A stretch of 56,077 nucleotides of DNA from Bacteroidales bacterium (GTDB taxonomy: Bacteria > Bacteroidota > Bacteroidia > Bacteroidales > JAAYUG01), in assembly GCA_012517825.1 (NCBI GenBank), contig JAAYUG010000173.1:1-56077 (forward strand), read 5' to 3'. The translations under genes were made by a program, and so were the position numbers. This document shows positions 1 through 56,077 of the stretch, one piece after another; positions within the stretch are counted from its first letter, which is position 1; every line of letters begins with the position of its first letter. The notes below the pieces were generated by a model that was given only the letters and a program-made list of their open reading frames with translations, ran no database searches and was not told the DNA's origin.

Positions 1-23
1 TGGTTCGAATCCAACCCCCGCTA
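1..23 (+). tRNA. tRNA, 3' end only (isotype not determined)
   Basis: The window opens inside a tRNA. Bases 1-15 give the 3' part of a T arm: TGG, the loop TTCGAAT, then CCAAC. Bases 16-22 (CCCCGCT) would be the 3' acceptor strand and A23 the discriminator. CCA is not encoded (CAA follows), which is common in this phylum. A fully paired partner would be AGCGGGG. An initiator tRNA with a mismatched first pair is also possible. The anticodon is outside the window, so the isotype cannot be read. Confidence 0.72.
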
Positions 24-31
24 CAACCGGT

Positions 32-62
32 AAAGCCAGTGACGAAAGTCTCTGGCTTTTTT
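32..62 (+). terminator. Rho-independent terminator of the tRNA transcript
   Basis: AAAGCCAG (32-39) pairs perfectly with CTGGCTTT (52-59) around a 12-base loop, and the stem runs into a T tract (57-62). It lies 9 bases after the tRNA end, so it most likely ends the tRNA transcript. Confidence 0.85.
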
Positions 63-178
63 CTTTCTGAGAGCTGCCAGATCCCATCTGAGCAGATCGA
101 AGAAAGAAAAAAGACAAAGGGATGCGAAGCAGACCTGGCTTAACCGGTGGTAAGCATCCCCAAAAAAAACTGACATTC

Positions 179-1540
179 TCATTCACGATGTGGTGTAAAT
201 TGTAACCAGTCCACTTCAAACAGGTTTTCTCCTTTTCCGTAGAATCTCAGCCATACCGCATGGACACCTTCTGTTGCCCTGACAGGAGCTGCAACAACTG
301 TCCAACCTCCTGTATAGGCAGGAACTTCTGCCTGTGCCACAGACCTTCCCCACGGCTGATCCACTGCCACATCGATAATGCCTCCCGAACCGACAGACCG
401 GACCCTGAAGAGCACGGAATCAACTCCTTTTCCAAAATCAATATATTTATATGCGGCTTTATCGTCATTCCTGATTCCTGCAAGAACCTCATTGGAAGGA
501 CTCTCCATAACAATACGGGTATTCCCGAAAAGAAGACAGGCTCTTTCCGCATCAATCAGTCTTTTTGCCGTCAGAGGCGGGCCGGCACCCTGGGAAGTCA
601 TCTCCACCTCATTGATGGTACCGTCATCATTAAAGGTAATCGGCTCAACGCATGCCTTCCGCATGGTATTGGAGGCATGGGTTGACCGGTGATAAAAAAC
701 ATACCATTTGCCGTTGAATTGAACAATGCTGCCGTGGTTGTTCCATACAGCAGGATCACAGTGGTCATTGTCGATGATGACCCCTCCGTAATGGTATGGG
801 CCCCATACATTTGAGGCCATGGCATACCCTAGGCAGGTGGGACGATTTGCCCTGCCCATGTGTGCATAGATAAAGTAATATATGCCGTTACGCTTAATAA
901 GGTACCCCCCTTCGTGAAAAAAATGTTCCTTTTCTGTCACAATTCCATCCCTGATGGTAGTTTCATCAATTTCGTCCATGCCGGGTTTCAGTTTCGCCAT
1001 TTTGGCCGAAAACTGACCCCAGACATAATAAGCCTGCCCGTCATCATCAATAAATACAGCAGGATCAATCTCCCGCAGAACAGAAGCATTCATTACCCTG
1101 CCCTTTCGGAAAGGTCCGAGAGGAGAAAGGGAAGTAGCTACACCTTCTGTGTTTTCAAATGAAGCAAGGCAGTAATACAGGTAATACACCCCATCTTTAT
1201 AAGCGCAGTCAGGTGCATACAAAAGGGCATCGCTGTAAGGAATTTCATCTCCTGAACCCTTTGAAGCAAACACATTCTCGGCAATTTGCCAGCTTCTTAA
1301 GTCTTCCGACCAGAGAACATCATGCCTCCATGAGCAATAATAGAAAGGGCTTTCATCCCGGGAACCATAAACATAAATTCTGCCGTCAGACCATACCTTA
1401 GCTGATGGATCGGCAATATACACTCCGGGGGGAACAATGGGATTCTGGGAAAAAACGCCCTGGTTCAATGAAATCTGAATCAACAACTGAGAAATAAAAA
1501 GACCGGTAAAATAGCGCGATAGGATAGTTTTTGCATGCAT
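179..1540 (-). CDS. Secreted glycoside hydrolase family 43 with C-terminal CBM6-like module
   Basis: Predicted exported glycosidase of the beta-xylosidase / alpha-L-arabinofuranosidase / arabinanase group. A signal peptide covers about residues 1-31. The five-blade GH43 domain covers about 38-320. The three expected acids are visible: D44 (YIADPSAKVW, general base), D159 (REIDPAVF, pKa modulator) and E210 (HEGGYLI, general acid). About residues 350-450 look like a carbohydrate-binding module of the CBM6 type (KYIDFGKGVDSVLFRV, ending EVDWLQF). Length (453 aa) fits a GH43-CBM6 protein. It stands alone, with no SusC/D or other glycosidase beside it, and diverges from the sulfate genes. Substrate cannot be chosen from sequence alone. 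Confidence 0.9.
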   Translation of the reverse strand: MHAKTILSRYFTGLFISQLLIQISLNQGVFSQNPIVPPGVYIADPSAKVWSDGRIYVYGSRDESPFYYCSWRHDVLWSEDLRSWQIAENVFASKGSGDEIPYSDALLYAPDCAYKDGVYYLYYCLASFENTEGVATSLSPLGPFRKGRVMNASVLREIDPAVFIDDDGQAYYVWGQFSAKMAKLKPGMDEIDETTIRDGIVTEKEHFFHEGGYLIKRNGIYYFIYAHMGRANRPTCLGYAMASNVWGPYHYGGVIIDNDHCDPAVWNNHGSIVQFNGKWYVFYHRSTHASNTMRKACVEPITFNDDGTINEVEMTSQGAGPPLTAKRLIDAERACLLFGNTRIVMESPSNEVLAGIRNDDKAAYKYIDFGKGVDSVLFRVRSVGSGGIIDVAVDQPWGRSVAQAEVPAYTGGWTVVAAPVRATEGVHAVWLRFYGKGENLFEVDWLQFTPHRE

Positions 1541-1679
1541 GGAAGAAACCTGTTTATTGCCCGAAGATCGTAATTAAAATCATCATGGCAAAATATACCA
1601 TACCGAACACTGTCCGTCATTTCGCGCTGGCCAATACCCTTTTCTGATTCTATGGCATCAGACGCTAAGACCCCACCTC

Positions 1680-1722
1680 TACGTATTTCAGCTTATAAGT
1701 ATTGTACGTATCACTTTACGTA
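1680..1722. promoter_or_regulatory. Three TACGTA palindromes upstream of the sulfate cluster
   Basis: TACGTA occurs at 1680-1685, 1705-1710 and 1717-1722, between the divergent GH43 gene and the sulfate assimilation genes. A six-base palindrome three times in 43 bases is more than expected by chance and could be a regulator binding site. No regulator gene is adjacent and no clear TAnnTTTG box was found here, so the function is inferred only. Confidence 0.35.
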
Positions 1723-1819
1723 ATTTCCTGTATTGACAGCATGGAATAACAGGAATATATTTGCCGGAACTCCAGTTGCCGTAAAACCCTTCGGCAAAAG
1801 CAACCTGAAACAGAACCAT

Positions 1820-2086
1820 ATGACTCCATTACGCGACCATCCGGCAAAAAGTATACTGAAAGCTATCAGCTGGCGTATCATCGGGACGATTGACACAATG
1901 GTCATATCCTATCTTCTCACAGGCAGGCTGGTAATTGCATTGTCCATAGGATCAATAGAAGTTTTCACTAAAATGATTCTCTATTATTTCCATGAACGTG
2001 CCTGGGAATACTTTCCGCAACAAAAATTGCGTTTCCCTTTTCTTTTTTCTGGATTTTTCAGATTCATTCAAAGAGCAAAATCATGA
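1820..2086 (+). CDS. DUF2061 small membrane protein, first gene of sulfate cluster
   Basis: An 88-residue protein with the DUF2061 pattern: SILKAISWRIIGTIDTMV leading into two hydrophobic segments (about 20-36 and 40-56 from this start) and an aromatic/basic tail. The function of the family is unknown, but members are often found next to sulfate assimilation genes, as here. The frame is open from a TTG at 1733, but the family normally starts a few residues before the conserved block, so ATG 1820 is chosen. Its stop overlaps the start of the reductase gene (ATGA, 2083-2086), implying coupled translation. Confidence 0.8.
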   Translation: MTPLRDHPAKSILKAISWRIIGTIDTMVISYLLTGRLVIALSIGSIEVFTKMILYYFHERAWEYFPQQKLRFPFLFSGFFRFIQRAKS

Positions 2087-2811
2087 TACAGGAAAACATC
2101 GGGGGCGAAAGACTCACCGACATTCTCTCGGAACAATATAAAAATGCTCAGCCGGAAACCATTCTGAAAGAACTGACAGAACGTTATCCCGGTCAGGTGG
2201 TATTTTCCACAAGTTTCGGGCTGGAAGACCAGGTGATTACCGATATGATATCGGCTTCCGGACTTGCGGTAAAAGTTTTTACCATTGATACCGGCCGGTT
2301 ATTTCCTGAAACATATAAAACCTGGCAGCGGACTCTTGAGAAATATACTGTGTCAATAAAGGTGTATTATCCCGAACAAAACCTGCTGGAACAGATGCTG
2401 AGCCGGAAAGGGCCATTCAGTTTTTACGAGTCAAAAGAAAACCGGATCGAATGTTGCCATATCAGAAAGGTTCTTCCTTTACAGCGGGCACTACTGGGGG
2501 AGAAAATCTGGGTTACCGGTTTGCGGGCAGAACAATCGGAAAGCCGCAAAGGTCAGGCTCTGTTTCAATGGGATAGCGGACATCAGATAATAAAATACAA
2601 TCCTTTGTTCACCTGGTCAACAGAAGATGTGCGCAGGTATATCATCTCCCGGAATGTTCCCTATAACTCCCTTCACGACAAAGGATTTCCCAGTATAGGT
2701 TGTCAACCCTGCACACGAGCCATCAGGGAAGGGGAGGATTTCCGGGCAGGACGCTGGTGGTGGGAAAGCAATTCTTCAAAAGAATGCGGACTCCATACAG
2801 TCTCTGCATGA
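2083..2811 (+). CDS. cysH: Adenylyl-sulfate (APS) reductase, CysH family
   Basis: Cytoplasmic enzyme reducing activated sulfate to sulfite. The PAPS-reductase fold starts with STSFGLEDQV (residues 42-51). The pair C124-C125 and the pair C207-x2-C210 match the four cysteines that hold a [4Fe-4S] cluster in APS-type reductases. PAPS-type enzymes lack them. The catalytic cysteine is C235 in ECGLH near the C terminus. At 242 aa the length is normal. With cysD and cysN directly downstream and no cysC in the cluster, the predicted route is sulfate to APS to sulfite without PAPS. The APS preference is inferred from the cysteines. Confidence 0.92.
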   Translation: MIQENIGGERLTDILSEQYKNAQPETILKELTERYPGQVVFSTSFGLEDQVITDMISASGLAVKVFTIDTGRLFPETYKTWQRTLEKYTVSIKVYYPEQNLLEQMLSRKGPFSFYESKENRIECCHIRKVLPLQRALLGEKIWVTGLRAEQSESRKGQALFQWDSGHQIIKYNPLFTWSTEDVRRYIISRNVPYNSLHDKGFPSIGCQPCTRAIREGEDFRAGRWWWESNSSKECGLHTVSA

Positions 2812-2848
2812 GTTTCAGAAGGAATAACATGTTAACCTGAAAAAGAAT

Positions 2849-3775
2849 ATGAATAAAAGGGACCAAATGGAAATAGCAGTACCGACCGGCCATCTGACCG
2901 AACTGGAAGATGAAGCCATCTATGTACTGAGGGAGGTTGCCGCGCAATTTGAGCGGGCCGTTATTCTTTTCTCCGGCGGAAAAGACAGTATTGTTCTTGT
3001 GCATCTGGCGATGAAGGCTTTTTACCCTGCCCTGCCTCCGTTTTCCATGCTGCATATTGATACCGGTCATAATTTTCAGGAAACGTTAGAATTCCGTGAC
3101 GCACTGGCCCGAAAAACCGGTTTGCCTTTGTTCGTAAGATATGTTGAAGACAGCATCAGACAGGGAAAGGTAAAAGACGAAACCGGCTACAATGCCAGCC
3201 GGAATGTACTGCAAACAGTCACTCTTCTTGACGCAATTGAAGAGCTGCACATAGATGCCGCCATTGGTGGAGGCAGGCGGGATGAAGAAAAGGCCCGTGC
3301 CAAAGAACGTTTTTTCTCCCACCGGAATGAATTCGGACAATGGGATCCCCGGAACCAGAGGCCGGAGCTCTGGAATATTTTTAACGGCCGGAAAAACCCC
3401 GGTGAACATTTTCGCGTTTTTCCCATCAGCAACTGGACAGAACTGGATGTGTGGCTCTATATCATGAAGGAAGAAATTCCCGTTCCTTCGCTTTATTTTA
3501 CGCATCGCCGGGAAGTATTTTTCCGTGACGGAATCTGGCTGGCCAATGCTCCCTTTATGACCCGTAAAAACTCTGAGACCATTGAGATACGTGATGTCAG
3601 ATGCCGCACCATCGGCGATATTACCTGCACGGGATTAACCCTTTCCAGGGCTTCTACCGTCGAAGAAATTGTGCAGGAAATAGCTGCATCGCGTGTTACC
3701 GAGCGCGGTGGCAGATACGACGACAAACGGTCGGAAGCCGCCATGGAAGATAGAAAAAGGGAAGGCTATTTTTAA
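2849..3775 (+). CDS. cysD: Sulfate adenylyltransferase subunit 2
   Basis: Small catalytic subunit of the heterodimeric ATP sulfurylase, making APS from ATP and sulfate. The PP-loop of the N-type ATP pyrophosphatase fold is SGGKDS (residues 42-47). LHIDTGHNF and GGRRDEEKARAKER are typical family blocks. It is 308 aa, close to the usual length, and ends in the characteristic Lys/Arg-rich tail (MEDRKREGYF). It follows cysH by 37 bases and precedes its GTPase partner cysN by 75 bases. Confidence 0.95.
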   Translation: MNKRDQMEIAVPTGHLTELEDEAIYVLREVAAQFERAVILFSGGKDSIVLVHLAMKAFYPALPPFSMLHIDTGHNFQETLEFRDALARKTGLPLFVRYVEDSIRQGKVKDETGYNASRNVLQTVTLLDAIEELHIDAAIGGGRRDEEKARAKERFFSHRNEFGQWDPRNQRPELWNIFNGRKNPGEHFRVFPISNWTELDVWLYIMKEEIPVPSLYFTHRREVFFRDGIWLANAPFMTRKNSETIEIRDVRCRTIGDITCTGLTLSRASTVEEIVQEIAASRVTERGGRYDDKRSEAAMEDRKREGYF

Positions 3776-3850
3776 ATAACCTGTCCCGAATGTTTGTTCC
3801 CTTAATTCCCAGTAGAACCTATAGTTTAAAAACTCCCAACCATTCCGAAA

Positions 3851-5122
3851 ATGAACAGTATGAACCAATATCATCCTTCCCCAATGCCCTTGTTAAGGTT
3901 TACCACGGCAGGCAGTGTAGATGACGGAAAAAGCACCCTCATCGGACGACTTCTTTTTGACAGCAAGTCCATCTTTGAAGATCAACTCGATGCGATCGCC
4001 CTGGCCAGTAAACGGCGCGGCGAAAGCCAGATCAACCTGAGCCTTCTTACTGACGGACTGCGGGCGGAAAGGGAACAGGGCATCACAATCGATGTGGCTT
4101 ACCGGTATTTTTCCACTCCCCGCAGAAAATTCATTATTGCCGATACCCCGGGGCACTTTCAGTACACCCGCAACATGGTAACAGGAGCTTCAACGGCTCA
4201 CCTCGCCCTGATCCTGGTTGATGCCCGGAACGGCATCGTCGAACAAACCATCCGCCATACCTTCATCGCATCCCTTCTTGGCATACAACACGTCCTTGTT
4301 TGCATCAATAAAATGGATCTGGTCAATTACGAAGAAGGCGTTTACCTGAAAATCCTGTCTGCATTCCAGAAAATTATCAGGCGGCTGGGATTAAAAGATG
4401 TGCAGTTTATTCCCATAAGCGCCCTGCAGGGCGATAATATCGTGGAGAAATCATCCAACATGCCATGGTATGCAGGAAAAACCCTGCTGGAAGTTCTGGA
4501 AGAAACCCCGGCTGAAAATGCAGGTTCAGAAAGAGGACGCTTTCCTGTACAATATGTTATACGCCCTGATCAGCAAAAATTCCCCGATTTCCGCGGCTAT
4601 GCAGGCCGTGTTTCGGGTGGCAGGTTCTATAAAAACCAAAAAGTGACCGTTTTACCTTCCGGCATGAAAGCAACCATTCTGACTGTCAGAAAAGGAACCC
4701 ATGAAATGGAAACTGCTTTCAACGGCAGTTCTGTCATCATCAGCCTTGATAAGGATATTGACATCGGAAGAGGCAGTCTTATTGTGCCCGAGCAGGATCT
4801 GCCACACAACAGTTCCTCCCTTCAGGCAATGATCTCCTGGTTCAGCGAGGCACCAATGAATCCGAATGCCCGGTATTTGCTGATGCATGTTACCGGTACA
4901 TACAAATGCCGCATCGAAGAAATTCTTTCCGTAACGGACATGAATACTCTTGATGAAAAGCAAGGCCGCCCTCTCGAAATGAATGATATCGGCAAAGTTC
5001 AGTTAAAGCTGGCTAAACCATTGTTTTTTGACCCGTACAAGGAAAACCGTACTACCGGAAGTTTTATCCTTATCGACGAGGTTACCAATGCAACCGTTGC
5101 TGCCGGTATGATTGAAGGCTGA
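3851..5122 (+). CDS. cysN: Sulfate adenylyltransferase subunit 1 (GTPase)
   Basis: Elongation-factor-like GTPase that couples GTP hydrolysis to APS synthesis by CysD. The P-loop is GSVDDGKST (residues 21-29). DTPGH (G3) and NKMD (G4) follow, then EF-Tu-like beta-barrel domains. At 423 aa it ends after the barrels, so it is not the longer CysNC form fused to APS kinase. This agrees with the APS-type reductase upstream. ATG 3851 is used; a second in-frame ATG lies three codons later. Confidence 0.95.
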   Translation: MNSMNQYHPSPMPLLRFTTAGSVDDGKSTLIGRLLFDSKSIFEDQLDAIALASKRRGESQINLSLLTDGLRAEREQGITIDVAYRYFSTPRRKFIIADTPGHFQYTRNMVTGASTAHLALILVDARNGIVEQTIRHTFIASLLGIQHVLVCINKMDLVNYEEGVYLKILSAFQKIIRRLGLKDVQFIPISALQGDNIVEKSSNMPWYAGKTLLEVLEETPAENAGSERGRFPVQYVIRPDQQKFPDFRGYAGRVSGGRFYKNQKVTVLPSGMKATILTVRKGTHEMETAFNGSSVIISLDKDIDIGRGSLIVPEQDLPHNSSSLQAMISWFSEAPMNPNARYLLMHVTGTYKCRIEEILSVTDMNTLDEKQGRPLEMNDIGKVQLKLAKPLFFDPYKENRTTGSFILIDEVTNATVAAGMIEG

Positions 5123-5204
5123 CTTCACCGGCAAAATCCATCAGGAGATTCACACCGAAACGATAAAAATCATACATTTATCGTCCGGAATAAAATCGAA
5201 TTGT

Positions 5205-6314
5205 ATGAAGAAGATTTCGGTGATGTTGCTTGCCTGGATTTTTTGTGCATTTGCCCTATCGGGCCAGCCTGCCCAGCCTTATAGTTTTCCTTCGGTTCCC
5301 GGTTACCATACCCTGTTGTGTGATTTCCATATCCACACAGTTTTTTCTGACGGACTTGTTTGGCCAACCATCCGGGTTGATGAGGCTCTTCGCGAAGGGC
5401 TTGATGCCATAGCCATTACGGATCATCTGGAATACACTCCCCACGACAGGGACATTCCGGCCGTTGATTTTAACCGTTCATACGAAATAGCAGCCGAATA
5501 CGGATCCGAAAAAGGCCTTATTGTTATTCATGGTTCTGAAATTACACGCGATATGCCTCCCGGCCATCTGAATGCCCTTTTTCTTTCCAACAGCAACGCC
5601 CTGAAAAAAGATGATCCGCTGGAGGCAATCCGCGAAGCAAAAAAGCAAGGGGCATGGATTTTCTGGAACCATCCCATGTGGACTGCCCAGAAACCGGACG
5701 GCATGGCTGAACTGACACCTCTTCATAAACAGCTTCTGAAAGAAAATCTGTTTGACGGGATTGAAGTTGTAAATGATTACAATTTCTCCGACGAAGCCTT
5801 TGAAATTGCTCTGAAAAACAATCTCACCATTCTGGCCAATTCCGATATTCACGGGATGATTGAATGGAGCTTCCCGGAGCCCCAAACAGGCCACCGGCCC
5901 ATTACTCTTGTTTTTGCCCGTGAAAAGTCGGCAGATGCCATCAGAGAAGCTCTGGAAAACCATCGTACCGTCATATGGCATGCCCAACTTCTCGCCGGTA
6001 CTCAGGAATTCCTTGAACCCCTGATCAAAGCCTCTCTTGTTGTCGAATCGGCAGTTTATGAGCCAAAGACCTCCGTTGTTTCCGTAACATTGAGCAATAA
6101 AAGCAGCCAGGATTTGTTCATCGAAAACATCGGCAGGTTTACCCTGCATAACACAGGGCCCTTCTTTAAAATCAAAGCCGGTGAAAAATATGTTGTGGAA
6201 GTGAAGACCATTTCAAATCTCAGCCAGTTTGAGCTTCCTCTCAGGATATTGAACGCTTATATTGCTCCGGGGAAGAATCTCAGACTAAGTTATCTGATCA
6301 GCCCGGAAAAATAG
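5205..6314 (+). CDS. Exported PHP-domain phosphoesterase (paralogue 1)
   Basis: Metal-dependent PHP-family protein with a signal peptide (MKKISVMLLAWIFCAFALSG). Metal-ligand motifs are visible in order: CDFHIHTVFSDG, AITDH, GSEITRD, FWNHPMW and NSDIH. The reading frame is open from 5112, overlapping cysN, but the first 31 residues are hydrophilic and precede the signal peptide, so ATG 5205 is preferred. After the PHP domain (to about residue 280) there is a beta-rich C-terminal part. It is a clear paralogue of the protein at 21542-22627, roughly half identical by eye. Likely a periplasmic phosphatase or phosphodiesterase. Substrate unknown, and its link to the sulfate genes may be only positional. 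Confidence 0.85.
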   Translation: MKKISVMLLAWIFCAFALSGQPAQPYSFPSVPGYHTLLCDFHIHTVFSDGLVWPTIRVDEALREGLDAIAITDHLEYTPHDRDIPAVDFNRSYEIAAEYGSEKGLIVIHGSEITRDMPPGHLNALFLSNSNALKKDDPLEAIREAKKQGAWIFWNHPMWTAQKPDGMAELTPLHKQLLKENLFDGIEVVNDYNFSDEAFEIALKNNLTILANSDIHGMIEWSFPEPQTGHRPITLVFAREKSADAIREALENHRTVIWHAQLLAGTQEFLEPLIKASLVVESAVYEPKTSVVSVTLSNKSSQDLFIENIGRFTLHNTGPFFKIKAGEKYVVEVKTISNLSQFELPLRILNAYIAPGKNLRLSYLISPEK

Positions 6315-6323
6315 TTTTACGTA

Positions 6324-7376
6324 ATGATCCTTATCCGCGAAGCCACGGAAGCTGACAACGAAGCCCTGCAACAGCTGAACAGGGAAGCCCCTATGCGCGG
6401 AAACCTCACCATTCGCGTGGAAAGGATCCCTGATTTTTTTGCCATCAACCGGAGAATTGGCCCGTTTAAAACGATGGTAGCTGAAACCGGAGGACGAATT
6501 GCCGGTGTGCTCACCATAGCCAGGCATCCTGCCGTTCTGGAAGGTAAAGTTCAGGAGATCGGAGTAATTCGTGATATTAAAATTCACCCCGATTTTCGCG
6601 GGTCAACGGCCCTGTTCCGCCTGCTGTATACCTTTCTGCAGTATGCCCTCAACCAGAAATGGAATATCCTGTATGCCACAGCCCTGAAAGGAAATGCAAG
6701 GGTCATCAGCCTCATGGGAGGCAGGGCCGGCCTTCCCTCCCTGGTGCCGGCAGGACATTTTATTCAGTTTAATTTCTTTCCTAAAAGACGGTATAAAGGA
6801 ACAACCCGCTATCAGATTATAACAGAGGAACCGTCTGACGATTTACTTGCTTTTTTCAACGCATGGTATAGCCGGTACAAGTTCGGTCCGGTTATTTCGG
6901 CCGAATCCCTGCACGACTCTGTTGTGCTCTCCGCATGGAAAAACAATGTGCGGCATGCCTCCATTGTTCTGCAGGATGTTTCCAATTTCCGGCAGAACGT
7001 GGTCGAAGACTGGTCATTTACTACCGGCCTGGTAATCCGCCTCTGGCAGTTTTTCCATATGTTCCTCCCTCTGCCCCTTCCTCCCCGGAAAGGAAAACCT
7101 TTACGGTGCTTGTATGTTCGTTATTTTGCGGCTACCGAAGGTACTGCCTGTGCTCTGGCATCCCTGATGACCAGAGCACGTAAAATGGCCTGGGATGGCA
7201 GGTACACCTTTTTGTCAGCAGGTCTACATTACCGCGATCCGTTGCTGAAAATTTTCAGAAAACACCCGTCAATTCCCGCCAGGCTATATGCTTTCATCCT
7301 GAGCCTGGAAGATAACAATGCATCCGCCAGGTGCATTTCCGGGGACATTCTTTTCAATGATTTTACCCTGATATAA
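6324..7376 (+). CDS. GNAT-like N-acetyltransferase domain protein
   Basis: A 350-residue cytoplasmic protein whose first 150 residues look like a GNAT fold: MILIREATEADNEALQQLNR, an acceptor strand AGVLTIAR, then VIRDIKIHPDFRGS, which corresponds to the acetyl-CoA-binding segment. The second half could be another degenerate GNAT-like domain, but no confident motif is visible. It starts 9 bases after the PHP gene, so the two are probably co-transcribed. Substrate unknown. Confidence 0.72.
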   Translation: MILIREATEADNEALQQLNREAPMRGNLTIRVERIPDFFAINRRIGPFKTMVAETGGRIAGVLTIARHPAVLEGKVQEIGVIRDIKIHPDFRGSTALFRLLYTFLQYALNQKWNILYATALKGNARVISLMGGRAGLPSLVPAGHFIQFNFFPKRRYKGTTRYQIITEEPSDDLLAFFNAWYSRYKFGPVISAESLHDSVVLSAWKNNVRHASIVLQDVSNFRQNVVEDWSFTTGLVIRLWQFFHMFLPLPLPPRKGKPLRCLYVRYFAATEGTACALASLMTRARKMAWDGRYTFLSAGLHYRDPLLKIFRKHPSIPARLYAFILSLEDNNASARCISGDILFNDFTLI

Positions 7377-7380
7377 CCTG

Positions 7381-7512
7381 CATTGCGCTTTAATTGCGCA
7401 ATGTGTCAAAGGAGATGCTTTCATTTCGTTTCAGCGGGGTTAAGCCGGATTCCTGCACGTAAGAGCCACCAACTCAGCATCAGGTCGCTTAAAATTCCTG
7501 ATGCGTAATCCG
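7381..7512 (+). repeat. Structured intergenic element, copy 1
   Basis: Non-coding element between two convergent genes, starting 4 bases after the GNAT stop. Hairpin 1: CATTGCGC (7381-7388) with GCGCAATG (7396-7403). Core: TTCGTTTCAGCGGGGTT (7425-7441). Outer stem: CGGATT (7446-7451) with AATCCG (7507-7512). Inner hairpin: GCATCAGG (7477-7484) with CCTGATGC (7497-7504). The same architecture, with an identical 17-base core but changed and still complementary stems, occurs inverted at 28204-28341. Hairpin 1 might also act as a terminator for the GNAT gene, though no T tract follows. Confidence 0.75.
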
Positions 7513-7558
7513 TGATAAATCGTTTTAGGCCTTCAAACTGGCGACAAAAAGAAGTAAA

Positions 7559-9076
7559 TCATACCATCCCTTCCAGCACAGTAACTTCTCCGGAAGCAAC
7601 CCTCCCAAGGGCGTCCACTGCTTTCATAGAGTATTTGTGCGGTTCTCTGTCCTGAAGGGATTCTTCATAAATGAACGGATCATTCGTTATCTGCGGAGCA
7701 AAGGGTATTCCAGCAACTTTTTGCCCATCCCGCCAGAGTTCATACGAAGTGATGGGCGCATCACCGGCATAGGCTGTATGCCACTTCGCACGCACCAGCC
7801 TTTTCCCGTCCCTGTTTTCCTGTTCTACCGAGAAGGCCGAAGGCGGGGTAAGCCCGTTATATTCCATCTGAAAGTAATTGGTCTTCCCGTCTTTTACCCT
7901 GGCAGTCATTTTTTCAATTTCAATCCGGTCTGACTCTGACAATCCATCCGGAGCAATCTGGGCAGAAGCCATATTCTGCTCAATCTGGCATTCTTCGGGG
8001 TTGTTGCTGATTTGTCCTATTCCGATGATGGCAGTATGAACACCCGGTGTGGTAAGAGCGTATCGAATCAGCGATGTGGGGTTCAGATCCCGGTTGCGGG
8101 CAAACCGAACCACCTCATGCGGGCCTTGTGTCCAATGGGCAGGCTTGGTGTACATGGCTCCGTCGGCAAAAACCTTCATGGCAATGATTCCCATATTTTT
8201 TGCTCTTGCTACCGGTATAACATTGTATTGCATGTTGAACATCAGCTTGTCGTTGGGATTGATGGCTACCAGCATGGCATCCAGCAGATTCTCCCTGTCG
8301 CGCCGGATCATTTCCATCATCACCGCCGGATTATAATGCCCCGAGAAGCCAATATGGCGGATCAGTTTTTCTTCTTTCGGATTGAGTCCTGTACGATTGG
8401 TTCCATCACGAAAGTCCCGCAAAACAGCCAGAGCACCAATGCGTTCAGCTTTCGGGTCAGGGTCATCATATCCCGTATACAAAGCATCTACTTCCTGAAT
8501 GGAAGTTAAGCTGTGAATAAGAATCATATCCAGATAGGCATCGGGAGGGTAATACCCTTTCCCGTCACCGAAGATCTGAGTGAGCGACCGCCGGATATCA
8601 TCTGCTGTATGAGAACCTGGTGTACCGTTTGTCCAGTTGCTTACCCCCTCAACATTGTCTTCTCCTTTTCCCCACCGCAGATGGGTTTTGGTAGTGAGGA
8701 AAATGGAACGGCGCGCCTTTTCGCTGTAATTGGAAAGACCCGGCACCAGCCCCAGAATGCGGAAGGCTTCTCCGTAATGTTCCTGACTGCGCGCATAAAG
8801 ATTCGATGTGTCAAAGTAATTGACTCCTTTACGGTAAGCCTTTACAATGATTTCTGACGGAGTTATCCCTTCAGGAGTCCATTGAATGGAAGCCTGCCCT
8901 CCCAGACCCAACGTTGTGGCTTCAAAACCCGTCCGGCCTAACATGCGCTTCATCGGCTTTCCGGCTACCTCAGCCCGAAACCCGACAGCAGGAAGAATCA
9001 TTACCGACGCAGCTCCTGCAGCAGTGGTGCGAAGAAACTGCCTTCGGGTAAACGAAGGATTGTCCGGTTTTTTCAT
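7559..9076 (-). CDS. Tat-exported aldo/keto reductase with C-terminal Fn3-like domain
   Basis: NAD(P)H-dependent oxidoreductase of the aldo/keto reductase superfamily. A twin-arginine signal (TRRQFLRTTAAGAASVM, residues 10-26) predicts folded export. The barrel starts at KRMLGRTGFEATTLGLGG. The usual tetrad is suggested by FDTSNLY (Asp and Tyr), TKTHLRW (Lys) and LIHS (His). After the barrel (to about residue 400) the tail (PSAFSVEQENRDGKRL to the end) resembles a fibronectin type III module, with SYELWRDGQKV as a typical strand pair. That fusion is unusual for an AKR. It stands alone, convergent with the GNAT gene. Substrate unknown. Confidence 0.85.
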   Translation of the reverse strand: MKKPDNPSFTRRQFLRTTAAGAASVMILPAVGFRAEVAGKPMKRMLGRTGFEATTLGLGGQASIQWTPEGITPSEIIVKAYRKGVNYFDTSNLYARSQEHYGEAFRILGLVPGLSNYSEKARRSIFLTTKTHLRWGKGEDNVEGVSNWTNGTPGSHTADDIRRSLTQIFGDGKGYYPPDAYLDMILIHSLTSIQEVDALYTGYDDPDPKAERIGALAVLRDFRDGTNRTGLNPKEEKLIRHIGFSGHYNPAVMMEMIRRDRENLLDAMLVAINPNDKLMFNMQYNVIPVARAKNMGIIAMKVFADGAMYTKPAHWTQGPHEVVRFARNRDLNPTSLIRYALTTPGVHTAIIGIGQISNNPEECQIEQNMASAQIAPDGLSESDRIEIEKMTARVKDGKTNYFQMEYNGLTPPSAFSVEQENRDGKRLVRAKWHTAYAGDAPITSYELWRDGQKVAGIPFAPQITNDPFIYEESLQDREPHKYSMKAVDALGRVASGEVTVLEGMV

Positions 9077-9220
9077 TGGTTAAGAATTTGGTTGATGTTT
9101 GTTCTTAAAATTACAACAATTAAACGAATATTTTGTTGAATTACCATACCCTATTTTAACCCGCACACGGCATGAACATTCATTTTAAAATCATTTCTTA
9201 TCTTCGAAAAAAATTTATGT

Positions 9221-12200
9221 ATGTCATCCGACCCTCAAAAACCTTTCATTCTGATTGTCAGTGATTCTGCTGAACAAGCCGGCCGGCTAACAAAACTGCT
9301 GAAGGAACGATACAATACCGAAATGGCTCTCTCCCGCGAAGAAGCTCTTCAGAAAATCAAACTGCATCCTGATATTATTCTCACCTCCTCGCACGATTCA
9401 GTACAGGCGGCAATTGGCTTTTGCGAGGCGTTTAAAAAATCGCATTCAACCGAAAAAATTCCCCGGCTTCTTTTAATCCCTTCAGAGAAAGAGCACTCCT
9501 CTCCTCTTCCCGAAGAGATAGCTGATATCGTTCTCAATGAACCTTTTTCACCCGCTGAACTTTGGTCTGCTTTAAATGTCCTGCTCCGGATGAAAACAAC
9601 AGAACAAACCCTCAGAGCCAATACCATTCAGAATTTAATTTTCCTGAATTCTACCCCAACTCTGGTTTTCCTGAAGGATGAATCATTCAGGTACCTATGG
9701 ACAAATGAAGCATACGAAAAATTTCTCGGAAAAAAACGAAAGGATATCATTGGCAAAACAGATTCTGAACTTATGCCCGAGTCTCTGGCCAGTCAGTGCA
9801 GAAAATCAGATGAGGAGGCCAGTCGAAAGGGGAAAATGGTTTCCTTTCTCGAGCATTATGGTGAAAAATGGTATGAAACGCTTAAATTTCCTGTTCCCCT
9901 GGCAAAGGGGAAAACCGGCATTGGAGGTTTTATCAGGGATGTTACCTCCTTCAAAACGACAGAGGAAGAACTGAAAGCCAGGGAATCTCTGTTCCGCACA
10001 TCCCTTTACAGCATTGGCGATGCTGTTATCACAACCAACCGGCAGGGGAAAATAATGCATATGAATCCCGTAGCGGAAGAGCTTACAGGATGGAAAGAGG
10101 CTGACGCCAGGGGCAGAGAAATAGAAGAAATCTTTCGCATCGTAAACGAAGAAACCCGCCTGCCGGTCGAAAATCCGGTGGAAAGAGTGCTCAGGGAAGG
10201 CATTGTGGTAGGACTGGCCAATCATACCATTCTGCTGTCAAAAGATGGCAGGGAGATTCCTGTTGCCGACAGCGGAGCTCCCATCCGCAGCGACGAAAAC
10301 GATATTCTGGGTGTTGTCCTGGTCTTCAGGGATCAGACCAATGAAAGAAATTTTCAAAGGGAGATTCAAATACGGGAGATGAAAATCAGGGAATCACAAC
10401 TGCTGCTGAAAGAAATTCTTGACACAATTCCCGTGCGGGTTTTCTGGAAAGACAGAAATTCGGTTTATCTGGGCTGCAACAAACCTTTTGCCACCGACGC
10501 CGGACTGGAAAAACCGGAAAACCTGATCGGCAAAACCGATTTCGACATGGGCTGGGTGCAACAGGCCGAGCTTTACCGCCGCGACGACAAAGAGGTAATA
10601 GAAAGCGGAATCCCTAAACTTCAGTACGAAGAACCTCAGACTACCCCTGATGGAGGTACCATCTGGCTAAAAACCAGTAAAATACCCTTGCGGAATACAG
10701 CAAACGAAATCATCGGAGTACTGGGCACATACGAGGACATTACGGAACGGAAAAAAACCGAACTGGCCTTGCAGCAGTCAGAGAGCAACTTCCGACACAC
10801 CCTGGATGAATCGCCCTTTGGCATCCGGATTGTTTCCTCTGACGGAACAACAAAGTATGTCAACCAGGAATTTTTAAACGTATTTGGGTTCGGGTCCTTT
10901 AATGAATACCTGGATACCCCGATCAAAAGCTATTACACGGAAAAATCCCTTCTGGAACATGAACAGCGAAAACTGGCAAGGAAATCCAACCAATACGCTC
11001 AGGAAGAGTATGAAGTGGAAATTATCCGTAAAGACGGGAAACCGCGCATCCTGCAGGTGTACCGCAAAGGAGTTTTCTGGGACGGTTCTTTGCATGAACT
11101 GGTCATCTACCAGGACATAACCTCCAGAAAGCAGGCCGAGGAAAAACTCCGCCTGCTGGGAACATCCGTCGAACAAAGCCCGGTTTGCATATTCATTGCC
11201 AACCGGTATGGAAGAATCGAATATGTCAATCCGGCATTTTCATTAATCACCGGGTATTCCCGCGAAGAAGTACTCGGAATGAATCCGCGGATTCTGAAGT
11301 CTGGGTACCATGATAAATCATTCTATAAAAACTTATGGGACACCATTTTATCAGGGAAAGACTGGGTGGGCGAATTTTATAACAAGAAAAAGAACGGCCA
11401 GCTATACTGGGAAAGTACCATTATTTCGCCCGTTGCCGACGAAAGCGGAACCATTACGCATTTCGTGGCCATCAAGGAAGATATAACCACTCAAAAGAAA
11501 ATAACCGAAGAACTTATCCGGGCCAAAGAAAAGGCCGAAGAAAGCGACCGGCTGAAATCCGCCTTTCTGGCGAACCTTTCGCACGAAATCCGTACCCCGA
11601 TGAATGCCATCATGGGCTTCAGTCAGTTGCTGGAAGGAGAATCCTATAGCCAGGAAAAGAAACATGAGTTTGTGGAAATTATCCAGAAAAGCGGGCAGTA
11701 TCTGCTGTCGGTAATTGACGACATCATTGAAATCTCACGGATTGAAACCCGGCAGATTACACCTGCCCTTACCAGGGTGGATATTAACCAGCTGATGCAC
11801 TCACTCCATAAAAGATTACAGATTACCATCCCCGAAGAAAAAGACATCAGGCTGGTATGCGAATCAGACGACCCGGAAAAAAATGTCTTCATTGAAACCG
11901 ACGAGGTTAAACTCCAGCAGATACTGACAAATCTCATATCCAACGGAATCAAATATACCGAAGAGGGATACGTGAAATTCGGTTACCGCATTGAAGAAAA
12001 CAAGGGAATAGAGTTTTATGTCGAAGATACCGGCATCGGCATCGACCCGAAATACCACAACAGAATCTTTGACCGTTTCGGCCGGGTGGAAGGAGATGTG
12101 GCGGTACGCAAAGGAGGTCTCGGCCTGGGACTGGCCATTGCAAAAGCCTATACCGAACTGCTGGGAGGGACAATCCGCGTTGAATCGGAACCAGAAAAAG

Positions 12201-12670
12201 GCTCTATGTTTACCGTTTTCTTACCCTGCAAAATACATTCCGAAAGCATCAGGAAAGAACCAGGCAAACATCTTTCTCAATCAGCAGGTGAAATACAGTT
12301 GAAAATTCTTATTGCAGAAGACGATGATATTAATTTCTTCTATCTGCGGGAATTATTTACCCCGGAAAGGTTTACTGTTCTTCGCGCTTCCACAGGCAGG
12401 GAAGCCGTGGATATATGCCTGCAAAACAACGATATTGACCTGGTGCTGATGGATATTAAAATGCCCGGAATGAGCGGGACCGAAGCGCTGAAGGAAATCA
12501 GAAAAAAATGCCCTTCCCTGCCGGTAATTGCGCAAACCGCCTACGCTATGTCGGGCGATGAGCAGCGCATCCTTGCAGAAGGTTTCGATGGGTACATTGC
12601 GAAACCCTTAACTTATGATCACCTTATGGGAACAATTGAAACGGTACTTAAAAAGAAAAACCTGCTGTGA
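9221..12670 (+). CDS. Soluble hybrid histidine kinase: pseudo-receiver, five PAS, HisKA, HATPase, receiver
   Basis: An 1149-residue sensor with no membrane segment, so probably cytoplasmic. Residues 1-125 form a receiver-like domain in which the phospho-acceptor position is S56 (PDIILTSSHD) and the usual Lys is replaced in LNEPF, so it cannot work as a normal receiver. Five PAS domains follow at about 130-245, 250-375, 390-515, 516-645 and 646-765. HisKA has the phosphorylated H788 (SHEIRTPMNAIMGF). HATPase covers about 885-1005 (DTGIGID, GGLGLGLAIAKAY). The C-terminal receiver has D1078 (LVLMDIKMPGMSG). No output domain or separate response regulator is adjacent. It overlaps the next gene by 4 bases (GTGA). 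Confidence 0.92.
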   Translation: MSSDPQKPFILIVSDSAEQAGRLTKLLKERYNTEMALSREEALQKIKLHPDIILTSSHDSVQAAIGFCEAFKKSHSTEKIPRLLLIPSEKEHSSPLPEEIADIVLNEPFSPAELWSALNVLLRMKTTEQTLRANTIQNLIFLNSTPTLVFLKDESFRYLWTNEAYEKFLGKKRKDIIGKTDSELMPESLASQCRKSDEEASRKGKMVSFLEHYGEKWYETLKFPVPLAKGKTGIGGFIRDVTSFKTTEEELKARESLFRTSLYSIGDAVITTNRQGKIMHMNPVAEELTGWKEADARGREIEEIFRIVNEETRLPVENPVERVLREGIVVGLANHTILLSKDGREIPVADSGAPIRSDENDILGVVLVFRDQTNERNFQREIQIREMKIRESQLLLKEILDTIPVRVFWKDRNSVYLGCNKPFATDAGLEKPENLIGKTDFDMGWVQQAELYRRDDKEVIESGIPKLQYEEPQTTPDGGTIWLKTSKIPLRNTANEIIGVLGTYEDITERKKTELALQQSESNFRHTLDESPFGIRIVSSDGTTKYVNQEFLNVFGFGSFNEYLDTPIKSYYTEKSLLEHEQRKLARKSNQYAQEEYEVEIIRKDGKPRILQVYRKGVFWDGSLHELVIYQDITSRKQAEEKLRLLGTSVEQSPVCIFIANRYGRIEYVNPAFSLITGYSREEVLGMNPRILKSGYHDKSFYKNLWDTILSGKDWVGEFYNKKKNGQLYWESTIISPVADESGTITHFVAIKEDITTQKKITEELIRAKEKAEESDRLKSAFLANLSHEIRTPMNAIMGFSQLLEGESYSQEKKHEFVEIIQKSGQYLLSVIDDIIEISRIETRQITPALTRVDINQLMHSLHKRLQITIPEEKDIRLVCESDDPEKNVFIETDEVKLQQILTNLISNGIKYTEEGYVKFGYRIEENKGIEFYVEDTGIGIDPKYHNRIFDRFGRVEGDVAVRKGGLGLGLAIAKAYTELLGGTIRVESEPEKGSMFTVFLPCKIHSESIRKEPGKHLSQSAGEIQLKILIAEDDDINFFYLRELFTPERFTVLRASTGREAVDICLQNNDIDLVLMDIKMPGMSGTEALKEIRKKCPSLPVIAQTAYAMSGDEQRILAEGFDGYIAKPLTYDHLMGTIETVLKKKNLL

Positions 12671-15324
12671 GTGTGGATGAGACAACCTGCTCAAAGACAA
12701 ATCGTATACCGGCCGCAAAAAGAACGCCAAGCCCTGCTTTTCTTATTCTGGCCTTTGTAATCATCCTGCCTTCCTGCCATCCCGGATTTAACCCCAATCA
12801 CCCGGGAGCAGGGGTATCAATAGAACTGGCGCGGTACCGCCAATCGGATCTCCGGAACCTGCAGTATGACCTTTCTTTCGAAGTACCGGAGAAATTGTCC
12901 GAACCGGTTAAAGGATTTCTTTCGCTCCGCTTCATGCGAAACCGCTTATCGGACCCTTTGGTACTGGATTTCAGAGAAGACAGCCCGCGCATTCTTTCCG
13001 TCAGGCTGAACGGAAAATCCGCCCGTTTTGCTTTCAGGGATGAGCATCTGATAATTTTCCCCGGAAATTTCAATGCCTCTGCCAACAGGCTGGATGTTGA
13101 ATTTTTCGCCGGCGATTTGTCGCTGAACCGGAATGATGACTACCTCTATACTCTTCTGGTTCCCGACAGGGCGCGTACAGTGTTCCCCTGCATTGACCAG
13201 CCCGGACTGAAAGCCGTTTTCCGGTTGAAGCTCAGTATTCCCAGCCAATGGAAGGCTGTTGCGAACAGTCCACTGGCCTCGCAGGACACATTGCATACCG
13301 GCCGCACCGTGTTGCTCTTTCAGGAAACCCCGCCCCTGCCGGTTTACCTGTTTGCCTTTGCAGCCGGCCGGTTCGACACCATTTCGTTTCACGGCGCAAA
13401 ACATCCGATCGTCCTTTACCATCGTGAAAACGATGCACAGAAAGTCAGAAACAATGCCCCTGAAATTCTCCGCCTCGCTGATTCTTCCCTTCATTTCATG
13501 GAACAGTATACCGGAATTGCCTACCCTTTCCCCAAATACGATCTGGTGGTTATTCCTTCCTTTCAATACGGAGGAATGGAACATCCGGGATGCATTTTCC
13601 TGAATGCCGGCCGCATCTTTCTTCCCGAAAATCCTTCCCCCGACGACCTGCTGGCAAGGGCCGGTCTGATAGCGCATGAAACTGCCCACATCTGGTTCGG
13701 CGATTATGTTACCATGCCCTGGTTCGACGAAGTATGGATGAAGGAAGTATTCGCAGGTTTTATGGCCGATAAAATTACCGGGCAGTTGTTCCCTCAGGTT
13801 GATTTTCGGCTTCGCTTTCTCCTGGCCCATTATCCTCCTTCCTATGATATTGACCGCACACCGGGAACCAACCCGGTAATGCAGAAACTCGACAATCTGA
13901 ATAAGGCCGGATCACTCTACGGAAACATTATCTACCATAAAGCACCCATAGCAATTATGCAACTGGAACGACTGGCCGGAGAAGAAGTGTTTCAGCAGGC
14001 CCTGCAAAAGTACCTTTCGGAACATCCCTATGGTACTGCCGGATGGAAAGACCTTGCCGTGCATCTTCCTTCTCTTCGGAAAATTTCCATAAACGATTGG
14101 ACCAACGCATGGCTCTATGGTTCCGGAGTTCCTGAAATTGCCTTTCAAACAGAAGGAGATACAGAGAAACTCATTGTAAACCTGAGCCACCGAAAAACCG
14201 GCCGAAACGGCCCTGTACTGCCCCAGTTTCTTAAAGTGGCCTGGATCAGCAGAGGAAAAACCATTGCCTGCGACAGCATCTTTCTTTCCACACCGGCATC
14301 AGCACTGGCCTCTTCAGCCTCCTTCGCTTCCCGCTCTGTTCCCCTGCCCAACCCTGACGGAAACACCTACGGCATCATTCTGCCCGACAATAAGGTCATT
14401 GACTCCTGTTTTGCCTTCCTGCAACACAGTGATTACCTTCTTCCGGTAACACGTGCTTCGCTCTGGATTATGCTGTACGAAAACCTCCTGGCAGGATCCA
14501 TTCATCCGGAAACTTTCCTCGGGAACCTTCTCACCGCCCTGCCGGCTGAAAAAGAACCCCTTCTTTCAGCACAGCTTCAGAAATATCTCACACGGGTTTA
14601 CTGGCAGATGCTCCCTTCCGCCGTGCGGAAAAAATACAACCACCCGGTCGAAAATCTGCTGTGGAATGAGATACAGGGTGCAGACAAAAGCAATAAAAGG
14701 ACCTGCTTTTTTTCCTGGCTTTCGGTGATGGAATCAGATGAAGCAATGAATATCTGCCGGCAGTTGCTCGAAGGCTATCCTGCCATACCGGGATTTTTTC
14801 CGGATGAAAAAGACAAAAACCGTATAGCCCTGGAACTGGCCCTGCGCGATACAATACACTGGAAATCCATCCTGCTGAAAAGAATCGGGGAATGCAGTAA
14901 TCCGGATGAAAAGGCACGCATGCAGTTCCTTCTTCCGTCCCTTTCGCCAGAAATTGCAGAACGCGACAGTTTCTTTGCCTCCCTGAGCGATCCCCGGAAC
15001 AGGGAACATGAACCCTGGGTACTGTCGGCCCTTTCCTGTCTGCACCACACCCTGCGTCAAGACGCTTCAGTAAGGTACCTGCGCACCAGCCTTGAAATGC
15101 TGGAAGAAATCAGGAACACAGGCGACATTTTCTTCCCCGAACGGTGGCTCGAAGCAAGCTTCTCCCTGTACAATTCACCGGAGGTTATTACAACGGTCAA
15201 TGAATTTTTCAACAGCAACCCGGAGTATCCCTCTGATCTCAAAGCCAAAATTCTCCAGCAAACCGATATGGCATTCCGGGCTGAACGCATCATCAAAAAA
15301 TACTTCACCGAAAAATCCAATTGA
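12667..15324 (+). CDS. Lipoprotein M1-family (gluzincin) aminopeptidase
   Basis: Zinc peptidase of family M1. The zinc site is H337-E-T-A-H341 with the third ligand E360 (HEXXH-x18-E). G302-G-M-E-H306 replaces the classic GAMEN exopeptidase motif. The N terminus has a hydrophobic stretch ending in a lipobox-like IILPSC, so it is probably an envelope lipoprotein. The chosen start is GTG 12667, which overlaps the kinase stop as GTGA. No better ATG lies before the lipobox. About 500 residues after the catalytic domain are helix-rich, as in the family, for a total of 885 aa. The context suggests co-expression with the hybrid kinase. Confidence 0.9.
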   Translation: MSVDETTCSKTNRIPAAKRTPSPAFLILAFVIILPSCHPGFNPNHPGAGVSIELARYRQSDLRNLQYDLSFEVPEKLSEPVKGFLSLRFMRNRLSDPLVLDFREDSPRILSVRLNGKSARFAFRDEHLIIFPGNFNASANRLDVEFFAGDLSLNRNDDYLYTLLVPDRARTVFPCIDQPGLKAVFRLKLSIPSQWKAVANSPLASQDTLHTGRTVLLFQETPPLPVYLFAFAAGRFDTISFHGAKHPIVLYHRENDAQKVRNNAPEILRLADSSLHFMEQYTGIAYPFPKYDLVVIPSFQYGGMEHPGCIFLNAGRIFLPENPSPDDLLARAGLIAHETAHIWFGDYVTMPWFDEVWMKEVFAGFMADKITGQLFPQVDFRLRFLLAHYPPSYDIDRTPGTNPVMQKLDNLNKAGSLYGNIIYHKAPIAIMQLERLAGEEVFQQALQKYLSEHPYGTAGWKDLAVHLPSLRKISINDWTNAWLYGSGVPEIAFQTEGDTEKLIVNLSHRKTGRNGPVLPQFLKVAWISRGKTIACDSIFLSTPASALASSASFASRSVPLPNPDGNTYGIILPDNKVIDSCFAFLQHSDYLLPVTRASLWIMLYENLLAGSIHPETFLGNLLTALPAEKEPLLSAQLQKYLTRVYWQMLPSAVRKKYNHPVENLLWNEIQGADKSNKRTCFFSWLSVMESDEAMNICRQLLEGYPAIPGFFPDEKDKNRIALELALRDTIHWKSILLKRIGECSNPDEKARMQFLLPSLSPEIAERDSFFASLSDPRNREHEPWVLSALSCLHHTLRQDASVRYLRTSLEMLEEIRNTGDIFFPERWLEASFSLYNSPEVITTVNEFFNSNPEYPSDLKAKILQQTDMAFRAERIIKKYFTEKSN

Positions 15325-15658
15325 TCCGGAAATACCGGAAAACGGGTTTTCAATCCGGCCCTGTAACAGTGTTTCAGCCCTCTAATTCATCGGACAGGAT
15401 TACAGAAAGAAACCTGTAATTTATGCTGATGAATAAACAAGAATTTATAATGATCCAATTTCAGCCATCGGAACAAAAAAATGAAAAAACCAGGAACCAT
15501 ATTTCTTACATGCGATGTAAACAATTTGAATCGTTACGATTCGGTGGTCAGGAAAATTAGGATTAGCACAGTTTTTCGATATATCGTATAAGGTCAAATA
15601 CGGTATTTCCTGAAAATGGAGTACTTTTACATCCAAAATCAGTCATAATAAGGCAACG
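15325..15658. other. 334-base intergenic region upstream of the TonB receptor
   Basis: No credible gene. Directly after the peptidase stop is TCCGG-AAATA-CCGGA (15325-15339). A second hairpin, ATTACAG/CTGTAAT, lies at 15399-15420. Neither has a T tract, so termination here is uncertain. The two palindromes at 15528-15586 are listed separately. TACTTTTA near 15622 is one base off the TAnnTTTG box but has no convincing upstream box. Confidence 0.6.
15528..15586. promoter_or_regulatory. Two palindromic candidate operators before the TonB receptor gene
   Basis: GAATCG-TTA-CGATTC (15528-15542) is a perfect 6+3+6 inverted repeat, and CGATATATCG (15577-15586) is a perfect 10-base palindrome 34 bases further on. 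Both share the half-site CGAT and lie 73-131 bases upstream of the ATG at 15659, in a region without genes. This is the pattern expected of a dimeric regulator site. The regulator is unknown. Confidence 0.4.
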
Positions 15659-18019
15659 ATGTTTCGTACACCTGCCCTTATGCTGTTTCTTGCCACATCT
15701 CTGAACCTGCCGGCTCAGAGCAGGCTGAACGATACCGTCACCTACGAACTTCGCCGGCTGAATGAACGGAATCTGCTCCTTCACATCGACACCTTCGGTA
15801 CCAAAGTGGTGGCCGCCAGCCGGAGTGCCAGAAACATTGACGAATTACCCGTAACCATCTATGTTATATCGCACGAAGAGATTATACGCAGCCATGCCAG
15901 CACCCTTGCCGAAGTGCTGAAGTCCATCCCCGGAATCCGTATCTCCCTGGCCGGATCGGGAGAAACAGGGGAAACCTTCCTTCTCCGCGGCCTTACCGGA
16001 AACTATTACACCAAGATCCTGGTGAACGGCCAGCCGGTTAAACCTTCGGTGGCAGGAGCCATGCCCATTGGATTCCAGTTGCCGGTGCGACAGGCCGAAC
16101 GAATCGAAGTGGTTTGCGGCCCTTCAGCTGCCGTGTACGGTGCGGATGCAATTTCAGGCGTAATCAACATCATTACCCGCGAGGCGGAAAAGGGTACCTT
16201 CGCTCAGGCCGACCTCGGACTTGGTACCAACGGATTTTCCCAGATGAATTTCAGCATTGGCGGCAAAGCTGGCAGAAACAAAAACCTCCTGCAGTACAGC
16301 TTTTACGGCAGTAAAACAGAACTGAACCGGCTGAATATCAAATACCAGGAAGGAGATTTCTACAACCCTCTGTACTATTTCCAGAAAAAACGGGAAAAAT
16401 TCACCCTCGGCTCAGAGTCGTATAACCCCCTCGACATAACCGACCAAACCCTTTCTGAAAGCGGTACTACCTCTGCTTCCTTTATCCAGACATATTATCC
16501 TGCAAGGTATGCCGGCGGCCTTACCTTCCCCGACATGAGCGCAGACCTCTCTACCGGCGCCCATATGATTGGCTTAAACCTGAAATTCAGGGGTGTGGGT
16601 ATCTCTTACCTCAACATGTACCGCCATACCCACAGTTCCATTGGCAAATCGCCTCTCTTCTTCCGTTACAATGATCCCAATGCCTTCTGGGGCGACTATA
16701 TTCAGAGCCTGGTAATGAGCTATAACACCCCCGTATCATCCCGTTTCTCCAGCTCCACCAGCCTGAGCCTGCTGCAATACCGGATGGACAACAATTCCAA
16801 TTTTGCTGTCACGTTTCACCCCACAGCAGAAAAACTTTACCAGTATTCGGCATCCGACGATTACCTGTTTGAAGAGGTGCTTACTTTTACTCCGAAAATC
16901 AATCTGGAAATGCTGGGAGGAATCAGCTACCAGCTTTCGAGCAATCTGCCCCGCACCAATTATCTCCTCCACCCCTTCAACGCAGCCCGATACAAACCCT
17001 ATGGCGAAACCAGTTTCCCGACCGATTCCCTGATGGGAGATTTCGGCTTCAATCCCTTCTTCTTCCACAATTGGTCGGCCTTCAGCCAGATTTACTGGGT
17101 GGTGAGAGGGTTCCGGCTGATGGGCGGACTGCGATACGATATCAACAGCTTTTACGGCAACAGCCTGAATCCCCGTATAGCTGCCATGGTAAACCCTGAC
17201 GAAAAAACCACCATCCGGATGTCGGTTGGCACGGCCTTTAAAGCCCCGCCTTCCTCCGTTTCCTTTGAATCGCTCGCTTTTCGTACCGGCCTCAATAACG
17301 ACAGCGTTAAATACCTTATCCTTCCGAACAAAAACCTTAAGCCCGAACGTTTTCTGGCTTCAGAACTCAGCCTGCAACGGAAAATCAGAAAGAACCTTAC
17401 CCTTTCGGGAAATTTCTACTTCTACCAGGTGCAGAACATGATCAATTTCAATACCTCCATACCGGTGAACCGAAGCCGGTACCCCCTGTCGGTCAACGAT
17501 TCGGCTTCAACAAAGATGAATGAAAATGATGCACTGAGCCGTCTGTACGGATTCCAGACCACCCTGCAATGGACCAACATTGTTCGTTCCATTGGGCTAT
17601 CGGGCGAACTTACCCTTACTTTCAACGCCGACCGGAGCAAAAACCTGCCCAATGTATCCGATATCGTCGGCAATTTCAAACTGATGCCCCGTCATTTCGG
17701 CCAGTTGTGCCTTACAGCCACCCCCGCAAAGAACCTTTACCTGCGGATGGAAAGTACCTGGATGACTAAATGGATGCGCATCCTCATCCCGTTCGAAGGT
17801 TTGTACAAAAACCTCTTTCGAAACGTAGACGGTTACTATACAATGGATTTTACGGCCGATTACCGTTTTGGCGTCAACCTGCGGGGATATGTCAGCATCA
17901 TGAATGTGTTTGATGAAAAATACGGAATGCCGGTTACATCGGGTTCTGATATGGACCTGGTTTCGGTTCCCCAACCCGGAAGAAATTTCCGTTTTGGATT
18001 TACATACACCCTGAATTAA
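15659..18019 (+). CDS. TonB-dependent outer-membrane receptor
   Basis: 786-residue outer-membrane beta barrel with a short signal peptide (MFRTPALMLFLATSLNLPAQS). The plug domain is recognisable from NIDELPVTIYVIS through GPSAAVYGADAISGVINIITR (split: GPSAAVYGADA, then ISGVINIITR). The rest is alternating beta-barrel sequence, ending in FRFGFTYTLN with a terminal aromatic pattern. It has no N-terminal carboxypeptidase-regulatory domain and no SusD partner, so it is a classical siderophore/vitamin/peptide-type receptor rather than a SusC. The ligand cannot be told. It is followed after 9 bases by a TPR-SpoIIE signalling gene. Confidence 0.9.
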   Translation: MFRTPALMLFLATSLNLPAQSRLNDTVTYELRRLNERNLLLHIDTFGTKVVAASRSARNIDELPVTIYVISHEEIIRSHASTLAEVLKSIPGIRISLAGSGETGETFLLRGLTGNYYTKILVNGQPVKPSVAGAMPIGFQLPVRQAERIEVVCGPSAAVYGADAISGVINIITREAEKGTFAQADLGLGTNGFSQMNFSIGGKAGRNKNLLQYSFYGSKTELNRLNIKYQEGDFYNPLYYFQKKREKFTLGSESYNPLDITDQTLSESGTTSASFIQTYYPARYAGGLTFPDMSADLSTGAHMIGLNLKFRGVGISYLNMYRHTHSSIGKSPLFFRYNDPNAFWGDYIQSLVMSYNTPVSSRFSSSTSLSLLQYRMDNNSNFAVTFHPTAEKLYQYSASDDYLFEEVLTFTPKINLEMLGGISYQLSSNLPRTNYLLHPFNAARYKPYGETSFPTDSLMGDFGFNPFFFHNWSAFSQIYWVVRGFRLMGGLRYDINSFYGNSLNPRIAAMVNPDEKTTIRMSVGTAFKAPPSSVSFESLAFRTGLNNDSVKYLILPNKNLKPERFLASELSLQRKIRKNLTLSGNFYFYQVQNMINFNTSIPVNRSRYPLSVNDSASTKMNENDALSRLYGFQTTLQWTNIVRSIGLSGELTLTFNADRSKNLPNVSDIVGNFKLMPRHFGQLCLTATPAKNLYLRMESTWMTKWMRILIPFEGLYKNLFRNVDGYYTMDFTADYRFGVNLRGYVSIMNVFDEKYGMPVTSGSDMDLVSVPQPGRNFRFGFTYTLN

Positions 18020-18028
18020 GAGGCTGGC

Positions 18029-20566
18029 ATGAGATGTTTCAGGCATATTGCTTTTTTTACCCTGCTGATGGGAATTCTTTCCGAACCAGGATGGTCTTCT
18101 GCCATGTTTTCCGGTTTCCCCCAGCAGGAAAGCGATTCCCTCAAGGCGGTTTTAGCCTACCGGCAGGCCTTTCAGCTCATGGATTCAGGACAGATTGACA
18201 AAGCCCGGAATGAAGCCGAAAAAATCCTTTTTATTGGCGAGGATGCACATAATCCGGAACTGCTGGCCGCCACCTACACTCTGCTGGCGCGAATAGCCGA
18301 AGCCCAGAAAAATTCCACTGATTACCTGTACTATCTTCTCAGAGCCTTATCGGCCTATGAAAAGCTCGGCATGAACGAAAAAGCAGCCGAACTATCCGAA
18401 CTGGCCGGCGACTATTATTACCGGAAAAACGTTTTTTCCAAAGCCCTCGAGTATTACCAGCGGGCCCTGGCGCTCAGAAGCAGCCTCCCTCCGGGCCGGC
18501 CGGCCTTCATTCTCCGCGAAAAAACCGGCTCGTGCTATCTCAGAAGCAATCAGACAACGGAAGCAAAAAATGTAATGCTCTCCCTGCTGAACGATTACCG
18601 AAATACAGCTGATTCCATTTCCGTGCTCCGCGTTCTTGCCCAGCTTTCTTCTCTCGCAGTTTCCGAAAAAAATTTCGTGGAGGCAGGCAGTTACGACCGG
18701 CAGATGTTGACCCTATGTTCAGCTCAGCGCGACTCTTCGGCCATGGTTGTTGTATTAAACAATATGGCCTACAATTGCGTTCTGAATCAAAAATACAATG
18801 AGGCGGCCGACCTTTTCCGGCAATCCCTGCAACTGGCATCCACATACCGGAAACAGGACGTGCCGGCCATAGTTACCAACCTGGCTGTATGCTACCAGAA
18901 TGTGCGCAATTATGCAACCGCCATTGCCCTGCTGAACCAGGCAATGGAAACTCCTGCCGTAAAGAAAAACACAGGCGCAAAAGCCCTTCTGGAAAATGTG
19001 CTTGCCACAACCTATTTCTACAAGAACGATCTATACAATGCCGGCGAAATTAGCAGGCTTTCCATTGAAGACGCCAGAGAAGCCAACGATATGGATCTGC
19101 TGCAGAAATGCTATTATACCTATTCACAGATCCTCAAAGCCGGTAACGATTATATTGCAGCTCTTGACTATTATGAAAAGCACCTGGCACTGAAAGACTC
19201 CCTCGACCTCCATGCTGAAGTGAAGCGGCAAAAGGAAGAGCAGTTCCTCATGGAAGCAGACCGCACCGATAAAGACATCTGGCTGAGAATTTCGAATGAA
19301 GACCGGCAGGACCTTGAATTGCGGCAAATGCACCTGGAGGCAGAGAAACGGCAAAAAGAACTGGAACTTCTCAAAAAGGAACGGGAACTGGAAACCTCAG
19401 AAAAACAACGAATTCTGCAGGCAATGGTCCTGAACCAGCAGCGCCATGAGGCCGAACTGCGCGAACGGGAAATGAAAGCCCTCCAGCAGGAAAAAGCCAT
19501 TCAGGAACTGCGCCTGCAGCAGCAGGAAGCTGACAAAAAGAGGCAGGAACAGGAAATCAGAATTCTTCAGGTTGAAAAGGAAAAACAGGCCCTGGCAAAA
19601 AAAAGAGCCATCGGAATGACCGTTCTTTCGGCCATAATTGCCATTTCCATCCTGGCCGGACTGATTGTGATGCGCAGAAAAAACCTTACCCTCGCCTGGC
19701 AAAAGAAACAAATTGAAGAAAAGAACGAGGAACTGGAACAGATGAACCAGGAGATTCTGGCACAGACCGACCAGATTGTCAAGCAGAAACAGATCATCGA
19801 AGAAAAAAACAAGGCCATCACCGACAGCATCGTCTATGCACGGCATATCCAGACGGCGGTTCTTCCTTCTGAAGAGGAAATCATCCGGTTTTTCTCCGAA
19901 GGCTTTGTTTTGTTCCTGCCAAGGGATATTGTGAGCGGTGATTTCTTCTGGGGCATCCGCCGCGGACATTCGGTTGTGATTGCAGCGGCCGACTGCACAG
20001 GACACGGAGTACCAGGCGCCTTCATGAGCATGATGGGGCTCACCTTTCTCTACAACATTGTGGGGGCCATGCCCGAACTGAACGCGGCAGAAATCCTCAA
20101 CCAGTTGCGATCCAACGTAATCCGGGCTCTCCATCATAAGGGCAAAACGGAAGAAACCCGCGACGGCATGGACATCTCTCTGTGCATCATCAACCCCCTG
20201 AACAACACCCTTCAGTATGCCGGGGCCAATAACCCTGTTTACATTGTCCGCAACGGAAATCTCACCATCCTTAAGCCTGATAAAATGCCTATCGGTATGC
20301 ACTTCGACAATACCATCCCCTTTACCAACCAAACCGTGGAAATCGGCGAAAACGACAGAGTGTATATGTTCTCCGACGGTTACGCCGACCAGTTCGGAGG
20401 TCCCAATAACAAGAAGTTTAAATACTCCTCCCTGCAGAAACTCTTACTGCAGATTCATGCTCTCCCCATGCAGGAGCAAAGCAAAATCCTCCTCGACAAT
20501 TTCAACAGCTGGAAGGGAGACAATGCACAGATTGACGATATCCTGATTATCGGATTCAGAGCCTGA
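18029..20566 (+). CDS. TPR sensor with coiled coil, one membrane segment and SpoIIE-type PP2C phosphatase
   Basis: 845-residue predicted inner-membrane signalling protein. A signal-like segment (about 1-25) is followed by TPR-type helices (about 35-400), a long Glu/Lys/Gln-rich coiled coil (about 400-520), one membrane helix (about 526-550), a second coiled coil, and a SpoIIE/PP2C domain (about 600-845). Metal-binding acids are visible in AADCTGHGVPGAFMS, FSDGYADQFGG and QIDDILIIG. The topology puts the TPRs outside and the phosphatase inside. SpoIIE-type enzymes usually dephosphorylate anti-anti-sigma (STAS) proteins, but no STAS or anti-sigma gene is nearby. Probably co-transcribed with the TonB receptor. 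Its last 11 bases overlap the convergent GDPD gene. Confidence 0.88.
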   Translation: MRCFRHIAFFTLLMGILSEPGWSSAMFSGFPQQESDSLKAVLAYRQAFQLMDSGQIDKARNEAEKILFIGEDAHNPELLAATYTLLARIAEAQKNSTDYLYYLLRALSAYEKLGMNEKAAELSELAGDYYYRKNVFSKALEYYQRALALRSSLPPGRPAFILREKTGSCYLRSNQTTEAKNVMLSLLNDYRNTADSISVLRVLAQLSSLAVSEKNFVEAGSYDRQMLTLCSAQRDSSAMVVVLNNMAYNCVLNQKYNEAADLFRQSLQLASTYRKQDVPAIVTNLAVCYQNVRNYATAIALLNQAMETPAVKKNTGAKALLENVLATTYFYKNDLYNAGEISRLSIEDAREANDMDLLQKCYYTYSQILKAGNDYIAALDYYEKHLALKDSLDLHAEVKRQKEEQFLMEADRTDKDIWLRISNEDRQDLELRQMHLEAEKRQKELELLKKERELETSEKQRILQAMVLNQQRHEAELREREMKALQQEKAIQELRLQQQEADKKRQEQEIRILQVEKEKQALAKKRAIGMTVLSAIIAISILAGLIVMRRKNLTLAWQKKQIEEKNEELEQMNQEILAQTDQIVKQKQIIEEKNKAITDSIVYARHIQTAVLPSEEEIIRFFSEGFVLFLPRDIVSGDFFWGIRRGHSVVIAAADCTGHGVPGAFMSMMGLTFLYNIVGAMPELNAAEILNQLRSNVIRALHHKGKTEETRDGMDISLCIINPLNNTLQYAGANNPVYIVRNGNLTILKPDKMPIGMHFDNTIPFTNQTVEIGENDRVYMFSDGYADQFGGPNNKKFKYSSLQKLLLQIHALPMQEQSKILLDNFNSWKGDNAQIDDILIIGFRA

Positions 20567-21401
20567 ACCGCTTCAGGCTTTTCACTGCCATGGCCGGATC
20601 ATCTGTCATTAGCGCATCAGCTCCGCATTGCACCACATGCTCTGTCTGCTCAGGTGTGTTCACATCCCACACATTCACAGCTAATCCGTGTAAGTGTGCC
20701 CGGTAAACAATATCAGGGTTCACAAAATCAAAAGGGAATAGAAAACCCGGTAACCCGTATTGCCTGGCCTGACGAATGGCATGTTCTATTGCTTTAATAT
20801 TCTGGCCCGAATTTTTCAGACTGTCAAAAACCTCATCATTTTCGTAGAACATGGTAAGAAAGGCTTCCTTATTCCGGATATCTTCTGTACAGGCGGGTAC
20901 CAGACCGGTAATAACCACTGAATCTTCCATTCCCATCTCAAGGGTAATTCTGGCTAATGCAGGCACAGCACGGGCATCTTTAAGGTCAATATTGACCATA
21001 ACCTTCCCTTTACATAATTCATATACCTCCTGAAGTAAGGGAACCTTTTCACCCTTATATTTCAGCGATTTCCAACTGCCGGCATCCAGCTGGCGGATAT
21101 ACTCATAATCGAGTTCCTTCACATTTCCTGTACCATTAGTGGTTCTGTCAACTGAATCGTCATGCATCACCACCAATTTGCCATCACGCGAACAATGCAA
21201 ATCCAGCTCAATACGATCAACCCCAATCGCAATAGCCTCTGAAAAAGAAGCTATGGTATTTTCCGGGGCATTGGCAGAATTTCCCCGGTGAGCTTCTATT
21301 AATATGTGCCGCCGCATATAGGGATTTTTCTCAGCTACCGGATGAAAATACAATGCCGGAGCCAGGGATAATGCAGATGCAAAAAATTTTCGTCTTTCCA
21401 T
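20556..21401 (-). CDS. Exported glycerophosphodiester phosphodiesterase (GDPD family)
   Basis: Hydrolyses glycerophosphodiesters to glycerol-3-phosphate and an alcohol. The catalytic signature is clear: EAHRGNSANAPENT (His-Arg), ELDLHCSRDGKLVVMHDD (metal acids and second His) and a terminal TDDPAMAV. The frame is open to 21440, but the codons before ATG 21401 are not conserved-looking. MERRKFFASALSLAPAL is a Tat-like or Sec signal, so the protein is probably periplasmic. It is the last gene of the SusC-SusD-PHP group, about 140 bases after the PHP gene, and converges with the SpoIIE gene with an 11-base overlap. Confidence 0.9.
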   Translation of the reverse strand: MERRKFFASALSLAPALYFHPVAEKNPYMRRHILIEAHRGNSANAPENTIASFSEAIAIGVDRIELDLHCSRDGKLVVMHDDSVDRTTNGTGNVKELDYEYIRQLDAGSWKSLKYKGEKVPLLQEVYELCKGKVMVNIDLKDARAVPALARITLEMGMEDSVVITGLVPACTEDIRNKEAFLTMFYENDEVFDSLKNSGQNIKAIEHAIRQARQYGLPGFLFPFDFVNPDIVYRAHLHGLAVNVWDVNTPEQTEHVVQCGADALMTDDPAMAVKSLKRFRL

Positions 21402-21541
21402 TGTCAATAATTTTTTATTGTGAAAATGAACTGTAAGCAAAAGAAACCTTAATCACCCGGGTTGCATTGCAATGCCGGCATCCGAATTCCAGCAAATCCT
21501 TCCGGCCCGCATGGCAAGTAATCCCTGAAACGCTAATTGAG

Positions 21542-22627
21542 CTAAAAGAACCGTACCCTAAGGTTTTTGTCTGCCCCTATGAACCAGTTCGTTACAAAAA
21601 ATTCTTCATCTGGTTTAACTTTCATGGAAATTGATTCGCCGGGGTGGAATACGACCGATTTACCCGGGACTGAAAGCGAAGAAAGCTCAAAAGTGAAATC
21701 ACTCATATTCTTAAGGGTAAGTGCCGTTTCCCCTTTGATAGTCTTGCCAGGTTTATCAACTATAACAGATTTTCTGAAGAGTTCTTGAAGATAAACTTCC
21801 TTTCCTGCCACGTACTTGGCGAACCATGCAACTGTGCGGCCTGCAAATAAAGCTTCCCGGATATTTTCTGAGGCCGTATCTTTTGAAAAAACAAGCGTCA
21901 TAGGCCTGTGCCATTGCTCCATCGAATAGTAATGGGATGTAAAATCGTGTATGTCTGAATTACCAAGAATGGTAAGGTTGTTTTCCAAACACCAGTGAAG
22001 TGCAATCGGGTACCATTCTTTTTCATTAAAAACTTCGATGCCCGAAATAACGTGTTTTTTTATCAGGTCTTTGTGCATGGAAAACATAATGCAACTGTCA
22101 GGTTGTTGTGCTGTCCAGCACGGGTGGTTCCAGAAAATAAATGCTCCCTGATTTTTGGCTTCCATGATGGCTCCCATCGGGTCAGGAACATTGATTTTAT
22201 CGATATTTTTCACGAAAAGCACATTGAGGTGTCCAGGAGGCATATCTCGGGTAATTTCTGCCCCCCGGATCAGCACAATACCCAATTCTTTTGCTTTTTG
22301 ATAAGCAATTTCATAAGAACTGTTGAAAGATCCTCCTACGAAGGGTTTATGGGGAGTATACTCAATATGGTCTGTGATAGCTATCGCGTCCAATCCTTCT
22401 TCCCATGCCTCCTCAATCCGAACGTCGGGCCATACAATACCATCAGAAAACACAGTGTGCATATGAAAATCGCACTTAAGGGTCTTGTATCCGTCCAGAT
22501 CAGGTATTCGTATTGTATTCCTGAAATGTTTTTTCTCCAGCTCAGGTACCTGAATATTCGCTATCTGCGCTATACCAGTTACGGCAATAAGATACAGCAA
22601 CGTAATGAAACTAATCCGTTTTTTCAT
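21542..22627 (-). CDS. Exported PHP-domain phosphoesterase (paralogue 2)
   Basis: 361-residue PHP-family protein with a signal peptide (MKKRISFITLLYLIAVTGIAQ). Metal-site motifs match paralogue 1 at 5205: CDFHMHTVFSDG, AITDH, GAEITRD, FWNHPCW and NSDIH. It lies between susD and the GDPD gene. In that setting it could remove phosphate from imported or partly cleaved organophosphate, but this is inference. It is separated from susD by a hairpin and a GGTTAG-rich leader, so its level may differ from that of susCD. Confidence 0.86.
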   Translation of the reverse strand: MKKRISFITLLYLIAVTGIAQIANIQVPELEKKHFRNTIRIPDLDGYKTLKCDFHMHTVFSDGIVWPDVRIEEAWEEGLDAIAITDHIEYTPHKPFVGGSFNSSYEIAYQKAKELGIVLIRGAEITRDMPPGHLNVLFVKNIDKINVPDPMGAIMEAKNQGAFIFWNHPCWTAQQPDSCIMFSMHKDLIKKHVISGIEVFNEKEWYPIALHWCLENNLTILGNSDIHDFTSHYYSMEQWHRPMTLVFSKDTASENIREALFAGRTVAWFAKYVAGKEVYLQELFRKSVIVDKPGKTIKGETALTLKNMSDFTFELSSLSVPGKSVVFHPGESISMKVKPDEEFFVTNWFIGADKNLRVRFF

Positions 22628-22671
22628 AATTGATGTATTTTAAAAAAATTTTTTACTCCTTTGGGTAGTAA

Positions 22672-22703
22672 AACCCGGTGAAAGCATACGCCAACACCGG
22701 GTT
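22672..22703 (-). terminator. Hairpin between susD and the PHP gene (attenuator or terminator)
   Basis: Read on the minus strand, AACCCGGTG pairs perfectly with CACCGGGTT (arms 22695-22703 and 22672-22680, 14-base loop) and is followed by TTTTAC. A strong GC stem with a short T run fits an intrinsic terminator or partial attenuator below susD. The loop-proximal flank on the susD side is the GGTTAG-like run at 22704-22736. Confidence 0.55.
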
Positions 22704-22736
22704 ACCCTAACCTAACCAAAACTAACCTAAACCAAA
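22704..22736 (-). repeat. GGTTAG-like degenerate G-rich tract
   Basis: On the minus strand the sequence between susD and the hairpin reads as repeats of GGTTTA, GGTTAG and GGTTAGGG, resembling a short telomere-like array of about five units. It could form a two-tier G-quadruplex in RNA or simply be a low-complexity leader. No function is established here. Confidence 0.5.
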
Positions 22737-22757
22737 CATGAAGTATGAGAAATTCAT

Positions 22758-24239
22758 CTAATTATTTTTTAACCACCATGGTATTTCTCTTGTATTATCC
22801 CTGCCTTCTCCGAACTGGCGGGTAATAGCAGCAGCAACATTTTCTGAATTATACTGGTATTCTCCTTCAGGATACATGAAGCGGGTGGGAGGAGTCTGCC
22901 CCGGCAGTGAGGCAAATGAGGGATATCCGGTCCGAAGATGTTCAAAATACATTCTCCAGCCGCCCTGAAGGAAAGAGAATAAATATTTCTGGGTAATGAT
23001 CCGTTCAATTTTTTCTTCATTTGTCAGTGAACCGCTAAACTCTACAAGAGGCTCCTGCAGGTATTCTTCTGCGGCCTGTTCGGTAAAATATGATTCGTAT
23101 CCTTTTGCATAGGCATTGTAAAACTGGAATGAGGCCTTCACTCCGTTTTCATATAGCTCAGCTGCATCCGTGCCGGTTATCCAGCCTCGTATGCGGGCTT
23201 CTGCCAGAATAAACTGCAACTCCGAATAGCCAAGCAAAATGTGAGGTTCACAAACAGGATCAGTGGTATATCGCAAATTAACCTTTGAAACGTTGCCTGC
23301 AATAGCCTTCAGATTAACCTCATTATACGGGGCAATGGGATTACCTCCGTCATAGCCGGTAAAATCGTCAATGGGTAGACCAGCCTCCTTGGCATTCTTT
23401 GTCTGAGCGGCATAAATAAACAACCTTGGATCTTTCCGGTCTTGTAATCGCCTCACAAAGGTGGAATCCATGTAGCGGTTAGAACCATAGCTGCTGTTAT
23501 TGAATTCGGTGTACCGGTTGCCGACCTGATTGATAAATACCAGCTTTGCATCATCGTTAACCGATTCCATAAGTGGACCACTAGAAACAATGGAGGCAAA
23601 CCGGCTTTTAATGTTAAGATCGGGTTCATTTTCTTTCTTTGATAAAGTTAGAAGAACCCTCAGACGGAATGCATTTATGAGTTTCTTCCACTTCAGCGGA
23701 TCTCCATGATAAATGATATCACCGGGAATCAGATCATCGGTAATGATATTGTTTGCCTCTTCAAGTTCAGTTAGAATACCCTTAAAAACCTCTTTTTGCT
23801 GGTCATAAACAGGTGTATATACCTTATCAAACTCCCCTTTCAAAGCTTCGCTGTATGGTACATCACCGAAAGTGAGCGTGAGATTATAAAAATACCATGC
23901 CCTGAAGAATTTGGCCAGAGCTTGATAGTTCACAGCCTCTATTCTCTTGGCCTCTTGTTCCATTTTGGTAACATTCCTCAGTTCATTGTAGGCTGAGAAA
24001 TCACCTCTGTCCCAGGTATAAAATTGCATGGGATGTTCCATATCAGACTGAACGATCATACGTGAGGCAAACAAAGGATCTGCCCCTTCCACCTGAAATG
24101 CATTCCACTCAATCGTGGTAAGCAGGTACTGCGGATGGGTTTCCGATACATTGTTTGGGTTGATGTTTATCTCTTCAAGCTTCTGGCAGGAGAAGGCACC
24201 GGCCATTAAGAACGCACCAATTATGAATATTTTTTTCAT
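22758..24239 (-). CDS. SusD/RagB-family nutrient-binding outer-membrane lipoprotein
   Basis: Surface lipoprotein partner of the SusC transporter. The signal peptide MKKIFIIGAFLMAGAFSC ends in a lipobox cysteine, followed by QKLEEININPNNVSET, typical of the SusD-like family. The helix-rich body and the C-terminal RIITQKYLFSFLQGGWRMYF block fit the RagB/SusD fold. Another in-frame ATG lies two codons upstream (24245). The one giving MKKIF is preferred because it makes a standard signal peptide. About 20 bases after susC. Ligand not predictable from sequence, but the neighbours are phosphoesterases rather than glycosidases. Confidence 0.93.
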   Translation of the reverse strand: MKKIFIIGAFLMAGAFSCQKLEEININPNNVSETHPQYLLTTIEWNAFQVEGADPLFASRMIVQSDMEHPMQFYTWDRGDFSAYNELRNVTKMEQEAKRIEAVNYQALAKFFRAWYFYNLTLTFGDVPYSEALKGEFDKVYTPVYDQQKEVFKGILTELEEANNIITDDLIPGDIIYHGDPLKWKKLINAFRLRVLLTLSKKENEPDLNIKSRFASIVSSGPLMESVNDDAKLVFINQVGNRYTEFNNSSYGSNRYMDSTFVRRLQDRKDPRLFIYAAQTKNAKEAGLPIDDFTGYDGGNPIAPYNEVNLKAIAGNVSKVNLRYTTDPVCEPHILLGYSELQFILAEARIRGWITGTDAAELYENGVKASFQFYNAYAKGYESYFTEQAAEEYLQEPLVEFSGSLTNEEKIERIITQKYLFSFLQGGWRMYFEHLRTGYPSFASLPGQTPPTRFMYPEGEYQYNSENVAAAITRQFGEGRDNTREIPWWLKNN

Positions 24240-24260
24240 ATGCATGTTTTTTTCAATTAA

Positions 24261-27200
24261 TCAAAATGTTAGTTTGGCAGAGAGGCCAATATACCGGGCT
24301 GAAGGATCCTGAAGATTATTATCATCCCCAAAATCTGGATCAACCAGCATGGCCTTTTTAATAATGAACACATTGTAACTATAGAGCGAAAGTTCTGTTC
24401 GCTTAAGCCCTTTGATTTTCAGAACATCAGACATATCATAGGTAAGGGAGATACGCCGTAACTTAAGGAAACTGCGATCGAGCACATTGGCAAAATATTC
24501 GCTTTCTTTTTCAGTAACTTTTGCCTGATACGGATATATCTGACACCAGCTCTGCCAGCTCACCTTTGTAGTATTTTCTTTATACTGCCGGGTATCGGAA
24601 ATAATTTTCCCATCGGTATCCCTTACCAGTTCACCACTCACTACATTTACCCCATCAGGAACATATACCGGCTCGCCGGCTGCATACTCCTGGTCTCTGT
24701 ATTTTACTGAGTTTGGATGCTTGCCACCCCACCACAGCTTTTCTACCGTGCGTGACCAGAATACACCTCCCCAGGCTCCGTCAAAATTGATATCGACTGA
24801 CAGATTTTTATAACGGAAATTATTAATGAATCCGAATCGCCAGTTCGGGTCAAGATGACCAAGCATCTGCGGGTAGGGATCTTTTATGGGCAAACCGGTG
24901 CTTTCATTGATAATTACCCGGCCATCGGCACTTTTCATCCAACCTATAGCGTAATAATTATCAACCCGCTCATTTAAGGAATAGTTGCCATATTTCTTAG
25001 CACCGCCATAAATTTCCGTCAGTTTCTTTACCCTTGTATCCCAGTTCAGCGTTGATTGCCATGAAAAATTGGTAGTACGCACCGGCATTGCCCCAAGAGA
25101 AATTTCAAGGCCTGTGGTAGTATATTCATTTCCGTTAACCTTCCTGCTACCAAATCCCGAAGCTGAAGAAACCGGCAGGTCAAGGATCTGATTCAAATCA
25201 ACCACGTTAAAATAGGCCAGATCAAAATGAAATCTGTTTTTGAGAAATGAGGCAGAAAGCCCTGTTTCGAACGAAATGGATTTTTCAGGAGCAATATCAT
25301 AATTAACCAGACTACCCGGATAACTCAGCATGGTTAACCCTTCGTAAGTGCCAACATTGGCGTAATAAGAGGAAATCTGATACGGACTCAGATCATTGGC
25401 AACAGAAGCCCAGGAACCAAACACTTTTAGCATGTCAATGGCCTCGGGCATTTTCACCAGATTAGAAACAAGAACACTGGCTGAAAAAGAAGGATAAAAA
25501 TAAGAGTTATTGGCCTTGGGCAAGGTCGACGACCAGTCGTTACGGGCAGCAAATGTTAGAAACAAAGCATCCATAAAATCAAGATCAACTGTACTATATA
25601 CGCTGCGAATGGCTTTTTCCTGAAGATAGGTTGATGCCTTAACAGCACCCTTTGAATTGTTCAGACTGTAAACCCAGGGAACTATTAAACCGTCAGTAGC
25701 ATTATATTCCTGACTATACTTCTGGTACATAGTTGCACCACCGGCATTGACGGTTATATTGAGAAAACTGGATACCGGCTGCCTGTAAGTAAGCAAAATG
25801 TCATTGTCAGTAGTCAGCCAATGCGAATTCCATGATTTATAATCACCATCGCGCGGGTCACCATAATTCAGATACGACTTCGGACTTGCCCTGTCTTCAA
25901 AAAGTCCGGTAATAACAGCTGATGAACGAGCCTGAAGACTTAAATTCTTTGTAATGTCATACTTCAGCTTTATCTGTCCGTTCAGCTTATCCTCATCATA
26001 CTTTTGACTTAACTCATAGGCAGCAAAATAGACATTGTTGTACCAGGCATAATTAAAATTCGCCTGACGATATCCTTCCTGGCCCGGAACGTATAAATGA
26101 CGCTTGAGATCCTTTCCGTTAACATCATCCCCCATCCATATAAGTATGGTGTACATGTGGTTTCTGGGACCATAACCATACCGCGGATAATTTGGCGAAT
26201 ACACCTTATTGTACGACAGCTTTCCGTCGAAGGTCAGACTGTTGGATATTTTGACAGTCGAATTATAACTCAATCCGCCCAGATGCAGAAAAGAATTGGG
26301 AACCTGTCCGTCTTGTTTGGTATAGCTCGCAGAAAAACGCTGTGCAACTTTTTCTCCTTTAGAACTTAAAGAGAAATCTGTAGTTGATACCAACCCCGTT
26401 TCCAGAAAATCCTTTAAGTTATTATGGTATTCCCATGGTATCGGCACTCTTGAATATCTCGACTTGTCATCGTACTTGGTTCCGAAAACATCACCCCACC
26501 AGGGAATCACTTCACCTGTTACATTGTCTTTAATCGGACTGTTCCACTGTGCTATTTCTTTCCCTTTTTCAAATTTTGGCCCCCAAATCATATCGCCATC
26601 ATTCACTCCTCCATCCTGTCCATCCCAGAATTCATACTGCCCGTTGGATCCGTTTCCGTATTGTGTCTGGGTCTTGGGCCATACCGTAAAACCGGCAGTT
26701 ACCATGGTGTTGTTTGCCAGAACAACTTCAAGCCCTTCTTTCCCTGCTTTTTTCGTTGTAATAAGAATAGCCCCGTTGCGCCCCCGTGAACCATATAAAG
26801 CCGAAGCAGTAGTTCCTTTTAACACGGTAACATTCTCAATATCGCTCGATGTAAGATCAAAAAAATTCGTACTTACCGGAATATCATCAACCACAATCAG
26901 CGGAGTTTTTCCCCTGAGAACCAGCGTGGGGCTTTGAAATATACCGGTAGGATTATTAACTGTTAATCCACTCACCTGCCCGCTAAATAAATTGGCCACA
27001 TTCAAAGCATTTACCCTGCTGAGTTGTTCTCCGGAAAAATCCTGCACCGAATATCCTACTGATTTTTTTGCCTGTGTAATACCCAATGCAGTTATTACAA
27101 CTTCATCCAGGCCTACTGTCTTTTCTGATAACTGTACATCAATTACAGTATTTATCCCTACCGGAATTTCCTGTACCGCAAATCCCACATAAGAAAAAAC

Positions 27201-27410
27201 CAGCACAGCAGAAGAACTTGTGAGATTGATCGAATAGGCACCTTCCATGTCGGAAATAGTTCCATTGGTAGTACCTTTTTCTACAATATTCACTCCGGGC
27301 AAAGGTTCTCCGCGCGTATCAGTGACCTTCCCTGTCACTTTTAACGGCTGTGCCCACGCTAATGAAGAAATTTGCAGCAACAATAAGGATAACACGAGAA
27401 TTTTTTTCAT
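24261..27410 (-). CDS. SusC/RagA-family TonB-linked outer-membrane transporter
   Basis: Large TonB-dependent importer of 1049 residues. Signal peptide, then a carboxypeptidase-regulatory-like domain (VTGKVTDTRGEPLPGVNI, about 25-105), a plug (SVQDFSGEQLSRVNALNV; LKGTTASALYGSRGRNG) and a 22-strand-type barrel ending in LSAKLTF. The open frame begins at a TTG two codons earlier, but ATG 27410 (MKKILVLSLLLL) is the natural start. Forms the SusCD complex with the next gene. The plug motifs and length are typical of the family. Confidence 0.95.
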   Translation of the reverse strand: MKKILVLSLLLLQISSLAWAQPLKVTGKVTDTRGEPLPGVNIVEKGTTNGTISDMEGAYSINLTSSSAVLVFSYVGFAVQEIPVGINTVIDVQLSEKTVGLDEVVITALGITQAKKSVGYSVQDFSGEQLSRVNALNVANLFSGQVSGLTVNNPTGIFQSPTLVLRGKTPLIVVDDIPVSTNFFDLTSSDIENVTVLKGTTASALYGSRGRNGAILITTKKAGKEGLEVVLANNTMVTAGFTVWPKTQTQYGNGSNGQYEFWDGQDGGVNDGDMIWGPKFEKGKEIAQWNSPIKDNVTGEVIPWWGDVFGTKYDDKSRYSRVPIPWEYHNNLKDFLETGLVSTTDFSLSSKGEKVAQRFSASYTKQDGQVPNSFLHLGGLSYNSTVKISNSLTFDGKLSYNKVYSPNYPRYGYGPRNHMYTILIWMGDDVNGKDLKRHLYVPGQEGYRQANFNYAWYNNVYFAAYELSQKYDEDKLNGQIKLKYDITKNLSLQARSSAVITGLFEDRASPKSYLNYGDPRDGDYKSWNSHWLTTDNDILLTYRQPVSSFLNITVNAGGATMYQKYSQEYNATDGLIVPWVYSLNNSKGAVKASTYLQEKAIRSVYSTVDLDFMDALFLTFAARNDWSSTLPKANNSYFYPSFSASVLVSNLVKMPEAIDMLKVFGSWASVANDLSPYQISSYYANVGTYEGLTMLSYPGSLVNYDIAPEKSISFETGLSASFLKNRFHFDLAYFNVVDLNQILDLPVSSASGFGSRKVNGNEYTTTGLEISLGAMPVRTTNFSWQSTLNWDTRVKKLTEIYGGAKKYGNYSLNERVDNYYAIGWMKSADGRVIINESTGLPIKDPYPQMLGHLDPNWRFGFINNFRYKNLSVDINFDGAWGGVFWSRTVEKLWWGGKHPNSVKYRDQEYAAGEPVYVPDGVNVVSGELVRDTDGKIISDTRQYKENTTKVSWQSWCQIYPYQAKVTEKESEYFANVLDRSFLKLRRISLTYDMSDVLKIKGLKRTELSLYSYNVFIIKKAMLVDPDFGDDNNLQDPSARYIGLSAKLTF

Positions 27411-27437
27411 AAACAAAGTTGTTTTAGGGTTTAACTA

Positions 27438-27977
27438 TCAGATTATTATTACTCTTTTGAAAATTTCAACAATCATGGCTGAGTTTTCTGCCCGTAAAAG
27501 TTCTTTCTCCAAACCTTTCGTATCTTCATTCAGCAACAAAATGGCCAGTTCTATGAACTTGCTCATCTCAGCGCTTGCTGCTTCCGGCAGAATATTGTTT
27601 TTCTTGACAAGATTCTTGTAGTACCGCTCCATTTTATATATGCTATGGTAAATTACCGGCTTACGGTATACTATCTTCTCACTGAATGATCCGGGGGCCG
27701 GTTCTGTTCGTATTGCATATTCTTTTTCAAACACATGCATGCGAATAGCTACCTCTCTTCCCAGAAAGTGATTCCGTACTTCCGATACATTAACTTTCCC
27801 TAAGTCCTCCTGAAGCTGAGCATACGCATATTTCAGGCGGAATTCAAACAGGGGAGTTGAAAGGGGTTTGCCAATACCTTCTGCCTGAACGCTTTGATTG
27901 CTTGCCAATTGCTGACCTGCCACAGAAGCATGAAGAATCAGAAATGTGTAAAAAATAATGAAGTCTTTGCGGCTCAT
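27438..27977 (-). CDS. Uncharacterised small exported protein leading the susCD operon
   Basis: Not recognised. 179 residues with a signal peptide (MSRKDFIIFYTFLILHASVAGQ). The mature part is charged and mostly helical, with many Glu/Lys/Arg and paired tyrosines (MERYYKNL), and ends in a hydrophobic VEIFKRVIII. There are no cysteines in the mature part and no known motif. Its stop lies 27 bases before the susC ATG and a good -7 box precedes it, so it should be the first gene of the operon. A role in the envelope together with SusCD is inferred only from position. It is not an ECF sigma or anti-sigma factor. Confidence 0.75.
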   Translation of the reverse strand: MSRKDFIIFYTFLILHASVAGQQLASNQSVQAEGIGKPLSTPLFEFRLKYAYAQLQEDLGKVNVSEVRNHFLGREVAIRMHVFEKEYAIRTEPAPGSFSEKIVYRKPVIYHSIYKMERYYKNLVKKNNILPEAASAEMSKFIELAILLLNEDTKGLEKELLRAENSAMIVEIFKRVIII

Positions 27978-27998
27978 ATTTCGCTTTTTTAATCAGCA

Positions 27999-28006
27999 CA
28001 AAACTA
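27999..28006 (-). promoter_or_regulatory. -7 promoter box of the susCD operon
   Basis: Read on the minus strand, TAGTTTTG matches the Bacteroidota -7 consensus TAnnTTTG exactly, 21 bases before the ATG of the 179-residue protein. No clear TTTG was seen 19-21 bases further upstream, so a regulator or a different -33 box may be needed. Confidence 0.5.
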
Positions 28007-28203
28007 TGGCCGCCTTATTTGCAGTTTATTATGTGAAATTTATTTTTGGATGTTTTAATCTTTTAAATAGCATTAAAAACACCTTTACCTAATCCAAAGA
28101 AAAATGAAACAAAATGTTAATCCTAATAAGATCAATAACATTAGTTCATACACTATAAAAAAAGTTTAACATAAATCAGCAATTGATCAGCGAAGTATTT
28201 TAA

Positions 28204-28341
28204 GCCCGGATTGCGCATCAGGAGCGAAAGCGAACTGATGCGCAGTGGGTCAGCCTTTAACGCTGGCATCCGGGCAAACCCCGCTGAAACGAAGTGAAAG
28301 CGGCCCTTGCGGCACATTGCTCAGTTTTTTTAAGAGCAATG
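28204..28341 (-). repeat. Structured intergenic element, copy 2 (inverted)
   Basis: Reverse-orientation copy of the element at 7381-7512. Hairpin 1 arms: 28315-28322 and 28334-28341 (CATTGCTC with GAGCAATG on the + strand). Core 28277-28293 is the exact reverse complement of the 17-base core of copy 1. Outer stem: GCCCGGAT (28204-28211) with ATCCGGGC (28268-28275). Inner hairpin: GCGCATCAG (28213-28221) with CTGATGCGC (28235-28243), containing a small GC-GAAA-GC hairpin. Stems differ from copy 1 but stay paired. Confidence 0.75.
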
Positions 28342-28569
28342 TAGATTTAGAAAGGTTTAACTGAAACTCAGGATGTAAAATCCGGCCTGACGATAATTAG
28401 CACAAGGGATATTATGAATTATCCCAAGTACTTCGCAATATCCAGAAGGCAAGGTGATAAAAGAGTTATTTGAGGAGGCTATCACAACTTTTGTTCTGGA
28501 AAATAGTAACATCTCTGTGCATGATTGCGTTTCAATCCTGCTGCCCTGTCAGGGTAGATAAAATAAAAA

Positions 28570-29631
28570 TTACCTTGATCGTATTTCCCTTCGCATAAAG
28601 GAAACATACGACAGGGCAAAGCACAGAACCGTGGCGGCTATCAGTCCGGTTACCTGCGGCCAGACCAGCAGAAGGCTCTGGCCCAGGGGCAGTGGGCCCG
28701 GAATGGTTCCGTAAAGCTGCTCCATGGTCAGCGGCCCCAGACTTCTTACAGAAGGCATGAGAAGGGTGGTGGTCGCCTCACTGAACAACTGGTTGGGCAA
28801 TAAGCGCATCAGGGTGAGCCTGAGCTTTTCCAGCAGATACATCTTGTAAGAGGCCTCCATCGTCTGGTCGGGACTGAGCGCCTTGATGATGAGGTTCACA
28901 ATCATCGGATAAAACACCGTAAAAAATAGCCAGACGGCAATACCTGCCAATGCTGCCGTTGCCGGCTGTCGGAAACGCACCGAGAAAAAGATGGACAGGT
29001 TGAGCCAGAATGCTACATAAATGATGCTCAGCAAAAGGAAAAAGACGATGCGCAGAAACTCTTCAGCCGTGGGAGGAATTCCGATGGAAATCAGCCCAAA
29101 ACCGATCACCAGAAAACCCAGGACAAAAAACATCAGGCTGATGACCTGCAGAGCGGCCAGAAATTTGGCATTGATAACATAATCCCTGTGCACGGGCTGA
29201 GCCAGCAACCGGCTTAATGTACCCCGGTTCTGTTCGCTGTTGATGGCATCAAACCCAAGGCCTATGCCCAGCAGAGGTCCCAGAAACCCGATGAATACGA
29301 AAAAAGGAGGAAGAGTACCGTCGGAAGCAGTAAACAAACGAAGAAAGAAAAAAGCACCTTCCGCATCTTCCGATTTCACGGCTTTCGAAATATTGGCCAT
29401 TGCCGTGTACATCGACCCTAGGCAGGTGAGAAAAATCAGGGAAACCAGGATAATAAACCGCCAGCTTGAAAAATGATCTGCCATTTCTTTACGCACAATA
29501 ACGCTGAAAGGATGCCGTCCGCTCTGCTCCCTGTTTCCGCTTTCTGACGGCTGAAACAATGAAATCAGACCCTGTTTTAAGGTCCGAATCCACTCCCTGA
29601 ACGAAAATGTCAGCTTCCCGGCTTTATCCAT
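28570..29631 (-). CDS. ABC-2 type transporter permease
   Basis: 353-residue integral membrane protein. A cytoplasmic N terminus (about 1-55) is followed by a first helix (FIILVSLIFLTCLGSMYTA), a region with FGFDAINSEQ-like sequence (GLGFDAINSEQNRGTLSRLL), and five more hydrophobic segments, the last at LLVWPQVTGLIAATVLCFALS. This is the NosY-like ABC-2 permease pattern used for export or membrane remodelling. It overlaps its ATPase gene by 8 bases. The transported substrate is unknown. Confidence 0.88.
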   Translation of the reverse strand: MDKAGKLTFSFREWIRTLKQGLISLFQPSESGNREQSGRHPFSVIVRKEMADHFSSWRFIILVSLIFLTCLGSMYTAMANISKAVKSEDAEGAFFFLRLFTASDGTLPPFFVFIGFLGPLLGIGLGFDAINSEQNRGTLSRLLAQPVHRDYVINAKFLAALQVISLMFFVLGFLVIGFGLISIGIPPTAEEFLRIVFFLLLSIIYVAFWLNLSIFFSVRFRQPATAALAGIAVWLFFTVFYPMIVNLIIKALSPDQTMEASYKMYLLEKLRLTLMRLLPNQLFSEATTTLLMPSVRSLGPLTMEQLYGTIPGPLPLGQSLLLVWPQVTGLIAATVLCFALSYVSFMRREIRSR

Positions 29632-30604
29632 TTTTCAGTCCTCCTTCAAAATAGCGGTAATAAATATCATCAAGACCATATTCCCTGCGGCTCAGATGGG
29701 TAAGGCCAGCCCCCGCCTGTACCAGCCTTGCTGCTATTTCACGGCTTACGTCGCGGGTACTTTCAATACGGAACAAACCATTCTCAGCCCGTATAGCCGT
29801 TATCCCTTCTACATTCTGCAGTACACTGCGCACAAGAGCTTCCGGATCCCCTGCTGAAAGCCCTTTTACTTCAGGCAGAGGATCAACGGCCACTTCGGTC
29901 TCATAGGCACTGCCCTCAAACAATTTTTCCGACAGAGACCTGATATCCCCTTCTGCCAGCAGTTTACCACCCACAAATATCCCTACCCTGTCGCACACCT
30001 GCTGAACCTGATGCAGAAGATGGGATGAAAACAAAACCGTGATCTTTTCTTCCCGGCTGAGTTCCACAATCAGGTTCAGAAACTCCCGCACACCCGCAGG
30101 GTCTATTCCCAGTGTCGGTTCATCCAGGATGATCACTTCGGGACTCTTAATAAGCGCGTCAGCAAGTCCAAGCCGCTGGCGCATTCCCCGCGAATATTTT
30201 CCCACCTTCTTTTTTTCTTCACCTTCCAGACCGACTTTTTTAAACAGGCTCATCGCTTTTTCAGTGGCTGCAGTACCGCCGATGCCATTAAGCTTTGCCG
30301 TGTAAACAAGATTTTCCGGTCCGGTAAGGTCATCATAGAATCCCACATCTTCGGGCAGATATCCTGCTTTCCGCTTCACTCCGATGGGATCAGTAACCGG
30401 ATCAATGCCGCAGATTCTCACAGAACCGGAGGTGGGTTCCGTCAGGCCCAGCATCATAAGGATGGTTGTTGACTTACCCGCCCCGTTTGGGCCCAGCAGG
30501 CCGAAAATTTCTCCCCGCCGGATGACCAGATTCAAATTGTCAACCGCGGTAAATGACCCGTATTTTTTGGTCAGATTCGTAAGGACAACAATATTTTCTG
30601 ACAC
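29624..30604 (-). CDS. ABC transporter ATP-binding protein
   Basis: 326-residue ATPase for the ABC-2 permease next to it. Walker A GPNGAGKST, signature YSRGMRQRLGLAD, Walker B VIILDEPTLGIDP and the H-loop SSHLLHQV are all intact. The C-terminal extension (about 225-326), with VEGITAIRAENGLFRIEST, resembles the regulatory tails found in DrrA/NosF-like ATPases. It starts 3 bases after the NEW3 gene ends, giving a tight three-gene operon. Confidence 0.93.
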   Translation of the reverse strand: MSENIVVLTNLTKKYGSFTAVDNLNLVIRRGEIFGLLGPNGAGKSTTILMMLGLTEPTSGSVRICGIDPVTDPIGVKRKAGYLPEDVGFYDDLTGPENLVYTAKLNGIGGTAATEKAMSLFKKVGLEGEEKKKVGKYSRGMRQRLGLADALIKSPEVIILDEPTLGIDPAGVREFLNLIVELSREEKITVLFSSHLLHQVQQVCDRVGIFVGGKLLAEGDIRSLSEKLFEGSAYETEVAVDPLPEVKGLSAGDPEALVRSVLQNVEGITAIRAENGLFRIESTRDVSREIAARLVQAGAGLTHLSRREYGLDDIYYRYFEGGLKNG

Positions 30605-30607
30605 GGC

Positions 30608-31771
30608 TTATCTCCTCCCATATTTGCGGAACAGATAATATACCCCACTCAGAACACCGGCAATTATCAAAACACCGATCCAGCCCCAGAGCAGAGGCGT
30701 CTTTACCGCCATGCGAAACGATGCTTTGGAAGATGCTTCCGGTGTTCTGGCTTCCAGGTTGGTCACATAATCGCCCGGAATCGCCTTCTTGTCGGCTTTG
30801 ATGGTGGCAAACACCCGTGTTTCTTCACCCGGAGCCAACCGGTCAACCCGCTTCGGATTGTAAACCACTTCCCAGTTGGCCGGTGCAGCGTATTTCAATT
30901 CAACATCCCGCAGTTCGGCCGAGCCGGTATTGCGCAAAACCAGTTCGATCTTGCGGTCCTTGCCGGCTGTAACACTGGCACTGAGAAGCCCGGTAGGGGT
31001 TGTCAGTTCCATACCATACGTGCCGGTAATCACAACCTCCAGCACGGCTTCATCGGAAGTAGCTCCGGAAACGGCACGCACGGGTATCTTGTACTTGCCG
31101 GCCTGCACTTCTGCCGGAGGCTTGATTTCAACGGTAATCTTTTCTGTGCTGTTGGCCTCAACATTTACCGAAGTTACCTGCTTGTAGTTCGATTTGAAAC
31201 TGACAGTCCAGCCACGGGGAGCATCGGCCATAAGTGCATAGAGCTGTTTGTCAGCAGTGCGGTTTTTCAAATCCAGATTGAAGGTAAAGGTTGAAGAAGC
31301 CTGACCTTCCATGTTCGGCTGGTTGGTGGTGAATTCCGTCTTGTACGTTCCCTGCTCGGAAATCACCAGCGCAAGGGGCAGTGTATGAAATCCCCCGGCA
31401 ACAACCCTGAACCGGTAAGTTCCTTTATTCACTTTCAAAGGCACTTCCACTTTCAGCGAAAGACTTTTCCTTTCCTTCGGAAGTACCGATATCTGCTGTA
31501 CATTCCAGCTACCCGACTTGAGAATGTAATTCCATCCTCTGGGCATGCCCGAAACGGAAATGTCAACATTCTTTGTCTGGTCGGTATTGTTAATTACATC
31601 AATGGAATAATCAACTGTCTCACCCGGGGAAACAGTAATTTTTGTGTAGGGGGTATACAACCGCACCCCTTCATCGGCTCTGGAATCAACAGTGGCAATG
31701 AGCAAAACCAAAACTGTTACCAGCAGAAACATCCTGCCGTATTCATGATAATGCATCCTGAAGTGTCTCAT
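30608..31771 (-). CDS. Exported NEW3-domain protein with C-terminal membrane anchor
   Basis: 387-residue protein with an N-terminal signal and extracytoplasmic Ig-like repeats of the NEW3 (alpha-galactosidase-associated) type. The pattern PGETVDYSIDVINNT, then MPRGWNY, then VPLKVNKGTYRFRV recurs about three times (near 40-130, 140-240 and 250-345). One helix (LLWGWIGVLIIAGVLSGVYYL) and a short RKYGRR tail anchor it in the membrane. The first ATG (31771) is used. An alternative at 31732 directly before the hydrophobic core is equally possible. Similar NEW3-ABC operons occur in other bacteria. Their role is not established here. Confidence 0.82.
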   Translation of the reverse strand: MRHFRMHYHEYGRMFLLVTVLVLLIATVDSRADEGVRLYTPYTKITVSPGETVDYSIDVINNTDQTKNVDISVSGMPRGWNYILKSGSWNVQQISVLPKERKSLSLKVEVPLKVNKGTYRFRVVAGGFHTLPLALVISEQGTYKTEFTTNQPNMEGQASSTFTFNLDLKNRTADKQLYALMADAPRGWTVSFKSNYKQVTSVNVEANSTEKITVEIKPPAEVQAGKYKIPVRAVSGATSDEAVLEVVITGTYGMELTTPTGLLSASVTAGKDRKIELVLRNTGSAELRDVELKYAAPANWEVVYNPKRVDRLAPGEETRVFATIKADKKAIPGDYVTNLEARTPEASSKASFRMAVKTPLLWGWIGVLIIAGVLSGVYYLFRKYGRR

Positions 31772-31796
31772 GTTGTATTCAGCTTTTTTACCGGAG

Positions 31797-31827
31797 CAAA
31801 TTTATATACCTGAAAAATACATTGAAA
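31797..31827 (-). promoter_or_regulatory. Promoter of the NEW3-ABC operon
   Basis: On the minus strand, TTTC (31824-31827), a 19-base spacer and TAAATTTG (31797-31804) fit the Bacteroidota promoter (TTTG, 19-21, TAnnTTTG) with one mismatch in the upstream box. Expected start about 20 bases before the ATG at 31771. Confidence 0.5.
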
Positions 31828-31954
31828 CGCTCCACCGGCTTTTGGGAGCTGTACATAAGCAAAAAACTATAAGTATCTGCCTGTTTTATAATACCTTAAC
31901 CTGAATTCGTTAAAAATTTTTAAAAAAGCTTAACAACCTTTAACCCGGGTATCA

Positions 31955-31987
31955 TTTCAAAAATAACAGTGCTTTTCGATAGCTTTG
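31955..31987 (+). promoter_or_regulatory. Promoter of the tlyA-like gene
   Basis: TTTC (31955-31958), a 21-base spacer and TAGCTTTG (31980-31987), an exact TAnnTTTG. The ATG at 32006 is 18 bases further on, so the leader is about 12 bases. This supports ATG 32006 over the TTG at 31985, which lies inside the -7 box. Confidence 0.6.
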
Positions 31988-32005
31988 CACAGTAATAATA
32001 AACTT

Positions 32006-32815
32006 ATGCCCCGCCAACGGCTCGATGTATATCTTGTTGAAAAGGGACTGCAGCCAACCCGTACCCGCGCCCGCTGGGCCATCAGCAGGGGATTTGTGCT
32101 GGTAAACGGTAAAGTGGCCGGTAAACCTTCCATGCCGGCCGACGAAACGGATGAAATCATCGTCAGGGAATCATTGCGATACGTCAGCCAGGGAGGATAT
32201 AAACTGGAAAAAGCCCTGAACGACTTCCGTATGGATCTCAACGGAAAGGTTGTCCTCGACATTGGCTCTTCCACCGGAGGATTTACCGATTGTGCCCTGC
32301 AACACGGAGCAAAGATGGTCTTTGCCGTTGACGTTGGCACCGGACAACTGCATGATTCCTTACGCAGCGATACCCGGGTGGTAAGCTATGAAAACTGTGA
32401 CATAAGAAATCTGGAACCGGCCGCACTCTTTCATCAGAAGGCCGACTGCATCACAGTGGATGTTTCCTTCATTTCGCTGGAACACATTTTTCCCTACTTG
32501 TCAGAATTTCTGGATCCTTCCGGTTGCGTCCTTGCCCTTATCAAACCGCAGTTCGAGGCAGGAAAGGAACTTGTGGGGAAAAACGGCATCGTGAAAGATC
32601 CGGCAACCCACCGGATGGTTTTGCAGAAAATCCTGTCAGTAAGCGCAAAATACGGCTTTGCCATCAACGGCCTCACCTGGGCACCCGTTGAAATAAACAA
32701 AAACATTGAGTACATGGCCCTCTGCGTGCCTGCATTGGAAAAAATGACCGTACCCATTGATCCGGCAACCATTGTTCAGAAAGCGTTTGCCGAAAAAGAA
32801 AAACTCAGTATATGA
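32006..32815 (+). CDS. tlyA: TlyA-family rRNA 2'-O-methyltransferase (S4 plus FtsJ domains)
   Basis: 269-residue RNA-modifying protein. An S4 RNA-binding domain (MPRQRLDVYLVEKG, SRGFVLVNGKVAGKP) covers about 1-60, followed by a Rossmann methyltransferase domain with the SAM motif LDIGSSTGGFTDCALQ and AVDVGTGQL. The family methylates ribose 2'-O positions in rRNA; the older name hemolysin A is misleading. The start at 32006 is set by the promoter and S4 alignment. It overlaps the next methyltransferase gene as ATGA (32812-32815). Confidence 0.88.
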   Translation: MPRQRLDVYLVEKGLQPTRTRARWAISRGFVLVNGKVAGKPSMPADETDEIIVRESLRYVSQGGYKLEKALNDFRMDLNGKVVLDIGSSTGGFTDCALQHGAKMVFAVDVGTGQLHDSLRSDTRVVSYENCDIRNLEPAALFHQKADCITVDVSFISLEHIFPYLSEFLDPSGCVLALIKPQFEAGKELVGKNGIVKDPATHRMVLQKILSVSAKYGFAINGLTWAPVEINKNIEYMALCVPALEKMTVPIDPATIVQKAFAEKEKLSI

Positions 32816-33930
32816 ACGGCGAACAACTCCTCCTCCCACCGGGATGCAATCCGCATTGCCCTTCATGCACGCACCGGCACATGCCTGCTCAGGAAAGCCT
32901 TAAGCAGAAGGAAGATTTTATCAAAAGGACCCTCCTTCCCTGGAAAGATGCAGTTCAGCCCGTTACCGGGCCTGAGGACCATAACCGGCTGGGATACAGG
33001 TATAAAGTAATCCTGCATGCCAGGTACCTTGAAAAAAAATGGTTGTTCGGCATGATGAAACGGGATGAATTCATTCCCGTCATGCAATGCCCTGTGCATG
33101 GCGCGGAAGTGAACCAGATTCTTTCCTTTCTCAGTATGGTTTTGCCACCCCCGGAAGAATTTCCTCTGGCCTATTATGTGCAGGCCGGAAAACAGGTTAC
33201 GCTGATTCTGAAAGGGAAGACGCCGGCCAGAATGGAGTGGTTAAATAATAAGGCGGAGAAAACTTTTGCCGCCAGCCGCATTGAAGGGCTGTGGATTCAC
33301 TACAATCCGTCGGCCGGACGCAGGTTGTTCGAAAAAACCCCCATGAAATGCGTTTGGGGTTCTCCCTGGTCGTTCGACGAAAAAAACATGCAATACGGCC
33401 CCCGGTCGTTTCAGCAATTGATTCCCGAACTTTATCACGCATCCCTCCGGGAAGCATCCTCCTGGCTGAAACCAGACCCTTCATTCGCCGTGATTGATCT
33501 GTATTCAGGAACCGGTAATAGCCTTCGGTACTGGACGGAAGCGGGAAGTCCCACCCTGGGAATTGAACTGGCAGGAGAAGCGGTAACCTGTGCCCGGAAA
33601 AACGTTCCCGAAGCCGAAATCCTCCGGGGCAAATGCAGTGAAAGAATCCCTCAGGCAGAGGCCTGGGCTGCGGCGCAGAAAACCTCCGGCAAAGAAATCC
33701 TTCTCTACGCCAATCCACCCCGCACCGGAATTGAACCCGATGTGCTGGAATCGATCACAGCGACTCTCAGGCCGGTGAGAATAGCTTATCTTTCGTGCAG
33801 CCCGGGAACCCTTTCAAAAAACCTGAAAACCCTTTGCGAAAGAGGATATGCCGTGAGAAAAATTGTACCCTTCGATTTCTTCCCGCTCACAAAACATGTT
33901 GAATGCCTTGCCCTGCTGGACAGGGCATAA
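32812..33930 (+). CDS. RlmD/TrmA-like RNA (uracil-5-)-methyltransferase
   Basis: 372-residue SAM-dependent RNA m5U methyltransferase family member. An N-terminal cysteine cluster (CNPHCPSC) may bind an iron-sulfur cluster, as in RlmD, though the spacing is not the textbook one. The SAM motif is IDLYSGTGNS, the DPPR-type motif is NPPRTGIEP, and the catalytic cysteine lies in AYLSCSPGTLSKNL. The usual N-terminal TRAM domain is not evident. Coupled translation with the TlyA gene suggests a two-gene rRNA/tRNA modification operon. The target base is unknown. Confidence 0.82.
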   Translation: MNGEQLLLPPGCNPHCPSCTHRHMPAQESLKQKEDFIKRTLLPWKDAVQPVTGPEDHNRLGYRYKVILHARYLEKKWLFGMMKRDEFIPVMQCPVHGAEVNQILSFLSMVLPPPEEFPLAYYVQAGKQVTLILKGKTPARMEWLNNKAEKTFAASRIEGLWIHYNPSAGRRLFEKTPMKCVWGSPWSFDEKNMQYGPRSFQQLIPELYHASLREASSWLKPDPSFAVIDLYSGTGNSLRYWTEAGSPTLGIELAGEAVTCARKNVPEAEILRGKCSERIPQAEAWAAAQKTSGKEILLYANPPRTGIEPDVLESITATLRPVRIAYLSCSPGTLSKNLKTLCERGYAVRKIVPFDFFPLTKHVECLALLDRA

Positions 33931-33989
33931 CCCTGGATCCGGGCAATTCTATACCTCCGTTCAATACTGACAATATTAAAAGCCGGTAA

Positions 33990-34439
33990 CTAACGGGAAT
34001 TCTCTTCCACCTTTTTCAGAACATCCTCATAAAGCCTGCGCAAATTCTCAAATTCACCGCTGAGTAATTCGATGGTTTTCGCCTGCTGCTGAATGATCAG
34101 CTCAAATTGCTGCAGCACCCTTTCATAAATTTTGCAGGTTTTGCATTCGTCTATCTGCATGTAGGAGACAACTTCCTCATTCACATTTTGTTTATTGCTA
34201 TCAGGAACAATATAATTTTCTCCCGATTCATCGCTAAAAAGCCAGTGAAGATTAATATGATGCTTTTTTGAGAAATCAATAATCAGTGAATAATCGATAC
34301 GCTTCCGGTTTTTCCAGTTCGAAAGCACCTGCGGGCTGACACCAAGAACTGCTGCCAGCTGCTGATCGGTTTCCGCATGCAGAACATTCTTCAGTTTTTT
34401 CAGAATTAAATCAACATTGTGTTGATTTTGTTTTTGCAT
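33990..34439 (-). CDS. Phage CI-like helix-turn-helix repressor without peptidase domain
   Basis: 149-residue DNA-binding protein. The N terminus has the CI-repressor HTH (TDQQLAAVLGVSPQVLSNWKNRKRI, positions about 18-42, written in two parts TDQQLAAVLG and VSPQVLSNWKNRKRI) and the family continuation LHWLFSDESG. The second half is a Gln/Glu/Leu-rich coiled coil (LIIQQQAKTIELLSGEF) with a CKTC motif near residue 100. There is no S24 LexA-like autopeptidase domain, so it would not respond to RecA cleavage. It diverges from a small two-gene cassette over a 63-base region carrying a palindrome. Could be a domesticated phage remnant. Confidence 0.85.
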   Translation of the reverse strand: MQKQNQHNVDLILKKLKNVLHAETDQQLAAVLGVSPQVLSNWKNRKRIDYSLIIDFSKKHHINLHWLFSDESGENYIVPDSNKQNVNEEVVSYMQIDECKTCKIYERVLQQFELIIQQQAKTIELLSGEFENLRRLYEDVLKKVEENSR

Positions 34440-34464
34440 ATAAACGTTTTGTTTATTACATTTG
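34433..34464 (+). promoter_or_regulatory. Promoter of the small HTH gene pair
   Basis: TTTG (34433-34436), a 20-base spacer and TACATTTG (34457-34464) match both Bacteroidota promoter boxes exactly. The upstream box lies over the first codons of the divergent CI-like gene, so binding of that repressor near the palindrome at 34463 could control this promoter. Confidence 0.65.
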
Positions 34465-34485
34465 TTTTAAAACATAAAAAACGTT
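34443..34485. promoter_or_regulatory. Candidate operator between divergent regulator genes
   Basis: TGTTTTAAAACA (34463-34474) is a perfect 12-base palindrome covering the end of the -7 box and the expected transcription start. It is framed by AACGTTTT (34443-34450) and AAAACGTT (34478-34485), a perfect 8-base inverted pair centred on the same place. The nested symmetry fits cooperative binding of the CI-like repressor to its own control region. Confidence 0.5.
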
Positions 34486-34502
34486 AGTAAAAGTTAGTGC
34501 AA

Positions 34503-34721
34503 ATGTATAATAATCAGAATGAATTACACACCCTGAAGTCTTATCTGAAGTATGGCGATATAAAAAAAATAGCGGCCTTAAGCGGTTTTCACTACGTCAC
34601 CGTAATAAACATGTTGAAAGGAAAGTACAAAATGCATCCGCTTGTTTTTGAAACACTTAACAAACTGGTGGAAGAACGCAGAAAACATATTGATGACGAA
34701 CTCAAACATTCCATTTTATGA
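34503..34721 (+). CDS. Small HTH-like protein
   Basis: 72-residue protein from ATG 34503 (an in-frame GTG lies two codons before). LKYGDIKKIAALSGFHYVTVINMLKGKYKMHP resembles a helix-turn-helix of the Cro/Xre kind (ALSGFHYVTVINMLKGKY being the turn and recognition helix), followed by a charged helix. Probably a small DNA-binding partner or antagonist of the divergent CI-like protein, as Cro is to CI. That role is inferred from layout. It overlaps the next gene as ATGA. Confidence 0.65.
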   Translation: MYNNQNELHTLKSYLKYGDIKKIAALSGFHYVTVINMLKGKYKMHPLVFETLNKLVEERRKHIDDELKHSIL

Positions 34722-34984
34722 ACTGGGAAAAGAAACCATGGAGGTTCATTGCATCCGGCAACGAGTATTCTGTATTGCGGATGTATCTTATCCACTCCAT
34801 TAAAATTCTTACGGGAGTTCTTGACGAGAACGCCATTATTGAATCATTGAATGAAACTGACCCGATGATTCTTTTGAACAGAGAAAAAAACCAGGCCATT
34901 ATGCCCCCTGGAGAGAGGGCGGCTTATTTTCAGAAAGTTCTCAAAATAATCGAAGAAGTATCAAAAACCCGATCCGGTCAATAA
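34718..34984 (+). CDS. Uncharacterised 88-residue protein
   Basis: Not recognised. 88 residues, soluble, no signal or membrane segment; a helical C terminus (RAAYFQKVLKIIEEVSK) follows a Pro/Gly turn. Translation is coupled to the small HTH gene (ATGA at 34718-34721) and the transcript ends at the terminator at 34986. It could be a partner protein of the regulator pair, or a remnant of a phage early region. Confidence 0.6.
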   Translation: MNWEKKPWRFIASGNEYSVLRMYLIHSIKILTGVLDENAIIESLNETDPMILLNREKNQAIMPPGERAAYFQKVLKIIEEVSKTRSGQ

Positions 34985-34985
34985 A

Positions 34986-35026
34986 AAAAAAGAAGCTGTC
35001 CTTTTGTTTCGCGACAGCTTCTTTCT
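34986..35026. terminator. Bidirectional terminator
   Basis: AAAGAAGCTGTC (34989-35000) pairs with GACAGCTTCTTT (35013-35024) around a 12-base loop, with an A tract on the left and TTTCT on the right. It can end both the small HTH operon (+) and the pyrophosphatase gene (-). Confidence 0.88.
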
Positions 35027-35044
35027 GAAAAGTGTATGAACTTT

Positions 35045-37456
35045 TTAAGCCTGATGCTTAATCCGCATCTTATAGAATGACCTGTAAACAAAATACAGGG
35101 CAACGAGGAACAGCACCACACCCAGCACCGGAGCAGCGTTCTTGAAGTTCGGGGCAATGGCAATTTCCATGGCAAGCAATCCGAACAGGGTGCTGAATTT
35201 GATGATAGGATTCAGCGAAACAGAAGAGGTATCCTTGAACGGATCGCCGACCGTGTCGCCGATCACCGTCGCAGCATGCAGTTCCGTGCCTTTTTCTTTC
35301 AGGTCAACTTCAACCACTTTCTTGGCATTGTCCCATGCCCCGCCGGCGTTGGCCATAAACACAGCCTGGAATAACCCGAATACGGCAATGGCAATCAGAT
35401 AGCTTACGAAGAAATCAACCGAATTGTTGGAAAAAGCCGGTGCCGACATCAAGGCAAAGGCCAGAGCAAAGGAGAAGATGGCAAAGAAAATGTTATACAT
35501 ACCGGTTTGCGCATACCGGGTGCAGATGCGCACAACTTCCTTTGATTTTTCCGTAGCGGCTTTCAGTTCTGCGTTTTCATCCAGAACAATGTTCCGCTTG
35601 ATGTATTCAACAGCACGGTATGCCCCGGTGGTAACAGCCTGGGTAGAAGCTCCTGTAAACCAGTAAACCACTGCACCTCCGGCAATGAACCCAAGAATTG
35701 AGTATGGATTCAGCAGATTCAGCACCGACTCAGGATCAACCCCAAGGGTCTTTTTGATAACAAGAATCAGGGAGAAAATCATGGTAGTTGCTCCTACAAC
35801 AGCCGTTCCGATCAAAACCGGCTTGGCCGTTGCTTTAAATGTATTTCCGGCACCGTCATTGGCTTCCAGATAGTGTTTCGCCTTTTCAAAATCGGGCTTG
35901 AAGCCGAAGTCCTTTTCAATTTCCTTATCCACATTGGGAATGGCTTCGATGAGCGAAAGTTCATAGATTGACTGGGCATTGTCGGTTACAGGGCCGTAAC
36001 TGTCAACAGCAATAGTAACCGGCCCCATGCCCAGCATGCCGAATGCCACAAGACCAAAAGCAAAAATGGAAGAGTAGATCATCATGTCGGTTGGTATGCT
36101 CTGGCTGGCTATATAAGCAATCAGCATGAGGATCAGAAATACCATACCCTGCCAGAAGGCGCTGAAATTCCCCGCTACGAAACCCGAAAGAATATTCAGT
36201 GAGGCACCGCCTTCACGCGAAGCCTGAACCACTTCCTGTACATGCTTGGATTTGGGACTGGTAAAAATCTTTGTGAATTCAGGAATCAATGCAGCACCCA
36301 GTGTTCCGCAACTGATGATGATGCTCAGAATCCACCAGAGGTTCGGGTTTGCGGCACCTATGGCAGAGGAAGGACCAATAATCAAATGACTGGCAACAAA
36401 GGTTACAATAATGGAAAAAAGAGAGGTTATCCAAATCAAATTGGTTAATGGCTGTTCAAAATCAATATCATCCTTACCTCCGAAGCGCACTTTGCTGTAA
36501 AAACGGTTCAGCCAGAACGACAGAACCGAAGTGATGATCATAAGGATACGCATGGTGAAAATCCAGGTGAGCAAGGTCATCTGATATTCCACGTTGGCCA
36601 CGGCAAGAACGATGAAACTGATAAGAGCCACACCGGTTACACCGTATGTTTCAAATCCGTCAGCGGTAGGACCTACGCTGTCGCCTGCATTGTCACCGGT
36701 GCAATCAGCAATAACGCCGGGATTTCTCGGATCGTCTTCCTTGATTTTGAAAACAACCTTCATAAGGTCAGAACCAACATCAGCAATTTTGGTAAAAATA
36801 CCTCCGGCAATACGAAGAGCCGAAGCACCAAGGGATTCACCAATGGCAAAACCTACAAAACATGCACCGGCCAGTTCCCGGGGAATGAAGAGCAGAATGA
36901 TCAGCATCATAATCAGCTCGACCGAAACCAGCAGTACCCCGATGCTCATCCCTGCATCAAGAGGAATGTTCAGAAGTTTCAGGGGCTTGCGTTCCAGCGA
37001 AGCAAAAGCCATACGGCTGTTGGCCAGTGTGTTCATGCGGATGCCAAACCAGGCTACCCCGTATGATCCTGATATCCCGATGACTGTCCACAGCAGGATC
37101 AGCAGTACCCCACCTATGCCTGTATGGTTCAGAAAACCAAAATAAAAGGCAATGATCACGCCAATGATCAGAAACAGGATCAACAGAAAACGCCCCTGCT
37201 GAAGCAGATAAGTTTTGCACGTCTCAAAAATAACCTGCGAAACTTCCAGCATCGAGCGATGCGCTTTGATCTTTTTAACTTTCAGAAACTGATAAAGCCC
37301 GAAAATTCCACCTAACAAACACACCAGAAGCCCTGCCAAAAGCAGATGATTCTGGGATGTGCTCAGGGTGGGTATTTTCAGATCAGCTTCGCTTGCCATC
37401 GCCGTTAGCGGGGCAAGAAATGCAAACAACATCAGTAACAAACGTCTTGTTTTCAT
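35045..37456 (-). CDS. hppA: Membrane-bound ion-pumping pyrophosphatase
   Basis: 803-residue integral membrane enzyme (about 16 helices) that uses pyrophosphate to pump H+ and/or Na+. The substrate-binding loops are intact: DVGSDLM, IADCTGDNAGDSVG, GNTFKATAKP, NAGGAWDNAKK and IGDTVGDPFKDTSSVSLNP. In GNTFKA the lysine sits where K+-independent enzymes have Lys and K+-dependent ones have Ala, so K+-independent, proton-type pumping is predicted; the residue three further on is Ala rather than the usual Thr. A signal-like first helix is present. It is monocistronic, with its own promoter and a shared terminator. Confidence 0.94.
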   Translation of the reverse strand: MKTRRLLLMLFAFLAPLTAMASEADLKIPTLSTSQNHLLLAGLLVCLLGGIFGLYQFLKVKKIKAHRSMLEVSQVIFETCKTYLLQQGRFLLILFLIIGVIIAFYFGFLNHTGIGGVLLILLWTVIGISGSYGVAWFGIRMNTLANSRMAFASLERKPLKLLNIPLDAGMSIGVLLVSVELIMMLIILLFIPRELAGACFVGFAIGESLGASALRIAGGIFTKIADVGSDLMKVVFKIKEDDPRNPGVIADCTGDNAGDSVGPTADGFETYGVTGVALISFIVLAVANVEYQMTLLTWIFTMRILMIITSVLSFWLNRFYSKVRFGGKDDIDFEQPLTNLIWITSLFSIIVTFVASHLIIGPSSAIGAANPNLWWILSIIISCGTLGAALIPEFTKIFTSPKSKHVQEVVQASREGGASLNILSGFVAGNFSAFWQGMVFLILMLIAYIASQSIPTDMMIYSSIFAFGLVAFGMLGMGPVTIAVDSYGPVTDNAQSIYELSLIEAIPNVDKEIEKDFGFKPDFEKAKHYLEANDGAGNTFKATAKPVLIGTAVVGATTMIFSLILVIKKTLGVDPESVLNLLNPYSILGFIAGGAVVYWFTGASTQAVTTGAYRAVEYIKRNIVLDENAELKAATEKSKEVVRICTRYAQTGMYNIFFAIFSFALAFALMSAPAFSNNSVDFFVSYLIAIAVFGLFQAVFMANAGGAWDNAKKVVEVDLKEKGTELHAATVIGDTVGDPFKDTSSVSLNPIIKFSTLFGLLAMEIAIAPNFKNAAPVLGVVLFLVALYFVYRSFYKMRIKHQA

Positions 37457-37486
37457 CCTATTATGGTATTTTGTTAAAAACGCCTA

Positions 37487-37517
37487 CAAATGTAATTTTC
37501 TAATTTATTTTGCCAAA
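37487..37517 (-). promoter_or_regulatory. Promoter of the pyrophosphatase gene
   Basis: On the minus strand, TTTG (37514-37517), a 19-base spacer and TACATTTG (37487-37494) match the Bacteroidota promoter exactly in both boxes. The expected start leaves a leader of about 24 bases before the ATG at 37456. Confidence 0.72.
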
Positions 37518-37686
37518 ATTTTACCGGCATTTCCTCCCTGAGCTGACACTCCGTGAATAGTGCACAGTAAAACGCCAACAGCATCTCTCAAACATTTTAT
37601 CAACACCCCCACTTCCTTTGCCCTCAATTCACTACTTTTACGGAAGCTTCAGACGATTATTAACATTTTGAAAATCAATCATCCAG

Positions 37687-40600
37687 ATGTCAGGTTTTGT
37701 TCATCTTCACGTTCATACCCAGTACTCCATACTCGACGGGGCTTCCAATATTTCAGAGCTGATTGCCAAAGCCAGGAATGACGGTATGCCGGCCGTAGCA
37801 ATAACCGACCATGGCAACATGTTCGGCGTAAAGGAATTCGTAAACGAAGCCAACAAACAGGGCATCAAACCCATTATCGGATGCGAGGTATATGTGGCCT
37901 CCCGGAGCCGGACAGACCGAACCGAAAAGGAAGACCGCAGCAGCCGCCACCTCATACTGCTTGCCAAAAACCTTACCGGATACCTTAACCTTGCTAAACT
38001 GGTCTCGCTGGGATATATCGAAGGGTTTTACTACAAACCCCGTATCGACAAAGAACTCCTGCGGCAGTACCATGAGGGACTGATTGCCTCTTCAGCCTGC
38101 CTGGGAGGTGAAGTACCGGAGTTGTTCTTCACCGAAGGAGAAAAAGCAGCAGAAAATGCCATCATTGAATATGCGGATATTTTCGGAAAAGATTTCTACC
38201 TCGAACTTCAGCGCCATTTTACCGGCGATCCCAAAACTGACAGCGAAGTTTTTGACCGTCAGCAGAAAATCAATGAGTTCCTTGCCCGCATGGCCAAAAA
38301 ACACGGTATCGGGCTCATAGCAACCAATGATGTGCACTTTATCAATGCCGAGGATGCCGATGCCCACGACCGGCTTATCTGCCTGAACACCAATGCTGAA
38401 ATTGACGATCCCAACCGCCTGCGATATACCAAGCAGGAATATTTTAAGACCACGGCCGAGATGGCTGAATTGTTTGCCGATTTCCCCGAAGCTCTGGAAA
38501 ATACTGTATCCATTGCCGGACAGGTAGAAGCCTACTCCCTGGAACGCGATCCTGTTATGCCTCATTTTCCGCTTCCGGATGGCTTTACCGACGACAATGA
38601 ATACCTGCGGCACCTTACCTATGAAGGAGCTGCACGGCGATACGGCGAAATTGATGAAACCCTCCGTACCCGCATTGACTATGAGCTTGGCGTTATTAAA
38701 AAAATGGGGTACCCCGGGTATTTTCTTATCGTATGGGATTTTCTCAGGGCGGCCCGCGAAATGGGAGTTGCCGTCGGACCGGGCCGCGGATCAGCCGCCG
38801 GAAGCGTAGTGGCTTACTGCCTTCGCATTACGGATATCGACCCCCTGAAATACGGACTTCTGTTTGAACGGTTTCTCAACCCCGACCGTATCTCTTTGCC
38901 CGATATTGACATTGATTTTGACGAAGACGGCCGTGAGCAGGTGCTTCAGTACGTTGTTCGGAAATATGGCAAAGATAAGGTGGCCCATGTGATCACCTTC
39001 GGAACCATGGCCGCCCGCATGGCCATACGCGACGTGGCCCGCATCCAGAAACTGCCTCTCCAGGAAGCCGACCGCCTGGCCAAACTGGTTCCTGAACGGC
39101 CCGGTGTTACTCTGAAAAAAGCTTACGAGGAAGTAAAAGAACTGAATGAAGCACGCAAAAGCCCCGACCCCCTCGTCAGGCAAACCCTCCAATTTGCCGA
39201 AACACTGGAAGGCTCGGTACGACACACCGGAATCCATGCCTGCGGAATCATCATCGGCCGCGATAACCTGATGAACTACATCCCGGTGTGTACATCGAAA
39301 GATACCGACCTGCTGGTTACCCAGTTCGAAGGCAGCCATATCGAAAGTGTGGGAATGCTCAAAATGGACTTCCTCGGGCTTAAAACCCTCTCTATCATCC
39401 GCGATGCCATTGCCAACATCAAAGCTTCAACCGGAAAAGAAATTGATATTGAGCATATCCCCCTGGATGACAGGGAAACATTTGAACTGTTCAGCAGGGG
39501 CGACACCACCGCTATCTTCCAGTTTGAATCGAGCGGAATGAAAAAGTGGCTCAGGGAACTCAAACCAAACCGCTTTGAAGACCTGATTGCCATGAATGCT
39601 CTCTACCGCCCGGGGCCCATGGAATATATTCCTCATTACGTTGCCCGCAAACATGGCAGGGAGAAAATCACGTACGATTTCCCCGTCATGGAATCGGTTC
39701 TGAAAGAAACCTATGGCATTACCGTGTACCAGGAGCAGGTGATGCGGCTATCACAGATTATGGCCGGTTTTACCGGAGGTGAAGCAGACTCCCTGCGGAA
39801 AGCCATGGGCAAGAAAAACAAGAAAATCATGGACCAGCTGCGGGAAAAATTCCTCGCCGGCTGTGCCAAAAACGGACTGAATACGGCCAAAGCCGAAAAG
39901 GTATGGACCGACTGGGAAGCCTTCGCCCAGTATGCCTTCAACAAAAGCCATTCAACCTGCTATGCCTATGTTGCCTACCAGACCGCCTGGCTCAAAGCCC
40001 ACTACCCTGCCGAATTCATGGCAGCCGTGCTGAGCAGAAACCTTTCCGATATTAAGAAAATCACCCAGTTCATGGATGAATGCCGGAGAATGGGCATCTC
40101 TGTTCTCGGTCCCGACGTGAACGAAAGTAACCTGAATTTTACCGTCACCCCGCGCGGAGATATCCGTTTCGGCCTCGCTGCCATAAAAGGAATGGGAGAA
40201 GCGGCCGCTGCTTCTGTTATTGAAGAACGAAAGAAAAACGGGCTCTTTAAAGATATCTATCATTTCGTCGAAAGGGTAAATCTGTCTTCCCTGAACAGAA
40301 AAAACATGGAAGCACTGGCCTATGCAGGAGCTTTCGATAATCTCCATCATTTCAAACGGGAACAGTACTTCGCCCCTATGGAAGGGGAAAGGGAAGAAAC
40401 CTTCATTGAAGCTCTGCTCCGTTACGGCAGCAAGATACAGATTGAAAAAACCTCAACCCAGAAGTCCCTCTTTGGCGAAGCAATCCCGGTTATCCCATCC
40501 CGGCCCCAGCCACCCGAGGTGCCTGAATGGTCAACCCTCGAAAAACTCAGCCGCGAGAAGGAACTTATCGGTGTGTACCTGTCAGCCCATCCCCTTGACA

Positions 40601-41181
40601 ACTATAAGGTGGAGATAGAACATTTTACCAACTGTACCCTTTCGGAACTGAAAGACACCGAACGATTGCGCGACAAGGAACTTGCTATCGCCGGGCTTGT
40701 GGTCGAAGCCAGGGAAGGAATGACAAAAACCAACAACCCCTATGGCACCTTTACCATCGAAGACTATACCGATTCATTCCGCATAGCCCTTTTCGGAAGA
40801 GATTATGTGAGCTGGAAAAATTTCCTTACTGTCGGCTATGCCTTGTTTATCAAAGGAAAATTCCAACCCCGCGGGTACGGAAACAACCCCGATGAACTCG
40901 AATTCAAAGTGAACCAGATTTACATGCTCTCCCAGGTGCGCGACGAACTGATACGGCAGATAACCATCCGTATTCCGGTTGAAAAAATCACCGATGAATT
41001 TCTCACCGAACTGGGAGCCCTGGCAAACGGAAATAAAGGAAAGGTTGAACTGAAGTTCTCCCTCTTTGACCCTGCCGATAACCTCGTACTGGACATGTTC
41101 AGCCGCAACAAACGGATAACACTTGATAATGCTTTTTTTGACTATCTTCAGGAACTGGAAGTTGAATTCCGCCTGAAATAA
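37687..41181 (+). CDS. dnaE: DNA polymerase III alpha subunit
   Basis: Replicative polymerase catalytic subunit, 1164 residues, close to the E. coli length. Domains in order: PHP (HLHVHTQYSILDG, ITDHGNMFG; residues 5-200), polymerase palm with GPGRGSAAGSVVAYC and the catalytic acids in PDIDIDFDEDGREQV, thumb/fingers with HSTCYAYVAYQTAWLK, beta-clamp-binding region, and an OB fold (KTNNPYGTFTIEDYTDSF). The PHP metal residues look intact. The first ATG directly precedes the conserved N terminus. It is followed by trxA and a LOG gene on the same strand. Confidence 0.97.
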   Translation: MSGFVHLHVHTQYSILDGASNISELIAKARNDGMPAVAITDHGNMFGVKEFVNEANKQGIKPIIGCEVYVASRSRTDRTEKEDRSSRHLILLAKNLTGYLNLAKLVSLGYIEGFYYKPRIDKELLRQYHEGLIASSACLGGEVPELFFTEGEKAAENAIIEYADIFGKDFYLELQRHFTGDPKTDSEVFDRQQKINEFLARMAKKHGIGLIATNDVHFINAEDADAHDRLICLNTNAEIDDPNRLRYTKQEYFKTTAEMAELFADFPEALENTVSIAGQVEAYSLERDPVMPHFPLPDGFTDDNEYLRHLTYEGAARRYGEIDETLRTRIDYELGVIKKMGYPGYFLIVWDFLRAAREMGVAVGPGRGSAAGSVVAYCLRITDIDPLKYGLLFERFLNPDRISLPDIDIDFDEDGREQVLQYVVRKYGKDKVAHVITFGTMAARMAIRDVARIQKLPLQEADRLAKLVPERPGVTLKKAYEEVKELNEARKSPDPLVRQTLQFAETLEGSVRHTGIHACGIIIGRDNLMNYIPVCTSKDTDLLVTQFEGSHIESVGMLKMDFLGLKTLSIIRDAIANIKASTGKEIDIEHIPLDDRETFELFSRGDTTAIFQFESSGMKKWLRELKPNRFEDLIAMNALYRPGPMEYIPHYVARKHGREKITYDFPVMESVLKETYGITVYQEQVMRLSQIMAGFTGGEADSLRKAMGKKNKKIMDQLREKFLAGCAKNGLNTAKAEKVWTDWEAFAQYAFNKSHSTCYAYVAYQTAWLKAHYPAEFMAAVLSRNLSDIKKITQFMDECRRMGISVLGPDVNESNLNFTVTPRGDIRFGLAAIKGMGEAAAASVIEERKKNGLFKDIYHFVERVNLSSLNRKNMEALAYAGAFDNLHHFKREQYFAPMEGEREETFIEALLRYGSKIQIEKTSTQKSLFGEAIPVIPSRPQPPEVPEWSTLEKLSREKELIGVYLSAHPLDNYKVEIEHFTNCTLSELKDTERLRDKELAIAGLVVEAREGMTKTNNPYGTFTIEDYTDSFRIALFGRDYVSWKNFLTVGYALFIKGKFQPRGYGNNPDELEFKVNQIYMLSQVRDELIRQITIRIPVEKITDEFLTELGALANGNKGKVELKFSLFDPADNLVLDMFSRNKRITLDNAFFDYLQELEVEFRLK

Positions 41182-41222
41182 TAACAACCTGATTGACTAA
41201 TTGTTAAACAAAAAGTACCGTT

Positions 41223-41543
41223 ATGGAAGTTGAAGTAACCGATACCAATTTTGACCAGGTAGTGCTCCAGAGTGACAAACCTGTAATGATTGACTTATGG
41301 GCCGAATGGTGCGGACCCTGTCGGGTAATTGCCCCTTTTGTGCATGAAATTGCCGAAGAGTATCAGGGGAAAATTGTGGTGGGCAAAATGGACGTAGACG
41401 AAAATACGCAGATTCCGGCCAAGTATGGCGTACGCAATATACCAACCATCCTGTTTTTCAAAAACGGAAAGCTGGTCGATAAACAGGTAGGCGCTGTGCC
41501 CAAACACCTCCTTGTTGGAAAGATTGAAGCATTGCTCAAATAA
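41223..41543 (+). CDS. trxA: Thioredoxin
   Basis: 106-residue cytoplasmic thioredoxin with the redox motif W29-C-G-P-C33 (DLWAEWCGPCRVIAPF) and the cis-proline block NIPTILFFKNGK. No signal peptide, so it is a general cytosolic disulfide reductant. It can also donate electrons to the APS reductase encoded at 2083. Starts 41 bases after dnaE. Confidence 0.96.
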   Translation: MEVEVTDTNFDQVVLQSDKPVMIDLWAEWCGPCRVIAPFVHEIAEEYQGKIVVGKMDVDENTQIPAKYGVRNIPTILFFKNGKLVDKQVGAVPKHLLVGKIEALLK

Positions 41544-41548
41544 GCAGA

Positions 41549-42130
41549 ATGCTCCGACGTATTGCCGTTTTTTGTGCTTCCAGCAACAAAGCAGGGCAGA
41601 TTTTCCGCGAGGCCGCTGAAAGTGTGGCTGTTTTTCTTGCCAGGAATCAGATAGAAGTTTATTACGGGGGTGGGAAAGACGGCCTGATGGGCGTTCTTGC
41701 CAATACCATCATCAGGGAAAAGGGCAAGATTATTGGCGTTCAGCCGGCATTCATGAAAGAACATGGATGGTTCCATCCGGGTATTTCAGAACTTATCCTC
41801 GTCAATACCATGGCCGAACGAAAGGAATACCTGTTCCGTATGGCGGAAGCCGTAGTGGCCCTTCCGGGAGGATGCGGAACCCTTGATGAACTGCTGGAAG
41901 CCATCACCCTTAAACAACTCGGCCTGTTCAATCATCCGGTGGTCATTCTGAACACCGCCGGCTTCTTCAACCCCTTGCTGAATCAGCTTGACAAAATGAT
42001 AGCCGAGCATTTTATGCGGGAAGAACACCGGAAAATCTGGCAGGTGATTCACAATCCTTCCGAACTGCCCGAAGCATTGGATTCAGGCAACGACTGGAGT
42101 CCTGAACATATCCGTCTCGCGCAGATCTGA
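41549..42130 (+). CDS. LOG family nucleotide phosphoribohydrolase
   Basis: 193-residue Rossmann-fold protein (TIGR00730 / LONELY GUY family), which cleaves nucleoside 5'-monophosphates to base and ribose phosphate. Diagnostic motifs are MAERKEYLF and PGGCGTLDELLEAI. It starts 5 bases after trxA, so they are co-transcribed. Its end is one base from the convergent propeller-phosphatase gene, leaving no room for a terminator between them. Confidence 0.9.
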   Translation: MLRRIAVFCASSNKAGQIFREAAESVAVFLARNQIEVYYGGGKDGLMGVLANTIIREKGKIIGVQPAFMKEHGWFHPGISELILVNTMAERKEYLFRMAEAVVALPGGCGTLDELLEAITLKQLGLFNHPVVILNTAGFFNPLLNQLDKMIAEHFMREEHRKIWQVIHNPSELPEALDSGNDWSPEHIRLAQI

Positions 42131-42131
42131 A

Positions 42132-45100
42132 TCAGAAACGGCGCCCGATAATCAGAATATCATCATTCTGCTCAAACCCTTTCATCCACTCCTCCAGGGC
42201 CTGGTTCAGCAAAACCTGCTGTTCTCCGGGCGATTTGTCGTGAATCTTCAGCAACAGTTCCTTCAGATGTATCGGCTTGAATTTCTTACCATACGGACCC
42301 CCGAACTGATCAGCATACCCGTCGGAGAAAAGGTAGATCATATCCCCGCTCTGCAGAAGCAGTTCATGGTTGGTAAAGACCGTATCGGCAGGAGTAACAT
42401 GCCCTATCGGGTACCGGTCCCCCTTCAGTTCGGTTATTTCATGATTCCGGATCAGAAGAATCGGATTAACGGCACCGGCAAAGGTCAGTATTCTCCTTGC
42501 CGGATCATATACGGCCAGGCTCATGTCCATGCCATCGCTGATCGGTGACGTGTCGCCTTTCTGTCTCAGTGCATTGTGCACGGTAATATTGAGGTTCTTC
42601 AGGATCAGGGCCGGATCAAGAATTCTGTCTTCCCGCACGATCTTGTTGAGGGTATGATACCCGATAATGGACATGAAGGCTCCCGGTACGCCATGGCCGG
42701 TGCAGTCAATGGCGGCCATTAACTGCAAACCCTCTTCCTCCATAAACCAGTAAAAATCGCCACTGACGATGGCCTTCGGCCTGAAAAGAACAAAGGTCTC
42801 GGGAAAGGGCACATCGGGCGGAAGCATGGCACGCTGAATGCGTTCAGCATACCTGATGCTGTCGGTAATATCCTTGTTCTTGCTGGCCAGTTCCTGGTTT
42901 TTACGCGTAATTTCCTGCGTCCGCTCCAGAACCTTTTCCTCCAGCAGCCGCTTTTCATACAAAAGATTGCGTTCACGCACCTTGATGTAGGCAACAATCG
43001 ATGTACTGCCTGCCGCAATACAAAGCAGAATGAACCACCATCTTTTCCAGAATGGAGGCAATATCTGGAAACTGAATGCCGCAGGCTGACTGTTCCATAT
43101 TCCCTCTGCATTGCGCGCCTTCACAAGAAAAACATATTTGCCGGGCGACAGAGCCGAATAACTGGCTGTGGTCTGTCGCGTGGGAGGCTGCCAGTCCCTG
43201 TCATTCCCCTGCAGCATAATCTGATACATGACTACATCCGGATTCGAAAGACTTACACTGTTATAATCGAAAATCACGGAATTGTTGTACCAGGGAAGAT
43301 GAATCCCGCTTGTGAGCGGATAATCCGTATAATTGACCCTGAACCGACGGATATGGGTGAATGGTTCCCTCCTCGCGGAAATATCCGAACCCGGAGAATA
43401 CCTCACGGCTCCGTTAACCGTTCCAAACCAGATATACCCCGCCGGATCGGAATACAGGGCATTGCTTTTGGTTTCAATTCCGGTGAAACCATTACGGCGC
43501 GTGTAAGTAAGCATCCTCCCTTCCCGGGGAAGAAACTTGTTCAATCCTTTGTTAGTTCCTATGTAGATATTTCCGCTATTGTCCACCCCCAGCAGGTTGA
43601 CCAGATTGGAAAGAAGACCCTCCTTTTCGCTGAGATGCAAAACAATGCTGTCAGCTTCCAGCACATACACCCCCTGTCCCTCCATTCCGATCCACAACCT
43701 GTGCTCCTTATCCTCAGCCATGCAACGCGGAGTGAGATTTTCCAAAGAACGGAGAACGGTGAACTGCTGACGGCTGTCATCGTAACGTGTTATTCCCTTT
43801 CCCCGCGCCCCAATCCAGAGAATACCACGGGAATCATAAAACAGCGACGAAATTTCATTTCCGGCCAGCCCGTTGATGCGGGTGAGCCGGTCCCCCTTCT
43901 GATTGGCAATTTCGTAATACACCAGCCCTTCATTCGTCCCTGCCCATAACTGGTCCTTTCGGTCAACCACCAGAGCCGTAATCACAAGATCCTTATAAAG
44001 AAGGCTATTCAGAATGGGATCAAAAACCAGTCTTTCCGGATTGAACTGATAAGAATAAATTCCTCCTCCGTTTGTTCCGATCCAGATATTCCCTTTTGAA
44101 TCCTTCTGCAGAAAGCGAACCTGATTATTAAGAAAATGCGATTTCTCGTCCATATAGGATGCCTGCATAGATCCCCTGGTTCCCGATTTAAGCCGCGTAA
44201 TTCCTCCGCTGGTGCCAAACCAGTAATATCCCAGGGCGTCTTTTGTAATAGCCCATACCTGCGGATTATGCAATCCATCTCTGGTTCCGAAGGTGACAAA
44301 AGCATTTCCCTTGTGAATGGATAATCCCTGTTCGTTGGTGCCGATCAGCAGGTTCCCTTCCGCATCGTTCAGAAAACACCAGATCTTGTCATCCTGCAAC
44401 CCGTTGCCCGTGTTATAGACCACCAGGGAGTCGCCTTCAATTACCGTAATGCCTCCTCCCCAGGTGCCAACCCAGATGCGGCCGGCCGGATCTTCATGCA
44501 GGGTACTGATCCAGTTGGAGGACAATCCGTCACGAATATCATATACTCTGAACTTCCCGTCTTTTTTCATAAGCCGGTAAAGGCCCCCGTGATAGGTTCC
44601 AAACCAGAAATCACCACGACGGTCTTCCAGAATGCAGGTTTTGGTAAAATAGGTTGTCAGTCCTTCAGGCTGATAGGTTGAAAAACGGTTGAGCGAATCG
44701 CTGAACCGTTTAATACCAATATCAGTAACAAGATAAACACTCCCGTCTTTCCCGACACATCCTCCGAAGATCTGGTCGCTTAACTCATTTCCTTTGAACT
44801 GGACTATATTCCAGTCGCTTTCCCTGCCGGTATAACCGGTCAGTTTTATGGCTCCTGCTCCTGCCGTCAGTAACCAGAGATTGCCTTTTCCGTCTTCAAA
44901 AATGGAAGTAATGTCAGAGGCCGGATTTACACCCGGCAGGACGATCTGCCGGAACTTTCCGTCAGCAAAACGGCTGATTCCTCCACCGGTATGGCCAAGC
45001 CAGACTGCCCCGTCAGGTGTTTCACAAATGGCCCTTACTCCGTTAATGGCCAGACCGTCTTCGGTTGAATAGTTCTGAAAAACCATCCCGTCAAAAACCG

Positions 45101-45368
45101 ATACCCCGCTCTGGGTTCCCAGCCAGAGATTGTGGTGCCGGTCCTGGATGATCTTATAAACAGTTGACTGGGAAAGACCATCTGCTACGCCGTAATTATC
45201 AAAAAAATAAGTTTGCCCCGATGCATTCGGGGAAAAAAGAAAGGCTAAAATGATTACTGCCGCTTTCAGGCATACCGTCCCGATACAAAGCCGGCGTCTT
45301 TTCTCATGGTCCGTCCGGTTCTTTTTGCTGACATGCACGTGGCATGAACCGGTATCAGGGCACTTCAT
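42132..45368 (-). CDS. Fourteen-blade regulatory propeller sensor with SpoIIE phosphatase output
   Basis: 1078-residue membrane signalling protein. A basic N terminus and one hydrophobic segment (about 33-52) precede 14 propeller repeats of the WxGTxGG type, for example NLWLGTQSGVSVFDG first and YIWFGTVNGAVRYSPG last, enough for two seven-blade propellers (about 55-680). A Y_Y_Y domain follows (SALSPGKYVFLVKARN), then a membrane helix (about 776-798), a coiled coil and a SpoIIE/PP2C domain (about 850-1078; IDCTGHGVPGAFMS, FSDGYADQFGG, QNDDILIIG). The architecture is that of hybrid two-component sensors with the kinase replaced by a phosphatase. It overlaps the caspase gene upstream as ATGA. 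Confidence 0.92.
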   Translation of the reverse strand: MKCPDTGSCHVHVSKKNRTDHEKRRRLCIGTVCLKAAVIILAFLFSPNASGQTYFFDNYGVADGLSQSTVYKIIQDRHHNLWLGTQSGVSVFDGMVFQNYSTEDGLAINGVRAICETPDGAVWLGHTGGGISRFADGKFRQIVLPGVNPASDITSIFEDGKGNLWLLTAGAGAIKLTGYTGRESDWNIVQFKGNELSDQIFGGCVGKDGSVYLVTDIGIKRFSDSLNRFSTYQPEGLTTYFTKTCILEDRRGDFWFGTYHGGLYRLMKKDGKFRVYDIRDGLSSNWISTLHEDPAGRIWVGTWGGGITVIEGDSLVVYNTGNGLQDDKIWCFLNDAEGNLLIGTNEQGLSIHKGNAFVTFGTRDGLHNPQVWAITKDALGYYWFGTSGGITRLKSGTRGSMQASYMDEKSHFLNNQVRFLQKDSKGNIWIGTNGGGIYSYQFNPERLVFDPILNSLLYKDLVITALVVDRKDQLWAGTNEGLVYYEIANQKGDRLTRINGLAGNEISSLFYDSRGILWIGARGKGITRYDDSRQQFTVLRSLENLTPRCMAEDKEHRLWIGMEGQGVYVLEADSIVLHLSEKEGLLSNLVNLLGVDNSGNIYIGTNKGLNKFLPREGRMLTYTRRNGFTGIETKSNALYSDPAGYIWFGTVNGAVRYSPGSDISARREPFTHIRRFRVNYTDYPLTSGIHLPWYNNSVIFDYNSVSLSNPDVVMYQIMLQGNDRDWQPPTRQTTASYSALSPGKYVFLVKARNAEGIWNSQPAAFSFQILPPFWKRWWFILLCIAAGSTSIVAYIKVRERNLLYEKRLLEEKVLERTQEITRKNQELASKNKDITDSIRYAERIQRAMLPPDVPFPETFVLFRPKAIVSGDFYWFMEEEGLQLMAAIDCTGHGVPGAFMSIIGYHTLNKIVREDRILDPALILKNLNITVHNALRQKGDTSPISDGMDMSLAVYDPARRILTFAGAVNPILLIRNHEITELKGDRYPIGHVTPADTVFTNHELLLQSGDMIYLFSDGYADQFGGPYGKKFKPIHLKELLLKIHDKSPGEQQVLLNQALEEWMKGFEQNDDILIIGRRF

Positions 45369-47704
45369 CGCTTAAGAATGAAGAAAAAGGTGCCGTTTTC
45401 ATCGGTCAATCCGGCGATCTTCCCAAACTGGGGCTTCTGTTGGTTGTTTCTAACAACAGCCTGCGTAACCTTATTGACAATCAGCTCTATAGGAATGCAG
45501 GAGTTGGGATTGTTGACCAGGGTATTGGCAAAAGTTTTAGTAAACTGACTGTTGTCAACGGCCAGTTCATAACCGGCTGAAGAAAACACCTGGCTTGAAC
45601 GGAATTTGGTTGCCTGCCAGTCGTTGCAACTTCTGATTTCCGGAGCCGACCGCATGGCCTGATAGAAGGTAGGGCCTGATTCGCAGGCATCAGTAACCAG
45701 CAGAATGTGCGTCAGGTTCGTATAGGACTGCAAGGCCGCCCGGAGAGAATTAATGTTGTAGTATGTAAATTCATCGTCCCTTGCTGCATCCACTGGAATC
45801 CAGTACCCTGTTTCATTGATAAATTTCCCGTGGCCTGCATACCATATCAGCAGGGAATTAACCCGGTTACTTCTTACCAGATCGCGCAGTTCAATGGCAA
45901 AGAACCTTTCCATGTCTTTCTTTGTCATGTTCTTCTTCTGAATGACATTATGAACGCTGTATTTGGCAAGAGCAGCCCTCATCATGCTTACATCCTTGGT
46001 TGGCCCCTCCAGGCTGGCAAAACTGGTATAATCAGAATTCTCAATGAATACAGCCCAGGTTTTCCCCATGGGATTATCAGAAGAAATACTGGCCGCCTCC
46101 CGATTTAACTTATATTGCAATTCCCTCGTGTTGCCGTAAATGTCAGTGGCTGTTACCGTAATGGAATTTTTGTTAAAAATATTCACAGTGGCGGCAAAGG
46201 AAGGATTCGGATCATTGGGGCGGTAGCTGGCAGATACACCTTCGATCAGAATCGACTTAATCGGGCTTTCGTCCTTAATGTTTCCTTCAACATACAGATT
46301 GGGATCATCGGAATCAAGGTAGATCTGCCCGTCATCCGATGCATAGGGAGCAAGCAGTGTTACAATCGGCGGATCAACTTCCGTGCGCTGCACAGTGATT
46401 TTTTCCACCATGGTGTTGTTGTAAACATCCATGGCACTGATGACAATCACTGAATCATTAAGGGCCACGGGAACAGAAAAGGTGACCTTTCCATCGGCCA
46501 CTTCAACGGGTATTTTTTCATAATTCACCGTAACAGTGCTTATGTCGCTCTGATCAGTGATTTCACCCGAGATCTTAATTTCATTGACATTTCTGGGAGC
46601 CGTAATTACCCCCTTTGCAACCGGCAACGGATCAATAAGACGCAGTAAAGGTTTTTCGTTTTCCCTTTTCAGTTCAAACAGTTTGCTTTTTATTCCATCC
46701 AGCCACGTTGGCCGTATCTCACTTTTCGCTACCAGTGCCACCAGGGTTTCATAATCCTTGACAGCAGATTTTTTATCGCCGATTTCCTCAAAACATCCGG
46801 CCCTTTCGCGCAGTGCATCCACATTTCCCGGTTCCATCAGCAAAACTTTGTTGAAATCGCTTATCGCATTCTGAAACTGGGTGAAACTTTTGTAATACAT
46901 GGCCCGCATGTAATACAAATTGCTGTTGTTAGGGTTGATCAGAATAGCCTTCGACAGGTCGTTGATGGCACTCGGGTATTCCAGTTTTGACTGGTAAATC
47001 CGGCTTCTTACTATATAGGATTCAACGCTGTTCGGATCAATCTTCAGGGCTTTGTTGATGGTTTCCATGGCGGCATCGGCCTGGTTCATCCTGAGTTGCA
47101 GCCCTGCCAGAGAAATATACGCATCCACATACGTATTCAGCAACGAAATTGCCTGCTGGTATTTGGCCTGAGCCTGCATTCCCTGCCCCATGCTGTCGAG
47201 GGCAATTCCAGACAGATAGGCATATTCCGCATTTTCCTTCAAAGCCAGAGCGGCCCGGCAGGCCTCCGTCAGCTTCTGATAGTCCCGCAAAGCATACAAG
47301 GCTTTGATTTTATAATCAATGGCTTCGGGATGCTTGGGCTTGATCTGCAAAACCTTGTCCATCCACTGGGCTGATTCACGATACTTTTTCAACGTATAAT
47401 ACAACCGTCCGGCATTGAATGCCACCGTTTCATCTTTTGGCCTGAAGGAAAAGGCCCGGACATAATCTTCTGCCGCTTCATTCAACTGCTCCGACTTTTC
47501 ATAAGCCTCCGCCCTTCCGAGATATGCTTCCTCGTCGGTGGGAGACAGCTCAATTGCCTTTGTGAATTGAACAATCGCATCGGCATAATGCGCGTTTTTA
47601 AGAAATTCCTTTCCTGCCTTCATGTATTGTCTTGCATTCTGGGAAAAACTACTCCCCAAAAAGGCAAAAAAGAAAAGAACAAGAAAAAAACAGATGCGTT
47701 TCAT
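45365..47704 (-). CDS. Exported TPR protein with C-terminal caspase-like peptidase domain
   Basis: 779 residues. A signal peptide (MKRICFFLVLFFFAFLGSSFS) is followed by about nine TPR repeats (25-330; YADAIVQFTKAIELSP and others), two Ig-like beta domains (about 355-530; the second includes YVEGNIKDESPIKSILI) and a C14 caspase fold (about 545-779). The dyad is present: H625 in YAGHG and C674 in TDACESG. The signal peptide places the peptidase outside the cytoplasm. Translation is coupled to the propeller-phosphatase gene (ATGA at 45365-45368), so both proteins should be made together. Substrate unknown. Confidence 0.9.
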   Translation of the reverse strand: MKRICFFLVLFFFAFLGSSFSQNARQYMKAGKEFLKNAHYADAIVQFTKAIELSPTDEEAYLGRAEAYEKSEQLNEAAEDYVRAFSFRPKDETVAFNAGRLYYTLKKYRESAQWMDKVLQIKPKHPEAIDYKIKALYALRDYQKLTEACRAALALKENAEYAYLSGIALDSMGQGMQAQAKYQQAISLLNTYVDAYISLAGLQLRMNQADAAMETINKALKIDPNSVESYIVRSRIYQSKLEYPSAINDLSKAILINPNNSNLYYMRAMYYKSFTQFQNAISDFNKVLLMEPGNVDALRERAGCFEEIGDKKSAVKDYETLVALVAKSEIRPTWLDGIKSKLFELKRENEKPLLRLIDPLPVAKGVITAPRNVNEIKISGEITDQSDISTVTVNYEKIPVEVADGKVTFSVPVALNDSVIVISAMDVYNNTMVEKITVQRTEVDPPIVTLLAPYASDDGQIYLDSDDPNLYVEGNIKDESPIKSILIEGVSASYRPNDPNPSFAATVNIFNKNSITVTATDIYGNTRELQYKLNREAASISSDNPMGKTWAVFIENSDYTSFASLEGPTKDVSMMRAALAKYSVHNVIQKKNMTKKDMERFFAIELRDLVRSNRVNSLLIWYAGHGKFINETGYWIPVDAARDDEFTYYNINSLRAALQSYTNLTHILLVTDACESGPTFYQAMRSAPEIRSCNDWQATKFRSSQVFSSAGYELAVDNSQFTKTFANTLVNNPNSCIPIELIVNKVTQAVVRNNQQKPQFGKIAGLTDENGTFFFILKR

Positions 47705-47753
47705 GGCCGGAAGTTTGAGTTTTTCATTAAATGTTATACGAAATAACCCTTAT

Positions 47754-47761
47754 CAAAGATA
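47754..47761 (-). promoter_or_regulatory. -7 box before the caspase gene
   Basis: On the minus strand, TATCTTTG (47754-47761) matches TAnnTTTG exactly, 49 bases before the ATG. No TTTG lies 19-21 bases upstream, so the promoter may need an activator or the match may be chance. Confidence 0.4.
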
Positions 47762-47815
47762 CATTTTTCTTCTCTTTTTTCTGTTAGTGCCTGATTATCA
47801 GAAACCAACCCCTGC

Positions 47816-48889
47816 TCATGCGCCTGTGGCAGCCGGGTTATAAAGGATTTCCAGGCGGCTGGATCCCAGGACAAACTCTTCTGTTCTCTCTCCGGATACA
47901 ACGGGAGCCTGAACTCCGGCACCAAAGCGCACATCTCCTGTGAATATTCTTGCTTCGTCCCAGAGTCCGGCCTCAACAAACGAATGTATGGTTTCTGTTC
48001 CGCCTTCAACGATCAGCGATTGAATCCCGTGAAGGTACAATTCCGAAAGAACCGTAAACGGGAGGTTGGTAAAACCGGCTTCAATTACCCGGATTCCTTC
48101 CTGCGGATAAGTCACCCCTGTTGCTTTCTCGGTAAAAACCCATGTCTCCTGTTTGCCGTCGAAAAGGTTCAGGTGGGGAGGCAAAACAAGGTTTCTGTCA
48201 ATGACCAGACGCAAAGGCTGACGGCCAGGCCACAGGCGGGCATTCAGTCGCGGATTGTCCATCAGCGCCGTTTTTGTGCCAACCAGTATAGCCTGTTCTT
48301 CGGTACGCCATTTGTGTACGAGCATGCGGCAAACTTCATCCGTAATCCATTGGGGCGGTTCGGAGGAGGATGTCCTTTGCCGGTCAATAAAACCATCCCG
48401 GGTCTGCGCCCATTTCAGGATAATCCACGGGCGGTGCATGGTATGCCGTACAAAAAAACGCCTGTTCAAATGCCTGCATTCTTTCTCAAGAACCCCGGTT
48501 TCTACCCGGCATCCGGCTTCTTGCAACCGGCGGATACCGTTGCCGTTCACCCGTGCATCAGGATCAGCCGTTCCAATCACCACATGCGGAATCCTGTATT
48601 GCGTGATCGCAAGCGTGCAGGGAGGCGTCTTTCCATAATGGGAACATGGCTCCAGGTTTACATACAAGGTCGATTCCTTAAGCAGGCTTTTGTTTTCAAC
48701 TGCATTGATCGCATTAATTTCCGCATGCGGCTTGCCGGCTTCATGGTGATATCCTTCTCCGATGATCCTCCCGTTGTGCACCAGCACAGCTCCAACCATC
48801 GGATTAGGGTAGGTATTCCCGAGTGCCTGGCCGGCAAGTTCCAGGCACCGCCTCATATATTTTTCTTTTTCCGAAATTTCGTGATTCAT
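47816..48889 (-). CDS. ribD: Riboflavin biosynthesis deaminase/reductase
   Basis: 357-residue bifunctional enzyme for steps two and three of riboflavin synthesis. The N-terminal deaminase has the zinc site H55-A-E57 and P81-C82 ... C91 (PCSHYGKTPPC). The C-terminal reductase (about 150-357) has WAQTRDGFID, VGTKTALMDNPRLNAR and VEGGTETIHSF. Length is normal and both halves are intact. It diverges from prmC with only 23 bases between start codons. No FMN riboswitch is visible in that space. Confidence 0.95.
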   Translation of the reverse strand: MNHEISEKEKYMRRCLELAGQALGNTYPNPMVGAVLVHNGRIIGEGYHHEAGKPHAEINAINAVENKSLLKESTLYVNLEPCSHYGKTPPCTLAITQYRIPHVVIGTADPDARVNGNGIRRLQEAGCRVETGVLEKECRHLNRRFFVRHTMHRPWIILKWAQTRDGFIDRQRTSSSEPPQWITDEVCRMLVHKWRTEEQAILVGTKTALMDNPRLNARLWPGRQPLRLVIDRNLVLPPHLNLFDGKQETWVFTEKATGVTYPQEGIRVIEAGFTNLPFTVLSELYLHGIQSLIVEGGTETIHSFVEAGLWDEARIFTGDVRFGAGVQAPVVSGERTEEFVLGSSRLEILYNPAATGA

Positions 48890-48908
48890 GTGCGTTATTA
48901 TACATTTG
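48877..48908 (+). promoter_or_regulatory. Promoter of the prmC operon, overlapping the ribD start
   Basis: TTTC (48877-48880), a 20-base spacer and TACATTTG (48901-48908), an exact -7 box. The box ends 4 bases before the prmC ATG (48913), so transcription would begin at or next to the start codon, giving a leaderless or nearly leaderless mRNA. The upstream box lies within the first codons of ribD. Confidence 0.5.
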
Positions 48909-48912
48909 AACC

Positions 48913-49770
48913 ATGAAAATGAACCTTCGCCAGGCAGATCTTCTCATCAGAAAGGAACTTCAGGGAATCTACCCTCCTGAGGAAATCAGGAGCCTTTCCC
49001 TCCTTGTTCTGAAGCATTGCGCCGGCATTCCGCCCGTGGACATCCACAGCAATCCCGATCAGCCGGTTTCTGAATCTGCATTAGCGCAAATTAATAAAAT
49101 TATTGATGGCCTGAAAATATATAAACCAGTTCAATATATGATGGGAACAACACAATTCTATGGTTTACAGCTGAAAGTGAATGAGGACGTGCTCATACCA
49201 CGTCCTGAAACCGAAGAGCTGGTCCATTGGATTCTGAGCGATTACAGCGGAACCAGTTTCCTGCGGATTCTGGATATCGGCACCGGCAGCGGCAATATTG
49301 CCCTTGCCCTGGCAAAGAATCTTGTTTCGGCCGATGTATGGGCAACCGATAATTCCGCACCGGCTTTGCACCTTGCCAAGGAAAATGCCCGCGAAAACGG
49401 ATTGATGGTTCATTTTGTCTTTTCCGATATCCTTCATGCCGGAAGCTATTCCCTCCCGGGGCAGTTCGATGTTATTGTGAGTAACCCTCCGTATATACCG
49501 GAAAGCGAAAAAAACAGCCTTCCCCGGAATGTGGCCGATTTTGAACCTCAGCAGGCCCTCTTTGTACCCGACGATGACCCGCTGATTTTTTACCGGAAAA
49601 TTATTTCCTTTGCCCAGATTAAACTGAAACAGGGGGGAGCCGTTTATGTCGAAACCCATGAAAATTTCGCATGCGAAGTGGCCGACCTGTTCCGCAAAGA
49701 AGGATTCCTTACTGCGGAAATACGGAAAGACATTAACGAAAAGAACCGAATGGTAAAAGCAAGCTTATAA
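48913..49770 (+). CDS. prmC: Release factor glutamine N5-methyltransferase
   Basis: 285-residue enzyme methylating the GGQ glutamine of peptide release factors. SAM motif LDIGTGSGNIALAL and the substrate-binding N191-P-P-Y194 (VSNPPYIPESEK) identify the HemK/PrmC family, with the helical N-terminal domain and VLIPRPETEELV preceding them. First gene of a prmC-dapD-GT4-tsaC group. Confidence 0.94.
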   Translation: MKMNLRQADLLIRKELQGIYPPEEIRSLSLLVLKHCAGIPPVDIHSNPDQPVSESALAQINKIIDGLKIYKPVQYMMGTTQFYGLQLKVNEDVLIPRPETEELVHWILSDYSGTSFLRILDIGTGSGNIALALAKNLVSADVWATDNSAPALHLAKENARENGLMVHFVFSDILHAGSYSLPGQFDVIVSNPPYIPESEKNSLPRNVADFEPQQALFVPDDDPLIFYRKIISFAQIKLKQGGAVYVETHENFACEVADLFRKEGFLTAEIRKDINEKNRMVKASL

Positions 49771-49780
49771 AACACCTGAT

Positions 49781-50599
49781 ATGTACGCGCAATTGCAAAA
49801 CATCATCGAAAAAGCCTGGGAAGAAAGGGAATTGTTAAAGGAACAGCTTACCCAGGATGCTATCCGGGAAACAATCGAACTGCTCGATAAGGGGAAAATA
49901 CGTGTAGCACAGCCCGGTAATGACGGATGGCAGGTCAACCAGTGGGTAAAAAAAGCCGTCATTCTATATTTTCCTATCCAGAAGATGGAAGTTACCGAAC
50001 TGCCGCCCTTTGAATTCCACGACAAAATAGGCCTGAAGCGCGGTTACAGGGAACTGGGTGTGCGGGTTGTACCGCATGCTGTTGCCCGCTACGGATCGTT
50101 CCTGGCCAAAGGGGTCATCATGATGCCTTCGTACGTAAATATTGGAGCGTATGTTGATGAAGACACCATGGTTGATACCTGGGCTACGGTGGGCAGTTGT
50201 GCCCAGATTGGCAAAGGGGTGCACCTCAGCGGCGGTGTCGGTATCGGCGGCGTTCTGGAACCGGTTCAGGCAGCTCCGGTCATTATTGAAGACAACTGTT
50301 TCATAGGGTCCCGTTGCATCATCGTTGAAGGCGTTCGGATCGAAAAGGAAGCCGTACTGGGAGCCAATGTGGTTCTCACCGGATCAACCAAAATAATTGA
50401 CGTGAGCGGAAAGGAACCGGTCGAATACCGCGGTGTGGTTCCGGCACGGTCGGTTGTCATTCCCGGAACCCTGCCTAAACAGTTCCCGGCCGGCACATAC
50501 AACGTACCCTGTGCCCTCATTATCGGGAAACGGAAAGAATCAACCAATCTGAAAACCTCACTCAACGATGCACTAAGGGAATATAATGTTTCGGTGTAA
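49781..50599 (+). CDS. dapD: Tetrahydrodipicolinate N-succinyltransferase
   Basis: 272-residue cytoplasmic enzyme of the succinylase branch of lysine and diaminopimelate synthesis. An alpha-helical N-terminal domain is followed by a left-handed beta helix of hexapeptide repeats (VNIGAYVDEDTMVDTWATVG in the core, IIEDNCFIGSRCIIVEGVRI after it). Length and motifs are typical. Its stop overlaps the next start by one base (TAATG). Confidence 0.95.
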   Translation: MYAQLQNIIEKAWEERELLKEQLTQDAIRETIELLDKGKIRVAQPGNDGWQVNQWVKKAVILYFPIQKMEVTELPPFEFHDKIGLKRGYRELGVRVVPHAVARYGSFLAKGVIMMPSYVNIGAYVDEDTMVDTWATVGSCAQIGKGVHLSGGVGIGGVLEPVQAAPVIIEDNCFIGSRCIIVEGVRIEKEAVLGANVVLTGSTKIIDVSGKEPVEYRGVVPARSVVIPGTLPKQFPAGTYNVPCALIIGKRKESTNLKTSLNDALREYNVSV

Positions 50600-51717
50600 T
50601 GATCATTGGTTTTGACGCCAAGCGGGCTTTTTTCAACCGGAGCGGTCTCGGCAATTACAGCCGTACCACACTGTGGCAGCTTGTTACGTATTTCCCCGCC
50701 CATCAGTATATTCTCTACACGCCTTCCCTGAAAAACAGAATCCAGCTTCCATACGAAGACAAAGTAACTCTGGTCGCCCCTGATCCGGCTCTGCCTTCCT
50801 TCCTTTCGTCCTGGTGGCGGTCATTTTATCTTGCCAGGCGCATCAGGCACGACAAACTCAGCCTTTTTCATGGCCTCAGCAACGAGCTTCCCTCCGGAAT
50901 TCATGCATCAGGCATCCCCTCGGTGGTAACCATTCACGACCTCATCTTTCTCCAATACCCTGAGCTGTATAAAACAACCGACGTTCTTATTTATCAAGCC
51001 AAATTTTCATCTGCCTGCCGGAATTCAACTGCTGTAATTGCCGTAAGCCGGCAGACAGCTAACGATATCGTCCGGTATTTTTCCATCCCGCCGGAAAAAA
51101 TTCATGTGGTTTACCAGAGCTGTGATCCCCGCTTTGCCGTGAAAGTATCCGATGACCTTCAACGGCTAATCAGGGATAAATACCGGCTTCCTTCTGAATA
51201 CATTTTATGTGTTGGGACGATCGAAGAACGCAAAAATCAGCTTCGCATCCTGGAAGCCCTTCACAGTGCCAACATTCAGACACCTCTGGTATTGGTGGGG
51301 AAAGAAAAACCCTATGCACTGAAACTCAGAAAGTATATTGCCGCCAACAAAATGCGCCATATTATTTTTCTGAACGAACTTGACAACGAAGACCTGCCCG
51401 CTATTTACCAGGGAGCCGTGCTGTTTGTCTATCCCTCTCTGATCGAAGGATTTGGAATACCCATCCTGGAAGCACTCTTTTCAGGTGTTCCGGTAATCAC
51501 CTCCGAGGGAGGCTGTTTTGCAGAAGCGGGCGGACCTGATTCTCTTTATGTCAATCCACGAAGGCCTGACCAACTGGCCGGAGCCATTGACTCCCTCCTG
51601 AAAGATCCAGCCCGACGCCGGAAAATGATTGATGCAGGAAAAGTGCATGCACGGAATTTTTCTCCCGAAACTGTCGCCTCAAGGCTAATGGATGTCTATA
51701 ACAAAATTGCGTTATGA
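50599..51717 (+). CDS. GT4-family (GT-B) glycosyltransferase
   Basis: 372-residue retaining glycosyltransferase of the GT1/GT4 superfamily, probably cytoplasmic and membrane-associated. The N-terminal domain includes IPSVVTIHDLIFLQYPEL and the donor-binding C-terminal domain includes LCVGTIEERKNQLRILEAL and PSLIEGFGIPILEALFSGVPV (E-x7-E motif). It would transfer a sugar from a nucleotide donor to a lipid or polysaccharide acceptor. No other polysaccharide genes are nearby, so the product is unknown. Coupled to dapD by a one-base overlap. Confidence 0.88.
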   Translation: MIIGFDAKRAFFNRSGLGNYSRTTLWQLVTYFPAHQYILYTPSLKNRIQLPYEDKVTLVAPDPALPSFLSSWWRSFYLARRIRHDKLSLFHGLSNELPSGIHASGIPSVVTIHDLIFLQYPELYKTTDVLIYQAKFSSACRNSTAVIAVSRQTANDIVRYFSIPPEKIHVVYQSCDPRFAVKVSDDLQRLIRDKYRLPSEYILCVGTIEERKNQLRILEALHSANIQTPLVLVGKEKPYALKLRKYIAANKMRHIIFLNELDNEDLPAIYQGAVLFVYPSLIEGFGIPILEALFSGVPVITSEGGCFAEAGGPDSLYVNPRRPDQLAGAIDSLLKDPARRRKMIDAGKVHARNFSPETVASRLMDVYNKIAL

Positions 51718-51919
51718 AACCCACATGTTTTACAAACACAAGCACAGCGGTAATGAAACCACCAACATGCGGGTTCCATCATACTATTGAAAATCAATTT
51801 TATTTTGATGAAACACCCATGTATCGCAAACACATACATATGAATAAAAATCAAATCATGGGTGTTCCCCCGCTTTGGCGGGGCAGGCTATCCGACCTTT
51901 GAAAATAAACTTTATTCAG
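51712..51919 (+). repeat. Tandem hairpin repeat forming the tsaC leader
   Basis: Two imperfect tandem units, A (51712-51805) and B (51806-51919). In each, ATGAAAC opens an inverted repeat (A: AACCCACATG 51718-51727 with CATGCGGGTT 51766-51775, one mismatch; B: AACACCCATG 51812-51821 with CATGGGTGTT 51857-51866, perfect), and each ends in a TTGAAAAT...TTTATT stretch directly before the next ATGAAAC (24 of 28 bases equal). The third ATGAAAC is the tsaC start. Unit B also holds the hairpin CCCCGC-TTTG-GCGGGG (51868-51883). Confidence 0.75.
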
Positions 51920-52495
51920 ATGAAACAGGAATTCGGCAATGATATAAACCAGGCGCTGAAAGTTCTTCAGCAGGGCGGAATGATTATCTATCCTACCGAT
52001 ACCATCTGGGGCATCGGCTGCGATGCAACCAATGCAACTGCCGTTGAAAAGGTGTTTACCGTCAAGAAAAGAACCGGACAAAAAGCCATGATTGTTCTCA
52101 TGCCCGACGTATCATGGCTCCCGTCGTACGTGAAGCATATACCTGAGGTGGCCTATCAGCTGATTGAAGTAGCTGACAAGCCGCTGACGCTTGTTCTGGA
52201 AGGGGCTTTTAATCTCGCCTCCAACCTGGTTGCTCCCGATGGAAGCATTGCTGTACGGATTGTTCACGATTCTTTCTGCCAGGCACTGCTGGAACGGTTC
52301 GGCAAGCCTCTTGTTTCCACTTCGGCCAATTTCTCAGGAGAACCTGCCCCGGCTGTCTTCCGTGACATTGAACCCCGCCTGCTTGCCATGGTTGACTATG
52401 TGGTAGGCTGGCGTCAAAACGACAACACCCCCGGTGAACCCTCTTCCATTATCAGGCTGGGGCCCGGAGGTGAAGTCAAAATTTTACGGCCTTAG
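51920..52495 (+). CDS. tsaC: L-threonylcarbamoyladenylate synthase (TsaC/Sua5 family)
   Basis: 191-residue YrdC-domain enzyme that makes threonylcarbamoyl-AMP from threonine, bicarbonate and ATP for tRNA t6A37. Motifs are YPTDTIWGIGCDA, KKRTGQKAMIVLM and STSANFSGEPAP. It is the short, single-domain type without the Sua5 C-terminal domain. The frame is open from 51875 across the hairpin, but ATG 51920 begins at the family N terminus. The upstream tandem repeat may regulate it. Confidence 0.92.
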   Translation: MKQEFGNDINQALKVLQQGGMIIYPTDTIWGIGCDATNATAVEKVFTVKKRTGQKAMIVLMPDVSWLPSYVKHIPEVAYQLIEVADKPLTLVLEGAFNLASNLVAPDGSIAVRIVHDSFCQALLERFGKPLVSTSANFSGEPAPAVFRDIEPRLLAMVDYVVGWRQNDNTPGEPSSIIRLGPGGEVKILRP

Positions 52496-52611
52496 ATGTT
52501 CTGTTTTTTCCGGAAAACCGGAAGAGGATGTTTCAAAATTCCATTTTTCAACATCCTCATAATGAATCTCATAAATCAGGGACAACCAGGAGCGTATGCT
52601 TTGCCGCTCTT
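52496..52611. other. Convergent intergenic region with two hairpins
   Basis: TTCCGG-AAAA-CCGGAA (52508-52523) and a longer hairpin with arms GAGGATGTT (52524-52532) and AACATCCTC (52550-52558), with an inner AAAAT/ATTTT pairing. Neither is followed by a clear T tract on either strand. They may still act as 3' stabilisers or weak terminators for tsaC and the GIN-domain gene. Confidence 0.5.
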
Positions 52612-53334
52612 TCAGATAGGTCTGGCCTTCCCGCTCCCGGAAATAACTACATCCAGCATGGGCTTACCACGGTAATAAAGATTTCCGCTTCCCGAAATGC
52701 GGCCTTCAAGCCTTTCCGTAACGTTTACCGAGCAGTTCCCCGATCCGCTGATTTTTACACTACCCTGCTTTGCCAGAAAATTTTCGGCATTGACGTCGCC
52801 CGAACCGCTGATGGAAAAATCAATTTCTGAAAGCTCAGAACCGCCGTTTACCGTCATATTGCCTGAACCTGAAATTCTTCCGCTAAGCGATTTTGCATTG
52901 AGTTGTTGAATGATAAATGACCCGCTTCCGCTCAGCCTGAGGTCAAGAGCATTCGTATTCAGCGGCTTTTCGGAAACGATTTTCCCTGAGCCGGAAAGTT
53001 CCATAAACTGGCATTCGGCCGACGACAGGGTAATTTTTACCTTTCCATTCCAGCGGAAACTAAATCCGCGGGTAAAAATTTTCAGGGTCGACCCTTCTAC
53101 CTGGGTAACTACTCTTGCCAGATCATCGGGATCCCCTTCCAGAATTACCCGCTGGGTCTTATCCTGTGTATAATACACATCGGCCGGTATGCTTACGGAA
53201 AAGCCCTTAAATACCGAAAGGTCACGTTCCTCCCTTTTTTCATCCTGCCAGGGAGCAAAACTGATCAGTGAGCCGGCCAGCAGAAAAGCAAGAATTCCTG
53301 AGAAAGCCAGCAATAATTTACTCGTTGATTTCAT
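52612..53334 (-). CDS. GIN-domain (DUF2807) exported beta-solenoid protein
   Basis: 240-residue protein with an N-terminal hydrophobic signal (LLLAFSGILAFLLAGSLISF) and seven SGSG turns at regular spacing (ELSGSGKI, RLSGSGSF, RISGSGNM, SISGSGDV, KISGSGNC, RISGSGNL, VISGSGKA), the hallmark of the GIN/DUF2807 beta-solenoid. Sometimes annotated as a putative auto-transporter adhesin, but its function is not established. Probably anchored in, or exported to, the envelope. Lies alone on the minus strand. Confidence 0.87.
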   Translation of the reverse strand: MKSTSKLLLAFSGILAFLLAGSLISFAPWQDEKREERDLSVFKGFSVSIPADVYYTQDKTQRVILEGDPDDLARVVTQVEGSTLKIFTRGFSFRWNGKVKITLSSAECQFMELSGSGKIVSEKPLNTNALDLRLSGSGSFIIQQLNAKSLSGRISGSGNMTVNGGSELSEIDFSISGSGDVNAENFLAKQGSVKISGSGNCSVNVTERLEGRISGSGNLYYRGKPMLDVVISGSGKARPI

Positions 53335-53469
53335 AAGGTTCTGTTTTTGTTTCAGAATATAAGACGTACAATCCTGTCAATTGTTGCATCATTAAACCGT
53401 AGAATCCTGCAAAAGGTTCTGCCGGCTCAGATACAAGAATTGTGCCAGTTCCGTCCCGTAAAAAAAGGA

Positions 53470-54003
53470 TCATTCATCCTGCGCATTTTCGTTGATGTCG
53501 GCCAATCCTTCGGGCAGGTCGGCCTCAATGATCCTGTTTTTGTGATCAATGCGCTGGATGATCGGTTCAGCAAATGGTACAAGAAAGTCCACATTCCCGT
53601 TACTTACCTGCAACAACGGATTCATTTCATAGTCCACAACTCCGGTTACATTACCGGTTTGTCCTGTTCGCTTATCTACAAAAGCATACCCGATAAGGTC
53701 ATGAAAGGTCAGTTCCTTTTTCCGGCGTACTTTTTGCCGTAAAAGAAACACCTCTCTTCCGGGCAGTTCTTCGTTTTTTACCGGCGACCCGATATCACGG
53801 AAACGCACAATGGCAGTGTCGTCGGAAAGGAATTCCGTTTCTTCCGGAAAAAATGGTACGGGATATCCGTCAAATTCGACAAATACAACCTTCTGCCCCT
53901 TCAGCACGGAGGACAATTCACCTGAACCCCGCAGGATAACAGCACCCCTGATCCCGTGAAGTTTGGTAATACGGCCAATAGAATGCAATTTTTCAGGTTC
54001 CAT
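53470..54003 (-). CDS. rimM: Ribosome maturation factor RimM
   Basis: 177-residue factor for late assembly of the 30S subunit head, binding ribosomal protein uS19. IGRITKLHGIRGAVIL at the N terminus and the PRC-barrel part (DLIGYAFVDKRTGQTGNVTGV, split here as DLIGYAFVDKRT and GQTGNVTGV) identify it. It follows rpsP by 27 bases, the common gene order, and shares its promoter. Confidence 0.93.
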   Translation of the reverse strand: MEPEKLHSIGRITKLHGIRGAVILRGSGELSSVLKGQKVVFVEFDGYPVPFFPEETEFLSDDTAIVRFRDIGSPVKNEELPGREVFLLRQKVRRKKELTFHDLIGYAFVDKRTGQTGNVTGVVDYEMNPLLQVSNGNVDFLVPFAEPIIQRIDHKNRIIEADLPEGLADINENAQDE

Positions 54004-54030
54004 GGCCGAAAGTTGTTAAGGAAGATCGGA

Positions 54031-54600
54031 TTATTCGGCAGAACCTTCAGCCTTGCCTTCTTCAGCAGGAGCTTCTGCTTCGGCAGAAGGGCTTTCTTCA
54101 GCCGCTTCGCCTTCCGGCTGGGCACTCTCAGCTTTAGCTTTCTCGGCATTCTTTTTGGCGATTTCCTGTGCCCTGAGCTCTCTGACCTTGGCTTCTGCTT
54201 CCAGTCGTTTCCGTGCTTCCTCTTCTTTTGCCTTCTGAGTATGGCTCTTCTTTTCTTCCAGCTTCTTCAGCTTGTCTTCTTTCCATGCATTGAAGCGTCT
54301 TTCAGCTTCTTCGGCATCAAAAGCACCTTTTTTTACCCCCTCCAGAAGATGCTTTTTCAGCATAACTCCTTCGGAAGATAAAATAGCACGGCATGTATCA
54401 GTGGGTTGTGCGCCTTTTTGCAGCCAGGACAGCGCTTTATCGAAATCCAGTTCAATGGTTGAAGGATTGGTAAGCGGATTGTACACTCCAATCTTTTCAA
54501 TAAATCTGCCATCCCGTGGCGCCCTGCTGTCAGCTACCACTATGTGGTAATAGGGCCGTCCCCGACGACCTTTTCTGCTGAGTCGAATTTTTACAGGCAT
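54031..54600 (-). CDS. rpsP: 30S ribosomal protein bS16 with long acidic C-terminal extension
   Basis: Residues 1-80 are a normal bS16 ([40 protein letters not shown]). Residues 80-189 are an extension, first helical and Lys/Glu-rich ([17 protein letters not shown]), then low-complexity Ala/Glu ([11 protein letters not shown] at the end). Such extensions are frequent in this phylum, whereas bS16 of other bacteria is about 80-90 residues. It leads the rpsP-rimM operon. Confidence 0.95.
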
Positions 54601-54639
54601 TGTTCTTTATTTATGGTTTTCAATAAATTTTTGAGTGCG

Positions 54640-54670
54640 CAAAGATAGTTTTTTTATTCAGGAAAGCAAA
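54640..54670 (-). promoter_or_regulatory. Promoter of rpsP-rimM
   Basis: On the minus strand, TTTG (54667-54670), a 19-base spacer and TATCTTTG (54640-54647) match the Bacteroidota promoter exactly in both boxes. The leader would be about 33 bases. Confidence 0.72.
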
Positions 54671-54735
54671 CCACCAAAAAGGAAATGGCAGAACAAAACA
54701 TTCCATCCCTTCCTGAAGCGAATACAGTGCAGAAT

Positions 54736-56064
54736 TCATTCTTCCCGCTCAAACACGGTTTTTACGTTGGCCCGGCCCAGCCGTTCAACAAGCCATGCAT
54801 GAATTTTCTCCTGCGCATCCTTATCCAGCCTGCCGCGATATCCGAATACAACTACTGAAATGTCTTTCCCTTCCGTTCCCTGAGAAGTGTACATTCGGGT
54901 TTCAGCATAAGAGCAGGATTTCAATTCAGGAAAGATTGCACGGGCTTCCCCCAGCAGTTTTTTCCCTGTATCGGGCACTTTACTGAGGGCATCATACTGG
55001 GATTTATAACGCTGAACCATAACCTGCAGACGCTGAACTTCCGTATTCATCCTTTCCGATTCTTCCCTGTTCTTCAAAGGTTCGTCCATTCGCAGGGCAG
55101 TTTCAATTTCAACGGAGGCTTTCTCCAGACCGAAATTCTCAGCCAGACCTGTCAAATGCTTTTTCGCTGCCTCCGAAAGAGTACCTCCTCCGTAGACAAG
55201 CACCAGTGTTTTCTTTTCAGGATTGATTTCATGCCGCAAAAGATAATTTCCTTCATAATAGCTTACGCTCTTTAAATATTCGTTTGCTCCCGATATGAAC
55301 TTCTCCTTCTGAACCAGTTTGTAACCAAAATAAATACTTGGTATAAGCGTTACAACGATGATTACGGTGATGAACCTGTTGATCCTGTTCCGGAGGTGAG
55401 GATCGATGATGGTTGTAATGGGAAATTTCAGAAGCTGCGAAACCAGCAGTGCAGCAAAGGCAATGAAAACCGAATTGATAAAAAACAGGTACAAGGCTCC
55501 AAAAAGGAATTTCACCTGCAAGGTGGCCAGTCCATAGCCCGCCGTGCAGAGAGGAGGCATCAGGGCCGTAGCAATGGCCACGCCGGGAATCACATTGCCT
55601 TTTTGTTTGCTGCTTAGTGCAACAATTCCCGCCAAACCTCCGAAAAAAGCAATAAGAACATCGTAAATTGTAGGACTGGTGCGGGCAAGAAGCTCCGAAT
55701 GAGCTGAGGAAACCGGAGTAAGTGTAAAATACAATGTTGAAGTAACTAAACTGGCTATGATGGCAAATGAGAAATTCTTCAGCGCTTTTGATAAAAGGGG
55801 GAAATTGTAGGTTGCGATGCTGTAACCCACACCAATAATAGGACCCATGAGAGGAGAAATGAGCATGGCACCGATAATAACTGCCGTTGAATTCATGTTC
55901 AGCCCGACCGAAGCTACCATAATGGCAAAGATCAGAATCCACAGATTGGTACCTTTAAAGACGATATCTTTGCGGATGGTTGCATCAGTATTCCCAAAAT
56001 CCTCCAGCTCCGGTTCAAGGTTGAGGTAATGAAGAAATAAGCGGAAGTAATGTGATAAGTTCAT
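54736..56064 (-). CDS. DUF389 family membrane protein
   Basis: 442-residue protein of the DUF389 / TIGR00341 family. A cytoplasmic start (about 1-35) leads into six or seven hydrophobic segments (LWILIFAIMVASVGLNMNS, AVIIGAMLISPLMGPIIGVG, and others, up to about residue 260). The family signature ISPLMGPI is present. The C-terminal 180 residues are soluble and include a coiled coil (EESERMNTEVQRLQVMVQRY) and a YGGGTLSEAAKKHL block. Function of the family is unknown; transport has been suggested. Complete in the window, starting at 56064. Confidence 0.86.
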   Translation of the reverse strand: MNLSHYFRLFLHYLNLEPELEDFGNTDATIRKDIVFKGTNLWILIFAIMVASVGLNMNSTAVIIGAMLISPLMGPIIGVGYSIATYNFPLLSKALKNFSFAIIASLVTSTLYFTLTPVSSAHSELLARTSPTIYDVLIAFFGGLAGIVALSSKQKGNVIPGVAIATALMPPLCTAGYGLATLQVKFLFGALYLFFINSVFIAFAALLVSQLLKFPITTIIDPHLRNRINRFITVIIVVTLIPSIYFGYKLVQKEKFISGANEYLKSVSYYEGNYLLRHEINPEKKTLVLVYGGGTLSEAAKKHLTGLAENFGLEKASVEIETALRMDEPLKNREESERMNTEVQRLQVMVQRYKSQYDALSKVPDTGKKLLGEARAIFPELKSCSYAETRMYTSQGTEGKDISVVVFGYRGRLDKDAQEKIHAWLVERLGRANVKTVFEREE

Positions 56065-56077
56065 GGCGGGTAAACCA

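Follow-up and report, generated by a model that had tools for sequence, protein, structure and literature searches.

The question raised by this locus is what kind of element is represented by two related, hairpin-rich sequences lying in inverted orientation in a single contig. The window, that is the whole stretch of 56,077 nucleotides that was analysed, is an entire contig (C173) of the host genome (G000), a 3.30 Mb draft in 207 contigs. The first-pass annotation had placed the two copies at 7381-7512 and 28204-28341, which is the right place; judged against further copies, the ends lie slightly outside these coordinates, at 7377-7514 (plus strand) and 28205-28345 (minus strand). The proteins encoded in the window, SusD-like, TonB-plug and others, are consistent with Bacteroidota.

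Copy 1 comprises 138 bp, as delimited by boundary motifs compared with those of other copies, and is degenerate. Its first base is directly preceded by the TAA stop codon of the open reading frame at 6324-7376. The left-end hairpin CATTGCGC / GCGCAATG (7381-7403, plus strand, identified by sequence, fold and alignment A3) is formed by the left terminal repeat and an inverted copy of the same repeat. It is followed by the 17-base core TTCGTTTCAGCGGGGTT (7425-7441, plus strand), which constitutes the loop and 3' arm of the third hairpin and which, as had been claimed, is identical in both window copies according to sequence and pairwise alignment. The central GTTAA spacer between the element halves (7439-7443, plus strand; consensus GCGGG-GTTAA-CCC) was recognised from the sequence and from its middle box, GGGTTAACCC, conserved across families. 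The right half (7444-7514, plus strand, from sequence and fold) ends in the right terminal repeat and contains an outer stem CGGAT/ATCCG around a small hairpin and a long hairpin GCATCAGG / CCTGATGC. The flanks, TATAA on the left (7372-7376, plus strand) and ATAAA on the right (7515-7519), are apparently a decayed target-site duplication with 2 of 5 positions equal.

Copy 2, inverted relative to copy 1, comprises 141 bp, is near the consensus and sits in a non-coding gap with a minus-strand gene on either side. All its parts are on the minus strand: the left-end hairpin CATTGCTC / GAGCAATG (28315-28342, from sequence and fold) and the right half (28205-28273, from sequence, fold and alignment), the latter with an outer stem GCCCGGAT/ATCCGGGC, a small hairpin and a long hairpin TGCGCATCAG/CTGATGCGCA whose loop is the conserved TTCGCTT..CTCC. 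The right flank CTTAA (28200-28204) and the left flank CTAAA (28346-28350) are equal at 4 of 5 positions and are a candidate 5-bp target-site duplication on flank comparison. The two copies are alignable over ~140 columns, and both fold better than their dinucleotide shuffles, with z values of -2.2 (copy 1) and, more strongly, -5.2 (copy 2). The stems named in the first-pass annotation are present and paired in each copy; only the inner one, given as 8 bp versus 9 bp, needs correction, being 10 bp and not 9 in copy 2.

Measured from CCC to GGG, most full units are 136-142 bp long, with ~139 bp as the typical length. The unit contains no genes. Its 5' part comprises, in order, a left hairpin (CATTGCGCA/TGCGCAATG), a mini-hairpin GCCnnnnGGC, a third hairpin (CCGCT/AGCGG) and the central GGGTTAACCC-type box, which splits the element into two halves. 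The 3' part comprises the outer stem (CCCGGAT/ATCCGGG) around the small and the long hairpin, followed by GGG-NTTAA. Unit length is 139 bp in 8 of 9 copies of a sister species of the same genus (G001), 135-138 bp in G234, 138-142 bp in most host single copies and near 139 bp in several unrelated genomes, the unit being longer in G246, G433 and G462. The terminal inverted repeats are imperfect, of ~16 bp and CCCRNATTNNGCATTA-like, and each runs on into its own inverted copy, which gives the element a hairpin at either end. Between the left and right consensus ends, 165 positions are identical when these are taken within a genome versus 150.4 across genomes (p 0.001, 14 genomes or loci). The repeats are genome-specific: CCCAAAATTGTCATTA in G433, where it is paired with CCCAAAATTGTCATTT, CCCGCATT in G723 and CCCATATTACGCATTA in G246.

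With copy 1 as query, 60 blastn matches were identified in the host genome, with non-self E values down to 2e-17, far beyond a chance result, and a profile search of the loci identified at least 89 copies at 52 loci, almost all of them intergenic. Many of these copies form head-to-tail arrays, whose unit measures ~145 bp where the left hairpin is included and ~107 bp where it is lacking, and in which neighbouring units share a single NTTAA spacer. At least 10 arrays reach a contig end, so that the element breaks contigs and creates false ORFs in the assembly. Among the 29 loci with clear neighbours, the gene on the 3' side of the element points towards it in 24 and the neighbouring genes are divergent in 1, counts that rest on heuristic ORF calling.

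The sites occupied in the host were compared, through the flanks of the loci, against 1.46 Mb of G001. All 10 syntenic sites, both window sites included, are empty there, G001 keeping the neighbouring genes at ~70-90% identity with no element between them. The genes adjoining host copies and those at 20 G001 loci (flanks of 1.5-2 kb) include no shared neighbour, the only matches being repeat-derived. Copies in other families place the element boundaries after NTTAN and before CCC on the left, and after GGG and before NTTAN on the right. The end positions were picked from motif similarity once the flanks looked alike, ahead of the formal duplication test, in which exact 5-bp flanking repeats were identified in 8 of 10 G001 copies versus 1.19 expected with right flanks shuffled within the genome, and in 16 of 29 copies elsewhere versus 6.47 in within-genome shuffles; these counts were reached by 0 of 20,000 shuffles. 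The 5-mers duplicated in G001 are ATTAA, TTTAA, ATTAT, ATAAA, TTAAA, TTCAA and TTGAA. Flanking 5-mers vary from copy to copy yet agree on both sides of one copy; their difference between copies is what a duplicated target would give, and not a fixed crossover site. An IS608-like target without duplication (left TTAAYCC) was dropped, because the copies of the relatives carry matching 5-mers on both sides. Host single copies present the exact 5-bp duplication in 0 of 18 cases (mean 2.67 of 5 positions, p 0.12 versus shuffles), and the claim of a target duplication therefore rests on the relatives; the lack of exact duplications in the host is read as decay, given that many of its single copies are also degenerate in sequence.

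Covariance-model searches of the genome and its relatives, proposed in the first-pass annotation, returned further copies, and the stems of these copies covary. The compensatory changes claimed from two copies are real and large, far above controls: among 49 host copies, double changes were identified in 13 of 29 pairs, versus 5.6 in shuffles and 3-6 with partners slid, and in a joint model (R2) 16 pairs carry double changes versus 7.1 shuffled (94 cells versus 28). The first covariance model (R1) identified 31 copies in G001 and none in 58 other relatives searched. The G001 copies have the same layout with other stems, TATGCATTAG/CTAATGCATA replacing TGCGCATCAG/CTGATGCGCA and CCGAT/ATCGG replacing CCGCT/AGCGG. 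With the R2 model, matches were obtained in 7 of the 393 genomes sampled from the order, at least 9 each in G234 and G246, and with a third model (R3) in 10 of the 395 sampled from the class, at least 9 each in G433 and G723; these prevalences are lower bounds, because the strict filters applied in scans of more than 40 genomes lose weak matches. The relatives, belonging to other families of the order and class, present the same two-half plan with rewritten stems, often in multiple copies. Between lineages the stem arms change as blocks, while the families differ little in unit length, in the GGGTTAACCC box and in a TTCGCTT..CTCC-like loop. Beyond these groups, Rfam 15 contained no match for the element at gathering score or loose E-values, a DNA pattern run against 84,980 species genomes was matched 4 times, roughly as often as expected by chance, and the element was not found in the phage and plasmid collections searched.

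The element is read here, with good confidence, as a non-autonomous, MITE-like DNA transposon of ~139 bp that would be moved in trans by a transposase, probably of the DDE type. This type is considered the most likely because the target duplication is of a staggered 5 bp, a stagger indicative of DDE enzymes. The enzyme would be encoded elsewhere, would bind the terminal repeats and would move the element into TTA-rich intergenic sites, sometimes directly after a stop codon. In view of the 5-bp duplication and the AT-rich target, the enzyme may belong to a DDE family such as IS1380 or IS1634. The search for an autonomous copy in 1.46 Mb of G001, by facing terminal repeats more than 250 bp apart, returned a tandem array and chance pairs with no convincing candidate, and no large dispersed repeat other than tandem arrays was seen in the same sequence. 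The arrays may have formed by insertion of a new copy into the TTAA target beside an older one, followed by unequal recombination; such an origin by insertion at an adjoining TTAA is suggested because neighbouring units share one 5-bp spacer.

The covariation of the stems would follow if the arms of the hairpins reproduce a single end motif, itself changing from one lineage to the next, and the four arms tend to change together because each terminal repeat precedes its own inverted copy. The likeness of the arms may be maintained by selection for binding or by palindrome-templated repair. Stem mismatches of the G-U and A-C types number 26 and 20 in alignment A4, 26 and 17 in A2, and 12 and 20 in A5; a fold acting as RNA of one strand would be expected to tolerate G-U mismatches more than A-C. 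The similar frequency of both types, the absence of Rfam matches and the turnover of sites argue for a constraint or homogenisation acting on DNA palindromes and not on RNA. Strong base-pair covariation, usually taken for functional RNA, would here come from palindromes of mobile DNA, and the two can be distinguished by the test of G-U versus A-C together with target duplications.

A purely mutational origin of the covariation, where imperfect palindromes are corrected by template switching in replication with no selection on fold or binding, is given a modest probability. It is compatible with a transposon, as it concerns only why the stems match, and it agrees with the equal frequencies of the two mismatch types and with arms that change as blocks between lineages. 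Pure mutation, however, does not predict what is observed in the TTCGCTT..CTCC-like loop, the GGGTTAACCC box and the unit length, all of them remaining similar while the stems change.

The DDE reading explains the conserved layout only partly, because a DDE enzyme needs no conserved internal hairpins. A wider proposal, rather unlikely as it stands, is that of class-wide orphan mini-transposons with a transposase that would recognise their ends as folds or palindromes, the two-half plan of ~139 bp with its GGGTTAACCC box being kept across many families and nearly all of the stem sequence being rewritten in each lineage in step with the enzyme. If true, recognition guided by structure would be newly combined with a staggered 5-bp target duplication, and hairpin ends read by the transposase would offer, in many families, a natural series in which enzyme and ends have co-evolved as pairs.

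Movement as single-stranded DNA, by a Y1 transposase (IS200/IS605 or RAYT) that reads the hairpins of a REP/BIME- or PATE-like element, is improbable. Subterminal hairpins are present at both ends, the left flank is of the TTAA type, arrays could form as the right end recreates the target, and Y1 genes are present in G000, G001 and G002. The 5-bp target duplications of the relatives speak against it, since transposition by the IS200/IS605 Y1 enzymes makes no target duplication, and so do the matching terminal inverted repeats. Moreover, the Y1 genes, one in each of these three draft and incomplete genomes, are not flanked by the element, and none was identified inside the loci analysed around elements in other genomes. 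That of the host is a Y1-transposase-like domain placed in frame within a methyltransferase-like ORF (G000:C51:1-2336, L053), with short tandem repeats, SIPAGE- and QSRDALGT-like and also in frame, at its borders.

The structured RNA suggested in the first-pass annotation, as a cis-regulatory or small RNA that also spreads and is selected on its fold, is very improbable and was abandoned. The strong covariation, the conserved hairpin loop TTCGCTT..CTCC and the good folding energies would suit it. Against it are the lack of Rfam matches, the lack of an excess of G-U over A-C mismatches on the modelled strand, sites that differ even between sister species, copies close-packed in arrays, and an orientation mostly antiparallel to the 3'-side gene (in 24 of 29 loci) and not that of a UTR with one sense.

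Sites of the integron attC kind, which would fold as single strands and be recombined by a tyrosine recombinase of the IntI type, are hardly credible. In their favour, an IntI-like recombinase is encoded in the host (C168:2977-4110, close to the end of a contig; 223 bits with TIGR02249, whose cut-off is 265), hairpin units do form arrays and two truncated integrase copies, reduced to roughly the final 90 aa, are joined to copies of the element (G000:C116:3284-3622, L044; G000:C68:36720-37172, L207). Against them, the junction of both fusions is identical and they therefore represent one event copied, the intact integrase has no adjoining element on its short contig, its relatives in 18 other genomes have no tandem arrays of the element, the flanking 5-mers vary by site and agree across one copy, unlike a fixed crossover site, and the head-to-tail arrays contain no cassette genes between units.

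Two observations concern the integrases themselves. The IntI-like gene is followed by non-coding sequence (ACGCTATTTTATAGCG...TATAAAC.AGTT) that two families of the order have in conserved form (G000:C168:4107-4214, L204, and L209:2317-2420), possibly as an attI-like site. Seven tandem copies of a 69-bp unit, ~93% alike, lie upstream of an integrase-like gene in a different genome of this order (L224:133-623).

The preferred transposon is of a kind already known in bacteria. Correia elements, ERIC, YPAL and RUP are bacterial MITE families, of which Correia, ERIC and RUP use TA. The element resembles them in being short, non-coding, dispersed and intergenic, with terminal inverted repeats, target duplications and folding potential, and differs in its 5-bp NTTAN duplications, its CCC...GGG ends, each end being itself a hairpin, and its two-half layout with the GGGTTAACCC box, one layout that is recognisable class-wide. 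The definition of MITE is that of PMC4596501, where BrickBuilt and MITE239/464/700 of Porphyromonas gingivalis are described as MITE-like intergenic repeats, some with internal tandem repeats, of ~10-20 copies each, with ends GAGACC... or ACGTCA... linked to IS5-family elements and no BLASTn match outside the species. These are likewise MITE-like intergenic repeats in a Bacteroidetes species, although the BrickBuilt units are much longer than the element and the P. gingivalis ends are unlike CCCRNATTNNGCATTA. MITECca01 of Cardinium, of ~240 bp, is clearly derived from the resident ISCca4 of the IS982 family (PMC9769881); it is also a lineage-specific MITE burst in a Bacteroidetes genome, whereas for the element described here the parental IS was not found and the family spans many genera.

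REPs are palindromic intergenic sequences of 20-40 bp with a GTAG or CGTC tag, found with RAYT transposases (PMC3733652, PMC2817692). The element shares with REPs and BIMEs the palindromic intergenic repeats, both dispersed and clustered; it differs in its length of ~139 bp, the lack of a GTAG/CGTC tag, the terminal inverted repeats, the 5-bp duplications and the lack of a linked RAYT. The REP/MITE-like mobile repeat offered earlier as one option thus holds on its MITE side, through the dispersed copies, the empty sister sites, the terminal inverted repeats and the 5-bp duplications in relatives, and fails as a strict REP, having neither the RAYT link nor the 20-40 bp length. No published description of this family was found in the literature searched, which excluded subscription journals and ISfinder. 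Its unusual features are the class-wide reach with one architecture, the hairpin-built ends, the near-fixed length with rewritten sequence and the arrays sharing a target duplication.

Other repeats were identified during the analysis. The first is a tandem unit of ~330 bp in which the 5' half of the element is fused to a different module with a hairpin GTTACTTTTTTG...CAAAAAAGTAACC; it is found in G001 (C40:4800-6850, L085, and in C27 and C8) and in the host (C122, C126 and C67). In G026 (L209), two copies of a hairpin module resembling this one (GTTCTTTCTTG...CAAGAAAGAACC) lie upstream of an integrase. Finally, the window contains an inverted pair of 88 bp with 73% identity (5612-5699 and 22097-22184), probably two paralogous coding regions.
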